Shown piece after piece: positions 1 through 45,853 of a stretch of 45,853 bases of DNA. Under the pieces are notes generated by a model. The model had not been told where the DNA came from. It saw only the letters and a list, made by a program, of their open reading frames with translations, and searched no databases. Origin of the DNA: Desulfohalobiaceae bacterium (GTDB lineage Bacteria > Desulfobacterota > Desulfovibrionia > Desulfovibrionales > Desulfothermaceae); the NCBI GenBank assembly GCA_021737085.1, contig JAIPEP010000005.1, positions 1-45,853 of the forward strand, in the 5' to 3' direction. The translations under genes and the position numbers were made by a program. Position 1 is the stretch's first letter; each line of letters begins with the position of its first letter.

Positions 1-527
1 CCTACGGCGTTCCGCTGAATATTACCATCACCATCATGGGCGTGTTCCTGGTCTCCTTCGCCGCAACCACTCTGGACACGGCCACCAGGCTGCAGCGCTA
101 CATCGTGGGCGAGTTGGGTAATGCCATCAAGGTCCCCCAGCTGGGCAACCGCCATCCCGGTACCCTGATCGCGGTAATTACCGCCTTCATCCTGGCCTTC
201 TACAACGGCTCCGGCAAGGGCGCCATGACCCTGTGGCCCTTGTTCGGCGCAGCGAACCAGCTCCTGGCCGGCCTGGCCCTGTTGGTCATCACCATCTATC
301 TGGTGCGCAAGCAGGTCTCCATGTTCTACACCTTCATCCCCATGCTCTTTATGATCGTCATGACCGGTTGGGCCATGCTGTTCAATCTAGGCAACTTCTA
401 TTCTTCGGGGAACTGGCTGCTCTTCGGGATCAATCTGGTCATACTCTTGTTGGAGGCCTGGATGATTATTGAGGCCATAATCTACTTCAAAAACCCTGTG
501 CCGGGTGGTGAACCGCGGCAGGCCTGA
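1..527 (+). CDS. cstA: Carbon starvation protein CstA, C-terminal part (5' truncated by window edge)
   Basis: This is the last ~175 codons of a CstA-family membrane protein, a peptide or pyruvate transporter of the inner membrane induced on carbon limitation in the known family. The frame is open from the first bases (codons from position 3, upstream of the Met at 36), so the gene starts outside the window. The visible part has the family hallmark SFAATTLDTATRLQRYI, a GAANQLLAGLAL segment and several hydrophobic helices (about residues 45-55, 73-90, 96-115 and 127-147 counted from the Met at 36). It ends at TGA 525-527 and is followed at once by a strong hairpin. The next gene is convergent. 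Family assignment is confident; the transported substrate is not readable from sequence. Confidence 0.9.
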   Translation, partial: YGVPLNITITIMGVFLVSFAATTLDTATRLQRYIVGELGNAIKVPQLGNRHPGTLIAVITAFILAFYNGSGKGAMTLWPLFGAANQLLAGLALLVITIYLVRKQVSMFYTFIPMLFMIVMTGWAMLFNLGNFYSSGNWLLFGINLVILLLEAWMIIEAIIYFKNPVPGGEPRQA

Positions 528-528
528 G

Positions 529-578
529 CTAGAAAGTTCCCCTCCGGAAAGAGGATTTTCCCAAGGGGAACTTTCTAG
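529..578. terminator. Bidirectional terminator-like hairpin between convergent genes
   Basis: A perfect 15-bp inverted repeat, arms 529-543 and 564-578, encloses a 20-nt loop that holds a small inner dyad (GGAAA...TTTCC). It begins two bases after the cstA stop and ends about 30 bases before the stop of the convergent reductase gene, so it can serve both. There is no long T tract on either strand, so efficiency is uncertain. Confidence 0.7.
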
Positions 579-609
579 GCAACTATGGGCCCCGGGAGCG
601 ACTCCAGGC

Positions 610-1539
610 TCAGGGGCCCATTTCCCACCATTTTTCCAGGCTGCGGATGGCCTGGAACAGGAAGTGGTTCGCCGGGACACTGAGGCCGTGTTTTTTGGCC
701 AGCTCTGTGACCTTGCCGGAAAACATTTCCACCTCGGTCTTGCGCCCGGCTTCTATATCCTGGCACATGGAGGTCCTCCCTTCCGGTGAGAGCCTGTCCA
801 GAACGGAATACCAGGCATTCATGTCCTCCTGGCGTAGATCCACACCGATGGCGGCAGCCAGATCCACCACCTCGGCCATGGTAGCCTCCATGAGCTGGCG
901 GGATTCCTCCACGCGCTGAAAGGCCCCGTAGGGGAGACGAAGCATGGCGGAGACCTGATTGGCCCCGCAGTTGACCATGTACTTCCACCACAACATGCGC
1001 AGCATATCCTGCGGTACCTCGTTGGCGATGCCCGCTGCATTCAACAGCCCGCGCACCTCGTCCACCTTCGGGTCGGGCTCTGTGTTGTCCGCGCGTCCCC
1101 AATAGAGCACCCCTTCCTGGGTATAGCTCACCCTGTTCTGCGACCGCTGGGCGTCGATCCCCAGGGCCACTCCGTAAAGGACCCGCTGCCAGCCGTAGCC
1201 TCCGGCCAGGATCTCTTCGCTGTCGATCCCGTTCATGGCGGAGAGGATTACAGTATCCTCCCCCACCACATTGGCCATGTCCTGGACCGCCTGAGGCAGG
1301 TGCTGGTATTTGACCGTAACCAGGATCAGATCGGCAGTGGGGCCTGTATCCTCCGGGCGTTGCACAGCGCAGGGATAATGGGTGTCGTTGACCATAATGC
1401 CGCGCTCCTGCAGCCGGGTAAAGCGCTCCCCTCCAGCCAGCAGGAAGATCCCCTCCGGATCGAGCTCATAGAATTTGGCGGCGTAAAAGGAGCCCATGGC
1501 ACCGGCCCCAATCACACAGACCTTGGGATGTCGGTTCAT
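610..1539 (-). CDS. 2-dehydropantoate 2-reductase family protein (PanE/ApbA-like)
   Basis: A 309-residue NADPH-dependent oxidoreductase of the ketopantoate reductase family, which in pantothenate synthesis reduces 2-dehydropantoate to pantoate. The N terminus has the Rossmann dinucleotide-binding motif VCVIGAGAMGSFYAAKF (about residues 6-22). The central lysine/asparagine region WWKYMVNCGANQVSAML and the C-terminal helical part with S-M-x-Q-D-I-E-A-G-R-K-T-E match the family. I chose ATG 1539 because it has an AGGA ribosome site and puts the GAGAMG motif at the expected place; the open frame extends 39 codons further but would overlap the next gene. Enzymes of this family include paralogues with other 2-keto acid substrates, so the pantoate role is likely but not certain. 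Confidence 0.85.
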   Translation of the reverse strand: MNRHPKVCVIGAGAMGSFYAAKFYELDPEGIFLLAGGERFTRLQERGIMVNDTHYPCAVQRPEDTGPTADLILVTVKYQHLPQAVQDMANVVGEDTVILSAMNGIDSEEILAGGYGWQRVLYGVALGIDAQRSQNRVSYTQEGVLYWGRADNTEPDPKVDEVRGLLNAAGIANEVPQDMLRMLWWKYMVNCGANQVSAMLRLPYGAFQRVEESRQLMEATMAEVVDLAAAIGVDLRQEDMNAWYSVLDRLSPEGRTSMCQDIEAGRKTEVEMFSGKVTELAKKHGLSVPANHFLFQAIRSLEKWWEMGP

Positions 1540-1609
1540 ATGTCCTTTCCTCGTTTCCTCGAGTTGTCCTTCCGGGAAAATTGTGCCCGTACTGACGCGG
1601 ACCCGGGGG

Positions 1610-2350
1610 CTAACCAGCTGACGCCTGGGGTACGGCGTGCGTTGGGAAGGAGGCACCGTTTTGGGCCAGGTTACTCAAGGTTACTAACCAGAATGTCCTG
1701 TTCCAGTACAGGCTGATGCTCTCCGGTCGTTCTTCAATGTGACGGAAGAGTTGTTTTGCTCTGTCCGAGACCAGCTCGGCATAAGAGAGGATAAGGCAGG
1801 CGGAGCCAAGGATGAAAGGGGAGCCCTCCCGACTGATGGCCTGGAGGATGTGCTCCTGCCAGGGCTGCACCAGATCCGGCCTTGCCTGGGCCAATCTGGC
1901 TATCCCCCAGTAGGCCCCCTCGCGAAGGGGGAGGTACTCCAGGAAGTTGTCCGCTTGCTCTCGCTCCAGGATGAAGGAAACCAGAATATTGGCGTATTCC
2001 TCGGCTATCTCGGGGAGGGCTGCCAGGATCTCGGCTATTGCTTCCGGGGCCCCCCAGCCGATTCCCCCGGATTCATCGTTCAGACTCCAAGTGCATCTGC
2101 GTACCACTATCCTGGCCTGCTCCAGCCCGCTTTCGGAGAGCTTGGGGACGGCAATCCCAAAACAGCTCACTGCGTGCCAGCGAACGGTCCTGGATGTGGA
2201 GTACAAGGCGGCAAAGAGGGGAGAAATCGTTTTTGGAGGGGTGACCTCGGAGATGATCAGACGGGAGAATGCCTCCTCCCAGTCCCTGTCCGCCAAAATA
2301 TCCCGGACTCGTCGCTTTATCTTCCTGGAAGTCGTAAGCTCTGGGTTCAC
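1610..2350 (-). CDS. Conserved hypothetical protein with HEAT-like helical repeats
   Basis: A soluble, largely alpha-helical protein of about 246 residues. Helical pairs such as SPLFAALYSTSRTVRWHAVS, APEAIAEILAALPEIAEEY and EGAYWGIARLAQARPDL have the pattern of HEAT repeats. It resembles a HEAT-type family I associate with Desulfovibrio genomes (DVU0298-like), recalled from memory and not checked. No catalytic motif is visible. The start is a problem: the open frame begins at GTG 2350, 15 nt from a good GGAGG, while an ATG at 2360 with ideal spacing to the same GGAGG is in another frame. Either GTG is used or a small frameshift lies in the first dozen codons. It follows the rubredoxin gene on the same strand. 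Confidence 0.7.
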   Translation of the reverse strand: MNPELTTSRKIKRRVRDILADRDWEEAFSRLIISEVTPPKTISPLFAALYSTSRTVRWHAVSCFGIAVPKLSESGLEQARIVVRRCTWSLNDESGGIGWGAPEAIAEILAALPEIAEEYANILVSFILEREQADNFLEYLPLREGAYWGIARLAQARPDLVQPWQEHILQAISREGSPFILGSACLILSYAELVSDRAKQLFRHIEERPESISLYWNRTFWLVTLSNLAQNGASFPTHAVPQASAG

Positions 2351-2368
2351 GCTGTTTCATCTTTTCCT

Positions 2369-2391
2369 CCGGCCCCGCTGAGCGGGGCCGG
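2369..2391 (-). terminator. GC-rich hairpin between rubredoxin and HEAT-like gene, touching the ribosome site
   Basis: An 11-bp inverted repeat, arms 2369-2379 and 2381-2391, folds into a tight GC hairpin. On the minus strand it lies 10 nt after the rubredoxin stop and its 3' arm shares bases with the GGAGG ribosome site (2366-2370) of the next gene. It could end the desulfoferrodoxin-rubredoxin transcript or mask translation of the gene below. No T tract follows on the minus strand; four Ts follow on the plus strand. Confidence 0.5.
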
Positions 2392-2401
2392 GCTTTTGGT
2401 C

Positions 2402-2560
2402 CTATTCCTTGCTGAATTCGTCCTTGGCCGCACCGCAGACAGGGCAGCTCCAATCCTCGGGCAGGTCCTCGAAGGCGGTGCCGGGGGAAATCCCGTTATC
2501 CGGATCGCCCTGCTGCGGATCGTAGATGTAGCCACATACATTGCATACCCATCGGTCCAT
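2402..2560 (-). CDS. rub: Rubredoxin
   Basis: A 52-residue rubredoxin. The two iron-binding knuckles are complete: CNVCGY at residues 6-11 and CPVCGA at 39-44, giving the Cys4 site for one iron. Typical family residues are present ([15 protein letters not shown] at the start, [13 protein letters not shown] in the second half). It is a small cytoplasmic one-electron carrier. A good ribosome site (AGAAGGAG, 7 nt from ATG) precedes it. It follows desulfoferrodoxin by about 90 bp on the same strand, the classic rbo-rub arrangement of sulfate reducers in which rubredoxin passes electrons to the superoxide reductase. Confidence 0.95.
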
Positions 2561-2650
2561 AACGCCTCTCCTTCTGGTTTGTCTTGCGGTTTTTTTCCGC
2601 GGGGTAAAGGGGCCGTACCTCCGGGGAGGGAGCAGCCCTCACTGATCGGA

Positions 2651-3031
2651 TCAGCCCTGGGCCTGCCACAAACCGTGGATGTTGCAGTATTCCCTGGCGG
2701 TGACCTGCGAGGCCTGGATGCAGAATTCCGCCTTCGGTGCCTGCCCTGGTTGCAGGAAGGCGGTATAGCTGACACCGTCGGCGATGAGCTCGATCCACTC
2801 GATGTAGTGCTTGTCTTCCATGGGGTGGTCTACTGAGCCGACATTCACCGTGTAGCCCTGTCCGGTTTTCTCGATAACCGGGACGTGCTTTTCCTTGGCC
2901 GCATCCACAGTGCCCGGTTCGATCAGCTGCATGGACTGGCCGCAGCAGACGAGTTCCCCCTGACCGCCGTGCATAACCTCTACGATATTGCCGCAGACGT
3001 TGCATTTGTAAATTTCCAATTGCTTGGCCAT
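2651..3031 (-). CDS. dfx: Desulfoferrodoxin (2Fe superoxide reductase)
   Basis: A 126-residue two-iron superoxide reductase that reduces superoxide to hydrogen peroxide without releasing oxygen. Both metal centres are visible. Centre I, the desulforedoxin-like FeCys4 site, uses C10, C13, C29 and C30. Centre II, the catalytic Fe(His4Cys) site, is supplied by H49, H69, H75, H119 and C116. The EKH motif at 47-49 carries the conserved glutamate and lysine that help protonate the intermediate. ATG 3031 has a strong GGAGGAG ribosome site. It is first in a unit with rubredoxin and, possibly, the HEAT-like gene. Upstream lies 586 bp without a gene, with a promoter facing this way. Confidence 0.96.
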
Positions 3032-3239
3032 AGCTCCTCCTTTTACTGGTTGGGGATTGCCTGATCGCTTGCCGCAAAGGGCAGCTCATCTCAAGCCGGC
3101 GCGTTGGTCGCGTAACTTGAATGTTTTTCCCTGTTTCGGTTTGCAGAAAAGCCTGTCTTTATCCATGTCCATGGGGATCTGGCTGGGTTAAGCGCTGTTT
3201 GAGCAAAGGAAAAAGGCCACAAGGGGATTTTTCGATTGT

Positions 3240-3525
3240 GCATGAAAATGTCTGTAACATCTGAATTGTTGGAAATATTTTTAGCGAGCCGAGCCGGGGA
3301 GAGCGCTGAAGCGCGGGTTTCATCCCATCCTACAAATGCAGGGTGCAGCAACATCCAAGCGGATCCACTCCCGAGCCACCAGTGAACAAAGGCACGATTT
3401 TTCGTACGGCAAGCCCTGGAAAATAGGGGCACGAGCTTGGGACTTATGCACTCTACTTCAAAGCCCCGATCTATATGAAACCCAGCGAAGCGCTCTCCCC
3501 GGTTCGGCTCGCGACATTTTCATGC
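3240..3525. repeat. Foldback element: long imperfect inverted repeat in a gene-free stretch
   Basis: The 586-bp gap 3032-3617 holds no convincing gene but a striking inverted repeat. Arm 1 core is 3284-3323 and arm 2 core is 3475-3512; aligned as inverted copies they match at about 35 of 40 positions, including an uninterrupted CCGGGGAGAGCGCT block. Both arms also end in the 13-mer GCATGAAAATGTC (3240-3252, and its complement 3513-3525). In arm 2 the 13-mer abuts the core; in arm 1 a 31-nt AT-rich segment (3253-3283) separates them. The loop (3324-3474) has no feature I recognise. It could be a MITE-like element, a structured leader of the dfx operon, or a non-coding RNA. Confidence 0.75.
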
Positions 3526-3588
3526 TTCGTTGTGCCCGGGTCGGCCCGGGAATGAAGGTTGTATGAATCGAGGGGCATTACTTTATTT

Positions 3589-3616
3589 ATAATAATAAAT
3601 ACTATTCTTATGTCAA
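3589..3616 (-). promoter_or_regulatory. Sigma-70-type promoter facing the desulfoferrodoxin operon
   Basis: On the minus strand a perfect -35 box TTGACA (3616-3611) is followed after 16 nt by TATTAT (3594-3589), with overlapping alternatives ATTATA and TATAAA at spacings 17 and 19. It begins directly at the end of rodA and points toward dfx, about 550 nt away. The -10 region lies in an AT-rich near-palindrome that could hold a Fur/PerR-type site, but the match is loose. A transcript from here would run through the foldback repeat. Confidence 0.6.
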
Positions 3617-3617
3617 G

Positions 3618-4733
3618 TCATTTCTGGGTAAAGATATACCGGCGCATGGAAATACTGAAAACAAGGCCAAGCAGTATGCAGTTTATCAAGGTGGAGGATC
3701 CCCCGTAGCTGAAAAAGGGCAAAGGGATGCCCACTATGGGCATCAAACCTAGGACCATGCCTATGTTGATGAGTACCTGCCAGAAGAAGTAGAAGAAGAC
3801 CCCGCAAACGATGTAAGAGCCGAAGGCATCCTTGGATGTCCCGGCGACCACAACGAGCTGATAAAGGAAAAGGCAGAACAGGGCCAGAAGGAAAATACAC
3901 CCCACAAAGCCCCACTCCTCGCCGAAGACGGAGAAAGCGAAGTCCGTGTGCTTGGCCGGTAGGAAGCGCAGCTGGCTCTGGGTTCCCTCCAGAAAGCCTT
4001 TCCCCCATACTTGCCCCGAACCTACGGCGATCTGGGACTGAATGGTGTTGTATCCCGCTCCCAGGGGGTCCATGTGCGGATGCAGAAAGGTCAGGATGCG
4101 TTCCTTCTGGTAGTCCAAAAGCATGAACCAGGCTCCCGGGGCCAAAAGCGGAAGGCCCACGAGGCAGGTGAGGAACACTCGCTTGGATATTCCCTTGAAC
4201 AGGAGCATCCCCCCCACCAGCATAAGAATGTTCAGCCCTGAGCCCAGATCGGGTTGTAGGAAGATGAGCACTACAGGGATCGCTACGATCCCCAGGATTC
4301 CGCCAAGGCCTTTCCATCCCACTGGCCCGGATATTCTGGACAGCAGGGCGGCGATGAGGAGAATAACGCTCACTTTGGCCAGCTCCGTGGGCTGGAAGCT
4401 GATAGGGCCCAGGTCGACCCATCGTTTGGCCCCGGAAATGGAGGTGCCGAATACGAGGACATAGGCGAGCAGGGCGATGGTCACGCTGTAGAGAGGCCAT
4501 ACTATTTCCTTGAGATGGCGGTAGTTAAAGATGATGATTACGGGAATGGCAGATAAGCCTATGGCAAACCAAAAGATCTGTTTCTGATAGTAAAAGGACG
4601 TGGTCACGCCCTTGTCCACTCGCAGCGTCCCAGCGGAGTAGAGGTTGAGGATTCCCAGGCCGGCCAAAAGGAGCAAAAGGAATAAAAGGGACCAGTTGAA
4701 TTGGGAGAGGGTCCTGCGGTCCAAGAAAGGCAT
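3618..4733 (-). CDS. rodA: Rod-shape-determining SEDS protein RodA
   Basis: A 371-residue polytopic inner-membrane protein of the SEDS family, the glycosyltransferase that polymerises lipid II into glycan strands during cell elongation, working with the class B PBP2 encoded just upstream. About ten hydrophobic helices are visible. Conserved blocks include GAKRWVDLGPISFQPTELAK, FLQPDLGSGL, FAFSVFGEEWGF and the C-terminal PLPFFSYGGSS. I take ATG 4733, which gives a normal RodA N terminus (MPFLDRRTLSQFNW). An alternative TTG at 4748 would overlap the mrdA stop. It is the last gene of the mre-mrd operon; a promoter for the next unit begins at its stop codon. Confidence 0.95.
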   Translation of the reverse strand: MPFLDRRTLSQFNWSLLFLLLLLAGLGILNLYSAGTLRVDKGVTTSFYYQKQIFWFAIGLSAIPVIIIFNYRHLKEIVWPLYSVTIALLAYVLVFGTSISGAKRWVDLGPISFQPTELAKVSVILLIAALLSRISGPVGWKGLGGILGIVAIPVVLIFLQPDLGSGLNILMLVGGMLLFKGISKRVFLTCLVGLPLLAPGAWFMLLDYQKERILTFLHPHMDPLGAGYNTIQSQIAVGSGQVWGKGFLEGTQSQLRFLPAKHTDFAFSVFGEEWGFVGCIFLLALFCLFLYQLVVVAGTSKDAFGSYIVCGVFFYFFWQVLINIGMVLGLMPIVGIPLPFFSYGGSSTLINCILLGLVFSISMRRYIFTQK

Positions 4734-4744
4734 GGGGCGGTCTC

Positions 4745-6517
4745 TCAATGAAAGAGGTAATCGTAGATGGACTTGACCAGGGGACCGGCCGCGGAACTGC
4801 CGTGTCCGCCGTGCTCGATAAGGGCCGCGACAACGTATTTTTTCTGGCCCTTAATCCCGTAACTCACCATCCAGGCGTGGTCGCGGTATTTGTAGGGGAT
4901 AACCTCTGTCTCTTGGTCCAGGAATTTGTCCTTGAGCTTGATTACCTGGGCCGTTCCTGTCTTGCCACCGATCACTGCGTCCCGGGTGCGAAGACGCCAG
5001 GCGGTTCCATGCGGTTCCTCCACAGTGGCTCGCATGCTCCGGAGCAGGAAGTTAAGCTCTTCTCCGGACAAAGGGAGCCTGCCTCGCTGCTTGGGTTCTT
5101 TCCGGGCCAGGAGATTGGGTCGTAAAAGATAGCCTCCGTTGAGCAGGGCAGCCACATAACGGGCCATCTGTATTGGGGTGACCAGGGTGTAGCCCTGGCC
5201 GATGGCGGTGTTCAGGGTATCCCCCCCTTGCCAGGAGCGGCCGATGTGCCTCTTTTTCCATTCCCTGCCGGGTATGAGCCCCTGGTTTTCGTCCGGAAGA
5301 AGGATTCCCGTCTCCTGGTGAAAACCGTTGCTTCTGGCGTATTGGGAAATGGCGTCTATGCCCAGTTTTTCGCCCAGCTTGTAGAAATAGACGTCGCAGG
5401 ACTGTTTGATTGCCTCTTTAAGAGCCACATCCCCGTGGCCCTCCTCCTTCCAGCAATGAAAAACGCGGTTGCCCAAGCGGTAGAATCCGGGACAGTGGAG
5501 CTGTTTATCCAGGGGGACGGCCTTGCGGCTCAGGGCTGCGGAGGCAATGACAAGCTTGAATACCGATCCGGGCGGGTAGGTGCTTTGAACCGCTCGGTTG
5601 CGCAAGGGATCCCGGCGATTGCTAAGCAGCTTGTGCCATTTTTGCTCGGAAATTCCCTCCACAAAAGCATTCCCATCGTATCCGGGTTTGCTGACCAAGG
5701 CCAATACATTTCCGTTATGCGGGCGCATGACCACCACAGCCCCGGCTTGTTTGTCCATCTCCCTCCATATGAAGCGCTGCAGATCCGCATCGATGGTCAG
5801 GCGAACCGTTTCGCCGGACTCGGGCCTAGCGATCACTCGTTCCTTGAGCACCCGGCCCTGGGCGTCCACTTCCAGGATCTCCCGCCCCTTCTCCCCGCGG
5901 AGGCGATTGTCCAGGGCCTGTTCCAGGCCTCGCTTGCCGATGTTGTCCCCAGACTGCACTTGGGGATGGTTCCGCAGCTCTTGTTGGTTGGCCTGGGCCA
6001 CGTACCCCAGCACGTGGGAAAAAACCGGAGTCTGTGGGTAGTGACGCTTCGGCCTGCTGATTATCTGCAGGCCGGCCCAGCTCATCAGACGCGTTTCAAT
6101 TCGGGCCAGTTGGGAAAAAGGTAAGCTTTGCACCAAAATGATCGGTTTGAAGGGATCTACCTGAGATTTACCTTTATTATAGCGCTTTTCGAGCTTCTGT
6201 AAAGAGATCCCTGTCCAATCGCTGACGCGAGATAGGGCGGCCTCGATATTGTTGCAGTCCTCCCGTACGAGCCCCAGGGCGTAGGCGGGTTTGTTTTCGG
6301 CCAGGATCTCTCCGTTTCTGGCCCGGATGGCCCCTCTTAGGGGATAGATGGAGCGCTCCCGCATCAGATTCTGCCTTGCCTTGTCCACGTATTCTTCGCC
6401 CTGCAGGACCTGGAGATGCCACAGGCGCAACAGGACAAGGCAGAAAAGAGCGAGGACGAGTACCTGCAGCAGTTTGTATCCTTTACTACTCGGTTCCCGG
6501 GGATCTGATCCGATCAT
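4745..6517 (-). CDS. mrdA: Penicillin-binding protein 2 (elongasome transpeptidase)
   Basis: A 590-residue class B penicillin-binding protein that cross-links peptidoglycan during rod elongation. There is a short cytoplasmic tail, one membrane anchor (about residues 14-31), a pedestal with the RGAIRARNGEILA block near residue 61, and a transpeptidase domain. The three catalytic motifs are intact: SVFK at 318-321 with the nucleophile serine, SCD at 373-375, and KTGT at 519-522. Length fits PBP2. ATG 6517 lies inside the end of mreD (32-nt overlap), and its stop precedes rodA by about a dozen bases, indicating translational coupling in the operon mreB-mreC-mreD-mrdA-rodA. Confidence 0.95.
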   Translation of the reverse strand: MIGSDPREPSSKGYKLLQVLVLALFCLVLLRLWHLQVLQGEEYVDKARQNLMRERSIYPLRGAIRARNGEILAENKPAYALGLVREDCNNIEAALSRVSDWTGISLQKLEKRYNKGKSQVDPFKPIILVQSLPFSQLARIETRLMSWAGLQIISRPKRHYPQTPVFSHVLGYVAQANQQELRNHPQVQSGDNIGKRGLEQALDNRLRGEKGREILEVDAQGRVLKERVIARPESGETVRLTIDADLQRFIWREMDKQAGAVVVMRPHNGNVLALVSKPGYDGNAFVEGISEQKWHKLLSNRRDPLRNRAVQSTYPPGSVFKLVIASAALSRKAVPLDKQLHCPGFYRLGNRVFHCWKEEGHGDVALKEAIKQSCDVYFYKLGEKLGIDAISQYARSNGFHQETGILLPDENQGLIPGREWKKRHIGRSWQGGDTLNTAIGQGYTLVTPIQMARYVAALLNGGYLLRPNLLARKEPKQRGRLPLSGEELNFLLRSMRATVEEPHGTAWRLRTRDAVIGGKTGTAQVIKLKDKFLDQETEVIPYKYRDHAWMVSYGIKGQKKYVVAALIEHGGHGSSAAGPLVKSIYDYLFH

Positions 6518-6971
6518 AGCGAGGTGCTATCCGTAAGTGATAGATTAAGCTGGCAATGGCCCAGAGCACAGGGAAAACCGCTGCTATTCGCGCGCTCTGC
6601 AACAGGATCTGTTGGGGAACGATCTGGATGTCCTGCAACGAGGTTATAAGGTGGATCACGCCCAGATGCCACAGTCCGGCGAAAGCGGAGAGGGAGAGAA
6701 TGTACATGGGGCTGGAGGTGCTGATGTAGGCCCTGATCAGGAAGAAAAAGTAAACTAAGCCAGCGTAGTAGAGTAAGGCGCTACCGAAGGGCAGGGATCC
6801 TGCTCCTTCCTGAAGCAGGATCCAGATCGGCGCCAGCCAGATCACATTCTGGTAGCGCCCGGCTTGGAGGCACAGGACAAGGGCCGGTCCGAAGCAGTCC
6901 GCACCGGGTATGACGCCCTGGATCCAGATAGCACAGACAGTGTATAAGGCCCACCAGAGGAATTCGATCAT
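6486..6971 (-). CDS. mreD: Rod-shape-determining membrane protein MreD
   Basis: A small, very hydrophobic protein of about 161 residues with roughly five membrane helices, lying exactly between mreC and mrdA. Sequence conservation in this family is weak, so identification rests on hydrophobic pattern, size and position. MreD links MreC with the elongation enzymes in the inner membrane. The start is uncertain: ATG 6971 begins directly at the first helix, while an in-frame GTG at 6989 is closer to a GGGAG sequence. Its 3' end overlaps mrdA by 32 nt. Confidence 0.8.
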   Translation of the reverse strand: MIEFLWWALYTVCAIWIQGVIPGADCFGPALVLCLQAGRYQNVIWLAPIWILLQEGAGSLPFGSALLYYAGLVYFFFLIRAYISTSSPMYILSLSAFAGLWHLGVIHLITSLQDIQIVPQQILLQSARIAAVFPVLWAIASLIYHLRIAPRYDRIRSPGTE

Positions 6972-7036
6972 GCCGGGGTTTCTCGCCACTCCCTGAAAGG
7001 GCAGCCTACGGGAGAGGATAATGCGGTTTTTCCCGC

Positions 7037-7912
7037 TTAATCAAGGCGCAAAAGCGAGGAGTGATCTAGAGCGAGGCCTTCCGGTTTATGCTTTCTTGAT
7101 TGTCGCAGCAAAAGGACTTCCTCCAGTTCCCTAAGGTTGACCAGAGGCCGGGCCTCCACTTCTTGAAACAGGGAGTGGCTGGTCTGTTCGATTTGGGTGA
7201 TGCGGGCCACCGGAATCCCTTTGGGGAAAATTCCCCCTAGGCCGGAGGTTACCACGATTTCTCCCTCGGAAAGTGGAGAGTTACGGGCTACATATTCCAG
7301 GCTGAGCGCTGCATCTGCTCCTCTTCCTTTCAGGATGGCCTTGCTCCGGTGGTTGCTGCTAATGACGGGGATTCTGCTGTTGGGGTCTGTGAGGAGCACC
7401 AGCTTGGAGAAATGGGGGCTCGTCTTCAGGATCTTTCCCACTAGGCCCGCGGGAGTGAGCGCGGGCATGTCCGGACGAACAAGATCACTGTGTCCCTTGT
7501 TCAGGGTCACAGTCTCCAGGACGTCCGAAGGGCTTATTTGCTCACCGACAATACGGGACCCGGTGCAACTCCAGTCCGGTGGAGGAGAGAAGCTAAGCAG
7601 CTCGCGGAGCCTTTCGGCTTCGTCGGCTCGGGAACGCAGGCGCATGGCCCGGATTTTCAGGTCTTGGATCCGTTGACGGAGTTGCTCGTTCTCCCTGCGG
7701 ACATCGAGGAGGGCGATGTAGTCCTGCCATAGACCTTGGCCGGTGCGCTGGATCCATTGCCCTGGATAGACTATCCAGCCCACAGCCTCCAGTCCAGTTA
7801 TGGTGGCCAGACGGTCCAGAAAATTTGTTTTCCGGTTGAAGGTGTAAAGGCCCAGATAAAGGGCAAGAGGGAGAAGCAACAGGGCGATAGGCTTGTATTT
7901 TTTTCCCAGCAA
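7037..7912 (-). CDS. mreC: Rod-shape-determining protein MreC
   Basis: A 291-residue bitopic periplasmic scaffold of the elongation complex. One N-terminal membrane helix (about residues 9-25) is followed by a coiled-coil stretch (about 65-105, with LDVRRENEQLRQRIQDLKIR) and the beta-rich MreC core. Typical signatures are the SPSDVLETVTLNKG segment, LTPAGLVGKI and LVLLTDPNSRIPV. The start lies 1 nt after the mreB stop, so the two are surely cotranslated. The C-terminal 25 residues after the core are basic and poorly conserved. Confidence 0.93.
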   Translation of the reverse strand: MLGKKYKPIALLLLPLALYLGLYTFNRKTNFLDRLATITGLEAVGWIVYPGQWIQRTGQGLWQDYIALLDVRRENEQLRQRIQDLKIRAMRLRSRADEAERLRELLSFSPPPDWSCTGSRIVGEQISPSDVLETVTLNKGHSDLVRPDMPALTPAGLVGKILKTSPHFSKLVLLTDPNSRIPVISSNHRSKAILKGRGADAALSLEYVARNSPLSEGEIVVTSGLGGIFPKGIPVARITQIEQTSHSLFQEVEARPLVNLRELEEVLLLRQSRKHKPEGLALDHSSLLRLD

Positions 7913-7913
7913 G

Positions 7914-8981
<1,068 letters not shown>

Positions 8982-9239
8982 CTAAGGGTTGTGGATATGC
9001 CTATCCTACCTCTCAGAGGATCGTGCTCTCTACTGACCGACGACACCACCCCATATCCCGGTTAGTAAGGTGAATTCCGGGATTGCTGCGGAAGCAGGCG
9101 CGCCATGGATGCCAAGGGGCTTTGCCGCAGGGCCTTTAAATCGGCCATAGGGAAGGACAATCCAAATCTTTTTTTACAATGCAGAGGGAAAAATTACAAG
9201 CATAGATTTGTCCATCCGGAAGAAACTGGAGCGCACTGA

Positions 9240-9722
9240 ATGCGTGACATCCTGATTCGGCCGCCACTGCGACTGGAGCTGATCTGGCGTGAGAACGAGG
9301 TTTGGCGGATTTATTTGGGATGGTCCGGAGAGGCCGGGGAAGGGGAGTCGGTCCGGGAAAGCCCCTTTGCTAAGGTTGCCGAGGAGTTTTTCCTGGCCTA
9401 TCTACGGGGCGAAGGACCCGTTCCGCGGCATTTACCCCTGGCCTGGCACAGGGTGCAGGGATTCGGGAACAAGGTGCTGACCACGCTGTATAATCGCGTG
9501 GGTCCCGGGGAATGGATCAGCTATTCCCGTCTGGCCGAGCTCTCCGGATCTCCCGGGAGTGCTAGGGCAGTGGGCAGAGTGATGAGCGGCAATCCCTGGC
9601 CCCTTCTGATCCCATGTCATCGGGTGCTTCGGCGGGATAGGAGTCTCGGGGGGTTCTCCTCCGGGCTCGAGACGAAGCGCTACCTCCTTCGCTTGGAGGG
9701 AATAGATCCGCCCAGGGCCTGA
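9240..9722 (+). CDS. ogt: Methylated-DNA--protein-cysteine methyltransferase (Ogt type)
   Basis: A 160-residue DNA repair protein that moves the alkyl group from O6-alkylguanine to its own cysteine. The active-site motif IPCHRVL (about residues 124-130) with the acceptor cysteine is intact, as are the helix-turn-helix part with the arginine finger region (GSARAVGRVMSGNPWPL) and the C-terminal GGFSSGLETKRYLLRLEG. The N-terminal domain is short and divergent, as is usual for Ogt. ATG 9240 has GGAG 9 nt upstream. It is the only rightward gene between two leftward operons and ends 7 bp before the stop of convergent lpxI. Confidence 0.93.
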   Translation: MRDILIRPPLRLELIWRENEVWRIYLGWSGEAGEGESVRESPFAKVAEEFFLAYLRGEGPVPRHLPLAWHRVQGFGNKVLTTLYNRVGPGEWISYSRLAELSGSPGSARAVGRVMSGNPWPLLIPCHRVLRRDRSLGGFSSGLETKRYLLRLEGIDPPRA

Positions 9723-9729
9723 GTCCCTG

Positions 9730-10566
9730 TTAGCTGGACGTTTCCTCACTGGAAGGATAGCCCACAATGCAGATGTCGTGTGCGTCCGCTAGCTCTATGG
9801 CCTCCTGGCGGTCGAAGAACAGGCCCTCCTCGGCCTCAAGAGTGAGGCAGGAGGCGCCGGACCGGATCATGGTGCGAATGGTCTCCAGCCCCACTGCGGG
9901 TTGGTCTATCATCTCCGTCTGACCCGGCTTGAACACCTTGAGCACAACGCACCCGGAACCGACCAGCTCCCCGGCCCGGAGAATAGTTGCGTCGCTGCCC
10001 TCCAAGGCCTCCACAGCTACAACCATGTTCTCCTTAACCACCAAACACTGCCCAATGTCCAGGCTGCCTAACTCCTTGGCCAAGGGCCAGCCGAAGCTGA
10101 TATCGGACTCTTCCTTCCTGCTGGGCTTTCTTTTGCTCAGCACGCCTTCCGGCGTTTTAAGAGCGGGGACAAAGGAGAGCGGGGAAAGGACCTCGATGCC
10201 CTCCTCATGCAGTGTCCGGATCAGGGCCTGGAAAATCTCCCCATCGTGTCTGTTCCTGATCCGGAATAAGATCCTGGCCGCCCGGAAGTCCGGGATCATG
10301 CCCATAGCTTTGGGCTTTTTAATGGATCCGGCGAAAACCACCTGGTCTACGCCGTTGTCCTTCAAAAAAGCCAAAAGCCTGCCCAGTTGTCCCAGCCTGA
10401 GCCAGATCATCCTGTCGGCGATTGCGTAAAGCTCTTCGCTGGTATGTTCCCGAAAGCCGGCGGCAAAGACTAGATATCCCTGTTGGCGCATGCCCCGGGA
10501 AACAAGGAAAGGGAAGCGTCCCTCCCCTGCGATAAGTCCGATGGCCTTGTCTCTGCTTCCGCTCAT
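9730..10566 (-). CDS. lpxI: UDP-2,3-diacylglucosamine pyrophosphatase LpxI
   Basis: A 278-residue protein of the DUF1009/LpxI family, which hydrolyses UDP-2,3-diacylglucosamine to lipid X in lipid A synthesis, replacing LpxH in many alpha- and deltaproteobacteria. Visible family features are the N-terminal IGLIAGEGRFPFLVSRGM, the GSIKKPKAMGMIPDF segment and the C-terminal GQCLVVKENMVVAVEALEGSD block with the glutamates and aspartates of the active site. It overlaps lpxA by 4 nt and is last in the envelope operon. LpxB and the next steps are not in the window. Confidence 0.93.
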   Translation of the reverse strand: MSGSRDKAIGLIAGEGRFPFLVSRGMRQQGYLVFAAGFREHTSEELYAIADRMIWLRLGQLGRLLAFLKDNGVDQVVFAGSIKKPKAMGMIPDFRAARILFRIRNRHDGEIFQALIRTLHEEGIEVLSPLSFVPALKTPEGVLSKRKPSRKEESDISFGWPLAKELGSLDIGQCLVVKENMVVAVEALEGSDATILRAGELVGSGCVVLKVFKPGQTEMIDQPAVGLETIRTMIRSGASCLTLEAEEGLFFDRQEAIELADAHDICIVGYPSSEETSS

Positions 10567-11348
10567 TTGGGCCGCACGATCCCCCGCTCGCTGTTTTGCA
10601 CGAAGTCGAGCAATTGCGCTATTTCCGGGCTGTTCCCGATCTCGGAGTAGATGCGGTGAAGGGCTTCCTCCTTGTTCAGGCCGGAGCGCCAGAGGAGCTT
10701 GTGCGCCTTTTTCAGATTGGACATCTGTTCTCGGCTGAAGCCTTGCCTTTTCAGGCCGATCAGGTTCACTCCTTGCAGCCCCCCGCGTTCGCCCGCTATG
10801 AGCATAAAGGGCGGGACATCCTGGGCCACGCCGGTCATGCCTCCGATATAGGCGTGTCTGCCGATGCGCACGAACTGGTGAACTGCGGAGAGCCCGCCCA
10901 GGGTTGCCTTGTCCTCGATATATACGTGTCCGGCGAGTGTGGCTGCGTTGGCCAGTATGACACCGTCTTCGAGGTGGCAGTCATGGGCCACATGGGCATA
11001 GGCCATGATCAGGCAGTTGGAGCCGATACGCGTTACCCCACCTCCCTCTTCTGTGCCCCGGTTCAGGCTTGCGTATTCCCGGATCCGATTATCGTCCCCT
11101 AGCTCCAGAAAGCTTATCTCCCCCTTGTACTTGAGATCCTGAGGGATCCCCCCAAGAGAGGCGTAAGAATGGATATGGTTGCGTCGCCCTATGCTGGTGT
11201 GTTCCTTTATTTGGACGAAGGCGTCGAGCCAGGTCCCGTCACCAATGCGGACTTTGTCCTCGATTACGCTGAAGGGGCCAATGGTTACATTCTCCCCCAA
11301 TTCCGCCCGCGGGCTCACCACCGCAGTGGAATGGATCTCCTTCCCCAT
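10563..11348 (-). CDS. lpxA: UDP-N-acetylglucosamine O-acyltransferase LpxA
   Basis: A 261-residue cytoplasmic acyltransferase catalysing the first step of lipid A synthesis: transfer of a 3-hydroxyacyl chain from ACP to UDP-GlcNAc. The N-terminal two thirds are hexapeptide repeats of a left-handed beta-helix (for example AELGENVTIGPFSVI). The LSAVHQFVRIGRHAYIGG region and the helical C terminus (GLKRQGFSREQMSNLKKAHK) are characteristic; the catalytic histidine lies in the conserved HD/H-rich region around residues 119-124. The start follows the fabZ stop directly and has a GGAGGAAG ribosome site. Confidence 0.96.
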   Translation of the reverse strand: MGKEIHSTAVVSPRAELGENVTIGPFSVIEDKVRIGDGTWLDAFVQIKEHTSIGRRNHIHSYASLGGIPQDLKYKGEISFLELGDDNRIREYASLNRGTEEGGGVTRIGSNCLIMAYAHVAHDCHLEDGVILANAATLAGHVYIEDKATLGGLSAVHQFVRIGRHAYIGGMTGVAQDVPPFMLIAGERGGLQGVNLIGLKRQGFSREQMSNLKKAHKLLWRSGLNKEEALHRIYSEIGNSPEIAQLLDFVQNSERGIVRPK

Positions 11349-11810
11349 TTAGGCTTCCTCCCTTGCGACTACGGAAGCGGTCAACTTGGCCTGGGCGGCT
11401 GTTTCTCCGTGTACTTGGGCCTCTCCCACCATCTTCCAGAGGTTGATCTTGTGCCGGATCTGGCTGACTTGTAGCTTCATCTGGTCTCCGGGATAGACCG
11501 GCTTGCGGAATCTAGCCTTCTCGATCCCGCTGAAGAGGAGTATGGCGTCCTGTGGCACTTCTTTAACGCTTTTGAGGATGAGCAATCCCCCCGCCTGGGC
11601 CAGGGCCTCGATGATCAGGACACCGGGCATGACCGGGTAGCCAGGGAAATGTCCCTGGAAGAACGGCTCGTTGACGCTGACGTTCTTCAGGGCGGTCAGC
11701 CAGCTCGAGGGCTCAAAGTCCTCGATGCGGTCCACCAGCAGAAAGGGATAGCGGTGGGGGAGCAGCCTCATGACCTCGTGCGGGGAGAAGTCTTTACTCC
11801 TGGGGCTCAT
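11349..11810 (-). CDS. fabZ: 3-hydroxyacyl-ACP dehydratase FabZ
   Basis: A 153-residue hot-dog-fold dehydratase of type II fatty acid synthesis. The family motifs LPHRYPFLLVDRI and FQGHFPGYPVMPGVLIIEA carry the catalytic histidine and glutamate. Its place between lpxD and lpxA is common in Gram-negative genomes and balances the shared 3-hydroxyacyl-ACP pool between phospholipid and lipid A. It overlaps the end of lpxD by 17 nt. Size and motifs are normal. Confidence 0.96.
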   Translation of the reverse strand: MSPRSKDFSPHEVMRLLPHRYPFLLVDRIEDFEPSSWLTALKNVSVNEPFFQGHFPGYPVMPGVLIIEALAQAGGLLILKSVKEVPQDAILLFSGIEKARFRKPVYPGDQMKLQVSQIRHKINLWKMVGEAQVHGETAAQAKLTASVVAREEA

Positions 11811-12852
11811 TCCTAGTCTCCTTACTCTCCAGTTGGGCCCTTAACTTGTCGCATTCCGCTTCCAGTCGTTTCAGACGGTAGTACATGTCCGGTAGCCTGG
11901 AACGCATGCCTGCGTAGCGCAGGAATTCCCTGTGTTCCATGGGAGGATAGCCGGATAGCTCGGCACCCGGCTTTATGCTCCGGTGAATTCCGGATTTGGC
12001 ACCCACTCTAGCCCCGGATCCAATAGTCAGGTGACCGCCGACTCCCACCTGGCCGGCAAGAACCACATTTTCCCCCACGGTTGCGCTCCCGGCGATCCCA
12101 ACTTGGGCCACAATTATCGAATTGCGGCCGATGGAGACGTTGTGTCCGATCTGGACCTGGTTGTCTATCTTGGTGCCCTGTCCGATACGCGTTTCCCCCA
12201 GAGTTCCCCGGTCCACAGTGCTGTTGGCCCCGATCTCCACGTCTGACTTCAGGACGACCCGCCCCATCTGGGGCACTTTCTCTAGCCCGGTTTCGCTCTG
12301 GGCAAAACCGAATCCGTCGCTTCCCAAAACAACTCCCGCATGGAGCGTAACCCGATCCCCCAGTTCGGTAGCGGGGGAGAGGCATACATTGGGATGCAGG
12401 CGGCAGTCGCGGCCTATTCTGCAGTCCCGCCCCAGAGAGGCCCCGGAATGAATGATGCTTCCAGCGCAGACTACTGTGCGGGCCCCGATGGATACAAAGG
12501 GATGGATGATCACGTTGTCCTCGATTTCCGCCTCCGGATGGATGAAGGCATGCTCGCTGATTCCGGGCGCTTCCTCCTCCTCTTCTTCCGCGAATAGGCG
12601 CATAATGCGTGCGAAATCGAGGTATGGATTGGGGGTGAGAAGACAGACATCAAATCTGTCCTTGTATTCCGGGGAGAGCACTACCGCTCCCGCGCGGGTG
12701 GAATCCAGCTGACCCACGTACTTGGGATTGGCCAGAAAGCTGATTTCCCAGGGACCGGCCTGCTCCAGGGTATTGCATCCCGTGATCCGCCGGTCTTCTC
12801 CCTGTAGCTCACATCCCAGCTTATCCGCCAATTCGCTGAGGAAAAAATTCAT
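11794..12852 (-). CDS. lpxD: UDP-3-O-acylglucosamine N-acyltransferase LpxD
   Basis: A 352-residue acyltransferase of the third lipid A step, adding a 3-hydroxyacyl chain to the 2-amino group of UDP-3-O-acylglucosamine. An N-terminal uridine-binding domain (about residues 1-100) precedes a long left-handed beta-helix of hexapeptide repeats (about 105-310), with the LGSDGFGFA motif and the catalytic-region QIGHNVSIG histidine. A C-terminal helix (MYYRLKRLEAECDKLRAQL) completes it. The start overlaps the skp stop by 4 nt (ATGA). Confidence 0.96.
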   Translation of the reverse strand: MNFFLSELADKLGCELQGEDRRITGCNTLEQAGPWEISFLANPKYVGQLDSTRAGAVVLSPEYKDRFDVCLLTPNPYLDFARIMRLFAEEEEEEAPGISEHAFIHPEAEIEDNVIIHPFVSIGARTVVCAGSIIHSGASLGRDCRIGRDCRLHPNVCLSPATELGDRVTLHAGVVLGSDGFGFAQSETGLEKVPQMGRVVLKSDVEIGANSTVDRGTLGETRIGQGTKIDNQVQIGHNVSIGRNSIIVAQVGIAGSATVGENVVLAGQVGVGGHLTIGSGARVGAKSGIHRSIKPGAELSGYPPMEHREFLRYAGMRSRLPDMYYRLKRLEAECDKLRAQLESKETRNEPQE

Positions 12853-13397
12853 TGCTTTTCGCTTTTGGTTTCTTTTTCTCTTTTTTTCCAGACCTTGTTC
12901 AGCTTCTGGATAATGGTTTCCGTGATCTCCAGCTTATTCGTATTGTATACTATACCGCTGTTTTTCTTGTCCATAATGAGGTCGTACTCATGCTTTTCGC
13001 CGTATTCTTGTACGATTGGTATGAGCTCGTCAATAATAGGCTCACGGAGCTCTTGTTCCTTTTCTTGCATTTTTTGTTGATATCTTTGATAGCTTGACTG
13101 AAATTCACGGGCTTGTTTTTGATATTTTGCTTTTTTATCCTCTTTAGCTTCCTTGCTTAGCATGAGGCTCTGTTGTTGCAGATCCTTTTTGAGCTTGTCC
13201 AAGGATTTTTTCTTTTCCTGCAGCTTGGCTCCTATCTTCTTTTGGTATTCTTGAAGCTCTTGCATAGCTTCTTCACCTGGATTGGACTTCTGCAGAATTT
13301 TCTGCAGGTCAATAACAGCTATTTTTTCCGCCTGGGCCTTGAAAGGTACAGCGAGGAATAAGACGAGAACACATGTTATAAGGATTGCTTGCCTCAT
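12849..13397 (-). CDS. skp: Periplasmic chaperone Skp/OmpH family
   Basis: A 182-residue secreted protein. A signal peptide (MRQAILITCVLVLFLAVPFKAQA) is followed by a short strand EKIAVIDLQKILQKS and a long lysine/glutamine-rich coiled coil (about residues 40-125), the tentacle architecture of Skp, the trimeric chaperone that holds unfolded outer-membrane proteins for BamA. ATG 13397 is chosen because an AAAGGAG site sits 6-8 nt upstream and it opens directly on the signal peptide; nine more codons upstream are open. It lies between bamA and lpxD, as in many genomes. Confidence 0.9.
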   Translation of the reverse strand: MRQAILITCVLVLFLAVPFKAQAEKIAVIDLQKILQKSNPGEEAMQELQEYQKKIGAKLQEKKKSLDKLKKDLQQQSLMLSKEAKEDKKAKYQKQAREFQSSYQRYQQKMQEKEQELREPIIDELIPIVQEYGEKHEYDLIMDKKNSGIVYNTNKLEITETIIQKLNKVWKKREKETKSEKQ

Positions 13398-13507
13398 AGG
13401 ATACTCCTTTTGATTATATCGCAACTGGATTCCCTCCGGAAAGGTTTGTTACCGTAATCCGGACAGGATTGGCAGCAGGACCGCACTTTTGGCCAGGATT
13501 GGATCAG

Positions 13508-13528
13508 AATGAATCCAGTGGATTCATT
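13508..13528. repeat. Perfect short hairpin between bamA and skp
   Basis: AATGAATCC (13508-13516) and GGATTCATT (13520-13528) form a perfect 9-bp stem with a 3-nt loop in the 179-bp gap between bamA and skp. There is no T tract. It may be an mRNA processing or attenuation site adjusting bamA against the genes below. Nearby a CAGGATTGG nonamer occurs twice (about 13464 and 13491). Confidence 0.45.
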
Positions 13529-13576
13529 GTCGCTCTTTTAAGGCTGGCCCTTGTTTAGCTGCGTATTAAGAAATCG

Positions 13577-16249
13577 CTAAAAGGCCCCTCCCACAGTGAA
13601 CTCAAACTGGCCGTTCTGGCCGTCAAGGTCATCCAGGGGATAGCCGTACTCCAGGCGCAGGGGCCCCATGGGCGAATTCCAGCGTAGTCCGGCCCCCACG
13701 CTTTTGTAAAGCCGTCCGTCGATGTGTTCATCCTTATTCCATACATTGCCTGCATCGAAGAAGGCAAGGATTCGTACTCCCATGTTCTTTACCAGAGGAT
13801 AGGAGATCTCCGCATTGGTGTAGAACTTTTTGTAACCCCCTATATCGTCACCGTTTTTGTCTGTGCAATGTATGTCCTGGTAGTCGTACCCTCGCACGGT
13901 ATGGATTCCGCCCAGATAGAAGCGTTCGAAGTCGGGTACCGTATCAGAGGTATTTTCAAAGAGATGGGCGTATTCCCAGTGCCAGCTGAAGACAAAGTCC
14001 GCGAGGAGGGGATGATAGGAGCTGAACTCGTAGCTGGGCTTTATGAAGTTGTCGTCCCCGCCCAATGGGCCTCCGGAGTACTTTAGGGAAAGGGTGTTCT
14101 TGCTGCCCTGGGTGGGATAGAGCCGTCTGTTGGTGGTGTCCCGCACCGCGGAGATGTTGACAGCGCTGGACCAGTTTTCCCCTTTCAGATCCTTGATCTG
14201 TTCGCTGGCGGAGGAATCGATGTTCTCCACTCTATACTCCTCCAGGGAATAATTCCAATAGAGGCGGGTATGATCTCCTATGGAATAGGCGAATTTGCTT
14301 TTGCCTCCGGTCTTTTTCAGGTCGTAGTCACTGTATTCCCGGTCCGAGTTGTAGGCCTCGAAGCCAAGGCCCAGGGGGCCGTCGTAGAGGTGGGGATTCC
14401 AGAATGAGGCCTGGTACAGCGTTTGTTTGCTGCTGAAGCTTCCCTTGAAGCTGAGGTCGTAACCCCGGCCCAGGAAATTACGCTCCTGGATCTTCCCGGT
14501 GAAAAAGAGCTGTCTCACCGTGGAATAGCCAGCCCCTAGGCTGAAGGATCCGGTGCGCTTCTCCCGGACCTTGACCTTTAGGTCCATTTGGTCCTTTTCC
14601 CTGGAGGGGAGGGTCTCTAAATCCACAGATTTGAAGTAGTCCAGCTTTTGCAGGTTTTGCTTGGAGGAGGCGATTTTTTCGCTGTTGAACAGGTCTCCGC
14701 CTGCGAGATCCAGCTCCCTGCGAATGACGTTGTCCCTGGTCTTGGTGTTCCCTGTAATCTGAATGCGGTTGATGAAGACCTTGTGCTCCTTGTTGATTAT
14801 ATAGGTCACATCAATGGTCTGCTCTTGACTGTTCTTGTCCAGTTGCGGTTTGGCGTTAGCGAAGGCGTAGCCCTGCTTCCGGTAGAAGTCCTCCAGTTCC
14901 CGGAGGTCCTCGCGCAGGGCAGACTGGTCGAAGTAGGCTCCCTGGTCAGCCATGTCGTCCACTTGGATCCTTTGCAGGAGATTTTCCGGGGAAACGATGA
15001 GATCTCCTTGCAGGGAGACCTCGCCCAGGGTGTATCTGGGTCCCTCCCGGACCTGGAATGTGATCCGGAGCCCTTGATCCATGGATTTTATCTGAGGCTG
15101 GCCCACCTTCGCCTCCACGAACCCGTGGTTGGCGTAGTAGGCCTCCAGTGCGGCAGCGTCCCTGTTGAGCAGCCTTTCCTTGAGCACCCCGCGACCGGTT
15201 AACCAGGAGAAAAAGCCCCGCTCGGACAGGGCCAATTGGTCCTTCAGTTTCTGGGGATCGATTTTCTCCGCCCCCTTGATCCGGATGCTCTGGATGTAGC
15301 GTTTTTCCCCTTCCTTGATCTCGATGAGGAGCTTTACCTGTCCGGAGTCGGCCCTTTTTTGAGAATAGTCCACCCTGACGTGGTAGTAGCCCTTCTTGCG
15401 GTAGAGCTCCCGTACGGCTTCCAGATCCCGGGCGATGCTCTCGGGGTTTATTATGTCGCCGCTCTGGCTGTTGATAGTCTCCAGGATGTCTTCTTTATCC
15501 ATGGAGTCAGCCCCTTTGATCACCACCTCGCTGATCTGGGGCCGCTCTTCCACCTCGTAGATTATCTTTTTCCCGCCGGGCTGATTTTCTACCCGCACGG
15601 AAATATTCTGGAAATATCCGCTCTCATAGAGCTTTTTAATATCCCTGTCGATCTGTTCCGGATCGTAAGCTTCCCCTTCGGAGGTCTCGATACGCTGGAG
15701 CACCGCCTCATCGTCGAGCCGTTTATTCCCGGTTACTTCGATGACTGCGACTTTTTTTTCCGCAGAGATCGCGCGGGAGATTTTCCTGCCGAGCTCCCTT
15801 GCAGCGGGTTGAAGACGGTTAAGGCCTTCTTGGGACACAGAGGGGGTCTGAACGATCCGGGGATAGCGGGCACCCACCAGCTTTGCATCGAGGCTGATCC
15901 ACTCACCGGCCATGGTCAGGCTCCCGTAGACCGCGTGGGTGACGTCCGCATCCCGCATCAGCTTATTTACGGTTTCCAGGTCCGGCGCCTCTGTCTCTTC
16001 CCCCTTTAAGAGCTCCCGGGCACGGGACAGGGAGTAGACCTCATGTCCCTGTTTTTGCAGGGCCTTACGGAGGAGGACAGGGACATTCCGGCGCAGGTAG
16101 TCCAACTGCTCCCTGGCGTTAACCTGGAAGGGCAGGATCATGATGCGGCTCTTTGCGGCTGCCCCTTCCGTGGCCACAGAGCAAAAGAGAAGGGCCAGAA
16201 GCAGAACAAAGGGTAAGGCGCGTCGCGTCCTACTCCGTGGTTTGCTCAT
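13577..16249 (-). CDS. bamA: Outer-membrane protein assembly factor BamA with extra N-terminal domain
   Basis: An 890-residue Omp85 protein that inserts beta-barrel proteins into the outer membrane. Residues 1-32 are a signal peptide. From about 166 to 560 there are five POTRA-type repeats (starts such as VAVIEVTGNKRLDDEAV and VFINRIQITGNTKTRDNVI). From about 570 to the end is the 16-strand barrel, with the loop-6 motif VRGYDYQD and a terminal phenylalanine. Unusually, residues about 33-163 form a separate domain before POTRA1 (SRIMILPFQVNAREQLDYLR onward), resembling TolB-N/FlgO-like alpha-beta folds. It overlaps lolD by 20 nt and precedes skp. ATG 16249 has a GGAGCG site. Confidence 0.95.
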   Translation of the reverse strand: MSKPRSRTRRALPFVLLLALLFCSVATEGAAAKSRIMILPFQVNAREQLDYLRRNVPVLLRKALQKQGHEVYSLSRARELLKGEETEAPDLETVNKLMRDADVTHAVYGSLTMAGEWISLDAKLVGARYPRIVQTPSVSQEGLNRLQPAARELGRKISRAISAEKKVAVIEVTGNKRLDDEAVLQRIETSEGEAYDPEQIDRDIKKLYESGYFQNISVRVENQPGGKKIIYEVEERPQISEVVIKGADSMDKEDILETINSQSGDIINPESIARDLEAVRELYRKKGYYHVRVDYSQKRADSGQVKLLIEIKEGEKRYIQSIRIKGAEKIDPQKLKDQLALSERGFFSWLTGRGVLKERLLNRDAAALEAYYANHGFVEAKVGQPQIKSMDQGLRITFQVREGPRYTLGEVSLQGDLIVSPENLLQRIQVDDMADQGAYFDQSALREDLRELEDFYRKQGYAFANAKPQLDKNSQEQTIDVTYIINKEHKVFINRIQITGNTKTRDNVIRRELDLAGGDLFNSEKIASSKQNLQKLDYFKSVDLETLPSREKDQMDLKVKVREKRTGSFSLGAGYSTVRQLFFTGKIQERNFLGRGYDLSFKGSFSSKQTLYQASFWNPHLYDGPLGLGFEAYNSDREYSDYDLKKTGGKSKFAYSIGDHTRLYWNYSLEEYRVENIDSSASEQIKDLKGENWSSAVNISAVRDTTNRRLYPTQGSKNTLSLKYSGGPLGGDDNFIKPSYEFSSYHPLLADFVFSWHWEYAHLFENTSDTVPDFERFYLGGIHTVRGYDYQDIHCTDKNGDDIGGYKKFYTNAEISYPLVKNMGVRILAFFDAGNVWNKDEHIDGRLYKSVGAGLRWNSPMGPLRLEYGYPLDDLDGQNGQFEFTVGGAF

Positions 16250-16928
16250 GAATCGCTCCGGAACTGATTTGCAGTAACCTGTCCATTTTGCGGGCCAGGT
16301 GGAAATTGTGCGTGACCACGAGCAGTGTGCACTGGAGGCTGCGGCTTTGATGCACCAGAAGATCCGCCACTCTTTCTCCGCTTTCCGGATCCAGGTCTCC
16401 GGTAGGCTCGTCAGCCAGGATTACCTCCGGGCCGAGGGAGAGGGCCCGGGCTATGGAGGTGAGTTGCCGCTCCCCGCCGGAGAGGGTGCTTACAGGCTGC
16501 TGGGCCTGCCGGGTGATCCCCGTGCGTTGCAGGGCCCTGCGGGCCCTCTCCAAAGCAACACCCCTGCTCTCCCCTTGGATCATGGCGGGCAGGGCCACGT
16601 TTTCCACAGTGGTGAACTCCGGCAATAGATGATGGAACTGGAAGACGAACCCGATCTGTTCGTTCCGGAGCCTGGACTTGGTGTTCCAGTCCAGATGCTG
16701 CAGGTCTCTGCCCCGAAAGATGATCTCGCCGCTGGTTGGTTTATCCAGTCCGGCCATCATCTGGAGCAATGTGGTCTTGCCGCATCCGGAGGCTCCCACG
16801 ATGGCAGCCGATTCCCCGGCTCGGATCTCGAAGCTGATGTCCTCTAGGATCCGGACCGCCCCCTTGTTCTCCGGGAAGACCTTGCGCACCCGGTTCAATC
16901 GGTACACCGGAGTAATTGTCTCATTCAT
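16230..16928 (-). CDS. lolD: Lipoprotein-releasing ABC transporter ATPase LolD
   Basis: A 232-residue ABC ATPase of the Lol system, which extracts outer-membrane lipoproteins from the inner membrane. Walker A GASGCGKTTL, Q-loop QFHHLLPEFTTVENVALP (typical LolD wording), signature LSGGERQ and Walker B VILADEPTGDLD are all present. It overlaps the upstream permease gene by 8 nt and bamA by 20 nt, so it is translationally coupled on both sides. The neighbour identifies it as LolD and not a macrolide or cell-division ATPase. Confidence 0.94.
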   Translation of the reverse strand: MNETITPVYRLNRVRKVFPENKGAVRILEDISFEIRAGESAAIVGASGCGKTTLLQMMAGLDKPTSGEIIFRGRDLQHLDWNTKSRLRNEQIGFVFQFHHLLPEFTTVENVALPAMIQGESRGVALERARRALQRTGITRQAQQPVSTLSGGERQLTSIARALSLGPEVILADEPTGDLDPESGERVADLLVHQSRSLQCTLLVVTHNFHLARKMDRLLQISSGAIHEQTTE

Positions 16929-18153
16929 AGCGCAGCACCCGAGCTGGTTCGAGTTTTGCTGCCCGGGACGCGGGGTAGAGGGTGGCCAGGAAACAGAGCG
17001 TCATAGCGGCTATGCCGATCCAGGTCAGGTCGGTTCCGGCCAGTTGGATAGGGATATGATCCAGGTAATAGATATCCTGCGGCAACTGGATGATCTGGTA
17101 AGTCTTTAGACAGTAGCTGATACCCAATCCCAGGGCATATCCCGCTGCCGTGCCGATTGCCCCTATCAGGCTCCCCTGGTAGATAAAGATCCGCTTGATG
17201 TTTCCGGGTTTGGCGCCCATGGACATCAGCACGGCGATGTCCTGTTTTTTTTCCATTACCAGCATGATCAAAGTGGTAACGATGCTGAAGGAGCCCACCA
17301 TGATCATGATGAGCAGGATAATGCCCATGGCGGTCTTTTCCAGCTTCAGGGCGGAGAAGAGTTCCTGGTTCATTTCCATCCAAGTCCTGGCATTCAGAGG
17401 CTCGCCGGCAACGGTGTTTTCTATGGCCTTGGCCGTCTCTGGGGCGGCATAGATGTCGGAAAGACGGACTTCCAGGCCTGTGACCATGTCCCTCCGGAAG
17501 CCCAGGACCTCTTGGGCGGCAGGGATGGAGACGTAGGCCAGCGAGGAGTCGTATTCGTACATCCCGGTGTCGAATACCCCGGCCAGCCTGAAGTTCATGA
17601 TCTTGGGGCTGAAGCCGGCCGCGCTCCTCTTGCCGCTAGGGCTCATCATGTGCACCGTGGCTCCAATAGTGAGTCCCAGACGTGCGGCCAGGTCCTCGCC
17701 CAGCAGGATGGTATGCGGATCGCCCTGCGCCTGCAGCTCACGAAAGCTGCCGCGCACCATATCTTCCTCCAGGCTGAGGGCCCGGGAGGCAGCCTCGGGG
17801 TCTACTCCCCGCAGAACGGCCCCTTTGGCCCTTTGCCCGGAGCTGAGCATGACTTCGGCGTAGACAAATGGGAGGACTGCCCTTACGTGGGGGATATCCC
17901 GGATTTGCTCGCAGTAACCCTCGTACCCGGCGAAGGGCCCCTGGAGGCTGGAGACGAGGACGTGGGCGTTTACCCCAAGGATCTTATCCCGCAGGTTCTG
18001 GCTAAAGCCGTTCATTACCCCGAGAACGATGATCAGAGCGGCTACTCCGAGGGCTACGCCGAGCATGGAGATCAGGGAGATGGCAGAGATGAAGCCGTGC
18101 TTGCGCCGGGAGAACAAGTAGCGTAGGGCAATGAAAAGCTCGAAGCGCATCAA
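16921..18153 (-). CDS. lolC: Lipoprotein-releasing system permease LolC/LolE family
   Basis: A 410-residue membrane protein with one N-terminal helix (about 20-45), a large periplasmic MacB-type domain (about 50-245) and three C-terminal FtsX-type helices. The N-terminal FIALRYLFSRRKHGFISAIS and the GVALGVAALIIVLGVMNGF segment are diagnostic for LolC/E. Only one permease gene is present, so the complex is probably a homodimeric LolF-type or a LolCD arrangement. It starts 2 nt after the lysS stop. Confidence 0.92.
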   Translation of the reverse strand: MMRFELFIALRYLFSRRKHGFISAISLISMLGVALGVAALIIVLGVMNGFSQNLRDKILGVNAHVLVSSLQGPFAGYEGYCEQIRDIPHVRAVLPFVYAEVMLSSGQRAKGAVLRGVDPEAASRALSLEEDMVRGSFRELQAQGDPHTILLGEDLAARLGLTIGATVHMMSPSGKRSAAGFSPKIMNFRLAGVFDTGMYEYDSSLAYVSIPAAQEVLGFRRDMVTGLEVRLSDIYAAPETAKAIENTVAGEPLNARTWMEMNQELFSALKLEKTAMGIILLIMIMVGSFSIVTTLIMLVMEKKQDIAVLMSMGAKPGNIKRIFIYQGSLIGAIGTAAGYALGLGISYCLKTYQIIQLPQDIYYLDHIPIQLAGTDLTWIGIAAMTLCFLATLYPASRAAKLEPARVLRYE

Positions 18154-18155
18154 TC

Positions 18156-19712
18156 CTACTTCGACTCGGGTTTGAGCAGGGGGAAAAGAATGACTTCCCG
18201 GATGGAGGGGGAATCAGTGAAGAGCATGGTCAACCTGTCGATGCCGATGCCTTCACCCGCTGCGGCGGGCATTCCGTGTTCCAGGGCAACAAGGTAGTCC
18301 TCGTCCAGAAAGTGGGCCTCCTCGTCACCACCGGTCTTGGCCCTGGCCTGCTCCTGGAAGCGTTGCCTCTGGTCCCTGGGGTCGTTGAGCTCGGAGAAGG
18401 CGTTGGCCATCTCCCTTCCGGCCATGAAGAGCTCGAAACGGTCTGTGAGGGAGGGATTGGCCTCGTTTTTGCGGGAAAGGGGGGAGACATCCGTGGGATA
18501 GCTGACAATGAAGTGGGGCTGAATCAGTTGGGGCTCCACAAGGAGATCGAAGAGCTTGGTTTGCAGCTTGCCCAGTTTTTCCTTCTCCTGGACGTTCTCC
18601 CCGTGCTTTTGCACCAAATCCCTGGCCCTGGCCCAGTCCTGATAGTCCTCGGGACCCAGTCCGCCCAGCTCCTCCAGGGCCTGATGAAAGGTGAGCTTGG
18701 GCCAGGGAGGGGTGAGATCCACCTCGCTGCCTTGGTAGGAGACGACTTGCCCGCCCAGAATGGAAAGGGCGAGCTCGGAGAAGAGCTCTTCCGTTAGCTG
18801 CATAAGGTGGGTGTAGTCCACATAGGCCCAATAGAGCTCCAGCATGGTGAATTCAGGATTGTGCTGGGTGGAGATCCCTTCATTCCTGAAATTCCGGTTG
18901 ATTTCGTAGACCTTTTCCAGGCCCCCCACCAGGAGCCTTTTGAGGTAGAGCTCCGGTGCGATCCGCAGATAAAGTTCCAAATCCAGGGCGTTATGGTAGG
19001 TGGTAAAGGGCTTGGCCTCCGCGCCTCCCGGAACAAGCTGCATCATAGGGGTCTCCACTTCCAGGAAGTCGCGGCGATCCAAAAATTCGCGGATTCCCTT
19101 GATGATTCGGGTGCGGGTCCGGAATATCTCTTGGGTCTGAGGGTTGACTGCCAAGTCGAGGTAGCGCTGCCTGTAGCGAGCCTCCACGTCTTTGAGCCCG
19201 TGGTATTTTTCCGGAAGAGGACGCAAGGACTTGCTTACAAGTCGGACCATTTCCGCGTCCAGGGTGAGCTCGCCTTTTCTGGTGCGGAACAGGGAGCCTT
19301 GTACCCCCACAATGTCACCGATGTCATATTTTTTGAAGTAGGAGTAATTCTCTTCACCCAGGTTTTTCTTTTGTACAAAGATCTGGATCTGGCCCGATTG
19401 ATCCTGGAGATGGAAGAAGGTGGCTTTGCCGAAGGAGCGCAGGGTCATGATCCGTCCGGCGAGCGCGAAGCGAGTCTGAAGGCCTTCCAGCTCTTCACTG
19501 CTCCAGGAGCCGTATTGGCTCACAATGTCCTGGACAGAGGTGTCCTTGCGGAAATCGTTGGGGAAGAGGTCGAGTCCGGATGCTTCGAGGGCCCTGGCCT
19601 TCTCGTAGCGCTGCTGCAGGACCTGACTTCCTTGGTGATTTTCCGAATTTGAGCCGTTCAAAGGATTTTCTCCGGGCAGGTGTTGCTTGTGCGGTAAAAA
19701 AGGACCGGACAT
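18156..19712 (-). CDS. lysS: Lysyl-tRNA synthetase, class II
   Basis: A class II lysyl-tRNA synthetase (about 500-518 residues). The N-terminal OB-fold anticodon-binding domain covers about 80-170; the catalytic core has motif 2 (FRNEGISTQHNPEFTMLELY) and motif 3 (GIGIDRLTMLF). The open frame gives ATG 19712, which has no ribosome site; an in-frame TTG at 19661 has GGAG 8 nt upstream and gives a length closer to the usual 505, so it may be the true start. It heads the envelope operon lysS-lolC-lolD-bamA-skp-lpxD-fabZ-lpxA-lpxI. Confidence 0.95.
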   Translation of the reverse strand: MSGPFLPHKQHLPGENPLNGSNSENHQGSQVLQQRYEKARALEASGLDLFPNDFRKDTSVQDIVSQYGSWSSEELEGLQTRFALAGRIMTLRSFGKATFFHLQDQSGQIQIFVQKKNLGEENYSYFKKYDIGDIVGVQGSLFRTRKGELTLDAEMVRLVSKSLRPLPEKYHGLKDVEARYRQRYLDLAVNPQTQEIFRTRTRIIKGIREFLDRRDFLEVETPMMQLVPGGAEAKPFTTYHNALDLELYLRIAPELYLKRLLVGGLEKVYEINRNFRNEGISTQHNPEFTMLELYWAYVDYTHLMQLTEELFSELALSILGGQVVSYQGSEVDLTPPWPKLTFHQALEELGGLGPEDYQDWARARDLVQKHGENVQEKEKLGKLQTKLFDLLVEPQLIQPHFIVSYPTDVSPLSRKNEANPSLTDRFELFMAGREMANAFSELNDPRDQRQRFQEQARAKTGGDEEAHFLDEDYLVALEHGMPAAAGEGIGIDRLTMLFTDSPSIREVILFPLLKPESK

Positions 19713-19742
19713 GGCGCTTTGGCAAACAGAGGGAACGCATTA

Positions 19743-19771
19743 TTTTTAGGTTAATTCCTATATCGCGTCAA
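19743..19771 (-). promoter_or_regulatory. Putative promoter of the lysS-lol-bam-lpx operon
   Basis: On the minus strand TTGACG (19771-19766) is followed after exactly 17 nt by TAAAAA (19748-19743), 5 of 6 and 4 of 6 matches to the sigma-70 boxes. It lies 30-80 bp before the two possible lysS starts, in otherwise gene-free DNA. Confidence 0.5.
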
Positions 19772-19999
19772 GCAGAGCCCTTGCGGGGATCTCCGGCCCG
19801 CGCTTCTTCTTCCGCCGGGCATACCTTGCGGTTTGACATTCTCAGAACCCGTCTATCTCCTAGAGGTCAGTGAAAAACATGTATCCCCGAGTAAAAAGCT
19901 AGAAGAGACAGCTGGATTGGAGGTATGCATTGTCATTTTTGCCTGAAGGGATTAGAATTACGCGAAAATATCCACATTTATCCGGAGGGGGGAATCCTT

Positions 20000-20554
20000 A
20001 TGTTACCCAAGATTCGGCACCTGTTGGTATGCACCGACTTTTCGCGCACCTCCTGGCGGGCTCTGAACTACGCCGCTACCCTGTCCAAATCGAACAAGGC
20101 CGGATTAACCTTGATGCACGTTTTGCCCATGTTACCCCAGGAGTTCGCCTATAGCGGCGTGTCCAACCTCTTTGATTACGGTCCCGGTCTGGCTGGGGTT
20201 GCACCTTTATTCCCGGAGACCGAGAAAAGTAAGAGCCGTAGCCGGGAAAAACATCCCGGGGAATTTGTGGAGAAGGCGGAGCAGGTAAGCAAGGAGCAGC
20301 TTCAGAGCCATCTAATTCAGTTAAAATCCGAGGAACCGGATTTCAACTGGCAATCGGTAGCGCTTAAGGTGCGTGTCGGGGAGCCGGCTAGAGGGATTCT
20401 CCAAGAGCTGGAGTCCGAGAAGTACGACCTTGTGGTCCTGGGCAAGCGCGGCCACGGCAGGTCCCGGAGTGGCCGCAGCGGCGGGGTGGCCAGGGAGGTC
20501 ATGAATAACGCCGTTGTTCCGGTGTTTGTAGTGGATCAAAAACGCGGTGGATAA
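20000..20554 (+). CDS. Universal stress protein UspA family
   Basis: A 184-residue single-domain Usp protein. The N terminus HLLVCTDFSRTSWRALNYAA and the C-terminal YDLVVLGKRGHGRS...PVFVV fit the fold. The ATP-binding pattern G-x2-G-x9-G-S/T is present as GKRG-x9-GG, with a glycine in place of the final Ser/Thr, so nucleotide binding may be altered. A charged insertion (about residues 55-100) sits between the halves. ATG 20000 is chosen for its strong GGAGGGGGG site; 25 open codons upstream look non-coding. It is convergent with the sigma-54 activator, 7 bp apart. Usp proteins respond to stress and starvation; the ligand here is unknown. Confidence 0.88.
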   Translation: MLPKIRHLLVCTDFSRTSWRALNYAATLSKSNKAGLTLMHVLPMLPQEFAYSGVSNLFDYGPGLAGVAPLFPETEKSKSRSREKHPGEFVEKAEQVSKEQLQSHLIQLKSEEPDFNWQSVALKVRVGEPARGILQELESEKYDLVVLGKRGHGRSRSGRSGGVAREVMNNAVVPVFVVDQKRGG

Positions 20555-20561
20555 ACCGGAG

Positions 20562-21923
20562 TCAATTGAATCCGTGCTTGGAAAGGCGGTAGCGCAACTG
20601 GCGGAAACTAAGGCCCACCAGTTCGGCCGCCTTTTTTTTGTTCCCTTGGGTGCGCTCCAGAGCGCTGGCGAGCACCTCCTTGTCGATTTTCTCCAGATAT
20701 TGGTCCAGGGAGAGCTCACCGCTCAGGACCTGCTCCCTGTCCCTGGAGGGATGGTTTGTGGTTTGCTCGTAAATCACTAGGGATGCGGGCGAGATGTAGG
20801 GGCCGGATTCTAGGGCCACGGCGCGTTCGATAATGTTTTCCAGCTCGCGCACATTACCGGGATAGTGATAGGTGCGCAGCTTTTGCTTCGCCCCGGTGCT
20901 GAAGCCCTTGATGGACTTGTTCTGCTCCTGGCAGAACCTTTGCAGAAAGTGTTCCGCCAGGAGGAAAAGATCGTCCTCGCGCTCCCGGAGCGGGGGCAAA
21001 TGGACGATGACTCCGCTGAGCCGGTAGAACAGGTCCTCACGGAGGTTCCCCTCCGTGACTTCATTTTCCACATCCCGGTTCGAGGCCCCAATGAACCGGA
21101 TATCGGTTTGCACGGTCTCCGTGGATCCCAGCGGAGTGAAGGTCCCATCCTGGACGCAGCGCAGGAGCTTGACCTGCAGATTGGGGCTCAGCTCGGCGAT
21201 TTCGTCCAGCAGGAAGGTCCCCTGATCTGTTTTTTCCAATAGGCCCGCCTTGGCCTGGCCGGCTCCGGTGAAGGCCCCTTTGCGGTATCCGAAGAGCTCG
21301 CTCTCCACAAGGGCCTCGGGAACTCCGCCGCAGTTGATGACCTGGAAGGGCTTTTCCCTGCGTTCGCTGTTTTCGTGGATGGCCCGGGCAATGAGCTCCT
21401 TGCCCGTGCCGGACTCCCCGGTAACCAGGACGTTGATCCCTGTGGGGGCTATGCGGGAGACAAGGGAGAAGACCTCCTGGATCTTTCCACTCTCCCCGAG
21501 GATGCGGCTGCTTTGGCCCTGCATCTGCACCTGCAGCTGCAGCTCTTCCTCCTCCACTGGATGCACTTCCTCCAGGAGCTTGTCCACCTGAAGCAAAAAC
21601 TCCTCCACGTCGAAGGGCTTGGAGATGTAGTCCTTGGCTCCGAGTCTGAGGGCCTGGAGCGCTGTTTTGTTGTCCGCGTACGCGGTTATGATGAGCACAG
21701 GAGGTGTGTGTTGTTGCTCCTGGATCCTTTGCAGAAGGTCCAGCCCGCTTTCTGTGCCCAGCCGCAGATCCGCGATAATGAGGTCGAAACGCTCCCTGCC
21801 CATAAACTGGAGCGCAGTAGTGATGTCCGAAGCGCTGGTTGGAGAATGCTCCCGGTTGGCCAGGGCGATCTCCAGGACTTCCCGCAGGCTGGAATCATCG
21901 TCCACGATAAGGATATTGCCCAT
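20562..21923 (-). CDS. NtrC-family sigma-54-dependent response regulator
   Basis: A 453-residue three-domain activator. The receiver domain (1-120) has DDD at 8-10, the phosphoacceptor D52 and the lysine in SKPF near 102. The AAA+ domain (about 138-370) has Walker A GESGTGKE at 169-176, the sigma-54-contact loop GAFTGA at 216-221 and Walker B GTFLLDE at 235-241. A Fis-type helix-turn-helix ends the protein (about 410-450, NKKKAAELVGLSFRQLRYRL). All residues for ATP-driven open-complex formation are present. No histidine kinase lies beside it, and I found no convincing sigma-54 promoter in the window, so its targets are unknown. It is monocistronic. Confidence 0.95.
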   Translation of the reverse strand: MGNILIVDDDSSLREVLEIALANREHSPTSASDITTALQFMGRERFDLIIADLRLGTESGLDLLQRIQEQQHTPPVLIITAYADNKTALQALRLGAKDYISKPFDVEEFLLQVDKLLEEVHPVEEEELQLQVQMQGQSSRILGESGKIQEVFSLVSRIAPTGINVLVTGESGTGKELIARAIHENSERREKPFQVINCGGVPEALVESELFGYRKGAFTGAGQAKAGLLEKTDQGTFLLDEIAELSPNLQVKLLRCVQDGTFTPLGSTETVQTDIRFIGASNRDVENEVTEGNLREDLFYRLSGVIVHLPPLREREDDLFLLAEHFLQRFCQEQNKSIKGFSTGAKQKLRTYHYPGNVRELENIIERAVALESGPYISPASLVIYEQTTNHPSRDREQVLSGELSLDQYLEKIDKEVLASALERTQGNKKKAAELVGLSFRQLRYRLSKHGFN

Positions 21924-22115
21924 AACAGACTGTCTATCCGGTCTTTTCCTTGGAGCTTAACAAACTCTTTCCTCATTCAAAGAGTAAAGCCCTGAGCAAG
22001 ACCCGCCAGGACGGGGAAAAGAAGCTTTTTGCCCAGCGCCACTTTGCTTTTTTGCGAAGTTTGGCTGTTATGCCCGCCGGCCAGCTGCCAGAAAGGGGAC
22101 CCCAAAATTGTCAGC

Positions 22116-23387
22116 TTAGGCGGTTTCCTGGGGAAATCGCCCGTAAAGGGCCTTTCCCTTTCGGCAATTCAGCCTGATCCGTCCCGGGAGCTCTTGGTTC
22201 AGACAAGGGGTGTTCTTGCCCCGCGAGCGCATTGTTTCCGGGGTAGGTGTCCAGGAGTCGCCGGGATCGAAGAGGAGAAAATCTGCAGGGTCCCCGGGGT
22301 GGAAGCCGTTGTCCCGCAGTCCGAAGATTCGGGCCGGGCTGCGGCACCAGAGCCGGATGAGGTCCTTTTGCGTGAGCACATCCTCCTCTACCAGACTCCA
22401 GCACAGGGACAGGGCTGTGTCCAGCCCGGAGATCCCGTTCGGGGCCCGGGAGAACGGGATCTCTTTCTCAAACTGGGCATGGGGTGCGTGATCCGTGACC
22501 AGAATGTCGATAACCCCTTCCCTCACCGCCTGGCGCAGGGCAGTCACGTCATCCGCCGTGCCCAGTGGCGGGTTGACCTTGCACAGAGGATCGTACCCTG
22601 CCACCTCCTCCTCGGTCCAGAGGAGATAGTGCGGACAGGTCTCGGCGCTCACGGGCACACCCTTGTTCTTGGCCCAGTGGATGAGCTCCACTGATTCCCG
22701 CCGGCTGATGTGGGCCAGATGGACAGGGACCTCCAGGTAGGAGGCCAAGAGGATATCCCTGGCCACCTGGATGCTCTCGCTGATGCTGGGAACGCCCTGG
22801 AGTCCGAGCCTTTCGCTCATAAGGCCCTCGTTGATGACCCCCCCCGGGGACAGATCCGGATCTTCGCAATGGTCTATCACAGGGAGCTGCAAGTCGGCGC
22901 TGTATTCCATGGCCCTGCGCATGAGACCCGAATCCGAGACTGGCACTCCGTCGTTGGAGAAAGCTATACAGCCGGCCTGGGCCAGCTCGTACATAAAAGC
23001 GAGCTCTTTCCCGGCCAGGCCCCGGCTCAGGGCACCCACGGGATGCAGGGCTGGTCCCTCCGGTTTCTTCTCAGCCGCAGTCTGCAGCATCATGGTGGTT
23101 ACGGCTGCGTTGTCGTTGACCGGCACTGTATTGGCCATGCAGGAAATATTGCTGAACCCCCCCGAAGCTGCCGCTGCGAGACCGGAATTGATGTCCTCCT
23201 TGTGTTCCTGACCCGGTTCTCGGAGATGAGTGTGACAGTCGATGAGCCCCGGCAGGAGAACAAGCTCCTCTCCGGATGTTTCCGTGTCCCCCACAGGACG
23301 GAGCTCGGCGATTTTGTCCCCCTCCACGATGCAGTCGCATACCTGCCCCTGCCAGACAACGCGCGGTATGGTTCGTCTCGAGGCCAT
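22116..23387 (-). CDS. pyrC: Dihydroorotase, type I
   Basis: A 423-residue zinc amidohydrolase that closes carbamoyl-aspartate to dihydroorotate in pyrimidine synthesis. The metal-binding HxH motif is in DCHTHLREPG (about residues 50-59). FSNDGVPVSD, DHCEDPDL, HLAHISRRE and VTDHAPHA supply further metal and catalytic residues, so the protein looks active rather than a structural paralogue. It starts 2 nt after pyrB. Length and order fit the type I class, which often binds aspartate carbamoyltransferase. Confidence 0.94.
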   Translation of the reverse strand: MASRRTIPRVVWQGQVCDCIVEGDKIAELRPVGDTETSGEELVLLPGLIDCHTHLREPGQEHKEDINSGLAAAASGGFSNISCMANTVPVNDNAAVTTMMLQTAAEKKPEGPALHPVGALSRGLAGKELAFMYELAQAGCIAFSNDGVPVSDSGLMRRAMEYSADLQLPVIDHCEDPDLSPGGVINEGLMSERLGLQGVPSISESIQVARDILLASYLEVPVHLAHISRRESVELIHWAKNKGVPVSAETCPHYLLWTEEEVAGYDPLCKVNPPLGTADDVTALRQAVREGVIDILVTDHAPHAQFEKEIPFSRAPNGISGLDTALSLCWSLVEEDVLTQKDLIRLWCRSPARIFGLRDNGFHPGDPADFLLFDPGDSWTPTPETMRSRGKNTPCLNQELPGRIRLNCRKGKALYGRFPQETA

Positions 23388-23389
23388 AG

Positions 23390-24325
23390 CTATTCACTCC
23401 TTCGACTGATGGAGGTGAGGAAGAGATAGAGCAGGGTCATGCGGATGGCGATCCCGGAGCTCACCTGGTCCAGGATAAGGCTCTCCGGGCTGTCCGCGAG
23501 GTCGGAGTCGATCTCGATCCCTCTGTTCAGGGGCCCGGGATGCATGATTCTGGCCCCGGGCCGGGCGAGCTCCATGTGCCTTTTCCTAAGCCCGAAGCGC
23601 GTGGCATATTCCCGCAGCGAGGGGAGCAGGCCGGATCGCTGTCTCTCCAGCTGGAGTCTGAGGCACTGGACTGCGTCCACACCGCGGCAGGCCTCCTCCA
23701 GATCGCTGTACACCGTTACCGGCCAATCTCGGATATAGCGGGGCAGAAGGGTTCGCGGGCCACACAGGCGCACCGAGGCCCCCAGTTTGGTAAAGAGCTC
23801 GATGTCGGAACGGGCCACCCGGCTGTGGGCTATATCCCCCAATAGGAGCAGGGTCCGGCCCCGGAACTCCCCCCATAGCTTGTACAGGGAGAATCCGTCC
23901 AAAAGTGCCTGAGTGGGGTGGGCGTGCCAGCCGTCACCGGCGTTGATAACGCTGCACTGGAGCTGTTGCGCCAAGAAGTCGGCTGATCCGCTTTGGCTGT
24001 GCCGGATGACAATGGCGTCGGGCTGCATGGCTTGCAGGGTAAGGCCGGTGTCCCTGAGGTCTTCCCCTTTTTCCAGGCTGCTCCCAGAGGTGGCCAGGGA
24101 GAAGGTATCCGCCGAAAGCCGCTTGGCCGCGATGTCGAAGGAGGTCTTGGTGCGGGTGCTCGGTTCGGCGAAGAACAGAAGCACGCTCTTTCCCCTCAGC
24201 GTAGGGGTCTTTTTCACCGGCCGGGTGCCGATCTCCTCGAAATTTTCGGCGAGATGGAAAATATCGAGGATCTCCGCGGATGTCAGCTGTGTGACGCTCA
24301 GCAGGTCCTTGTGTGTCCACTCCAT
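23390..24325 (-). CDS. pyrB: Aspartate carbamoyltransferase catalytic subunit
   Basis: A 311-residue transcarbamoylase making carbamoyl-aspartate from carbamoyl phosphate and aspartate. The carbamoyl-phosphate loop is [10 protein letters not shown] (about 55-64); [12 protein letters not shown] and [12 protein letters not shown], the latter contacting aspartate, are also intact. ATG 24325 has AGGAG 6 nt upstream. No pyrI regulatory subunit is adjacent. It is cotranscribed with pyrC and probably with the amidohydrolase gene 113 bp upstream. Confidence 0.95.
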
Positions 24326-24438
24326 ATGAGGCTCCTGGAAGAGGGTGGTTGGGGATCCATTTAGAGCGCACCGGAGATTGTGCTTATGTGGTCTTGCAGC
24401 ATTGGGCAGTCTGGACCGGATGTGCAGAGATTAAGGAG

Positions 24439-25608
24439 CTAGGTCACCTGGTGCCTCACTTCCCGGGGGACCAGGCTGGTAGAGGCCATGGACCCGGGTT
24501 GCAGCGTGCCCAGTTCTGGATAGCGGCCCAGGATGCGCGCGGGATTGACAGTGACCATCTCCACGGCTTCCTGCAGGGGGATGGCTTCAGGAGACTGCTC
24601 CAGTAGGGAGATAAGCTCCCCCCACAGGTTGAGGTCTGTGTTGGATCCCAGGCTGTCCGTTCCCAGACAAAGGGGGACGCCTGCTGCCCGTAAGGCACGC
24701 CAGGGCGGAACCCCTACGTTGATGAAGGCGTTGCTCCTGGGGCAGAGACACACAGTTGTCCCCCTCTCGCGCAGGATTTCTATGTCCTTGTCCTCGATCT
24801 GGACGCAGTGTATAGCGAGGGTGTCCTGGTCCAGCAGATTCAGTTGATCTGCATATGGGATGGGTGAGACCCCGGGGGGAACATAGTCCTCCGGGAGGAG
24901 AGTGCCCAGGAGGAGATCGGCCAGCCCGCCTTTCCCGGTGGTAATGAGATCCACTTCCTCCGGGGATTCCGCCAGATGGATGGAGAAAGGCCGCTTTTCC
25001 CCTTGGCTCCATGTCTTGCAGAGTTGTAGGGTTCGGGGATGGGTGGAGTATAGGGCGTGGCCCGAAAGGCTGAGCCTGGGATCCTCCTCGGGATCAGGGA
25101 ATGGGGACCAGATCTCCTGAATATCCCTCGCTGGCTGGAAACCGAGGGCCTCCTTGAACAGGGCGTACTCCATCTCTGTCTGTTGCAGAAAGCGATTGAT
25201 CTTTTCCGGGCTGTGACCGGTGACGTCAGCGATGCAAGAGGTGCCGCACTCCCTGAGCCCGGACACGGCTTCCTCCAGGCTGGCCTCGTCCACCTCCGCC
25301 ATGGGGAGTTGGAGGAGACTCAAGACCCAATCGACGAAACCTCTGCCCTGAGCGGTACGGCCCCTTAGATGGGAGAACTCCAGATGGGTGTGGGCATTGA
25401 TAAGGCCGGGGGCGAGGATCTCCGGCCCCAGATCCTCAACAGGCCCGGGGCAGTCGTTTTTTAGCTCCCGATAGGGCCCCACATCCGCAACACGGTTCCC
25501 CTGCAGCAGAAGCATCCCGTCCTCCAGAAGCGGGCGGTCTTCCTGCATGGTGAGGATATGTTTACAACGCAGTCCGCGCACAGATTCTCCCCTGTCAGGA
25601 TGCTGCAT
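24439..25608 (-). CDS. Amidohydrolase of the cytosine/adenosine deaminase-like group
   Basis: A 389-residue metal-dependent hydrolase of the TatD/MtaD/SsnA-type superfamily. The HxH metal motif is in NAHTHLEFSHL (about 71-81); later metal residues are in SIHLAESPEE, the IHCVQIED region and GTDSLGSNTDLNLW. The NAHTHLEFS wording recalls aminofutalosine deaminases of the futalosine menaquinone pathway, but SAH/methylthioadenosine deaminases are close relatives, and the usual PHAPY motif appears as GHALYSTH. I therefore leave the substrate open. It is upstream of pyrB-pyrC on the same strand, behind a plausible promoter. Confidence 0.8.
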   Translation of the reverse strand: MQHPDRGESVRGLRCKHILTMQEDRPLLEDGMLLLQGNRVADVGPYRELKNDCPGPVEDLGPEILAPGLINAHTHLEFSHLRGRTAQGRGFVDWVLSLLQLPMAEVDEASLEEAVSGLRECGTSCIADVTGHSPEKINRFLQQTEMEYALFKEALGFQPARDIQEIWSPFPDPEEDPRLSLSGHALYSTHPRTLQLCKTWSQGEKRPFSIHLAESPEEVDLITTGKGGLADLLLGTLLPEDYVPPGVSPIPYADQLNLLDQDTLAIHCVQIEDKDIEILRERGTTVCLCPRSNAFINVGVPPWRALRAAGVPLCLGTDSLGSNTDLNLWGELISLLEQSPEAIPLQEAVEMVTVNPARILGRYPELGTLQPGSMASTSLVPREVRHQVT

Positions 25609-26028
25609 AGTCGCGATGCCCTTTTTCCGGGGCGCGTGTCGGCTGCCTTTTTCGGAGCTGTCACAGGGTCGGAGCCGCGGCTCGTTTTATAAACGCTTCG
25701 CGTAAAAAATACAAGGGGGTCTCCCCTAAAACAGCTTTACAGCTGGATCCCTCCCGGAAAGATGCTTTTCAGGCGGGATCGGCTCGCTTGTGTTGCTCTT
25801 GGCAGTGCCAGGCCTGGAGTAGCTCTCTGGTTTATATTGTACACTTTAGATCTATTTTACCAGATGTATCCCTTTATAGGAAAAAGATGCCCAGACTGCA
25901 AATAAAATCTCCTCTGCGGCTATCCCTCGTTTGGACCGGGGGTTGCCGGATCGCTTCTCCCGGGCTATGAATGAAACATGCAAGAGTCCCTTTAACCTGG
26001 GGGGGGACAGGATATGGACCACTGGCTC
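25609..26028. other. Gene-free stretch, 420 bp
   Basis: The gap between cbiB (which ends here) and the amidohydrolase (which starts here, both leftward) has no convincing gene. It holds the putative promoter at 25686-25714, an 11-bp palindrome TGGCAGTGCCA near 25801, and an AT-rich patch at 25830-25885. I see no transcription terminator with a T tract for cbiB. Confidence 0.6.
25686..25714 (-). promoter_or_regulatory. Putative promoter of the amidohydrolase-pyrB-pyrC unit
   Basis: On the minus strand a good -10 box TATAAA (25691-25686) lies 17 nt after a weak -35 TTGTAT (25714-25709), about 78 bp before the amidohydrolase ATG. The -10 matches 5 of 6 positions; the -35 only 3 of 6. Confidence 0.4.
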
Positions 26029-26958
26029 CTATACGGCTATCCAGAGAAGGGTTGTGCCCAATATGGTCCAGATCACTCCGATGGTCAGAGAGATACGGAA
26101 CAGATTCTGGATGGCCTTTTGGTCCCAGGCCCTTTCCCCGGGGCCGAGGAGGGGCTTTTCCCGGACCTGGCCGAAATAGAGGGCCTCTCCACCCATTCCC
26201 GCGCCTACAGCCCAAGCGCAGGCGGCCATGGGCCATCCGGCGTTGGGGCTCTCCATGTTCCTGGCTTGTTTGGGGGTCCGCGTGAGCGCCTCGCGCCAGG
26301 AGAGGCCCCAAAGCCAGGCAGCTGCAACTGTGAGGATATAGGTTATCCTGGCGGGGAGATAGGAGAGGACGTCTTCGGTTTTCGCTCCGGCCCGACCCAG
26401 TCGTCGCCACTGGGAAGTGGAATATCCCCACATGGAGTCCATGGTGCTCACAGCCTTGTAGATCCATAAAAGGACCGGGCCGCCGAGCAAAAGATAGAAC
26501 AGGGGCGCCACAAAACCGTCGTTGAGGTTCTCGCTTACTGTCTCGGCAAGGGTTTTGTAAAGCTCCCGCCTGTCCAGGGGCGAGGTGTCCCTGGTGACAA
26601 GCATTCCCAGATAGCTCCTGGCCTCGACCTCTCTATTCTCCTCCAGCAAAGCGGCTATGCGTTTGGCTGCGAAGAGGAGGCCGGCCAGGGAAAGCCCGGA
26701 ATAGGCGAGGTACAGGGAGAAGATCAGCCCCAGCAGCGGCAGGTGGGTGGCGGCCCAGGTGATAGCTCCCGTGCAAAGGCAGACAAGAAACAGGCTGATC
26801 CAGCCGGCAGTGAGCAGGGAGACGCGGGACTGCTTTCTGGCCCGCTTTTCCAGATAATCCAGCAATCCCCCGATGAGCCGGACCGGGTGCGGCCAGGGCT
26901 CGGCATCCCGGAAGAGAAAATCCAGCCCGACTGCAAACAGGGGTAGAAGGGGGTGCAT
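26029..26958 (-). CDS. cbiB: Adenosylcobinamide-phosphate synthase CbiB/CobD
   Basis: A 309-residue inner-membrane protein that attaches the aminopropanol arm to adenosylcobyric acid in cobalamin synthesis. The HPVRLIGGLLDYLE start, LAETVSENLNDGFVAPLFY, the STMDSMWGY block, PARITYIL and ESPNAGWPMAA are family hallmarks, with about five hydrophobic segments between. It starts 1 nt after trmL ends. No other cobalamin gene is in the window and I see no cobalamin riboswitch upstream. Confidence 0.94.
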   Translation of the reverse strand: MHPLLPLFAVGLDFLFRDAEPWPHPVRLIGGLLDYLEKRARKQSRVSLLTAGWISLFLVCLCTGAITWAATHLPLLGLIFSLYLAYSGLSLAGLLFAAKRIAALLEENREVEARSYLGMLVTRDTSPLDRRELYKTLAETVSENLNDGFVAPLFYLLLGGPVLLWIYKAVSTMDSMWGYSTSQWRRLGRAGAKTEDVLSYLPARITYILTVAAAWLWGLSWREALTRTPKQARNMESPNAGWPMAACAWAVGAGMGGEALYFGQVREKPLLGPGERAWDQKAIQNLFRISLTIGVIWTILGTTLLWIAV

Positions 26959-26959
26959 A

Positions 26960-27421
26960 CTACAGCCTGCCCAGGTCCAGGTTTTGTCGATATGCCTCGT
27001 AGAGGCAGACCGATACCGCGTTTGCCAGATTGAGGCTGCGGACGCGCCCCCATATGGGGATGCGGATCAGCCCGTGGGGATGCTGTCTGATAAGCCAGTC
27101 AGGGAGGCCTCGGGACTCGGGTCCGAAGACCAGGATTTCCTCCCCCTGGAAGGCATGGGAGTAGAGGGAAGGTGTAAAGTGGGTTCCGGCCAAAACAAGA
27201 CTCTGCTCGCTGCCGGGTCCTTGGGCGAAATCCCGCCAGCTCTCCCAGACATGAAGATCGAGATGAGGCCAGTAATCCAGGCCGGCACGCCTCAGATGCC
27301 TGTCCTCCAGGCTGAATCCGAGAGGCTTGATCAGGTGCAGCCGGGTTTCCGTGGCGGCGCAGATTCTACCGATATTTCCTGTGTTGGGGGGGATCTCCGG
27401 TTGGTAGAGGACGACTTGCAT
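26960..27421 (-). CDS. trmL: tRNA (cytidine/uridine-34-2'-O)-methyltransferase TrmL
   Basis: A 153-residue SPOUT-fold methyltransferase that methylates the wobble ribose of certain leucine tRNAs. Family motifs are visible: VVLYQPEIPPNTGNIGRIC at the start, GLDYW, FGPESRGLP, and IRIPIWGRVRSLNLANAVSV at the knotted SAM site. The usual PM in IRIPM is here PIW. There is no strong ribosome site at ATG 27421. It follows a tRNA-Val gene on the same strand, with a hairpin between. Confidence 0.93.
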   Translation of the reverse strand: MQVVLYQPEIPPNTGNIGRICAATETRLHLIKPLGFSLEDRHLRRAGLDYWPHLDLHVWESWRDFAQGPGSEQSLVLAGTHFTPSLYSHAFQGEEILVFGPESRGLPDWLIRQHPHGLIRIPIWGRVRSLNLANAVSVCLYEAYRQNLDLGRL

Positions 27422-27463
27422 GCGGGATTAGGCTCGGGCCGGAAGCCGGAAGGGTAAAGAATG

Positions 27464-27499
27464 GACCGGCACCCGCGGACAAAAAGGCGGGAGCCGGTC
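27464..27499 (-). terminator. Hairpin downstream of tRNA-Val
   Basis: A 13-bp stem with one mismatch, arms 27464-27476 and 27487-27499, and a 10-nt loop, lies 17 bp after the 3' end of the tRNA and about 40 bp before trmL. On the minus strand the T-rich stretch is in the loop and not after the stem, so it may be a processing or attenuating hairpin and not a strict terminator. Confidence 0.45.
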
Positions 27500-27515
27500 A
27501 GTTGGGTTTTTGGAG

Positions 27516-27588
27516 TGGGCGGTCAGGGATTTGAACCCCGGACTTCCACCGTGTGAAGGTGGCACTCTGACCTCTGAGTTAACCGCCC
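27516..27588 (-). tRNA. tRNA-Val (anticodon CAC)
   Basis: A 73-nt cloverleaf read on the minus strand. The acceptor stem is GGGCGGT with ACCGCCC and discriminator A. The D arm is ACTC/GAGT, and the anticodon stem is CCACC/GGTGG with loop TTCACAC, giving anticodon CAC for the GUG valine codon. The T arm is CGGGG/CCCTG with loop TTCAAAT. The 3' CCA is not encoded. A near-ideal promoter lies just upstream. Confidence 0.96.
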
Positions 27589-27600
27589 TTAAGCAAAGAA

Positions 27601-27629
27601 AGAATATCGCAAGATACTTGTTTTGGCAA
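27601..27629 (-). promoter_or_regulatory. Promoter of tRNA-Val
   Basis: On the minus strand TTGCCA (27629-27624) and TATTCT (27606-27601) are separated by exactly 17 nt, and the -10 ends 12 bp before the tRNA 5' end, which fits a short 5' leader. Confidence 0.7.
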
Positions 27630-27733
27630 GGGATCCCGCGCCCCGGATCAGGCTGAGTTTGTTCTCCCTGGGTGCGGGGATCATTCGAATAGTTACAAAA
27701 ACTGCCGCCTTTCCGGCTGGGTGCTTTGGCGAA

Positions 27734-27756
27734 GAAGGCCCCTGAACGGGGCCTTC
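27734..27756 (-). terminator. Terminator of the radical SAM gene
   Basis: A 9-bp perfect GC-rich stem, arms 27734-27742 and 27748-27756, with a 5-nt loop lies 6 bp after the stop of the leftward radical SAM gene. A short TTCTTC follows on the minus strand. Confidence 0.7.
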
Positions 27757-27761
27757 CGGAG

Positions 27762-29339
27762 TTATTTGAGGGGAGTGGAGAACTGCTCCTCCACTGCATA
27801 GCGATGGCAGGGGCCGCTGTTCCAGGTGCAGAAGGGATAGAGCCGTCCGTCCGGGCTTCCGTAGTGGATAACACAGTGCTGCACGCGGTCCAGCTCGAAG
27901 TTGTAACTGTCCTGGAAGTGCATGGCCGCCAGAAGGAGCACGTGGTAGCGATCCCCGATCTTGTGGTAGATATGGCCCTTTTGTCGGTTGTTATGGGTGG
28001 ATTCGGCCTCCAGGAAGGTGTTCACGAAATCGATAAGGGAGTCGAAATCTATGCCCTCCGGGGCTTTCTCCGGCTTATAGTGCTTTTTCAGCTTGCGCAG
28101 GAGCTGGAGCCTGGTTAGCTTTTTGCGCCAGGCGGAATGGTTCTCCAAGGATTCGGCCTCCTTGTTCATATCCCGCATGGCGCTCTCGATGTCGATGAAC
28201 TGGGTAATGGGCACCGCTTCTCCGGTATATCTGTCCACCACGAGATAGCTGGCCGCTCCGCAGTGGGGGTGGCAAGAGAAGTACATCTTGGGCGTTTCCG
28301 TCATGCTCTCCAGAAGCCGGCTAACCGGAGAGATTACGGAAAAGGGCTGCCAGTCCTGATACATGTCCAGGATCCCGGTTTGTTCCTGCAGATCCCTGGC
28401 CATATCCGCCATAGTGTAACGCATCTCCAGTCGCTTGCTCTCGTCGATGCGGCCGGTGATGGAAACCGGCTGGAAGCTGAGGGCGGTCACCACATCCGTA
28501 TTGTTAATGGCGAATTTCAGGATGTCCCCGAGCTGATGATCGTTGAGGCCGCGCACAATGGTGGGGACCAGGGTGACCATGATTCCGGCCTGCTTCAGGT
28601 TCTCCATGGCTTGCATTTTGATGTCGTAGAGCTCCCGGCCCCGGGAGTATTTATAGATATCGTCTGTCATCCCGTCGAACTGGAGATAAACCACGTCGAG
28701 GCCCGCATCAGCGGCCTGTTGGGCGAATTCCGGTTTTTTGGCGAAAAGCATGCCGTTACTGGCTGCCTGGAGGTCGAGCACGCCCTTGTCCTTGGCCATT
28801 TTGACCGCATCGAGGAACTGGGGATGAACAGTGGGCTCCCCCCCGGCGTACTGGATGCTGAGCGGAGGGTAGGGCCTGATGCCCATGACTCGGTCCAATA
28901 TATTTTCAAGCTGGTCCAGGCTCAATTCAGTTAGCCTACCGGTGGCGTTTGCATTGGCGAAGCAGATGGGGCAGTTCTGGTTGCAGCGGTTGGTGAGGTC
29001 GATGTTGACCAGGCACGGGCTGGATTTGTGCTGGTTGCAGATACCGCAGTCTTGGGGGCAGCTGCCGCTGGAGGCGGTCTGGGGATTATGCATGGGATTG
29101 CCAAGCTCGAAGTGCCGTCTGCGCCGCAAGAGAAAAAACTCCGTATCGCTGCAGATCAACTCGTTGAAGGATCCGTGCTGGTCGCAGGCCTTATACATCC
29201 AGATCTGCCCCTCCCTGTCATAGAGCTGGGCTTCAATGACCTTGTTGCATTCTGGGCATACGCTTTGCGTGGCAAGGGGTAGCTCGTTTTTCTCCGCATC
29301 CTGTTGCGGTCCGCTTTTCATGCTTCTCTCAAATAGCAT
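27762..29339 (-). CDS. Radical SAM enzyme resembling the MJ0619 / tetraether lipid synthase family
   Basis: A 525-residue radical SAM protein with extra metal sites. Counting from ATG 29339: an N-terminal Cys knuckle CPEC (28-31) with C52 and C63 suggests a rubredoxin-like metal site; C94, C98, C101 and C109 form a CPQDCGIC...PC cluster; C119, C123 and C126 (CNQNCPIC) are the radical SAM cluster; further cysteines lie in FSCHPHCGA and near the C terminus (YPFCTWNSGPC). This order matches the archaeal MJ0619/Tes family, whose studied members join lipid chains or methylate pterin precursors. ATG 29339 has an AGGAGG site 6 nt upstream. The gene follows an ArsR-family regulator by about 60 bp. 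Substrate unknown; the family call is recognised, not searched. Confidence 0.8.
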   Translation of the reverse strand: MLFERSMKSGPQQDAEKNELPLATQSVCPECNKVIEAQLYDREGQIWMYKACDQHGSFNELICSDTEFFLLRRRRHFELGNPMHNPQTASSGSCPQDCGICNQHKSSPCLVNIDLTNRCNQNCPICFANANATGRLTELSLDQLENILDRVMGIRPYPPLSIQYAGGEPTVHPQFLDAVKMAKDKGVLDLQAASNGMLFAKKPEFAQQAADAGLDVVYLQFDGMTDDIYKYSRGRELYDIKMQAMENLKQAGIMVTLVPTIVRGLNDHQLGDILKFAINNTDVVTALSFQPVSITGRIDESKRLEMRYTMADMARDLQEQTGILDMYQDWQPFSVISPVSRLLESMTETPKMYFSCHPHCGAASYLVVDRYTGEAVPITQFIDIESAMRDMNKEAESLENHSAWRKKLTRLQLLRKLKKHYKPEKAPEGIDFDSLIDFVNTFLEAESTHNNRQKGHIYHKIGDRYHVLLLAAMHFQDSYNFELDRVQHCVIHYGSPDGRLYPFCTWNSGPCHRYAVEEQFSTPLK

Positions 29340-29401
29340 AACCTTCCTCCTATAATGCACTTGGCTTAATTAGGTCCCACAGGGGGTGAGTTCAAAGTCG
29401 C

Positions 29402-29752
29402 TTATGCCGAGCTAGGGAGTTGTTTTGCCAGGTAACTCCGCAGTGTGTGCAAGTCTCGCCGGACTTCGGGCAATTGGTGCAGATATCTGTCCAACATATC
29501 CCAAAGCTTGTGTTGAAGGGGGTACTCACCCTTTTTGAGATGATAGTACATCCAGGCCCCTTTTCGTCTGGCTTTGATCCAGTGGGCATTCTTTAGATAG
29601 GCCAAGTGTCTGGAAACAGTGGATTGGGGCATGTTCAGAGTGGCCATGAGATCGCAGACCCGCAGCTCGCCCTGGGTCAGCAGGGCAAGGATGCGCAGTC
29701 TGGTCCGTTCGGAAAGGGCCTTTAGTAGGGTCTCCATGTTTTCTATATCCAT
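29402..29752 (-). CDS. ArsR/SmtB-family transcriptional regulator
   Basis: A 116-residue winged-helix repressor of the ArsR/SmtB family. The core is ALSERTRLRILALLTQGELR, then VCDLMATLNMPQSTVSRHLA as the helix-turn-helix, and the wing KARRKGAWMYYHL. The classical ELCVCDL metal(loid) motif appears as ELRVCDL, so only one of the two alpha-3 cysteines remains and metal sensing may differ. A C-terminal helix has no cysteine. The start may be ATG 29752 or the internal ATG 29737. It is directly upstream of the radical SAM gene, so it probably regulates it and itself. A possible -10 TATACA sits immediately before the start. Confidence 0.9.
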   Translation of the reverse strand: MDIENMETLLKALSERTRLRILALLTQGELRVCDLMATLNMPQSTVSRHLAYLKNAHWIKARRKGAWMYYHLKKGEYPLQHKLWDMLDRYLHQLPEVRRDLHTLRSYLAKQLPSSA

Positions 29753-29989
29753 AATGGTCCATGTATAGTGTTTTTCTTTATGTTTTTAAGTGTATCATCC
29801 ATCTTGGTAAATGTCTCGCACTGTATAAACTGGATAATGGAGGTTGTCTGGACAGCACTATATCCGGCTAAGCGGATTCTGTCAATCTTGTTGCTTGAGA
29901 ATCAGGTGAGGGGATGAATCCACACTGGAATTGATCCGCTCAAGAAAGCCTCAAAAGGGGATTTTGTAAAAGCTGCGGGCGGAGCGGGG

Positions 29990-31282
29990 TCAGCTTTCCG
30001 GGGGATAGTCTTGGGGATGGAGATGGGACAGGGCCTCTCCCACAGTGAAGAGCGAGCCGCAGACCAGAACCAGGTCTTGTTCTGCTGCCGCGTTCCTGGC
30101 GCGGTCCAGGGCCTGTGGCAAGAAGGGGACGACCTCCTGAGAGGGCAATGGGTGGGGGCATCTTTTGCAGAGGGAATGGGGATCCATGGCCCGGGGGTAT
30201 TCCGGTCGGGTAAAGATCACGTGATCCGCCAGTGGGGTTAGTGCTTCCAGCATGGCTGAGGCGTCCTTGTCCTCCATGATTCCCAGCACCAGGATGAGCC
30301 GGGAGTAGTGGAACTCTTCCCGGACTGTCCGGCCCAGTTCCGCCATGGCAGCGGGATTGTGCGCCCCGTCCAGAACAATGCGGGGCGAGGAGCCAACCTG
30401 CTGCAGCCGCCCGGGCCATTGGGCCTGGAGGAATCCTTTTTCAATCCCTTCCCGGGGCAGGGCCCAACCCAACCCCACCAGGATGTCCAGTGCGGCCAGG
30501 GCCAAAGCGGCGTTGCGCCGCTGGTGCCGTCCCCTCAATCCGATCTGGACCTGGTCCAGGTGGAGTTGCTCCCCGGAGAAAAAGATACTCGTTCCATGGT
30601 CCCTATGGGCGAAGTCACGGTCCAGGTGGAACATAGGGGCCATCGCTTCCAGACAGCTGCGGCGCAGAAGCTCGAGGGCACTGTTGTCTGTGACACCGGT
30701 CAGAAGGGGGATGCCCTCCTTGATGATCCCGGCCTTCTCTCCGGCCACCTCGAGGAGGGTATCCCCGAGGAACTCCCTGTGCTCCAGACTGATGTTGGTG
30801 ATAAGGGAGACAAGGGGGGTGATAAGGTTCGTGGCATCCAGGCGGCCTCCCATGCCCACCTCGATCACCGCGATGTCCGTGTCGCGCCGGGCGAAACAGT
30901 CCAGGGCCATGGCGGTTACCGCCTCGAAGAAGGTGGGCGGCTCCCGCTCGTCCACAGCCGCCCGGAGGTTTTCGTGGAGCCCCACGACTTCCCGGGGCGG
31001 AATGGGCTGACCGTTTATGCGGAACCTTTCATTGAAATGCACCAAGTGGGGGGAGGTGAACAGACCGGTGTTGTATCCGCAGGCTTGTAGGGCGCTGGCG
31101 AGAAGACAGGCCACTGATCCCTTCCCGTTGCTCCCGCCGACATGAATAAAGTGCCGGCCGTGATGGGGGTTCCTCAAGCCGGCAAGGAGGTTGGCGGTCT
31201 GGGACAAGCCGAACTTGATCCCATACTTCTGCAGGCTGTAGAGTTCGTCCAGAACGCGTGAATAGCCCGTGGCTTGGTTCAT
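29990..31282 (-). CDS. folC: Folylpolyglutamate synthase / dihydrofolate synthase
   Basis: A 430-residue Mur-ligase-like enzyme that adds glutamate to dihydropteroate and folates. The P-loop is HVGGSNGKGSVACLLA (about residues 43-58); TSPHLVHFNERFRING, VIEVGMGGRLDATN, ISLEHREFLG and VLDGAHNPAAM complete the ligase core. The open frame extends 321 codons further, but that part is only the shadow of the divergent gene, so I place the start at ATG 31282 (GGAG 3 nt upstream). The 5' end overlaps or abuts that of the rightward radical SAM gene. Confidence 0.94.
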   Translation of the reverse strand: MNQATGYSRVLDELYSLQKYGIKFGLSQTANLLAGLRNPHHGRHFIHVGGSNGKGSVACLLASALQACGYNTGLFTSPHLVHFNERFRINGQPIPPREVVGLHENLRAAVDEREPPTFFEAVTAMALDCFARRDTDIAVIEVGMGGRLDATNLITPLVSLITNISLEHREFLGDTLLEVAGEKAGIIKEGIPLLTGVTDNSALELLRRSCLEAMAPMFHLDRDFAHRDHGTSIFFSGEQLHLDQVQIGLRGRHQRRNAALALAALDILVGLGWALPREGIEKGFLQAQWPGRLQQVGSSPRIVLDGAHNPAAMAELGRTVREEFHYSRLILVLGIMEDKDASAMLEALTPLADHVIFTRPEYPRAMDPHSLCKRCPHPLPSQEVVPFLPQALDRARNAAAEQDLVLVCGSLFTVGEALSHLHPQDYPPES

Positions 31283-32758
31283 TGTCTCCAGTCCCGTGCT
31301 TGAGCGGTCCGCTGGATGGGGCGCCCCTTCATCTCCCGGTACAGCCCTTATCTGGCTGCCGTGGCTGGCTCCCTTGGCCTTGGAGGGGGTTTTCTTGTAC
31401 GATCTTAAACAGCCCGGGTCAATCTGCAGGCTCAGGTGGTTTTCCAGGGCGCGTCTGCGGGAGTTGGAGCTCTTTCCCTTTGGCGAGGAGATACTGGCGT
31501 GGAATTCCGGGACCAGGAAATAGCTATCGAGATAGGCAAACAAGGGGAGTTGCGGCACAGGAAGGTGAGCTATCCGCTGCTGGTGGGAACCTACCACAAG
31601 ATCACCCTTCCCGGGTATGTCTTTTTCTACGACCTGAAGGGGGATATCAAGTACATCCGCGGACTGGGCAGGGACTGGCCCCATCCCTCGGAATGGCTGA
31701 AGCGTAGCAAAGGCGGCTGCTGGGTCTACTACTTCTCCGGTCGCTATACTGAGGACCTCTTCGACTATTTGGGGGAATACTACCTGCCCTGCTTTGCCTA
31801 CCAGAGCAACTCCCTGTGGCGTGTGGATCCTTTTGCCGAGGAGTCGGTGCAAAGGGCGCTCGCCGCCTGGGAGGAGGTCCCCGGGCTGCTGGAGCAACAT
31901 CTGGGAAAGAAGGGGCCTTCGCCCATCAGGGATCTTGTGCTCCGAATCGGGGAAAGGGGGCGGGAGGCCCTTCAGGAGTCCGCAAGGGAGCTGCTGCGGA
32001 TCAACGGGGATGAGGTGCGCGTGCTTCCTCCAGACACGCGCCATGTGGATTATGAGGTGCTTCCCCTGTTCATAGCGGAGGGATGCCTGTACGACTGCGC
32101 CTTTTGCCGGGTTAAGTCCGGCCGCTCCTTCCAAAGCCGCAGCAGGGAGAATGTAAGGGGGCAGCTCCGGGAGCTGGAAAATCTGTTGGGAGAGGAGAAG
32201 GCCAATCTCAATGCCGTTTTTCTGGGGCAGGACGATGCCCTGCACGCCGGCACTGAGCTAGTGACAGACGCCGCGGAAATGGCCCTTCAGTCCCTGCGGG
32301 GGTCACCGCTAGGGGATAGGTACGTTTTTCTCTTCGGCAGCGTAGACTCCCTGCTTGCCGCCGAGGATAAGCTGTGGCGCAATCTGGCGGAGCTCCCCTG
32401 CCGAACCTATGTCAACATAGGTCTGGAATCGGGTGACCAAGACACACTGGACAGGCTGGGAAAGCCGTTGCGGGCGGAGTTGGTCCGCGAGGCCTTTTCC
32501 CGCATGCTCGACCTTAACGAGTGTTACGCCAATTTGGAGGTGAGCGCCAACTTCCTACTCGATCCCGGTTTGCCTTCGGATCACTGGGCCGAGCTGGAAC
32601 GGCTGCTCCGAGAGGTGGCGGTCAGACCCCGGAGTAAGGGAAGCATATACCTCTCTCCTATGCGCGGGGGAAGAAAACGGGAGCATATGCGTCTATTCCA
32701 GCCACTGAAGATGCGGAGCAGATTGCCTCTCTACCTCTATCTCATCCAGCGGCTGTAA
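31269..32758 (+). CDS. Radical SAM protein, apparently frameshifted near its N terminus
   Basis: The main frame (GTG 31436 to 32758) encodes a radical SAM protein with the cluster motif CLYDCAFC at about residues 218-225 and typical GLESGDQDT and LGQDDALHAG segments. A plausible N-terminal part lies in a different frame, 31269-31523 (peptides such as WLPWLAPLALEGVFLYDL and RELELFPFGEEILAW), and reads like protein, whereas the in-frame start of the main frame does not. The shift from one frame to the other falls at about 31490-31523 and needs one missing or two extra bases; no slippery heptamer is evident. It could be a true mutation, a sequencing error, or a later start. Function unknown. Confidence 0.65.
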
Positions 32759-32907
32759 AGGGCTTCAGTCCCGGAGCGGGCCGAATGGCGCCTGGTGTGA
32801 AGATGGCAGTCTATGCGCATGATTTGAACTGCGGCGCAGAATAGGATATAGGATGTGGCCTGTGTTTTTTTAGGTTATCCCAACCCGTTTGGCTAGGCAA
32901 GGAGGCT

Positions 32908-33783
32908 ATGGTGAAGATTGGACGCAACGATCCCTGCCCCTGCGGCAGCGGCCTGAAATACAAGAAGTGCTGTATGCAGGCGCAGCAGCAGAGCCAGGAG
33001 AACCTCAAGGAGCTCTATTACAAGCGCTACAAGATTCGGCTCAAGGAGGAGGAGGAGGATATCCAGGGGATACGCCGGGCGGGGGATCTGGTGGTCCAAA
33101 CCCTGGACCTGGTACAGGAGGTCATCCGGCCTGGGGTGAGCACGGAGTACATCAACGGGCTGGTGCACGATTTCACTGTTCAAAACGGCGCGGTTCCGGC
33201 TCCCCTGGGTTATAACGGGTTCCCCAAAAGCGTGTGCATTTCGGTGAATGAAGTGATCTGTCACGGTATCCCCGGGGAATACGAGCTTGGGGAAGGGGAC
33301 ATCGTCAATGTGGATGTGACCTCCAGGCTAGGGGGATACTATGCGGATGCCAGCAGAACATTCCAAGTGGGCGAAGTCGGAGAGGATGCCTCGCGGATTG
33401 TGGATGTGGCCTACCACAGCCTGATGCAGGGTCTGGATCAAGTCCGTCCCGGCAACACGGTAGGGGACATAGGCTGGGCGATCCAGAGATTCGCGGAGAA
33501 AGAGGGCTGCTCCGTAGTTCGGGAGATGGTGGGGCACGGCGTGGGATTCGAGTTCCACGAGCCGCCCCAGGTGCCGCACTTCGGCAAGAAGGGGCACGGC
33601 ATCATTCTGGTCCCGGGTATGGTCTTCACCGTGGAGCCCATGATCAATCTGGGGGGCAGGGAGCTGCGGGTCCTGGAGGACAACTGGACAGCCGTGACCA
33701 GAGACGGCTCTCTCTCTGCCCAGTTCGAGAAAACCGTCGCTGTGAGGGCGAACGGATGCGAGGTTCTCACTCCCTGGCAATAG
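32908..33783 (+). CDS. map: Methionine aminopeptidase with N-terminal SEC-C zinc motif
   Basis: A 291-residue type I methionine aminopeptidase that removes the initiator methionine. Residues 6-22 ([17 protein letters not shown]) are a SEC-C zinc-binding motif with C10, C12, C21 and C22, like that of SecA and of longer MAPs that dock on ribosomes. The pita-bread core holds the metal ligands: two aspartates in [19 protein letters not shown], histidine in [12 protein letters not shown], and glutamates in FTVEPMI and QFEKTVA. ATG 32908 has a strong GGAGG site. It is followed by hdrC-hdrB in the same direction. Confidence 0.95.
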
Positions 33784-33848
33784 GGGCAGACAAGCTCTGT
33801 CGGCCTGTTGATTGACATGGCGAACCCCGGCTGGATAAAATTTTGATT

Positions 33849-34463
33849 ATGCAGAAAAACTCCAAGAAAAAATACGCCCCGGGTAGGGACAGAAGCGAAG
33901 TAGGACAACCTGAAGCGCTTCGCCTAGGAAGAGAGGGGGGTTCCTTCCTGGAGGAGCTGCGAGAAGCAACCCGGACCGAATTCCGGCACTGTCTGCAATG
34001 CCGATCTTGTTCAGGCGGGTGTCCCTTTGTTGAGGCCATGGATCTGGGTCCCAGCAAAGTATTGCGTCTGCTACAGCTTGGACTTAGGGATCAGGCCCTG
34101 CAGAACAGCACCATCTGGATCTGCGTGGGTTGCCATACCTGCGACGGGAACTGCCCCATGGCCATAAATATACCCGCGGTCATGGACTTCTTGCGTCAAA
34201 AGGCCCTTCAGAGGGGTGTTCCTGTGCCGGAGCCGGATATCCTCAACTTCCACCGGGAGGTTTTGAGCTCCGTCGCCAAGTACGGCCGGACGCACAAGTT
34301 GGAGATCATGCTTCGCTATAAGGTTCGAACCGGCACCTGGTTCGAGGATCTGGACGCCGGGATACGGATGTTGGCCAAGCGCAAGCTGGATCTTTTGCCT
34401 TCCAAAATCCAGGACCCAGAGGCCATGCGGCGTATATTTGCCTCCACGGAGGTGGGCCCATGA
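33849..34463 (+). CDS. hdrC: HdrC-like iron-sulfur protein
   Basis: A 204-residue protein with two [4Fe-4S] binding motifs, CLQCRSCSGGCP (C48, C51, C54, C58) and CVGCHTCDGNCP (C92, C95, C98, C102), and a helical C terminus. This is the architecture of subunit C of heterodisulfide reductase, which carries electrons to HdrB. ATG 33849 is preferred over TTG 33843. It overlaps hdrB by 4 nt (ATGA). No hdrA or flavin-type partner is beside it. The gene begins 65 bp after map. Confidence 0.9.
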   Translation: MQKNSKKKYAPGRDRSEVGQPEALRLGREGGSFLEELREATRTEFRHCLQCRSCSGGCPFVEAMDLGPSKVLRLLQLGLRDQALQNSTIWICVGCHTCDGNCPMAINIPAVMDFLRQKALQRGVPVPEPDILNFHREVLSSVAKYGRTHKLEIMLRYKVRTGTWFEDLDAGIRMLAKRKLDLLPSKIQDPEAMRRIFASTEVGP

Positions 34464-35317
34464 CGCGGGAGCCCTCCTATCAAGAGCTCGCCTTCTTTCC
34501 GGGATGCACCTTGGCCACATCCGCCAAGGAGAACTATCAGTCCCTGGTCACCTTCTGCGAGCAGGTGGGCTACAGGCTTTCGGAGCTGCCGGACTGGAAC
34601 TGCTGCGGGAGCTCTTCCGCGCACAGTATCCATGGCGAGGCGGCTTTACAGCTGCCGGCCAGGAATCTCGCCCTGGCCCCCAAGCGTGGCACCCTGCTCG
34701 TGGCCTGCCCCAGCTGCTATCTGCGTCTTAGGCAGACCCAGACCCTTTTGCTCCGGGATCCGGAGCTTAGCTCCCGTTTCCAGAGCACTTGGGGGGTATC
34801 CCCTCCCCATGAGCTGGAGATCCTTCCCTTCCTCTCCTTTTTGTCCTCGCTCGATCTGCACTCCTTTTTCAGCGAGGCAGGCAAGGCCTTGCACGGCTTG
34901 CGTTGCGCCCCCTACTACGGCTGTATGCTGGCCAGGCCCGCGGCCATGCCTGTTTCGCGACCCATGGGCCAGGTAATGGAGAAGGTCCTGTCCCGACTGG
35001 GGGCAGATTCCTGCCGCTGGGGCCATGCCACCAAGTGTTGCGGCACCTTCCTGGCCGCCGCCAAGCCGGATATTGTTACTCCCCGGATCAACGCCATGAT
35101 GGACGAAGCGGTCAGGGCAGGGGCGGAATGTATCGTCACCGCCTGCTCCATGTGCCATTTCAGTCTGGAGCTGCGCGCCACCCGCACCCCGCGCATACCG
35201 GTGTTCCACTTCTCCGAGCTTTTGTCCCTGGCGGCGGCAAGGGAGCCGCAGAACTGGTTCAAGAGGCATCTGGTCGATCCGGTCCCCCTGCTCCGCAGCA
35301 AAGGGCTCCTGAGCTGA
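34460..35317 (+). CDS. hdrB: HdrB-like CCG-domain protein
   Basis: A 285-residue protein with two complete CCG domains: C16, C48-C49, C83/C86 and C155, C193-C194, C229/C232 (motifs NCCGSS, CPSC, KCCGTF, CSMC). In HdrB these ligate non-cubane [4Fe-4S] clusters at which disulfide or related substrates are reduced. It is paired with hdrC, as in HdrBC modules of sulfate reducers linked to thiol or flavin electron bifurcation. The electron donor and natural disulfide are unknown. Confidence 0.9.
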   Translation: MTREPSYQELAFFPGCTLATSAKENYQSLVTFCEQVGYRLSELPDWNCCGSSSAHSIHGEAALQLPARNLALAPKRGTLLVACPSCYLRLRQTQTLLLRDPELSSRFQSTWGVSPPHELEILPFLSFLSSLDLHSFFSEAGKALHGLRCAPYYGCMLARPAAMPVSRPMGQVMEKVLSRLGADSCRWGHATKCCGTFLAAAKPDIVTPRINAMMDEAVRAGAECIVTACSMCHFSLELRATRTPRIPVFHFSELLSLAAAREPQNWFKRHLVDPVPLLRSKGLLS

Positions 35318-35330
35318 TCTTTGCGGAGAG

Positions 35331-35445
35331 GAGGCTACGGGCTACGAGCTATGGGCGGTGGACGATAGGTGAAGAGATGCTTATCTCTTAGGGCTCTTCG
35401 GTTCACGGTTCACGAATCACGAACAACCAGTCACCAATCACAATT
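35331..35445. repeat. Degenerate word-like repeats between hdrB and the methyltransferase
   Basis: The short gap contains runs of near-repeated words: GGCTACGGGCTACGAGCTATGGGC (35333-35356) and GGTTCACGGTTCACG followed by AATCACGAACAACCAGTCACC (about 35399-35435). Between them AAGAGAT/ATCTCTT (35372-35389) can form a 7-bp hairpin. Such degenerate words recur in some bacterial intergenic regions; I cannot tell if they are functional. Confidence 0.5.
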
Positions 35446-36250
35446 TACCGGCCACCAGATAGCGAAACTTGTTGTGCAAAACATAATCCTCGGTGGTGGT
35501 TCGAAAACGCGGCAGCACACTTTGGATGGCTTCCCTGACCCGCGACTCGCCCGCGTGCTCTATTGCTTTGGCAGCCGGGCCGGAGGAGAGAAGGGCCCGG
35601 ACAGCGGTGGCCCCGTCCGGAAAATCCCAGGGCACGCTCACGTCCCTCTGGAGCTGCGGCTCCAGTCCTGCCCGGAAAACGAACTCCTGCAAGGCCCCGT
35701 CTCTGGAAAGGGCGAAGGGCCCCGGAGTGTTGGGAGGCGGGGGAGGCATCAATTGGGACAGGGCGCTGATGTATTCGGCTGTGTCGCAGTCCTCGGGCTT
35801 GCCGTACACAGCTATAACTATACGTCCTCCCCGGCGGGTAACCCGGGCCGCTTCGCGCAAGGCGTGCTCCGCTTCCGCCGCATACTGAAAGGCGTTGAAA
35901 CCGGTCACAAGATCGAAACAGCGGTCCGGGAAGGGAAGCTCCTGCATTTCTCCCTGCAGGAAGCGGTCCCTTCCACCCTGTTCCCTAGCGATATCAAGCA
36001 GGTTTCGGCTCGCATCCAGTCCCATTGCGGCGGCTCCCCGAGAGGAGGCCAAAGCGCAGAAGGTCCCGGCGCCGCATCCCACGTCCAGGATGTTGCTTCC
36101 CGGGCCGATAGCAGCCTCCTCCAGGACCTGTTGGAAAAGAGGCCTCTTTTTCGCTTCCATGTATATTGCCCAGTCACGAGGCCGGGCTCCCCATAGCCGT
36201 CCCTGCACCGCTGCGGTGGACGGTCTTTCCTTCCACGGGGCACTGCTCAT
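35438..36250 (-). CDS. SAM-dependent methyltransferase, class I
   Basis: A ~270-residue Methyltransf_11-type enzyme. The SAM-binding motif ILDVGCGAGTFCALA, the acidic loop MGLDAS and the motif QELPFPDRCFDLVTGFNAF are intact. No substrate-specific domain is recognisable, so the target is unknown. The frame is open to ATG 36301; ATG 36250 starts closer to the conserved core, but neither has a clear ribosome site. Its 3' end reaches the repeat region after hdrB (convergent). It is divergent from the transporter gene. Confidence 0.85.
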   Translation of the reverse strand: MSSAPWKERPSTAAVQGRLWGARPRDWAIYMEAKKRPLFQQVLEEAAIGPGSNILDVGCGAGTFCALASSRGAAAMGLDASRNLLDIAREQGGRDRFLQGEMQELPFPDRCFDLVTGFNAFQYAAEAEHALREAARVTRRGGRIVIAVYGKPEDCDTAEYISALSQLMPPPPPNTPGPFALSRDGALQEFVFRAGLEPQLQRDVSVPWDFPDGATAVRALLSSGPAAKAIEHAGESRVREAIQSVLPRFRTTTEDYVLHNKFRYLVAGKL

Positions 36251-36370
36251 AACTTTATCTTTGCTGCTGGTTTGGGGGTAATACGTCCTGATGCCTTGCA
36301 CTAAATCTTTTTAAGGAAGAGGACAAGGCTTGGCAATCGAATACAGACTTAGTGGACAATGGAGATACGC

Positions 36371-37309
36371 ATGGGAAGGCTGGCTAGTCTGATTCCCTAT
36401 ATGCTCGTGGTTCTAGCTCCGTTGATATGGAGCACCAATTTTGTCCTAGGCAAGGTGTTGATCAAGGACCTTTCACCATTTGTGATCTCTGCCTGTAGAT
36501 TTGGTGTAGCCAGTGTTTTGCTGACTTGTCTCCTCTGGTTCAAGGAGGGATTCTCTTTACCTTCCCCATCTACCTGGCCCTACATCGTTATTGCTGGTTT
36601 GACCGGGGTCTTTGGATTCAACACTTTGATATATTTGGGCCTCTGGTACACCACGTCCATAAACACATCTATTATTAACGCCTTCAATCCCGTGTTGGTG
36701 GGTATATTGGCCATAGTTTGGCTAAAGGAAAGCCTGGACTGGAAGCGTTTTGGGGCCTTTTTCGTATCCATACTGGGTGTGTTCTTAATCACCATACACG
36801 GATCCTGGAAGATCCTCATGTCTCTGCAGTTCAATCCGGGAGATCTGATCATATTCGCTAACACTTTTGTCTGGGCAGTCTATTCCATTTCCGGGAAGAA
36901 GATGATGCAGGAGCTCTCTGTGTTGGCAGCAACTACTTACGCCAATTGGGTAGGCATACTTTTTTTGGTCCCCACAGCAATTTTTACCTGGCAAAGTGAC
37001 GGAAGCCCGTTTCTGAATTTTCATATTTGGGGAGGACTAGTATATTTGGGAGTATTTGCTTCCTTTATAGCCTTTCTGTCCTGGTACTATGCCATAGACA
37101 AGCTGGGACCAACTGTGGCAGCCAACTTCTACAATCTCATTCCGGTATTCGTATCTATTTTAGCTATTGTCTTTCTGGGCGAAAGAATACATCTCTATCA
37201 TATAATAGGCACTTTGCTTGTTCTTCTGGGCATCTATCTGGGAAGCGGCTACGCTCTGGATATTTTCCTTGGCCTTAAGTGGAGGATATTAAACAGGAAA
37301 TTGATTTAG
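36371..37309 (+). CDS. EamA-family (DMT) transporter
   Basis: A ~312-residue inner-membrane protein with about ten membrane helices in two EamA repeats (IWSTNFVLGKVLIKDLSP in the first, FVWAVYSISGKKMMQELSV in the second). Such proteins export or import small metabolites; the substrate cannot be told. ATG 36371 has GGAG 6 nt upstream and is preferred to ATG 36359. The gene is visibly less GC-rich in third positions than its neighbours, which could mean later acquisition. Confidence 0.9.
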   Translation: MGRLASLIPYMLVVLAPLIWSTNFVLGKVLIKDLSPFVISACRFGVASVLLTCLLWFKEGFSLPSPSTWPYIVIAGLTGVFGFNTLIYLGLWYTTSINTSIINAFNPVLVGILAIVWLKESLDWKRFGAFFVSILGVFLITIHGSWKILMSLQFNPGDLIIFANTFVWAVYSISGKKMMQELSVLAATTYANWVGILFLVPTAIFTWQSDGSPFLNFHIWGGLVYLGVFASFIAFLSWYYAIDKLGPTVAANFYNLIPVFVSILAIVFLGERIHLYHIIGTLLVLLGIYLGSGYALDIFLGLKWRILNRKLI

Positions 37310-37342
37310 TAGAGGATTTTCAGCCCTGCCAAGGCAGTTAAC

Positions 37343-37930
37343 TCAGTCCGTACCGCTACGGTTTTGCCACAGACTTCTGTAATCTTCCCGTAATTGGTTT
37401 ACGGCCTCTCGGACCTCGTCCATGTATTGCTTTTCCTTGTTGGACACGAACCGCATTGCCCAGGCATCCGGCCGGGCGCGAACGATGCTTCCTGCCGGCA
37501 CATAGGTGAGATGCTCCAGGGTGGCGCGCATGATCACAGCGCCCATGCCGATCCATATGCCGTGGGCCAGAGTTGCACTGTACAGTGTGCTTCGCATGGC
37601 CAGAAAACAATCCTCCCCGATGTCGCACGGGCCGTGAATGGCCGTACCATGGGCCACCGAGGTCCTGGCCCCAATGGTTACCGTGGCACCGCCATGACTG
37701 TGGATGATCACCCCGTCCTGGATGGTGACCTCTTCGCCGATGTGGATGGGCGCCACCGAGCCGTCGGAACCGCGCTCGTCAGCCCGGATCACAGCCAGAG
37801 GCGCGACAAACACGTTTTTATCGATAGTCACATTGCCGATGATCTGGGCCGAGGGGTCGATAACCGCAGTAGGATGAATCTGGGGATAGTCACCCGCTGG
37901 ATTGGGTCGAATACCATTGTAATGAGACAT
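37343..37930 (-). CDS. Gamma-carbonic anhydrase-like hexapeptide protein
   Basis: A 195-residue left-handed beta-helix protein of the Cam/YrdA-type family. The zinc-ligand histidines are in VIIHSHGG and VAHGTAIHGP, and the active-site arginine-aspartate-glutamate pattern in VIRADERG. This supports a gamma-class carbonic anhydrase that interconverts CO2 and bicarbonate, although some relatives are ferripyochelin-binding-like with no activity shown. A charged helix ends it (KEKQYMDEVREAVNQLREDY). ATG 37930 has AAGGAG upstream. Convergent with the EamA gene. Confidence 0.85.
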   Translation of the reverse strand: MSHYNGIRPNPAGDYPQIHPTAVIDPSAQIIGNVTIDKNVFVAPLAVIRADERGSDGSVAPIHIGEEVTIQDGVIIHSHGGATVTIGARTSVAHGTAIHGPCDIGEDCFLAMRSTLYSATLAHGIWIGMGAVIMRATLEHLTYVPAGSIVRARPDAWAMRFVSNKEKQYMDEVREAVNQLREDYRSLWQNRSGTD

Positions 37931-38533
37931 GGTTTAACTCCTTGCAGTCGCTAGTTTTCCTTGCCGAGGGCCGCTGTCCCAGCAAGTATTCCGCATGCGT
38001 CCGGATCGTGGAGAGCAGGCAATCCAGGGCGCCCAATCAGAGATAGTAATAGGAAAACCGAATAACGGCTAAATGGACCTGGACTCCTCACTCTAGCAAG
38101 ATATTACGGCTTTGATTCTGAGTCAAAGGGGGCTACCTGCCAGGCCTGCCAGTAGTCCCGGCTTCCTACCAAATAATACCTTCGAATAACATTCTGGTTC
38201 CTGATTAGCCAATATGGGCGCAACTTCAACCAATTGGAATAAAGTACCAGGCTCATTTTATTCCCGTGGATCCGTTGGGGGAGGCCAGTTTCGCGGTAAG
38301 CGAGTCCTTAGTTCCCGGCAAGGAGAAAGGAGCTCGCGGATTGCCGTCATCCTCCCCGGCCGCCAAGCCGCACGGGATACTCGACTTCTGGGGAATGATC
38401 GTGGATGGACAAGAAGGGGCGGTTGTTGTTATCATAATTGTCAACTCGTTTCGGCCTCAGGTTCGGGAGTGCGATAGGGGCCGACGTCGTTCTGAGCAGG
38501 TTTTGCGCAAGTCCAAAAAAGGAAGGAAAGGAC
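37931..38533. other. Gene-free stretch, about 600 bp
   Basis: I find no convincing coding frame here; the short frames lack ribosome sites and family motifs. It presumably holds the divergent promoters of the carbonic-anhydrase-like gene and the OmpA-type lipoprotein gene. I see no riboswitch, clear terminator or repeat. Confidence 0.5.
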
Positions 38534-39184
38534 ATGCGAATGCGAATTCTCGCTCTGCTTGTGGCCTGTGCGTTTTTGAGCGCGGTTCTCTTTGGCTGTG
38601 CCGGAGCGAGCAAGCAACAGTCGGGCACTGCAGTCGGCGCAGCGACCGGAGCCGGGCTCGGCGCCATCTTGGGGCAGGCCATCGGCAAGGACACCAAGGG
38701 CACGCTCATCGGAGCCGGCGCCGGGGCCATCGTTGGCGCCATAGCCGGTAATCAGGTGGGCAGGTACATGGATCAGCAGGAGCGCGAGATGCGCGAGGCC
38801 TTGGCCCAGCAGGAGCAGGCCAGCATACGGAGGGAGAGGGAGATCCTCCAGGCCACGTTCGACGAGGATCTTTTCTTCGGCTTCGATTCCTCCAGACTGA
38901 AGGAGGGCGGCCTGAGGGAACTAGATCGCGTCGCGGACGTGCTCACCAAATACCGCAAGACAACCATTCTGGTGGAAGGCCATACGGACAAGAGCGGTCC
39001 CGAGGAATACAACCAGAAGCTTTCCGAGCGCCGGGCAGAGGCGGTGAAGAACGCCCTGGTCCAGAGGGGGGTGGTCGAGGAGCGCATCAAGGCTGTGGGC
39101 TTTGGCGAAACACAGCCAGTATCCTCCGATCCGGCCCAGAACAGGCGGGTGGAGCTCTATATCACGCCCATCACCAAAGGATAG
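38534..39184 (+). CDS. OmpA-domain lipoprotein with glycine-zipper
   Basis: A 216-residue outer-membrane lipoprotein. The signal peptide ends in the lipobox AVLFGC with the acylated cysteine near residue 18. A glycine-zipper segment follows (GTAVGAATGAGLGAILGQAI, then GAGAGAIVGAIAGNQVG, about 30-75). The OmpA C-terminal peptidoglycan-binding domain (about 95-216) has VEGHTDKSGPEEYNQKLSERRAEAV and ends NRRVELYITP. Architecture resembles YfiB/YiaD-type proteins that anchor the outer membrane to the wall. ATG 38534 has GGAAAGGAC upstream. The ~240 bp after it has no gene. Confidence 0.9.
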   Translation: MRMRILALLVACAFLSAVLFGCAGASKQQSGTAVGAATGAGLGAILGQAIGKDTKGTLIGAGAGAIVGAIAGNQVGRYMDQQEREMREALAQQEQASIRREREILQATFDEDLFFGFDSSRLKEGGLRELDRVADVLTKYRKTTILVEGHTDKSGPEEYNQKLSERRAEAVKNALVQRGVVEERIKAVGFGETQPVSSDPAQNRRVELYITPITKG

Positions 39185-39424
39185 CCCGGGGGAGGAAGGC
39201 CCGTCCCCTGCTTGCTGAAAAAGAAAGTCATACACAAAGCCGAAATCCCTATCCCGCAACGGTGCAGCGGCGTAGAGAAACCCCGGGGACCTTGAGGTGG
39301 TTAATCCGGTTGGACAGGTCTGCGCTGGTACTTGGCTACTGCACTGTTTTTCCTCGGATAGCACAAACACAAAAAGTATGTTTTGTTGCATCTTAAGAGG
39401 CTTTTCTGTACAGAATCACACTTT

Positions 39425-39808
39425 TTACTCCAGCAAAGTGTCGATAGCCTCTAGTAAAGCGTCTTTGCTGATGGGTTTGCCTATGAAATACCTCCCGCCT
39501 ATATTTTGTAGCGGCGAAGACTGCTGCTTGTCTTCCTGGGAAGCCAAGGCCGTGAGAAAAACTACCTGGATTTGCTGCGTCTTGGGGTCTTCCAAGAGGG
39601 ACGCGGCTACTTCATCTCCGGACATGTCCGGCATGACAATATCCAAAAGGATCAAGTCCGGCTGATAGGCCCGGGCTTCCTTTAGGGCATCTGTTCCATT
39701 GTGCACTGTCCGCACTTGGAACTTTCCGGTCATTTCCAAGTGGCCCTTAGCGAAAAAGCAAAAGTCCTCCTCGTCATCCACCAAGAGTATCTTTTTCGGA
39801 CTGCTCAT
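39425..39808 (-). CDS. Single-domain response regulator (CheY-like)
   Basis: A 127-residue receiver with no output domain. Acidic pocket D11-D12, phosphoacceptor D56 in LILLDIVMPDMSG, the threonine in FLTALAS and the lysine in IGKPIS are all present. ATG 39808 has a GGAAGGG site 6 nt upstream and lies inside the end of the kinase gene (35-nt overlap), so it is the probable phosphotransfer partner of that kinase. A receiver without output must act through protein contact or a phosphorelay. A 12-bp palindrome (TTCTGTACAGAA, 39404-39415) follows it. Confidence 0.93.
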   Translation of the reverse strand: MSSPKKILLVDDEEDFCFFAKGHLEMTGKFQVRTVHNGTDALKEARAYQPDLILLDIVMPDMSGDEVAASLLEDPKTQQIQVVFLTALASQEDKQQSSPLQNIGGRYFIGKPISKDALLEAIDTLLE

Positions 39809-42071
39809 AAATTTCCCTTCCTTTGTCTGCCGGTAGAAGTTTAATCCTGAATTTAGTCCCTTCGCCTTCCTTACTTTCCAGCTCAATATGGCCCCCATGC
39901 CGTTCAATAATCAGAGAGGCTATGCTTAGCCCCAATCCGGTACCCTTTTCCGCTTGTTTTGTGGTGTAAAAGGGCTCAAAGATGTTAGATGCCACCTCTT
40001 TTGGCATACCCGGGCCATTGTCCTCGATTTCCACAACCACCCACGAGTCTGAAGAAGAGCCACTTCCCGCGGAGATTGTTGTTGGATTTGGGGGGTAGTT
40101 TTCTTCCTTGCTCGAGTATTGGGCATTCAACTCCTGATAGCCAACTATCTGTTGATTGTCCGTGCGGGCCGAGTCCAAGGCAGATTTGGCCTGTTTCAAA
40201 ACAGTCTTCCCGTCCTGCCCGTGGTTCGGAAAAAGGGTGTATCCCAGAAAAGCACTCAAATGGATCTGCTGTTTAGAGACAATAGGCTCGGTTAAGGTCT
40301 TAAGAATACGGGCTCCGACACGGGAAGCAGTTTGTTCGTCGGGAAGATCCTGAAGTAGACAGAGGAAGATATTCGAGGTGAGATGCGCTACAAAGTCGTT
40401 CTCCCGGACGGATTGGACAAAACGGCTCTCGATAGTTCGCATACAGTGTTCATCCAGGTGGCTAGTACTTTGTTCGGTTTGCGGGGCAACGACTTTGAGC
40501 TCCACGAGGGAGATCATCAAATTGCCAGGGGAGTCTTTGCACAGCCTTAAAGCCTGTTGTAAGCGGGAGAGGCCTTGTCTGCGGCCCAGAACAGCGTATT
40601 TATCAAAAGAGGTTTCGGACAGATTGACTCCTCTTACCCCGGAGACCTCAGTTTGTGAAAAAGGTTGGACATAGGTCTGTATATGTATATTCCCGTTATT
40701 TTCCATGGCCTCTACAGCATTATTCAGAATGTTCAGAAAAACCTGCTGCAGAGTGGTTTTGTCCGCTCGGACCAGGAGGCCGTTATGCTTGAAACTGGTT
40801 GTTACCTGGATATTGGCTTGAGTGAGTTTATGCTGGGTGAATTCGAGGCTCTCTTCCAAGAGACTACGGATATCGGCTGTCTCAAAGGAGAAGTCCGAGC
40901 TGCGGGAGAATTGCAGTACATCGTTTATGATTCTATTGGCCCGATGTGTTGCCGATTTGATGTTGTTTATGCTCTCTTGGGCCAGTTCGTTTTTATTGTA
41001 CCCGAGCTCTTCCAAAAACTCCACACCGAGGACAACAATTTCCAGAGGATTGCGTATTTGATGGGCAATTCCCGAAGCCATGCGGCCCACGGCTTCCATC
41101 TTGTTTTTCTGGATAAGCTGATCCTGAGTCTTTTTCAGGCGATCATAGGCGTTGCGCAGGGCGCGCTCGGATTTGACATTTTCTGTAATGTCCTTGCTTA
41201 CAGCGGAAATAGCCTCGATTGCGCCAGTTGTGGAGTCCCGGACCGGACTAAGCACGTTGAGTGACCAACGATCCTTATCCGGATTGTGAGAGACAAATTG
41301 GGTAGGCTCATTTTTTCCTAGCACATTATCTAAGTTGGATTGAAACAACTTGCTTTCTTCTGGAGAATGAAAAGTGCTAAAGTACTTGTTAAGAGCCTGG
41401 CCTTCTTCCACTCCTAGCTCGGAAAGCATTTTATCGTTAACATAAAGGAGCTTACATTGTGAATCCAGCATAAAAACCGGCGAATCTATAGACTGGACAA
41501 GTGCATGATAGCTTTCTTGTAGATCTTGTATATTTTTATTTATATCATGGGCTACGCATTCTATAATATAACCAAACAAGAGGGCAAATACCCATATAAA
41601 AGGCAGGCGCAAAGCATACATAGCTGCCTGCTCTCCATGAAGCTGACCAGAGGCATACATTATCCAGCCATAGATTATTATAAACATGAAAGTATTTAAC
41701 ATTAGGTACTTTAAGTTTCGGCTCATTGCAGAGATCCCTATTATAAGAAAATAAATTATGAAAAAATAGGAATCCGTTTGTCCGATCAGATACATGCCCA
41801 GAGCTATCATGAAAGTATCAAAAGCTGCGAGCAGATAGTAGAATCGCTTTTGATGGAAGTAGTGTTCCGGAAGCTTGGGGATTATCAGATTGGTCCCCAA
41901 GTAGAGGGCAACATACACATAAGCCAAGCGAGCATTAAGCATGCTGCTTGATTCAACAACCAGCATATAGGCAATAACAATGGTAATGGTCAGCCGAATA
42001 TAGAAGATGTTGTTCTTACGGCTAAAGAATGGTGAGAGGCTACTTTTTGCGGAAGTTGTGTCTTTTTGCAT
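39774..42071 (-). CDS. Membrane PAS histidine kinase with degenerate GGDEF nested in its ATPase domain
   Basis: A 765-residue sensor kinase. About six membrane helices (23-172), a PAS domain (about 190-295), a HisKA domain with H337 in GIAHQIRNP, then the ATPase. The N box is at 447-456 (LNILNNAVEAM), but G1 (DNGPG, 684-688), the F box (FEPFYTT, 698-704) and G2 (GTGLGL, 710-715) come over 225 residues later. Between them, about residues 470-672 (nt 40055-40664), lies an insert whose core (about 494-648) follows the GGDEF fold: GRRQGLSRLQQAL, then RENDFVAHLTSNIF in place of the GGDEF signature, then FLGYTLFPNHGQDGKTVLKQ. TSNIF replaces GGDEF, so cyclase activity should be absent, but RxxD (R556-D559) is five residues before it, as in the c-di-GMP inhibitory site. 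The gene is AT-rich relative to its neighbours. Confidence 0.9.
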   Translation of the reverse strand: MQKDTTSAKSSLSPFFSRKNNIFYIRLTITIVIAYMLVVESSSMLNARLAYVYVALYLGTNLIIPKLPEHYFHQKRFYYLLAAFDTFMIALGMYLIGQTDSYFFIIYFLIIGISAMSRNLKYLMLNTFMFIIIYGWIMYASGQLHGEQAAMYALRLPFIWVFALLFGYIIECVAHDINKNIQDLQESYHALVQSIDSPVFMLDSQCKLLYVNDKMLSELGVEEGQALNKYFSTFHSPEESKLFQSNLDNVLGKNEPTQFVSHNPDKDRWSLNVLSPVRDSTTGAIEAISAVSKDITENVKSERALRNAYDRLKKTQDQLIQKNKMEAVGRMASGIAHQIRNPLEIVVLGVEFLEELGYNKNELAQESINNIKSATHRANRIINDVLQFSRSSDFSFETADIRSLLEESLEFTQHKLTQANIQVTTSFKHNGLLVRADKTTLQQVFLNILNNAVEAMENNGNIHIQTYVQPFSQTEVSGVRGVNLSETSFDKYAVLGRRQGLSRLQQALRLCKDSPGNLMISLVELKVVAPQTEQSTSHLDEHCMRTIESRFVQSVRENDFVAHLTSNIFLCLLQDLPDEQTASRVGARILKTLTEPIVSKQQIHLSAFLGYTLFPNHGQDGKTVLKQAKSALDSARTDNQQIVGYQELNAQYSSKEENYPPNPTTISAGSGSSSDSWVVVEIEDNGPGMPKEVASNIFEPFYTTKQAEKGTGLGLSIASLIIERHGGHIELESKEGEGTKFRIKLLPADKGREIYEQSEKDTLGG

Positions 42072-42204
42072 AACACTGCTTATTAGTTGTTGGTAAGTTG
42101 GAAAAGTTGAATCTGCATTTAAAAAGAGTTAATAAGTGCAACCCAATTATGTATTCTGGGATATATTCTTTATTTAAGAGGTGCCACGGAATACAGCTCA
42201 ATAT

Positions 42205-45204
42205 TTATTCAACATGGAGCTCTTGTACAATCCAACTAAATTTTTCAGTTAACTGCGGATCAAATTGGGTGCCCATGCAGCGCTTGAGCTCCCCGATAGC
42301 CTCTTCCCGGCTCATAGCCTTGCGATAGGGGCGATCGCTGGTCATGCTGTCGTAGGCGTCCGCGATAGCCAGGCCCCGGCACTCCAGGGGTATGTCTTCG
42401 CCGGACAGACCCAGGGGGTATCCCTGTCCGTCCCATCTTTCGTGATGCTTGAGAATCCAGTCCGCAATAGGTGCCAGATCGGGAATGGACTGGGCGATGC
42501 GATGGCCGATTTCGCTGTGCTTTTGCATCTCCCGCCATTCCTCCTCGGTCAGTGGCCCCGGCTTGAACAGGATGCGGTCCGGGATGCCCACTTTCCCCAA
42601 ATCGTGAAACTGGGCCAATAAGAGCAAATCGTTTATCCTGTCCTCGGGCAATTCCAAGGAGCGGGCCAATGAAGCCACCAGCCCCTGAAGTCGTTCGCTG
42701 TGTCCCTCGGTGATGAAGTCCCGGGCCTCGAGAGCGCGGGTCAGGGCCTGGACAGCGACATTGCGGCCGCTTCCCTCCCTTTGCATCTTTTCCCTGTACA
42801 TCCGGTTGTCCGCCTCGCGAAACAGGGCCTGCATATCCAAGGGGCCTTGTTCACTCACGGTGTATCCTATGGACAGGGAAAGGGGAATCTGAGGGTTGCT
42901 ATTGTTGTATTCCTCTGCGGATTTCCTGAGGCGCAGCGCCAGTTTTTCTACTATGCTCCGATCCGTTCCCGGGACAAGGATCGCGAATTCATCTCCACCT
43001 ATTCGGGCGATGATGTCGCTGGAGCGGAAATTTTTTCTAAGTATTTCTGCCGTGTTGATGAGCAATTCATCCCCGGATTGGTGTCCCAGGCTGTCGTTGA
43101 TGAACTTGAGCCCGTCCACATCGCAGGAGATGAGCCCCATGGGGGAGTGACGTCCGTCGCTGAGCCTATTCATCTCCTCCTCGAAGAAGTTGCGGTTGTA
43201 GAGCCAGGTTAGAGTATCGCTGAAGCTCATGTGGCGAAGGCTTTTCTCGGCTTTCTTGCGCTCGGTGATGTCCACGATCGCCAATAGCACCATTGGCTCG
43301 CCTTGGTGCTGCAGCAGCGTGCTGGAGACCAGAAAGGTAAATTCCCATTCCTCTTCTTCCCGGATAAGGGTCAGGGTCGTCTCCACCTGGTTAAAGCTCT
43401 GGCCGGTCCGGAAAGTCTCCCTGACTGTTCGGCGAATAGTGCATTGCTCGCACTGGGCTCCGAAACCGCATCCACTGGGATGGTCCAGATGGTGGATACA
43501 GCGCAGGACCTCGCCCCCACGCTGTTCTTTTAGGCTGTCCTCGGATAAGCCGATGAAGTCGGTGGAATATTTGTTTGCCTTTTTTACTCGCCTATCACTG
43601 TCCAAAAGCAGCATAATGAGAGGCGCGTTATCGTAAATGGCCTCCAGTTCCTCTCTGCTCTCTCTTAGCTCCTCCTCGGCTCGCTTACGTCCAGTGATAT
43701 CCCGAAATGATGCCAGTAGGGCGTCTTGGCCGCTCCAATTCGTCTCCGTGGCTCTCAGCTCCGCTACATTGGTATCTCCGGACTCGGAGAGAAGTTCAAT
43801 TTCCGTGCTAGATCCCGGAGTGAGAGGGTATCCGAATTGTTTTCCCAAAAGCTCCTCCTGCTTCCGGCCTAGCATTTCAGTGGCCGCCGGATTGAGGAAG
43901 CGGATCACCCCATCCCGATCGAGCACCATGAGCCCATCCGCATTTAGCTGCACCAAGGTGTCCAGCTTGTCGTGGGCGGCCATCAAGCGCTCCTCCCCCT
44001 CTTTTCTGGCGCTGATGTCGGTGATTATGCCCACTAGGACAGGCGAAGACCCATCCGCAAGGCTCATCCGCGTGCCCACTAGATTGCCCCAGAATCGGGT
44101 GTCGTCCTTTCGCCGGTAGAGACGCTCGGTATCCACGTAGTCTATCTCTCCTCGGATGAGCCGATTCATTTGCTGCTGTGCCTCGAGCCACTGCGGCTCG
44201 CAGGTATGGTCCAGATAGGCCGTGCCTATGAGCTCTTTGAGCTCATAGGCTAGCATCTCCGCCATCCGCTCGTTGGCGAAGGTTATGCCACCTTGGGGAT
44301 TGACCAGGATGATGCCGGAAGGCGCGGTATCCAGGATCGCCCGGAGCTTTTTCTCTGCCCCGCGCAGCTGGATCTCCTTTTCCTGCAGGGAGTCCCGGGA
44401 TCGGGCGAGGTCACGGAAAAGACCCTCATAGGGCCGCAGGAGGAGGTCGGAGACAAGGGCCCGGTATATGAAGAAAACAGAGACCAGCTTGAGCAAGTGG
44501 CCCAGGAAGTTGAAAACTCCGTAAACATCCGTATAAAGGGTAAAGGAGAGCTCGGAGGCGAGGGTGGCCCCGATGGCCGCAAGGAGGAAACGGAGGCTGC
44601 TTCTGGGGAAGCTCTCCCGCTGCCGCCAGAAGAGCCATGCTGCAGCCGCCAGAATAGCACAGACGAGGTATTCCCCGCCTATCTTGGCGGGTGTAAGCCC
44701 CAGACCTTGGACGTACATGGCGGGAAATAACCCCGAAAAAACGGCCGAGAGCAGTGCCCCGGTCAACAGGCCATATACGACGAGGAGGGCGCCCGCGGGC
44801 AAGCGGCGTTGTGAGCCGAGCAGGAGTGCCGCGGCAAGGAGGGACAGAGATTCCACAAAACGGGTGGCAATCCAGAGCTGGGTGGGCAGATTGGAACCCC
44901 GGTCGGGGAATACGCCCATACCGGTGTAAGCAAGGGTGTGCAGGAGATCCAGCCCGGCGATACAACCATAGGCCACCGCGAGCAGGAACAGGGTATTGCT
45001 GCTAACGATATGGCGCGTGTTCCAGCCTATGCTGAAGACGCTGACAGCCACGCCTACGGCAAGAAGTTCGATTAGGGAATGATACAGCAGGTAATTGGCG
45101 GTGCTTACTCCGTACAGGGCTGCCGTGCCCAGAAGGCCCAGCAGGACGAAAAATGCATAGCGCCAAAGGGGAGAGGTCCGTTCACCAATTATATCGTTGT
45201 TCAT
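42205..45204 (-). CDS. MASE3-PAS3-GGDEF-HD-GYP c-di-GMP cyclase/phosphodiesterase
   Basis: A 999-residue membrane protein. Residues about 10-250 are a seven-to-eight-helix MASE3-like sensor. Three PAS domains follow (about 285-400, 410-505, 515-650); the third has a cysteine cluster C579, C585, C588 in HPSGCGFGAQCEQC. The GGDEF domain (about 655-810) has an intact signature G736-F740 and an intact RxxD inhibitory site R727-D730. The C terminus is an HD-GYP phosphodiesterase with HDLGK (867-871) and HHERWDGQGYP (920-930). Both catalytic halves look complete, so the protein could make and break c-di-GMP. It lies between the KaiB-like gene and the kinase, same strand. Confidence 0.93.
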   Translation of the reverse strand: MNNDIIGERTSPLWRYAFFVLLGLLGTAALYGVSTANYLLYHSLIELLAVGVAVSVFSIGWNTRHIVSSNTLFLLAVAYGCIAGLDLLHTLAYTGMGVFPDRGSNLPTQLWIATRFVESLSLLAAALLLGSQRRLPAGALLVVYGLLTGALLSAVFSGLFPAMYVQGLGLTPAKIGGEYLVCAILAAAAWLFWRQRESFPRSSLRFLLAAIGATLASELSFTLYTDVYGVFNFLGHLLKLVSVFFIYRALVSDLLLRPYEGLFRDLARSRDSLQEKEIQLRGAEKKLRAILDTAPSGIILVNPQGGITFANERMAEMLAYELKELIGTAYLDHTCEPQWLEAQQQMNRLIRGEIDYVDTERLYRRKDDTRFWGNLVGTRMSLADGSSPVLVGIITDISARKEGEERLMAAHDKLDTLVQLNADGLMVLDRDGVIRFLNPAATEMLGRKQEELLGKQFGYPLTPGSSTEIELLSESGDTNVAELRATETNWSGQDALLASFRDITGRKRAEEELRESREELEAIYDNAPLIMLLLDSDRRVKKANKYSTDFIGLSEDSLKEQRGGEVLRCIHHLDHPSGCGFGAQCEQCTIRRTVRETFRTGQSFNQVETTLTLIREEEEWEFTFLVSSTLLQHQGEPMVLLAIVDITERKKAEKSLRHMSFSDTLTWLYNRNFFEEEMNRLSDGRHSPMGLISCDVDGLKFINDSLGHQSGDELLINTAEILRKNFRSSDIIARIGGDEFAILVPGTDRSIVEKLALRLRKSAEEYNNSNPQIPLSLSIGYTVSEQGPLDMQALFREADNRMYREKMQREGSGRNVAVQALTRALEARDFITEGHSERLQGLVASLARSLELPEDRINDLLLLAQFHDLGKVGIPDRILFKPGPLTEEEWREMQKHSEIGHRIAQSIPDLAPIADWILKHHERWDGQGYPLGLSGEDIPLECRGLAIADAYDSMTSDRPYRKAMSREEAIGELKRCMGTQFDPQLTEKFSWIVQELHVE

Positions 45205-45266
45205 TTAAAATCGCGTAGGGGAATAAATGCGCAGCAAAAAAGATTCTGGGTGAGGTACCGAATCGC

Positions 45267-45641
45267 TTATTCAGGCTCTTTAGGTTTAATATCCAGCCCT
45301 TCCAGGACCTTTTCCTTCTCCGAGAGGTCGCCCACGATCTTGCGCAAGGGGGGAGGGAGCTCCTTCAACAGGGTGGGTACGGCCAGAATCTGATGCTGTC
45401 TGGCCTGACCGGGGTCCTGCGCTAAATCAATGACCTCGAGCTCATATTGCCCCTGCAGATGTTCTTCACAGATTTGTCTCAGGTTCTGGATGGCCTGCTG
45501 CGAGCGAGAGGTGCTGCCTGAAACGAAGAGCCTCAATTGAACAGAGGACCGGAGGTGCTCATTGTCCTGGTTCTCTCCGGTCTTGTCCTGATCTGAATGG
45601 TTGTTGCCCCTGTCTCGGGATTCATGCTTCTCTGGTGCCAT
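45267..45641 (-). CDS. KaiB-like protein
   Basis: A 124-residue protein whose residues about 34-118 match the KaiB fold: VQLRLFVSGSTSRSQQAIQN at the start, YELEVIDLAQDPGQA, and the strongly conserved ILAVPTLLKELPPPLRKIVG with DLSEKEKVLEGLDI after it. In cyanobacteria KaiB acts in the KaiABC clock and a KaiB-like domain is the sensor of the kinase SasA. Here a ~33-residue charged N-terminal extension precedes the domain. ATG 45641 has an AGGAT site; 21 open codons upstream look non-coding. It is first in the signalling cluster, 62 bp before the MASE3 gene. No kaiC is visible. Confidence 0.93.
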   Translation of the reverse strand: MAPEKHESRDRGNNHSDQDKTGENQDNEHLRSSVQLRLFVSGSTSRSQQAIQNLRQICEEHLQGQYELEVIDLAQDPGQARQHQILAVPTLLKELPPPLRKIVGDLSEKEKVLEGLDIKPKEPE

Positions 45642-45706
45642 TCTATCCTGTCCTGTTGGTTGAATTTTTTCTGAGAAGCAGGGAGTGTTGAATCGTAGTC
45701 CCAATC

Positions 45707-45741
45707 CTTATACCATAAACCTTCCCCCGTTGTCTAGACAA
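45707..45741 (-). promoter_or_regulatory. Promoter with overlapping palindromic operator upstream of the KaiB-like gene
   Basis: A perfect 12-bp palindrome TTGTCTAGACAA (45730-45741) on the minus strand supplies a -35 box (TTGTCT or TAGACA), followed after 18 nt by TATGGT or TATAAG (45717-45707). The palindrome on the -35 is a natural operator position. It lies about 90-100 bp before the KaiB-like ATG. Confidence 0.45.
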
Positions 45742-45780
45742 AATTTGGACTAAGTTAAGGTGGAAGACCTCTTAGCCTCT

Positions 45781-45830
45781 GGGAGGGCAGGAGTGCCCTC
45801 CCCGCTCCCCACCCCTCGGGGTGGGGAGCG
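45781..45830. terminator. Two tandem hairpins at the window end
   Basis: Hairpin 1 pairs GGGAGGGCA (45781-45789) with TGCCCTCCC (45794-45802). Hairpin 2 pairs the 13-nt arms 45803-45815 and 45818-45830. They are directly adjacent. No T tract follows on either strand; they probably belong to the 3' end of a gene beyond the window or separate it from the KaiB operon. Confidence 0.5.
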
Positions 45831-45853
45831 AAAAAGCTCGGCGAATCAAGCTG

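Follow-up and report, generated by a model that had tools for sequence, protein, structure and literature searches.

Bacterial membrane-spanning lipids can be made by an enzyme separate from Tes, namely Mss. Temperature and pH proxies in wide use raise the question of which bacteria make branched tetraethers and by what enzyme. Homologues of Tes have been suggested as an answer since 2022, when Zeng et al. proposed brGDGT synthesis for bacterial Tes (PMC8941075). Desulfobacterota are already among the reported bacterial hosts (PMC8941075, PMC11868695), and the brGDGT producer Solibacter usitatus carries Tes and PlsAR homologues (PMC10087280). The M. jannaschii enzyme MJ0619 binds bacterial phospholipids and forms a C-S intermediate (PMC9433317). 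GDGT made in E. coli is toxic, causing filamentation and lysis, and tes mutations are selected or tes is lost (PMC12042123). In the literature searched, no bacterial Tes was found that had been shown to couple lipids, and none had been tested.

The locus described here lies in a 45,853-nucleotide stretch of DNA (contig JAIPEP010000005.1 of assembly GCA_021737085.1), which is referred to as the window. Its host is a Desulfohalobiaceae-related metagenome-assembled genome (MAG) of a salt-lake-type sulfate-reducing bacterium, and the genome is 89% complete.

Organization of the arsR-tes locus

The features of the locus are as follows.

27515-27588: tRNA-Val, downstream of tes
27762..29339, (-) strand: tes, radical SAM protein of 525 aa with an ATG start; a Shine-Dalgarno sequence precedes ATG 29339
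29402..29752, (-) strand: arsR, 116 aa, ArsR/SmtB fold, one cysteine, without a known metal site
29857..29885, (-) strand: sigma-70-type promoter of arsR-tes (TTGACA, 17 nt, TATAGT), with 11/12 consensus matches
29862..29877, (-) strand: candidate operator ATCCGCTTAGCCGGAT, an imperfect palindrome in the promoter spacer with arms ATCCG/CGGAT
29990..31282, (-) strand: folC, on the same strand upstream of arsR-tes

The arsR and tes genes run head to tail on the same strand, with 62 bp from arsR to the tes ATG, and they likely form an operon. This linkage is also present in the sister species (genome G001). A longer tes reading frame beginning at GTG 29360 would encode 532 aa. Since an AGGAGG Shine-Dalgarno sequence lies directly 5' of ATG 29339, the protein is probably 525 aa long, and the GTG start is probably wrong. 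Residue numbers used below are those of the 532-aa reading frame. In another member of the family (G003), the folC-tes order is kept and arsR is missing.

Two further observations concern the surroundings of the locus. A 440-aa radical SAM protein is encoded divergently from folC (31436-32758, (+) strand) and matches no curated family above cut-off. In the sister genome, partial arsR-tes loci are found on both contigs C70 and C139 (L027 and L031). They differ slightly from each other, which could represent either strain variation or two copies.

A full-length Tes-family protein in a bacterium

A preliminary description of the window had placed a Tes-family radical SAM enzyme behind an ArsR-family gene. 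Both are present on the (-) strand, and the product of tes is a full-length Tes-family (Tes/GDGT-MAS) radical SAM protein in a bacterium. It scores 516.7 bits (E=5.3e-155) against the NCBIfam Tes equivalog model NF045702, which has a cut-off of 450 bits, and the match spans model positions 2-485 of 486. Pfam recognizes a Radical_SAM domain and the HMPTM zinc ribbon. A phmmer comparison with 7TOL extends across residues 29-531 (E=1.8e-117), and identity to the solved M. jannaschii enzyme is approximately 40% over the full length. The fold predicted by AlphaFold2 with 29 relatives as input (pLDDT 80.3, pTM 0.86) has 7TOM and 7TOL as its top structure matches (TM 0.81/0.87 to 7TOM over approximately 512 columns). 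The matches that follow these two cover the radical SAM core only.

Alignment to MJ0619, whose ligand positions are taken from PMC9433317, shows that all of its metal-ligand positions are conserved. The rubredoxin-type site C-x2-C-x20-C-x2-H is present as C35, C38, C59 and H62. The N-terminal 4Fe-4S cluster has its three cysteines and one histidine (C101, C105, C108 and H111), and the Cx3Cx2C motif of the radical SAM cluster corresponds to C126, C130 and C133. For the C-terminal 4Fe-4S cluster, M480 is the equivalent of the labile MJ Met439. C367, C496 and C511 are invariant cysteines in the Tes alignment and are the putative ligands of this cluster. Y500 corresponds to MJ Tyr459, a residue that is strictly conserved in archaeal enzymes but dispensable for MJ0619 activity (PMC9433317).

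All nine members of the window's clade have an extra cysteine, Cys518, in the segment PFCTWNSGPCHR, seven residues past the invariant Cys511. Elsewhere in the Tes alignment this cysteine occurs in 7/59 other bacterial rows and in none of the 24 archaeal rows. Because of those seven bacterial rows, Cys518 was dropped as a unique clade marker.

Separation from the paralogue TrsS

The preliminary description had relied on the full cysteine layout of the MJ0619/Tes family. Every ligand is indeed kept, but the layout is weaker evidence than was claimed. All of the metal ligands are also invariant in the TrsS rows of the alignment, so the layout is not diagnostic of Tes and marks the wider family instead. 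The two groups are told apart by other means. Against the TrsS model NF045646 the window protein scores 335.7 bits, under the cut-off of 490. The Tes/TrsS split in the tree has support of 100/100, and the Tyr459 position is occupied by Val in the TrsS rows and by Tyr (Y500) in the window protein. Curated score, tree and Tyr500 together separate this sequence from TrsS.

Relatives and phylogeny

The nearest named relative of the window Tes, at 86% identity, comes from a Desulfohalobiaceae MAG. Sequences from another Desulfohalobiaceae MAG, Desulfonatronospira, one Planctomycetota MAG and one unclassified MAG are 53-63% identical, and beyond this group identity falls to 45% or less. The window's clade comprises Desulfohalobiaceae, Desulfonatronospira, the Planctomycetota MAG and the unclassified MAG, and it offers a compact test case from anaerobes. 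Tes is patchy in the order: 7 of 61 genomes exceed the cut-off, with the host's own genome counted, and most other matches among these genomes are TrsS-like. In a sample of the phylum, Tes is found in 15/395 genomes. As a separate observation, TrsS and Tes were not found together in any genome of the order sample (G000-G060).

Phylogeny, a check that the preliminary description had suggested, places the window protein apart from TrsS (100/100) and among bacterial Tes rows (86/99), with archaeal Tes outside. A quick tree gives the same bacterial placement with support of 100. A Tes from Solibacteraceae falls within the same bacterial group. The window's clade sits on a long branch, and an AU test does not reject joining it to the archaeal rows (p=0.22), so its deep placement is tentative. 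As this test does not decide between a bacterial and an archaeal origin of the clade, the tree was not taken as proof of either.

Lipid genes of Tes-bearing genomes

Neither the host nor any of its six close Tes-bearing relatives yielded a match to GGGP synthase, and outside these seven genomes there were fragmentary, weak matches only. Since the host genome is 89% complete, absence there would by itself be no proof. PlsY is present in the host and was found in six of these seven genomes. The host also encodes one 1410-aa protein, not adjoining tes, with two BcrAD_BadFG domains and DUF2229. Following general usage, PMC10087280 and PMC11868695 rather than a curated PlsA model, we take this architecture to mark a PlsA/Ger-type ester-to-ether reductase, of which Ger and PlsA cannot be told apart from domains. 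A host with PlsY and such a reductase and without GGGP synthase should supply Tes with a bacterial glycerol-3-phosphate lipid.

DUF2229 proteins occur in 21/21 Tes-bearing genomes and in 20/31 genomes without Tes (Fisher p=0.0016, relatedness ignored). Restricted to the order, the comparison shows a weak contrast (7/7 versus 17/27 others, p=0.08). Many genomes without Tes have PlsA/Ger-type genes as well and may use them for plasmalogen synthesis alone. In six bacterial loci, belonging to two separate Tes lineages, a PlsA/Ger-type gene (BcrAD_BadFG plus DUF2229) lies within 6 kb of tes:

Lineage 1: L056, L061, L067 and L099
Lineage 2: L109 and L110

As a check of the method, a geranylgeranyl-reductase-like gene was found beside tes in 12 Thermoplasmata-type archaeal loci. 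With PlsA/Ger-type genes so close to tes in these loci, it becomes more plausible that ether or ester lipids are the substrates of bacterial Tes.

Other neighbors were seen at individual loci. In a genome of the Desulfonatronospira group (G036), a B12-binding radical SAM gene lies 66 bp downstream of tes (L029:10435-11808) and is nearest to BchE/HpnJ/HpnR. It is not seen in the near-identical locus of G028 (L030) and so carries little weight. A phospholipase-D-type, cardiolipin-synthase-like protein with a PLDc_N domain (L028:5254-6699) is also encoded near tes.

The ArsR regulator and its candidate operator

The arsR product belongs to the metalloregulator subfamily NF033788 (91.2 bits, cut-off 55) and matches CzrA, SmtB and HlyU, which gives it the winged-helix ArsR fold. 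The alpha-3 motif ELCVCDL has become ELRVCDL, with the first cysteine lost in both species of the genus. The preliminary description had noticed that a single cysteine of this motif is left, and this residue, Cys33, proves to be the sole cysteine of the 116-aa protein. Searches of the protein for the alpha-5 pattern DxHx10HxxH/E and for ELCxC gave no match. With both the alpha-3 and alpha-5 sites missing, a metal-sensor reading was rejected, and the metal response that had been suggested earlier is not supported.

Outside the genus, the closest homologue of this ArsR (48% identity) comes from a Desulfonatronospira-group genome and keeps CVCDL, and other homologues in the family lie beside genes that read as arsenite-efflux-type. 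These relationships suggest that the regulator is probably either a former arsenic sensor that now answers to a different trigger or an autorepressor. At L164:1247-3373, the gene for the 48% homologue adjoins a methyltransferase gene and a flippase-like LPG_synthase_TM gene. In every Tes locus examined outside the genus arsR is absent, and no conserved ArsR-Tes pairing is seen there. This distribution, together with the folC-tes order without arsR in G003, indicates that arsR was probably gained in this genus. Being confined to it, the regulator carries little information on the role of bacterial Tes in general.

The candidate operator is identical in the sister species (L031:1291-1306). In this comparison of two species, the 29-nt promoter/palindrome block is identical at 27/29 positions, versus 76/190 aligned columns outside the block. 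ArsR probably binds this palindrome inside its own promoter, holding tes down, and what releases it would probably not be a classic metal. A wider ArsR regulon was considered and rejected: ATCCGCTTAGCCGGAT has one exact copy in the whole genome, and among the near matches, the one with 2 mismatches and most of those inspected with 3 fall within long reading frames. Identity with SahR, the SAH-sensing ArsR of sulfate reducers, was likewise rejected, as the homologous reading frames of relatives are separate genes of approximately 304-331 aa and the window's ArsR has 116 aa. The palindrome does fit the published ATC-10-GAT core of SahR sites (PMC4239095), which is a short core, and a SahR-type site is a lead only.

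Proposed function and its alternatives

Family membership, ligand conservation, operon layout, the conserved promoter/operator block and genome content are established directly, as is the likeness of fold. The explanation that fits them best, and which we regard as rather likely, is that Tes joins lipid tails into a membrane-spanning lipid and is under ArsR repression in this genus. We infer the reaction, substrate and product, as well as the repression and its signal. At the radical SAM cluster, cleavage of SAM would yield 5'-deoxyadenosyl radicals, which would abstract hydrogen from a lipid chain at its tail end. The tail carbon would next become attached to a sulfur atom in the C-terminal 4Fe-4S cluster, before being coupled to a second chain to yield the membrane-spanning lipid. 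Given the bacterial glycerol-3-phosphate lipid genes of the host, in which no GGGP synthase was found, the chains would most likely be branched fatty acyl or alkyl. The PlsA/Ger-type reductase of the host would convert them into ethers, either ahead of coupling or afterwards, and the product would be iso-diabolic-acid or brGDGT-like. In the arsR-tes operon, ArsR seated on the promoter palindrome would repress tes until a signal of a non-classic-metal kind appears. The toxicity of GDGT in E. coli would provide a reason for such repression.

Several alternatives draw on the same evidence. There is a minor but real chance that the Tes scaffold performs another reaction on another hydrophobic substrate (tail methylation or desaturation, or quinone or hopanoid modification) and makes no membrane-spanning lipids. 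The long branch, the approximately 40% identity to characterized Tes and the clade-wide Cys518 near the invariant Cys511 are compatible with this, and a true homologue, M. acetivorans MA_1114, gave no GDGT when expressed and traces of macrocyclic archaeol only (PMC8941075). However, every ligand and Tyr500 are kept and the score exceeds the curated Tes cut-off. The preliminary description had left open a lipid or a cofactor as the target of an inducible modification. The lipid is the better reading, and there is quite a slim chance that a folate- or pterin-type cofactor is modified instead. MJ0619 was formerly proposed to methylate methanopterin, and in both the window and G003 folC lies immediately upstream. 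The Pfam zinc ribbon is named HMPTM, a name that presumably reflects the old methanopterin idea. But folC is not beside tes in the other clade members examined. Moreover, those who described GDGT-MAS were unable to confirm the activity reported before, and they found a long hydrophobic pocket with bound lipids (PMC9433317).

The remaining alternatives are still less favored or concern the regulator. An arsenic- or metal-responsive ArsR with metal-induced tes is unlikely: membership in NF033788 and the arsenite-efflux-type neighbors of family homologues speak for it, but Cys33 is the sole cysteine, ELCVC is changed to ELRVC in both species, and no alpha-5 site is found. The tes product is very unlikely to function like TrsS, a selenium-associated radical SAM paralogue common in this order, rather than as a Tes. 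The shared metal ligands and 335.7 bits would agree with this, yet that score is far below 490, the TrsS rows stand apart at 100/100 and carry Val in place of Tyr at MJ Tyr459, and TrsS identity was rejected on these grounds. Archaeal-type isoprenoid tetraethers are scarcely credible as products of this host. Tes family membership would be compatible with them, but GGGP synthase was found neither in the host nor in its six close relatives, and PlsY is present; isoprenoid GDGT is accordingly disfavored.

Lipid-tail coupling by Tes can be framed more broadly, and here we are tentative: Tes in halophilic and haloalkaliphilic sulfate reducers may make membrane-spanning bacterial lipids, switched in this genus by a dedicated non-metal ArsR. 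If so, formation of membrane-spanning lipids would be an inducible trait, and branched tetraethers would reach anoxic, salty sediments from these anaerobes. A repressor acting at a single locus would offer a rare way to learn when a bacterium switches these lipids on.

Comparison with known systems

Thermotoga maritima is known for diabolic-acid lipids. As a control, the Tes model was run against T. maritima at an E threshold of 1e-40 and found nothing. Mss resembles the proposed system in the tail-to-tail coupling of bacterial fatty chains and is a separate enzyme. TrsS (NF045646) has the same metal ligands, and the window protein differs from it by score, branch and Tyr versus Val. The ArsR/SmtB metalloregulators CzrA, SmtB and HlyU share the winged-helix fold and probably the arrangement of an autoregulated operon with the window's ArsR, which, unlike them, has no known metal site.

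Likeness to Tes/GDGT-MAS (MJ0619; 7TOL, 7TOM) extends over the full length, the fold, the four metal sites, the SAM-contact residues and the Tyr459 equivalent. In contrast to that enzyme, the window protein is approximately 40% identical, resides in a bacterial host in which GGGP synthase was not detected, and has an NSGPCHR tail motif with the extra Cys518. The bacterial Tes of Zeng et al. (PMC8941075) and of Black Sea MAGs (PMC11868695) belong to the same family and have a proposed brGDGT role. In the literature searched, no description was found of the window's clade with its arsR-tes operon. Bacterial Tes homologues have been known since 2022, and what the present locus and its relatives add are the regulator, the operator and the PlsA/Ger neighborhoods.
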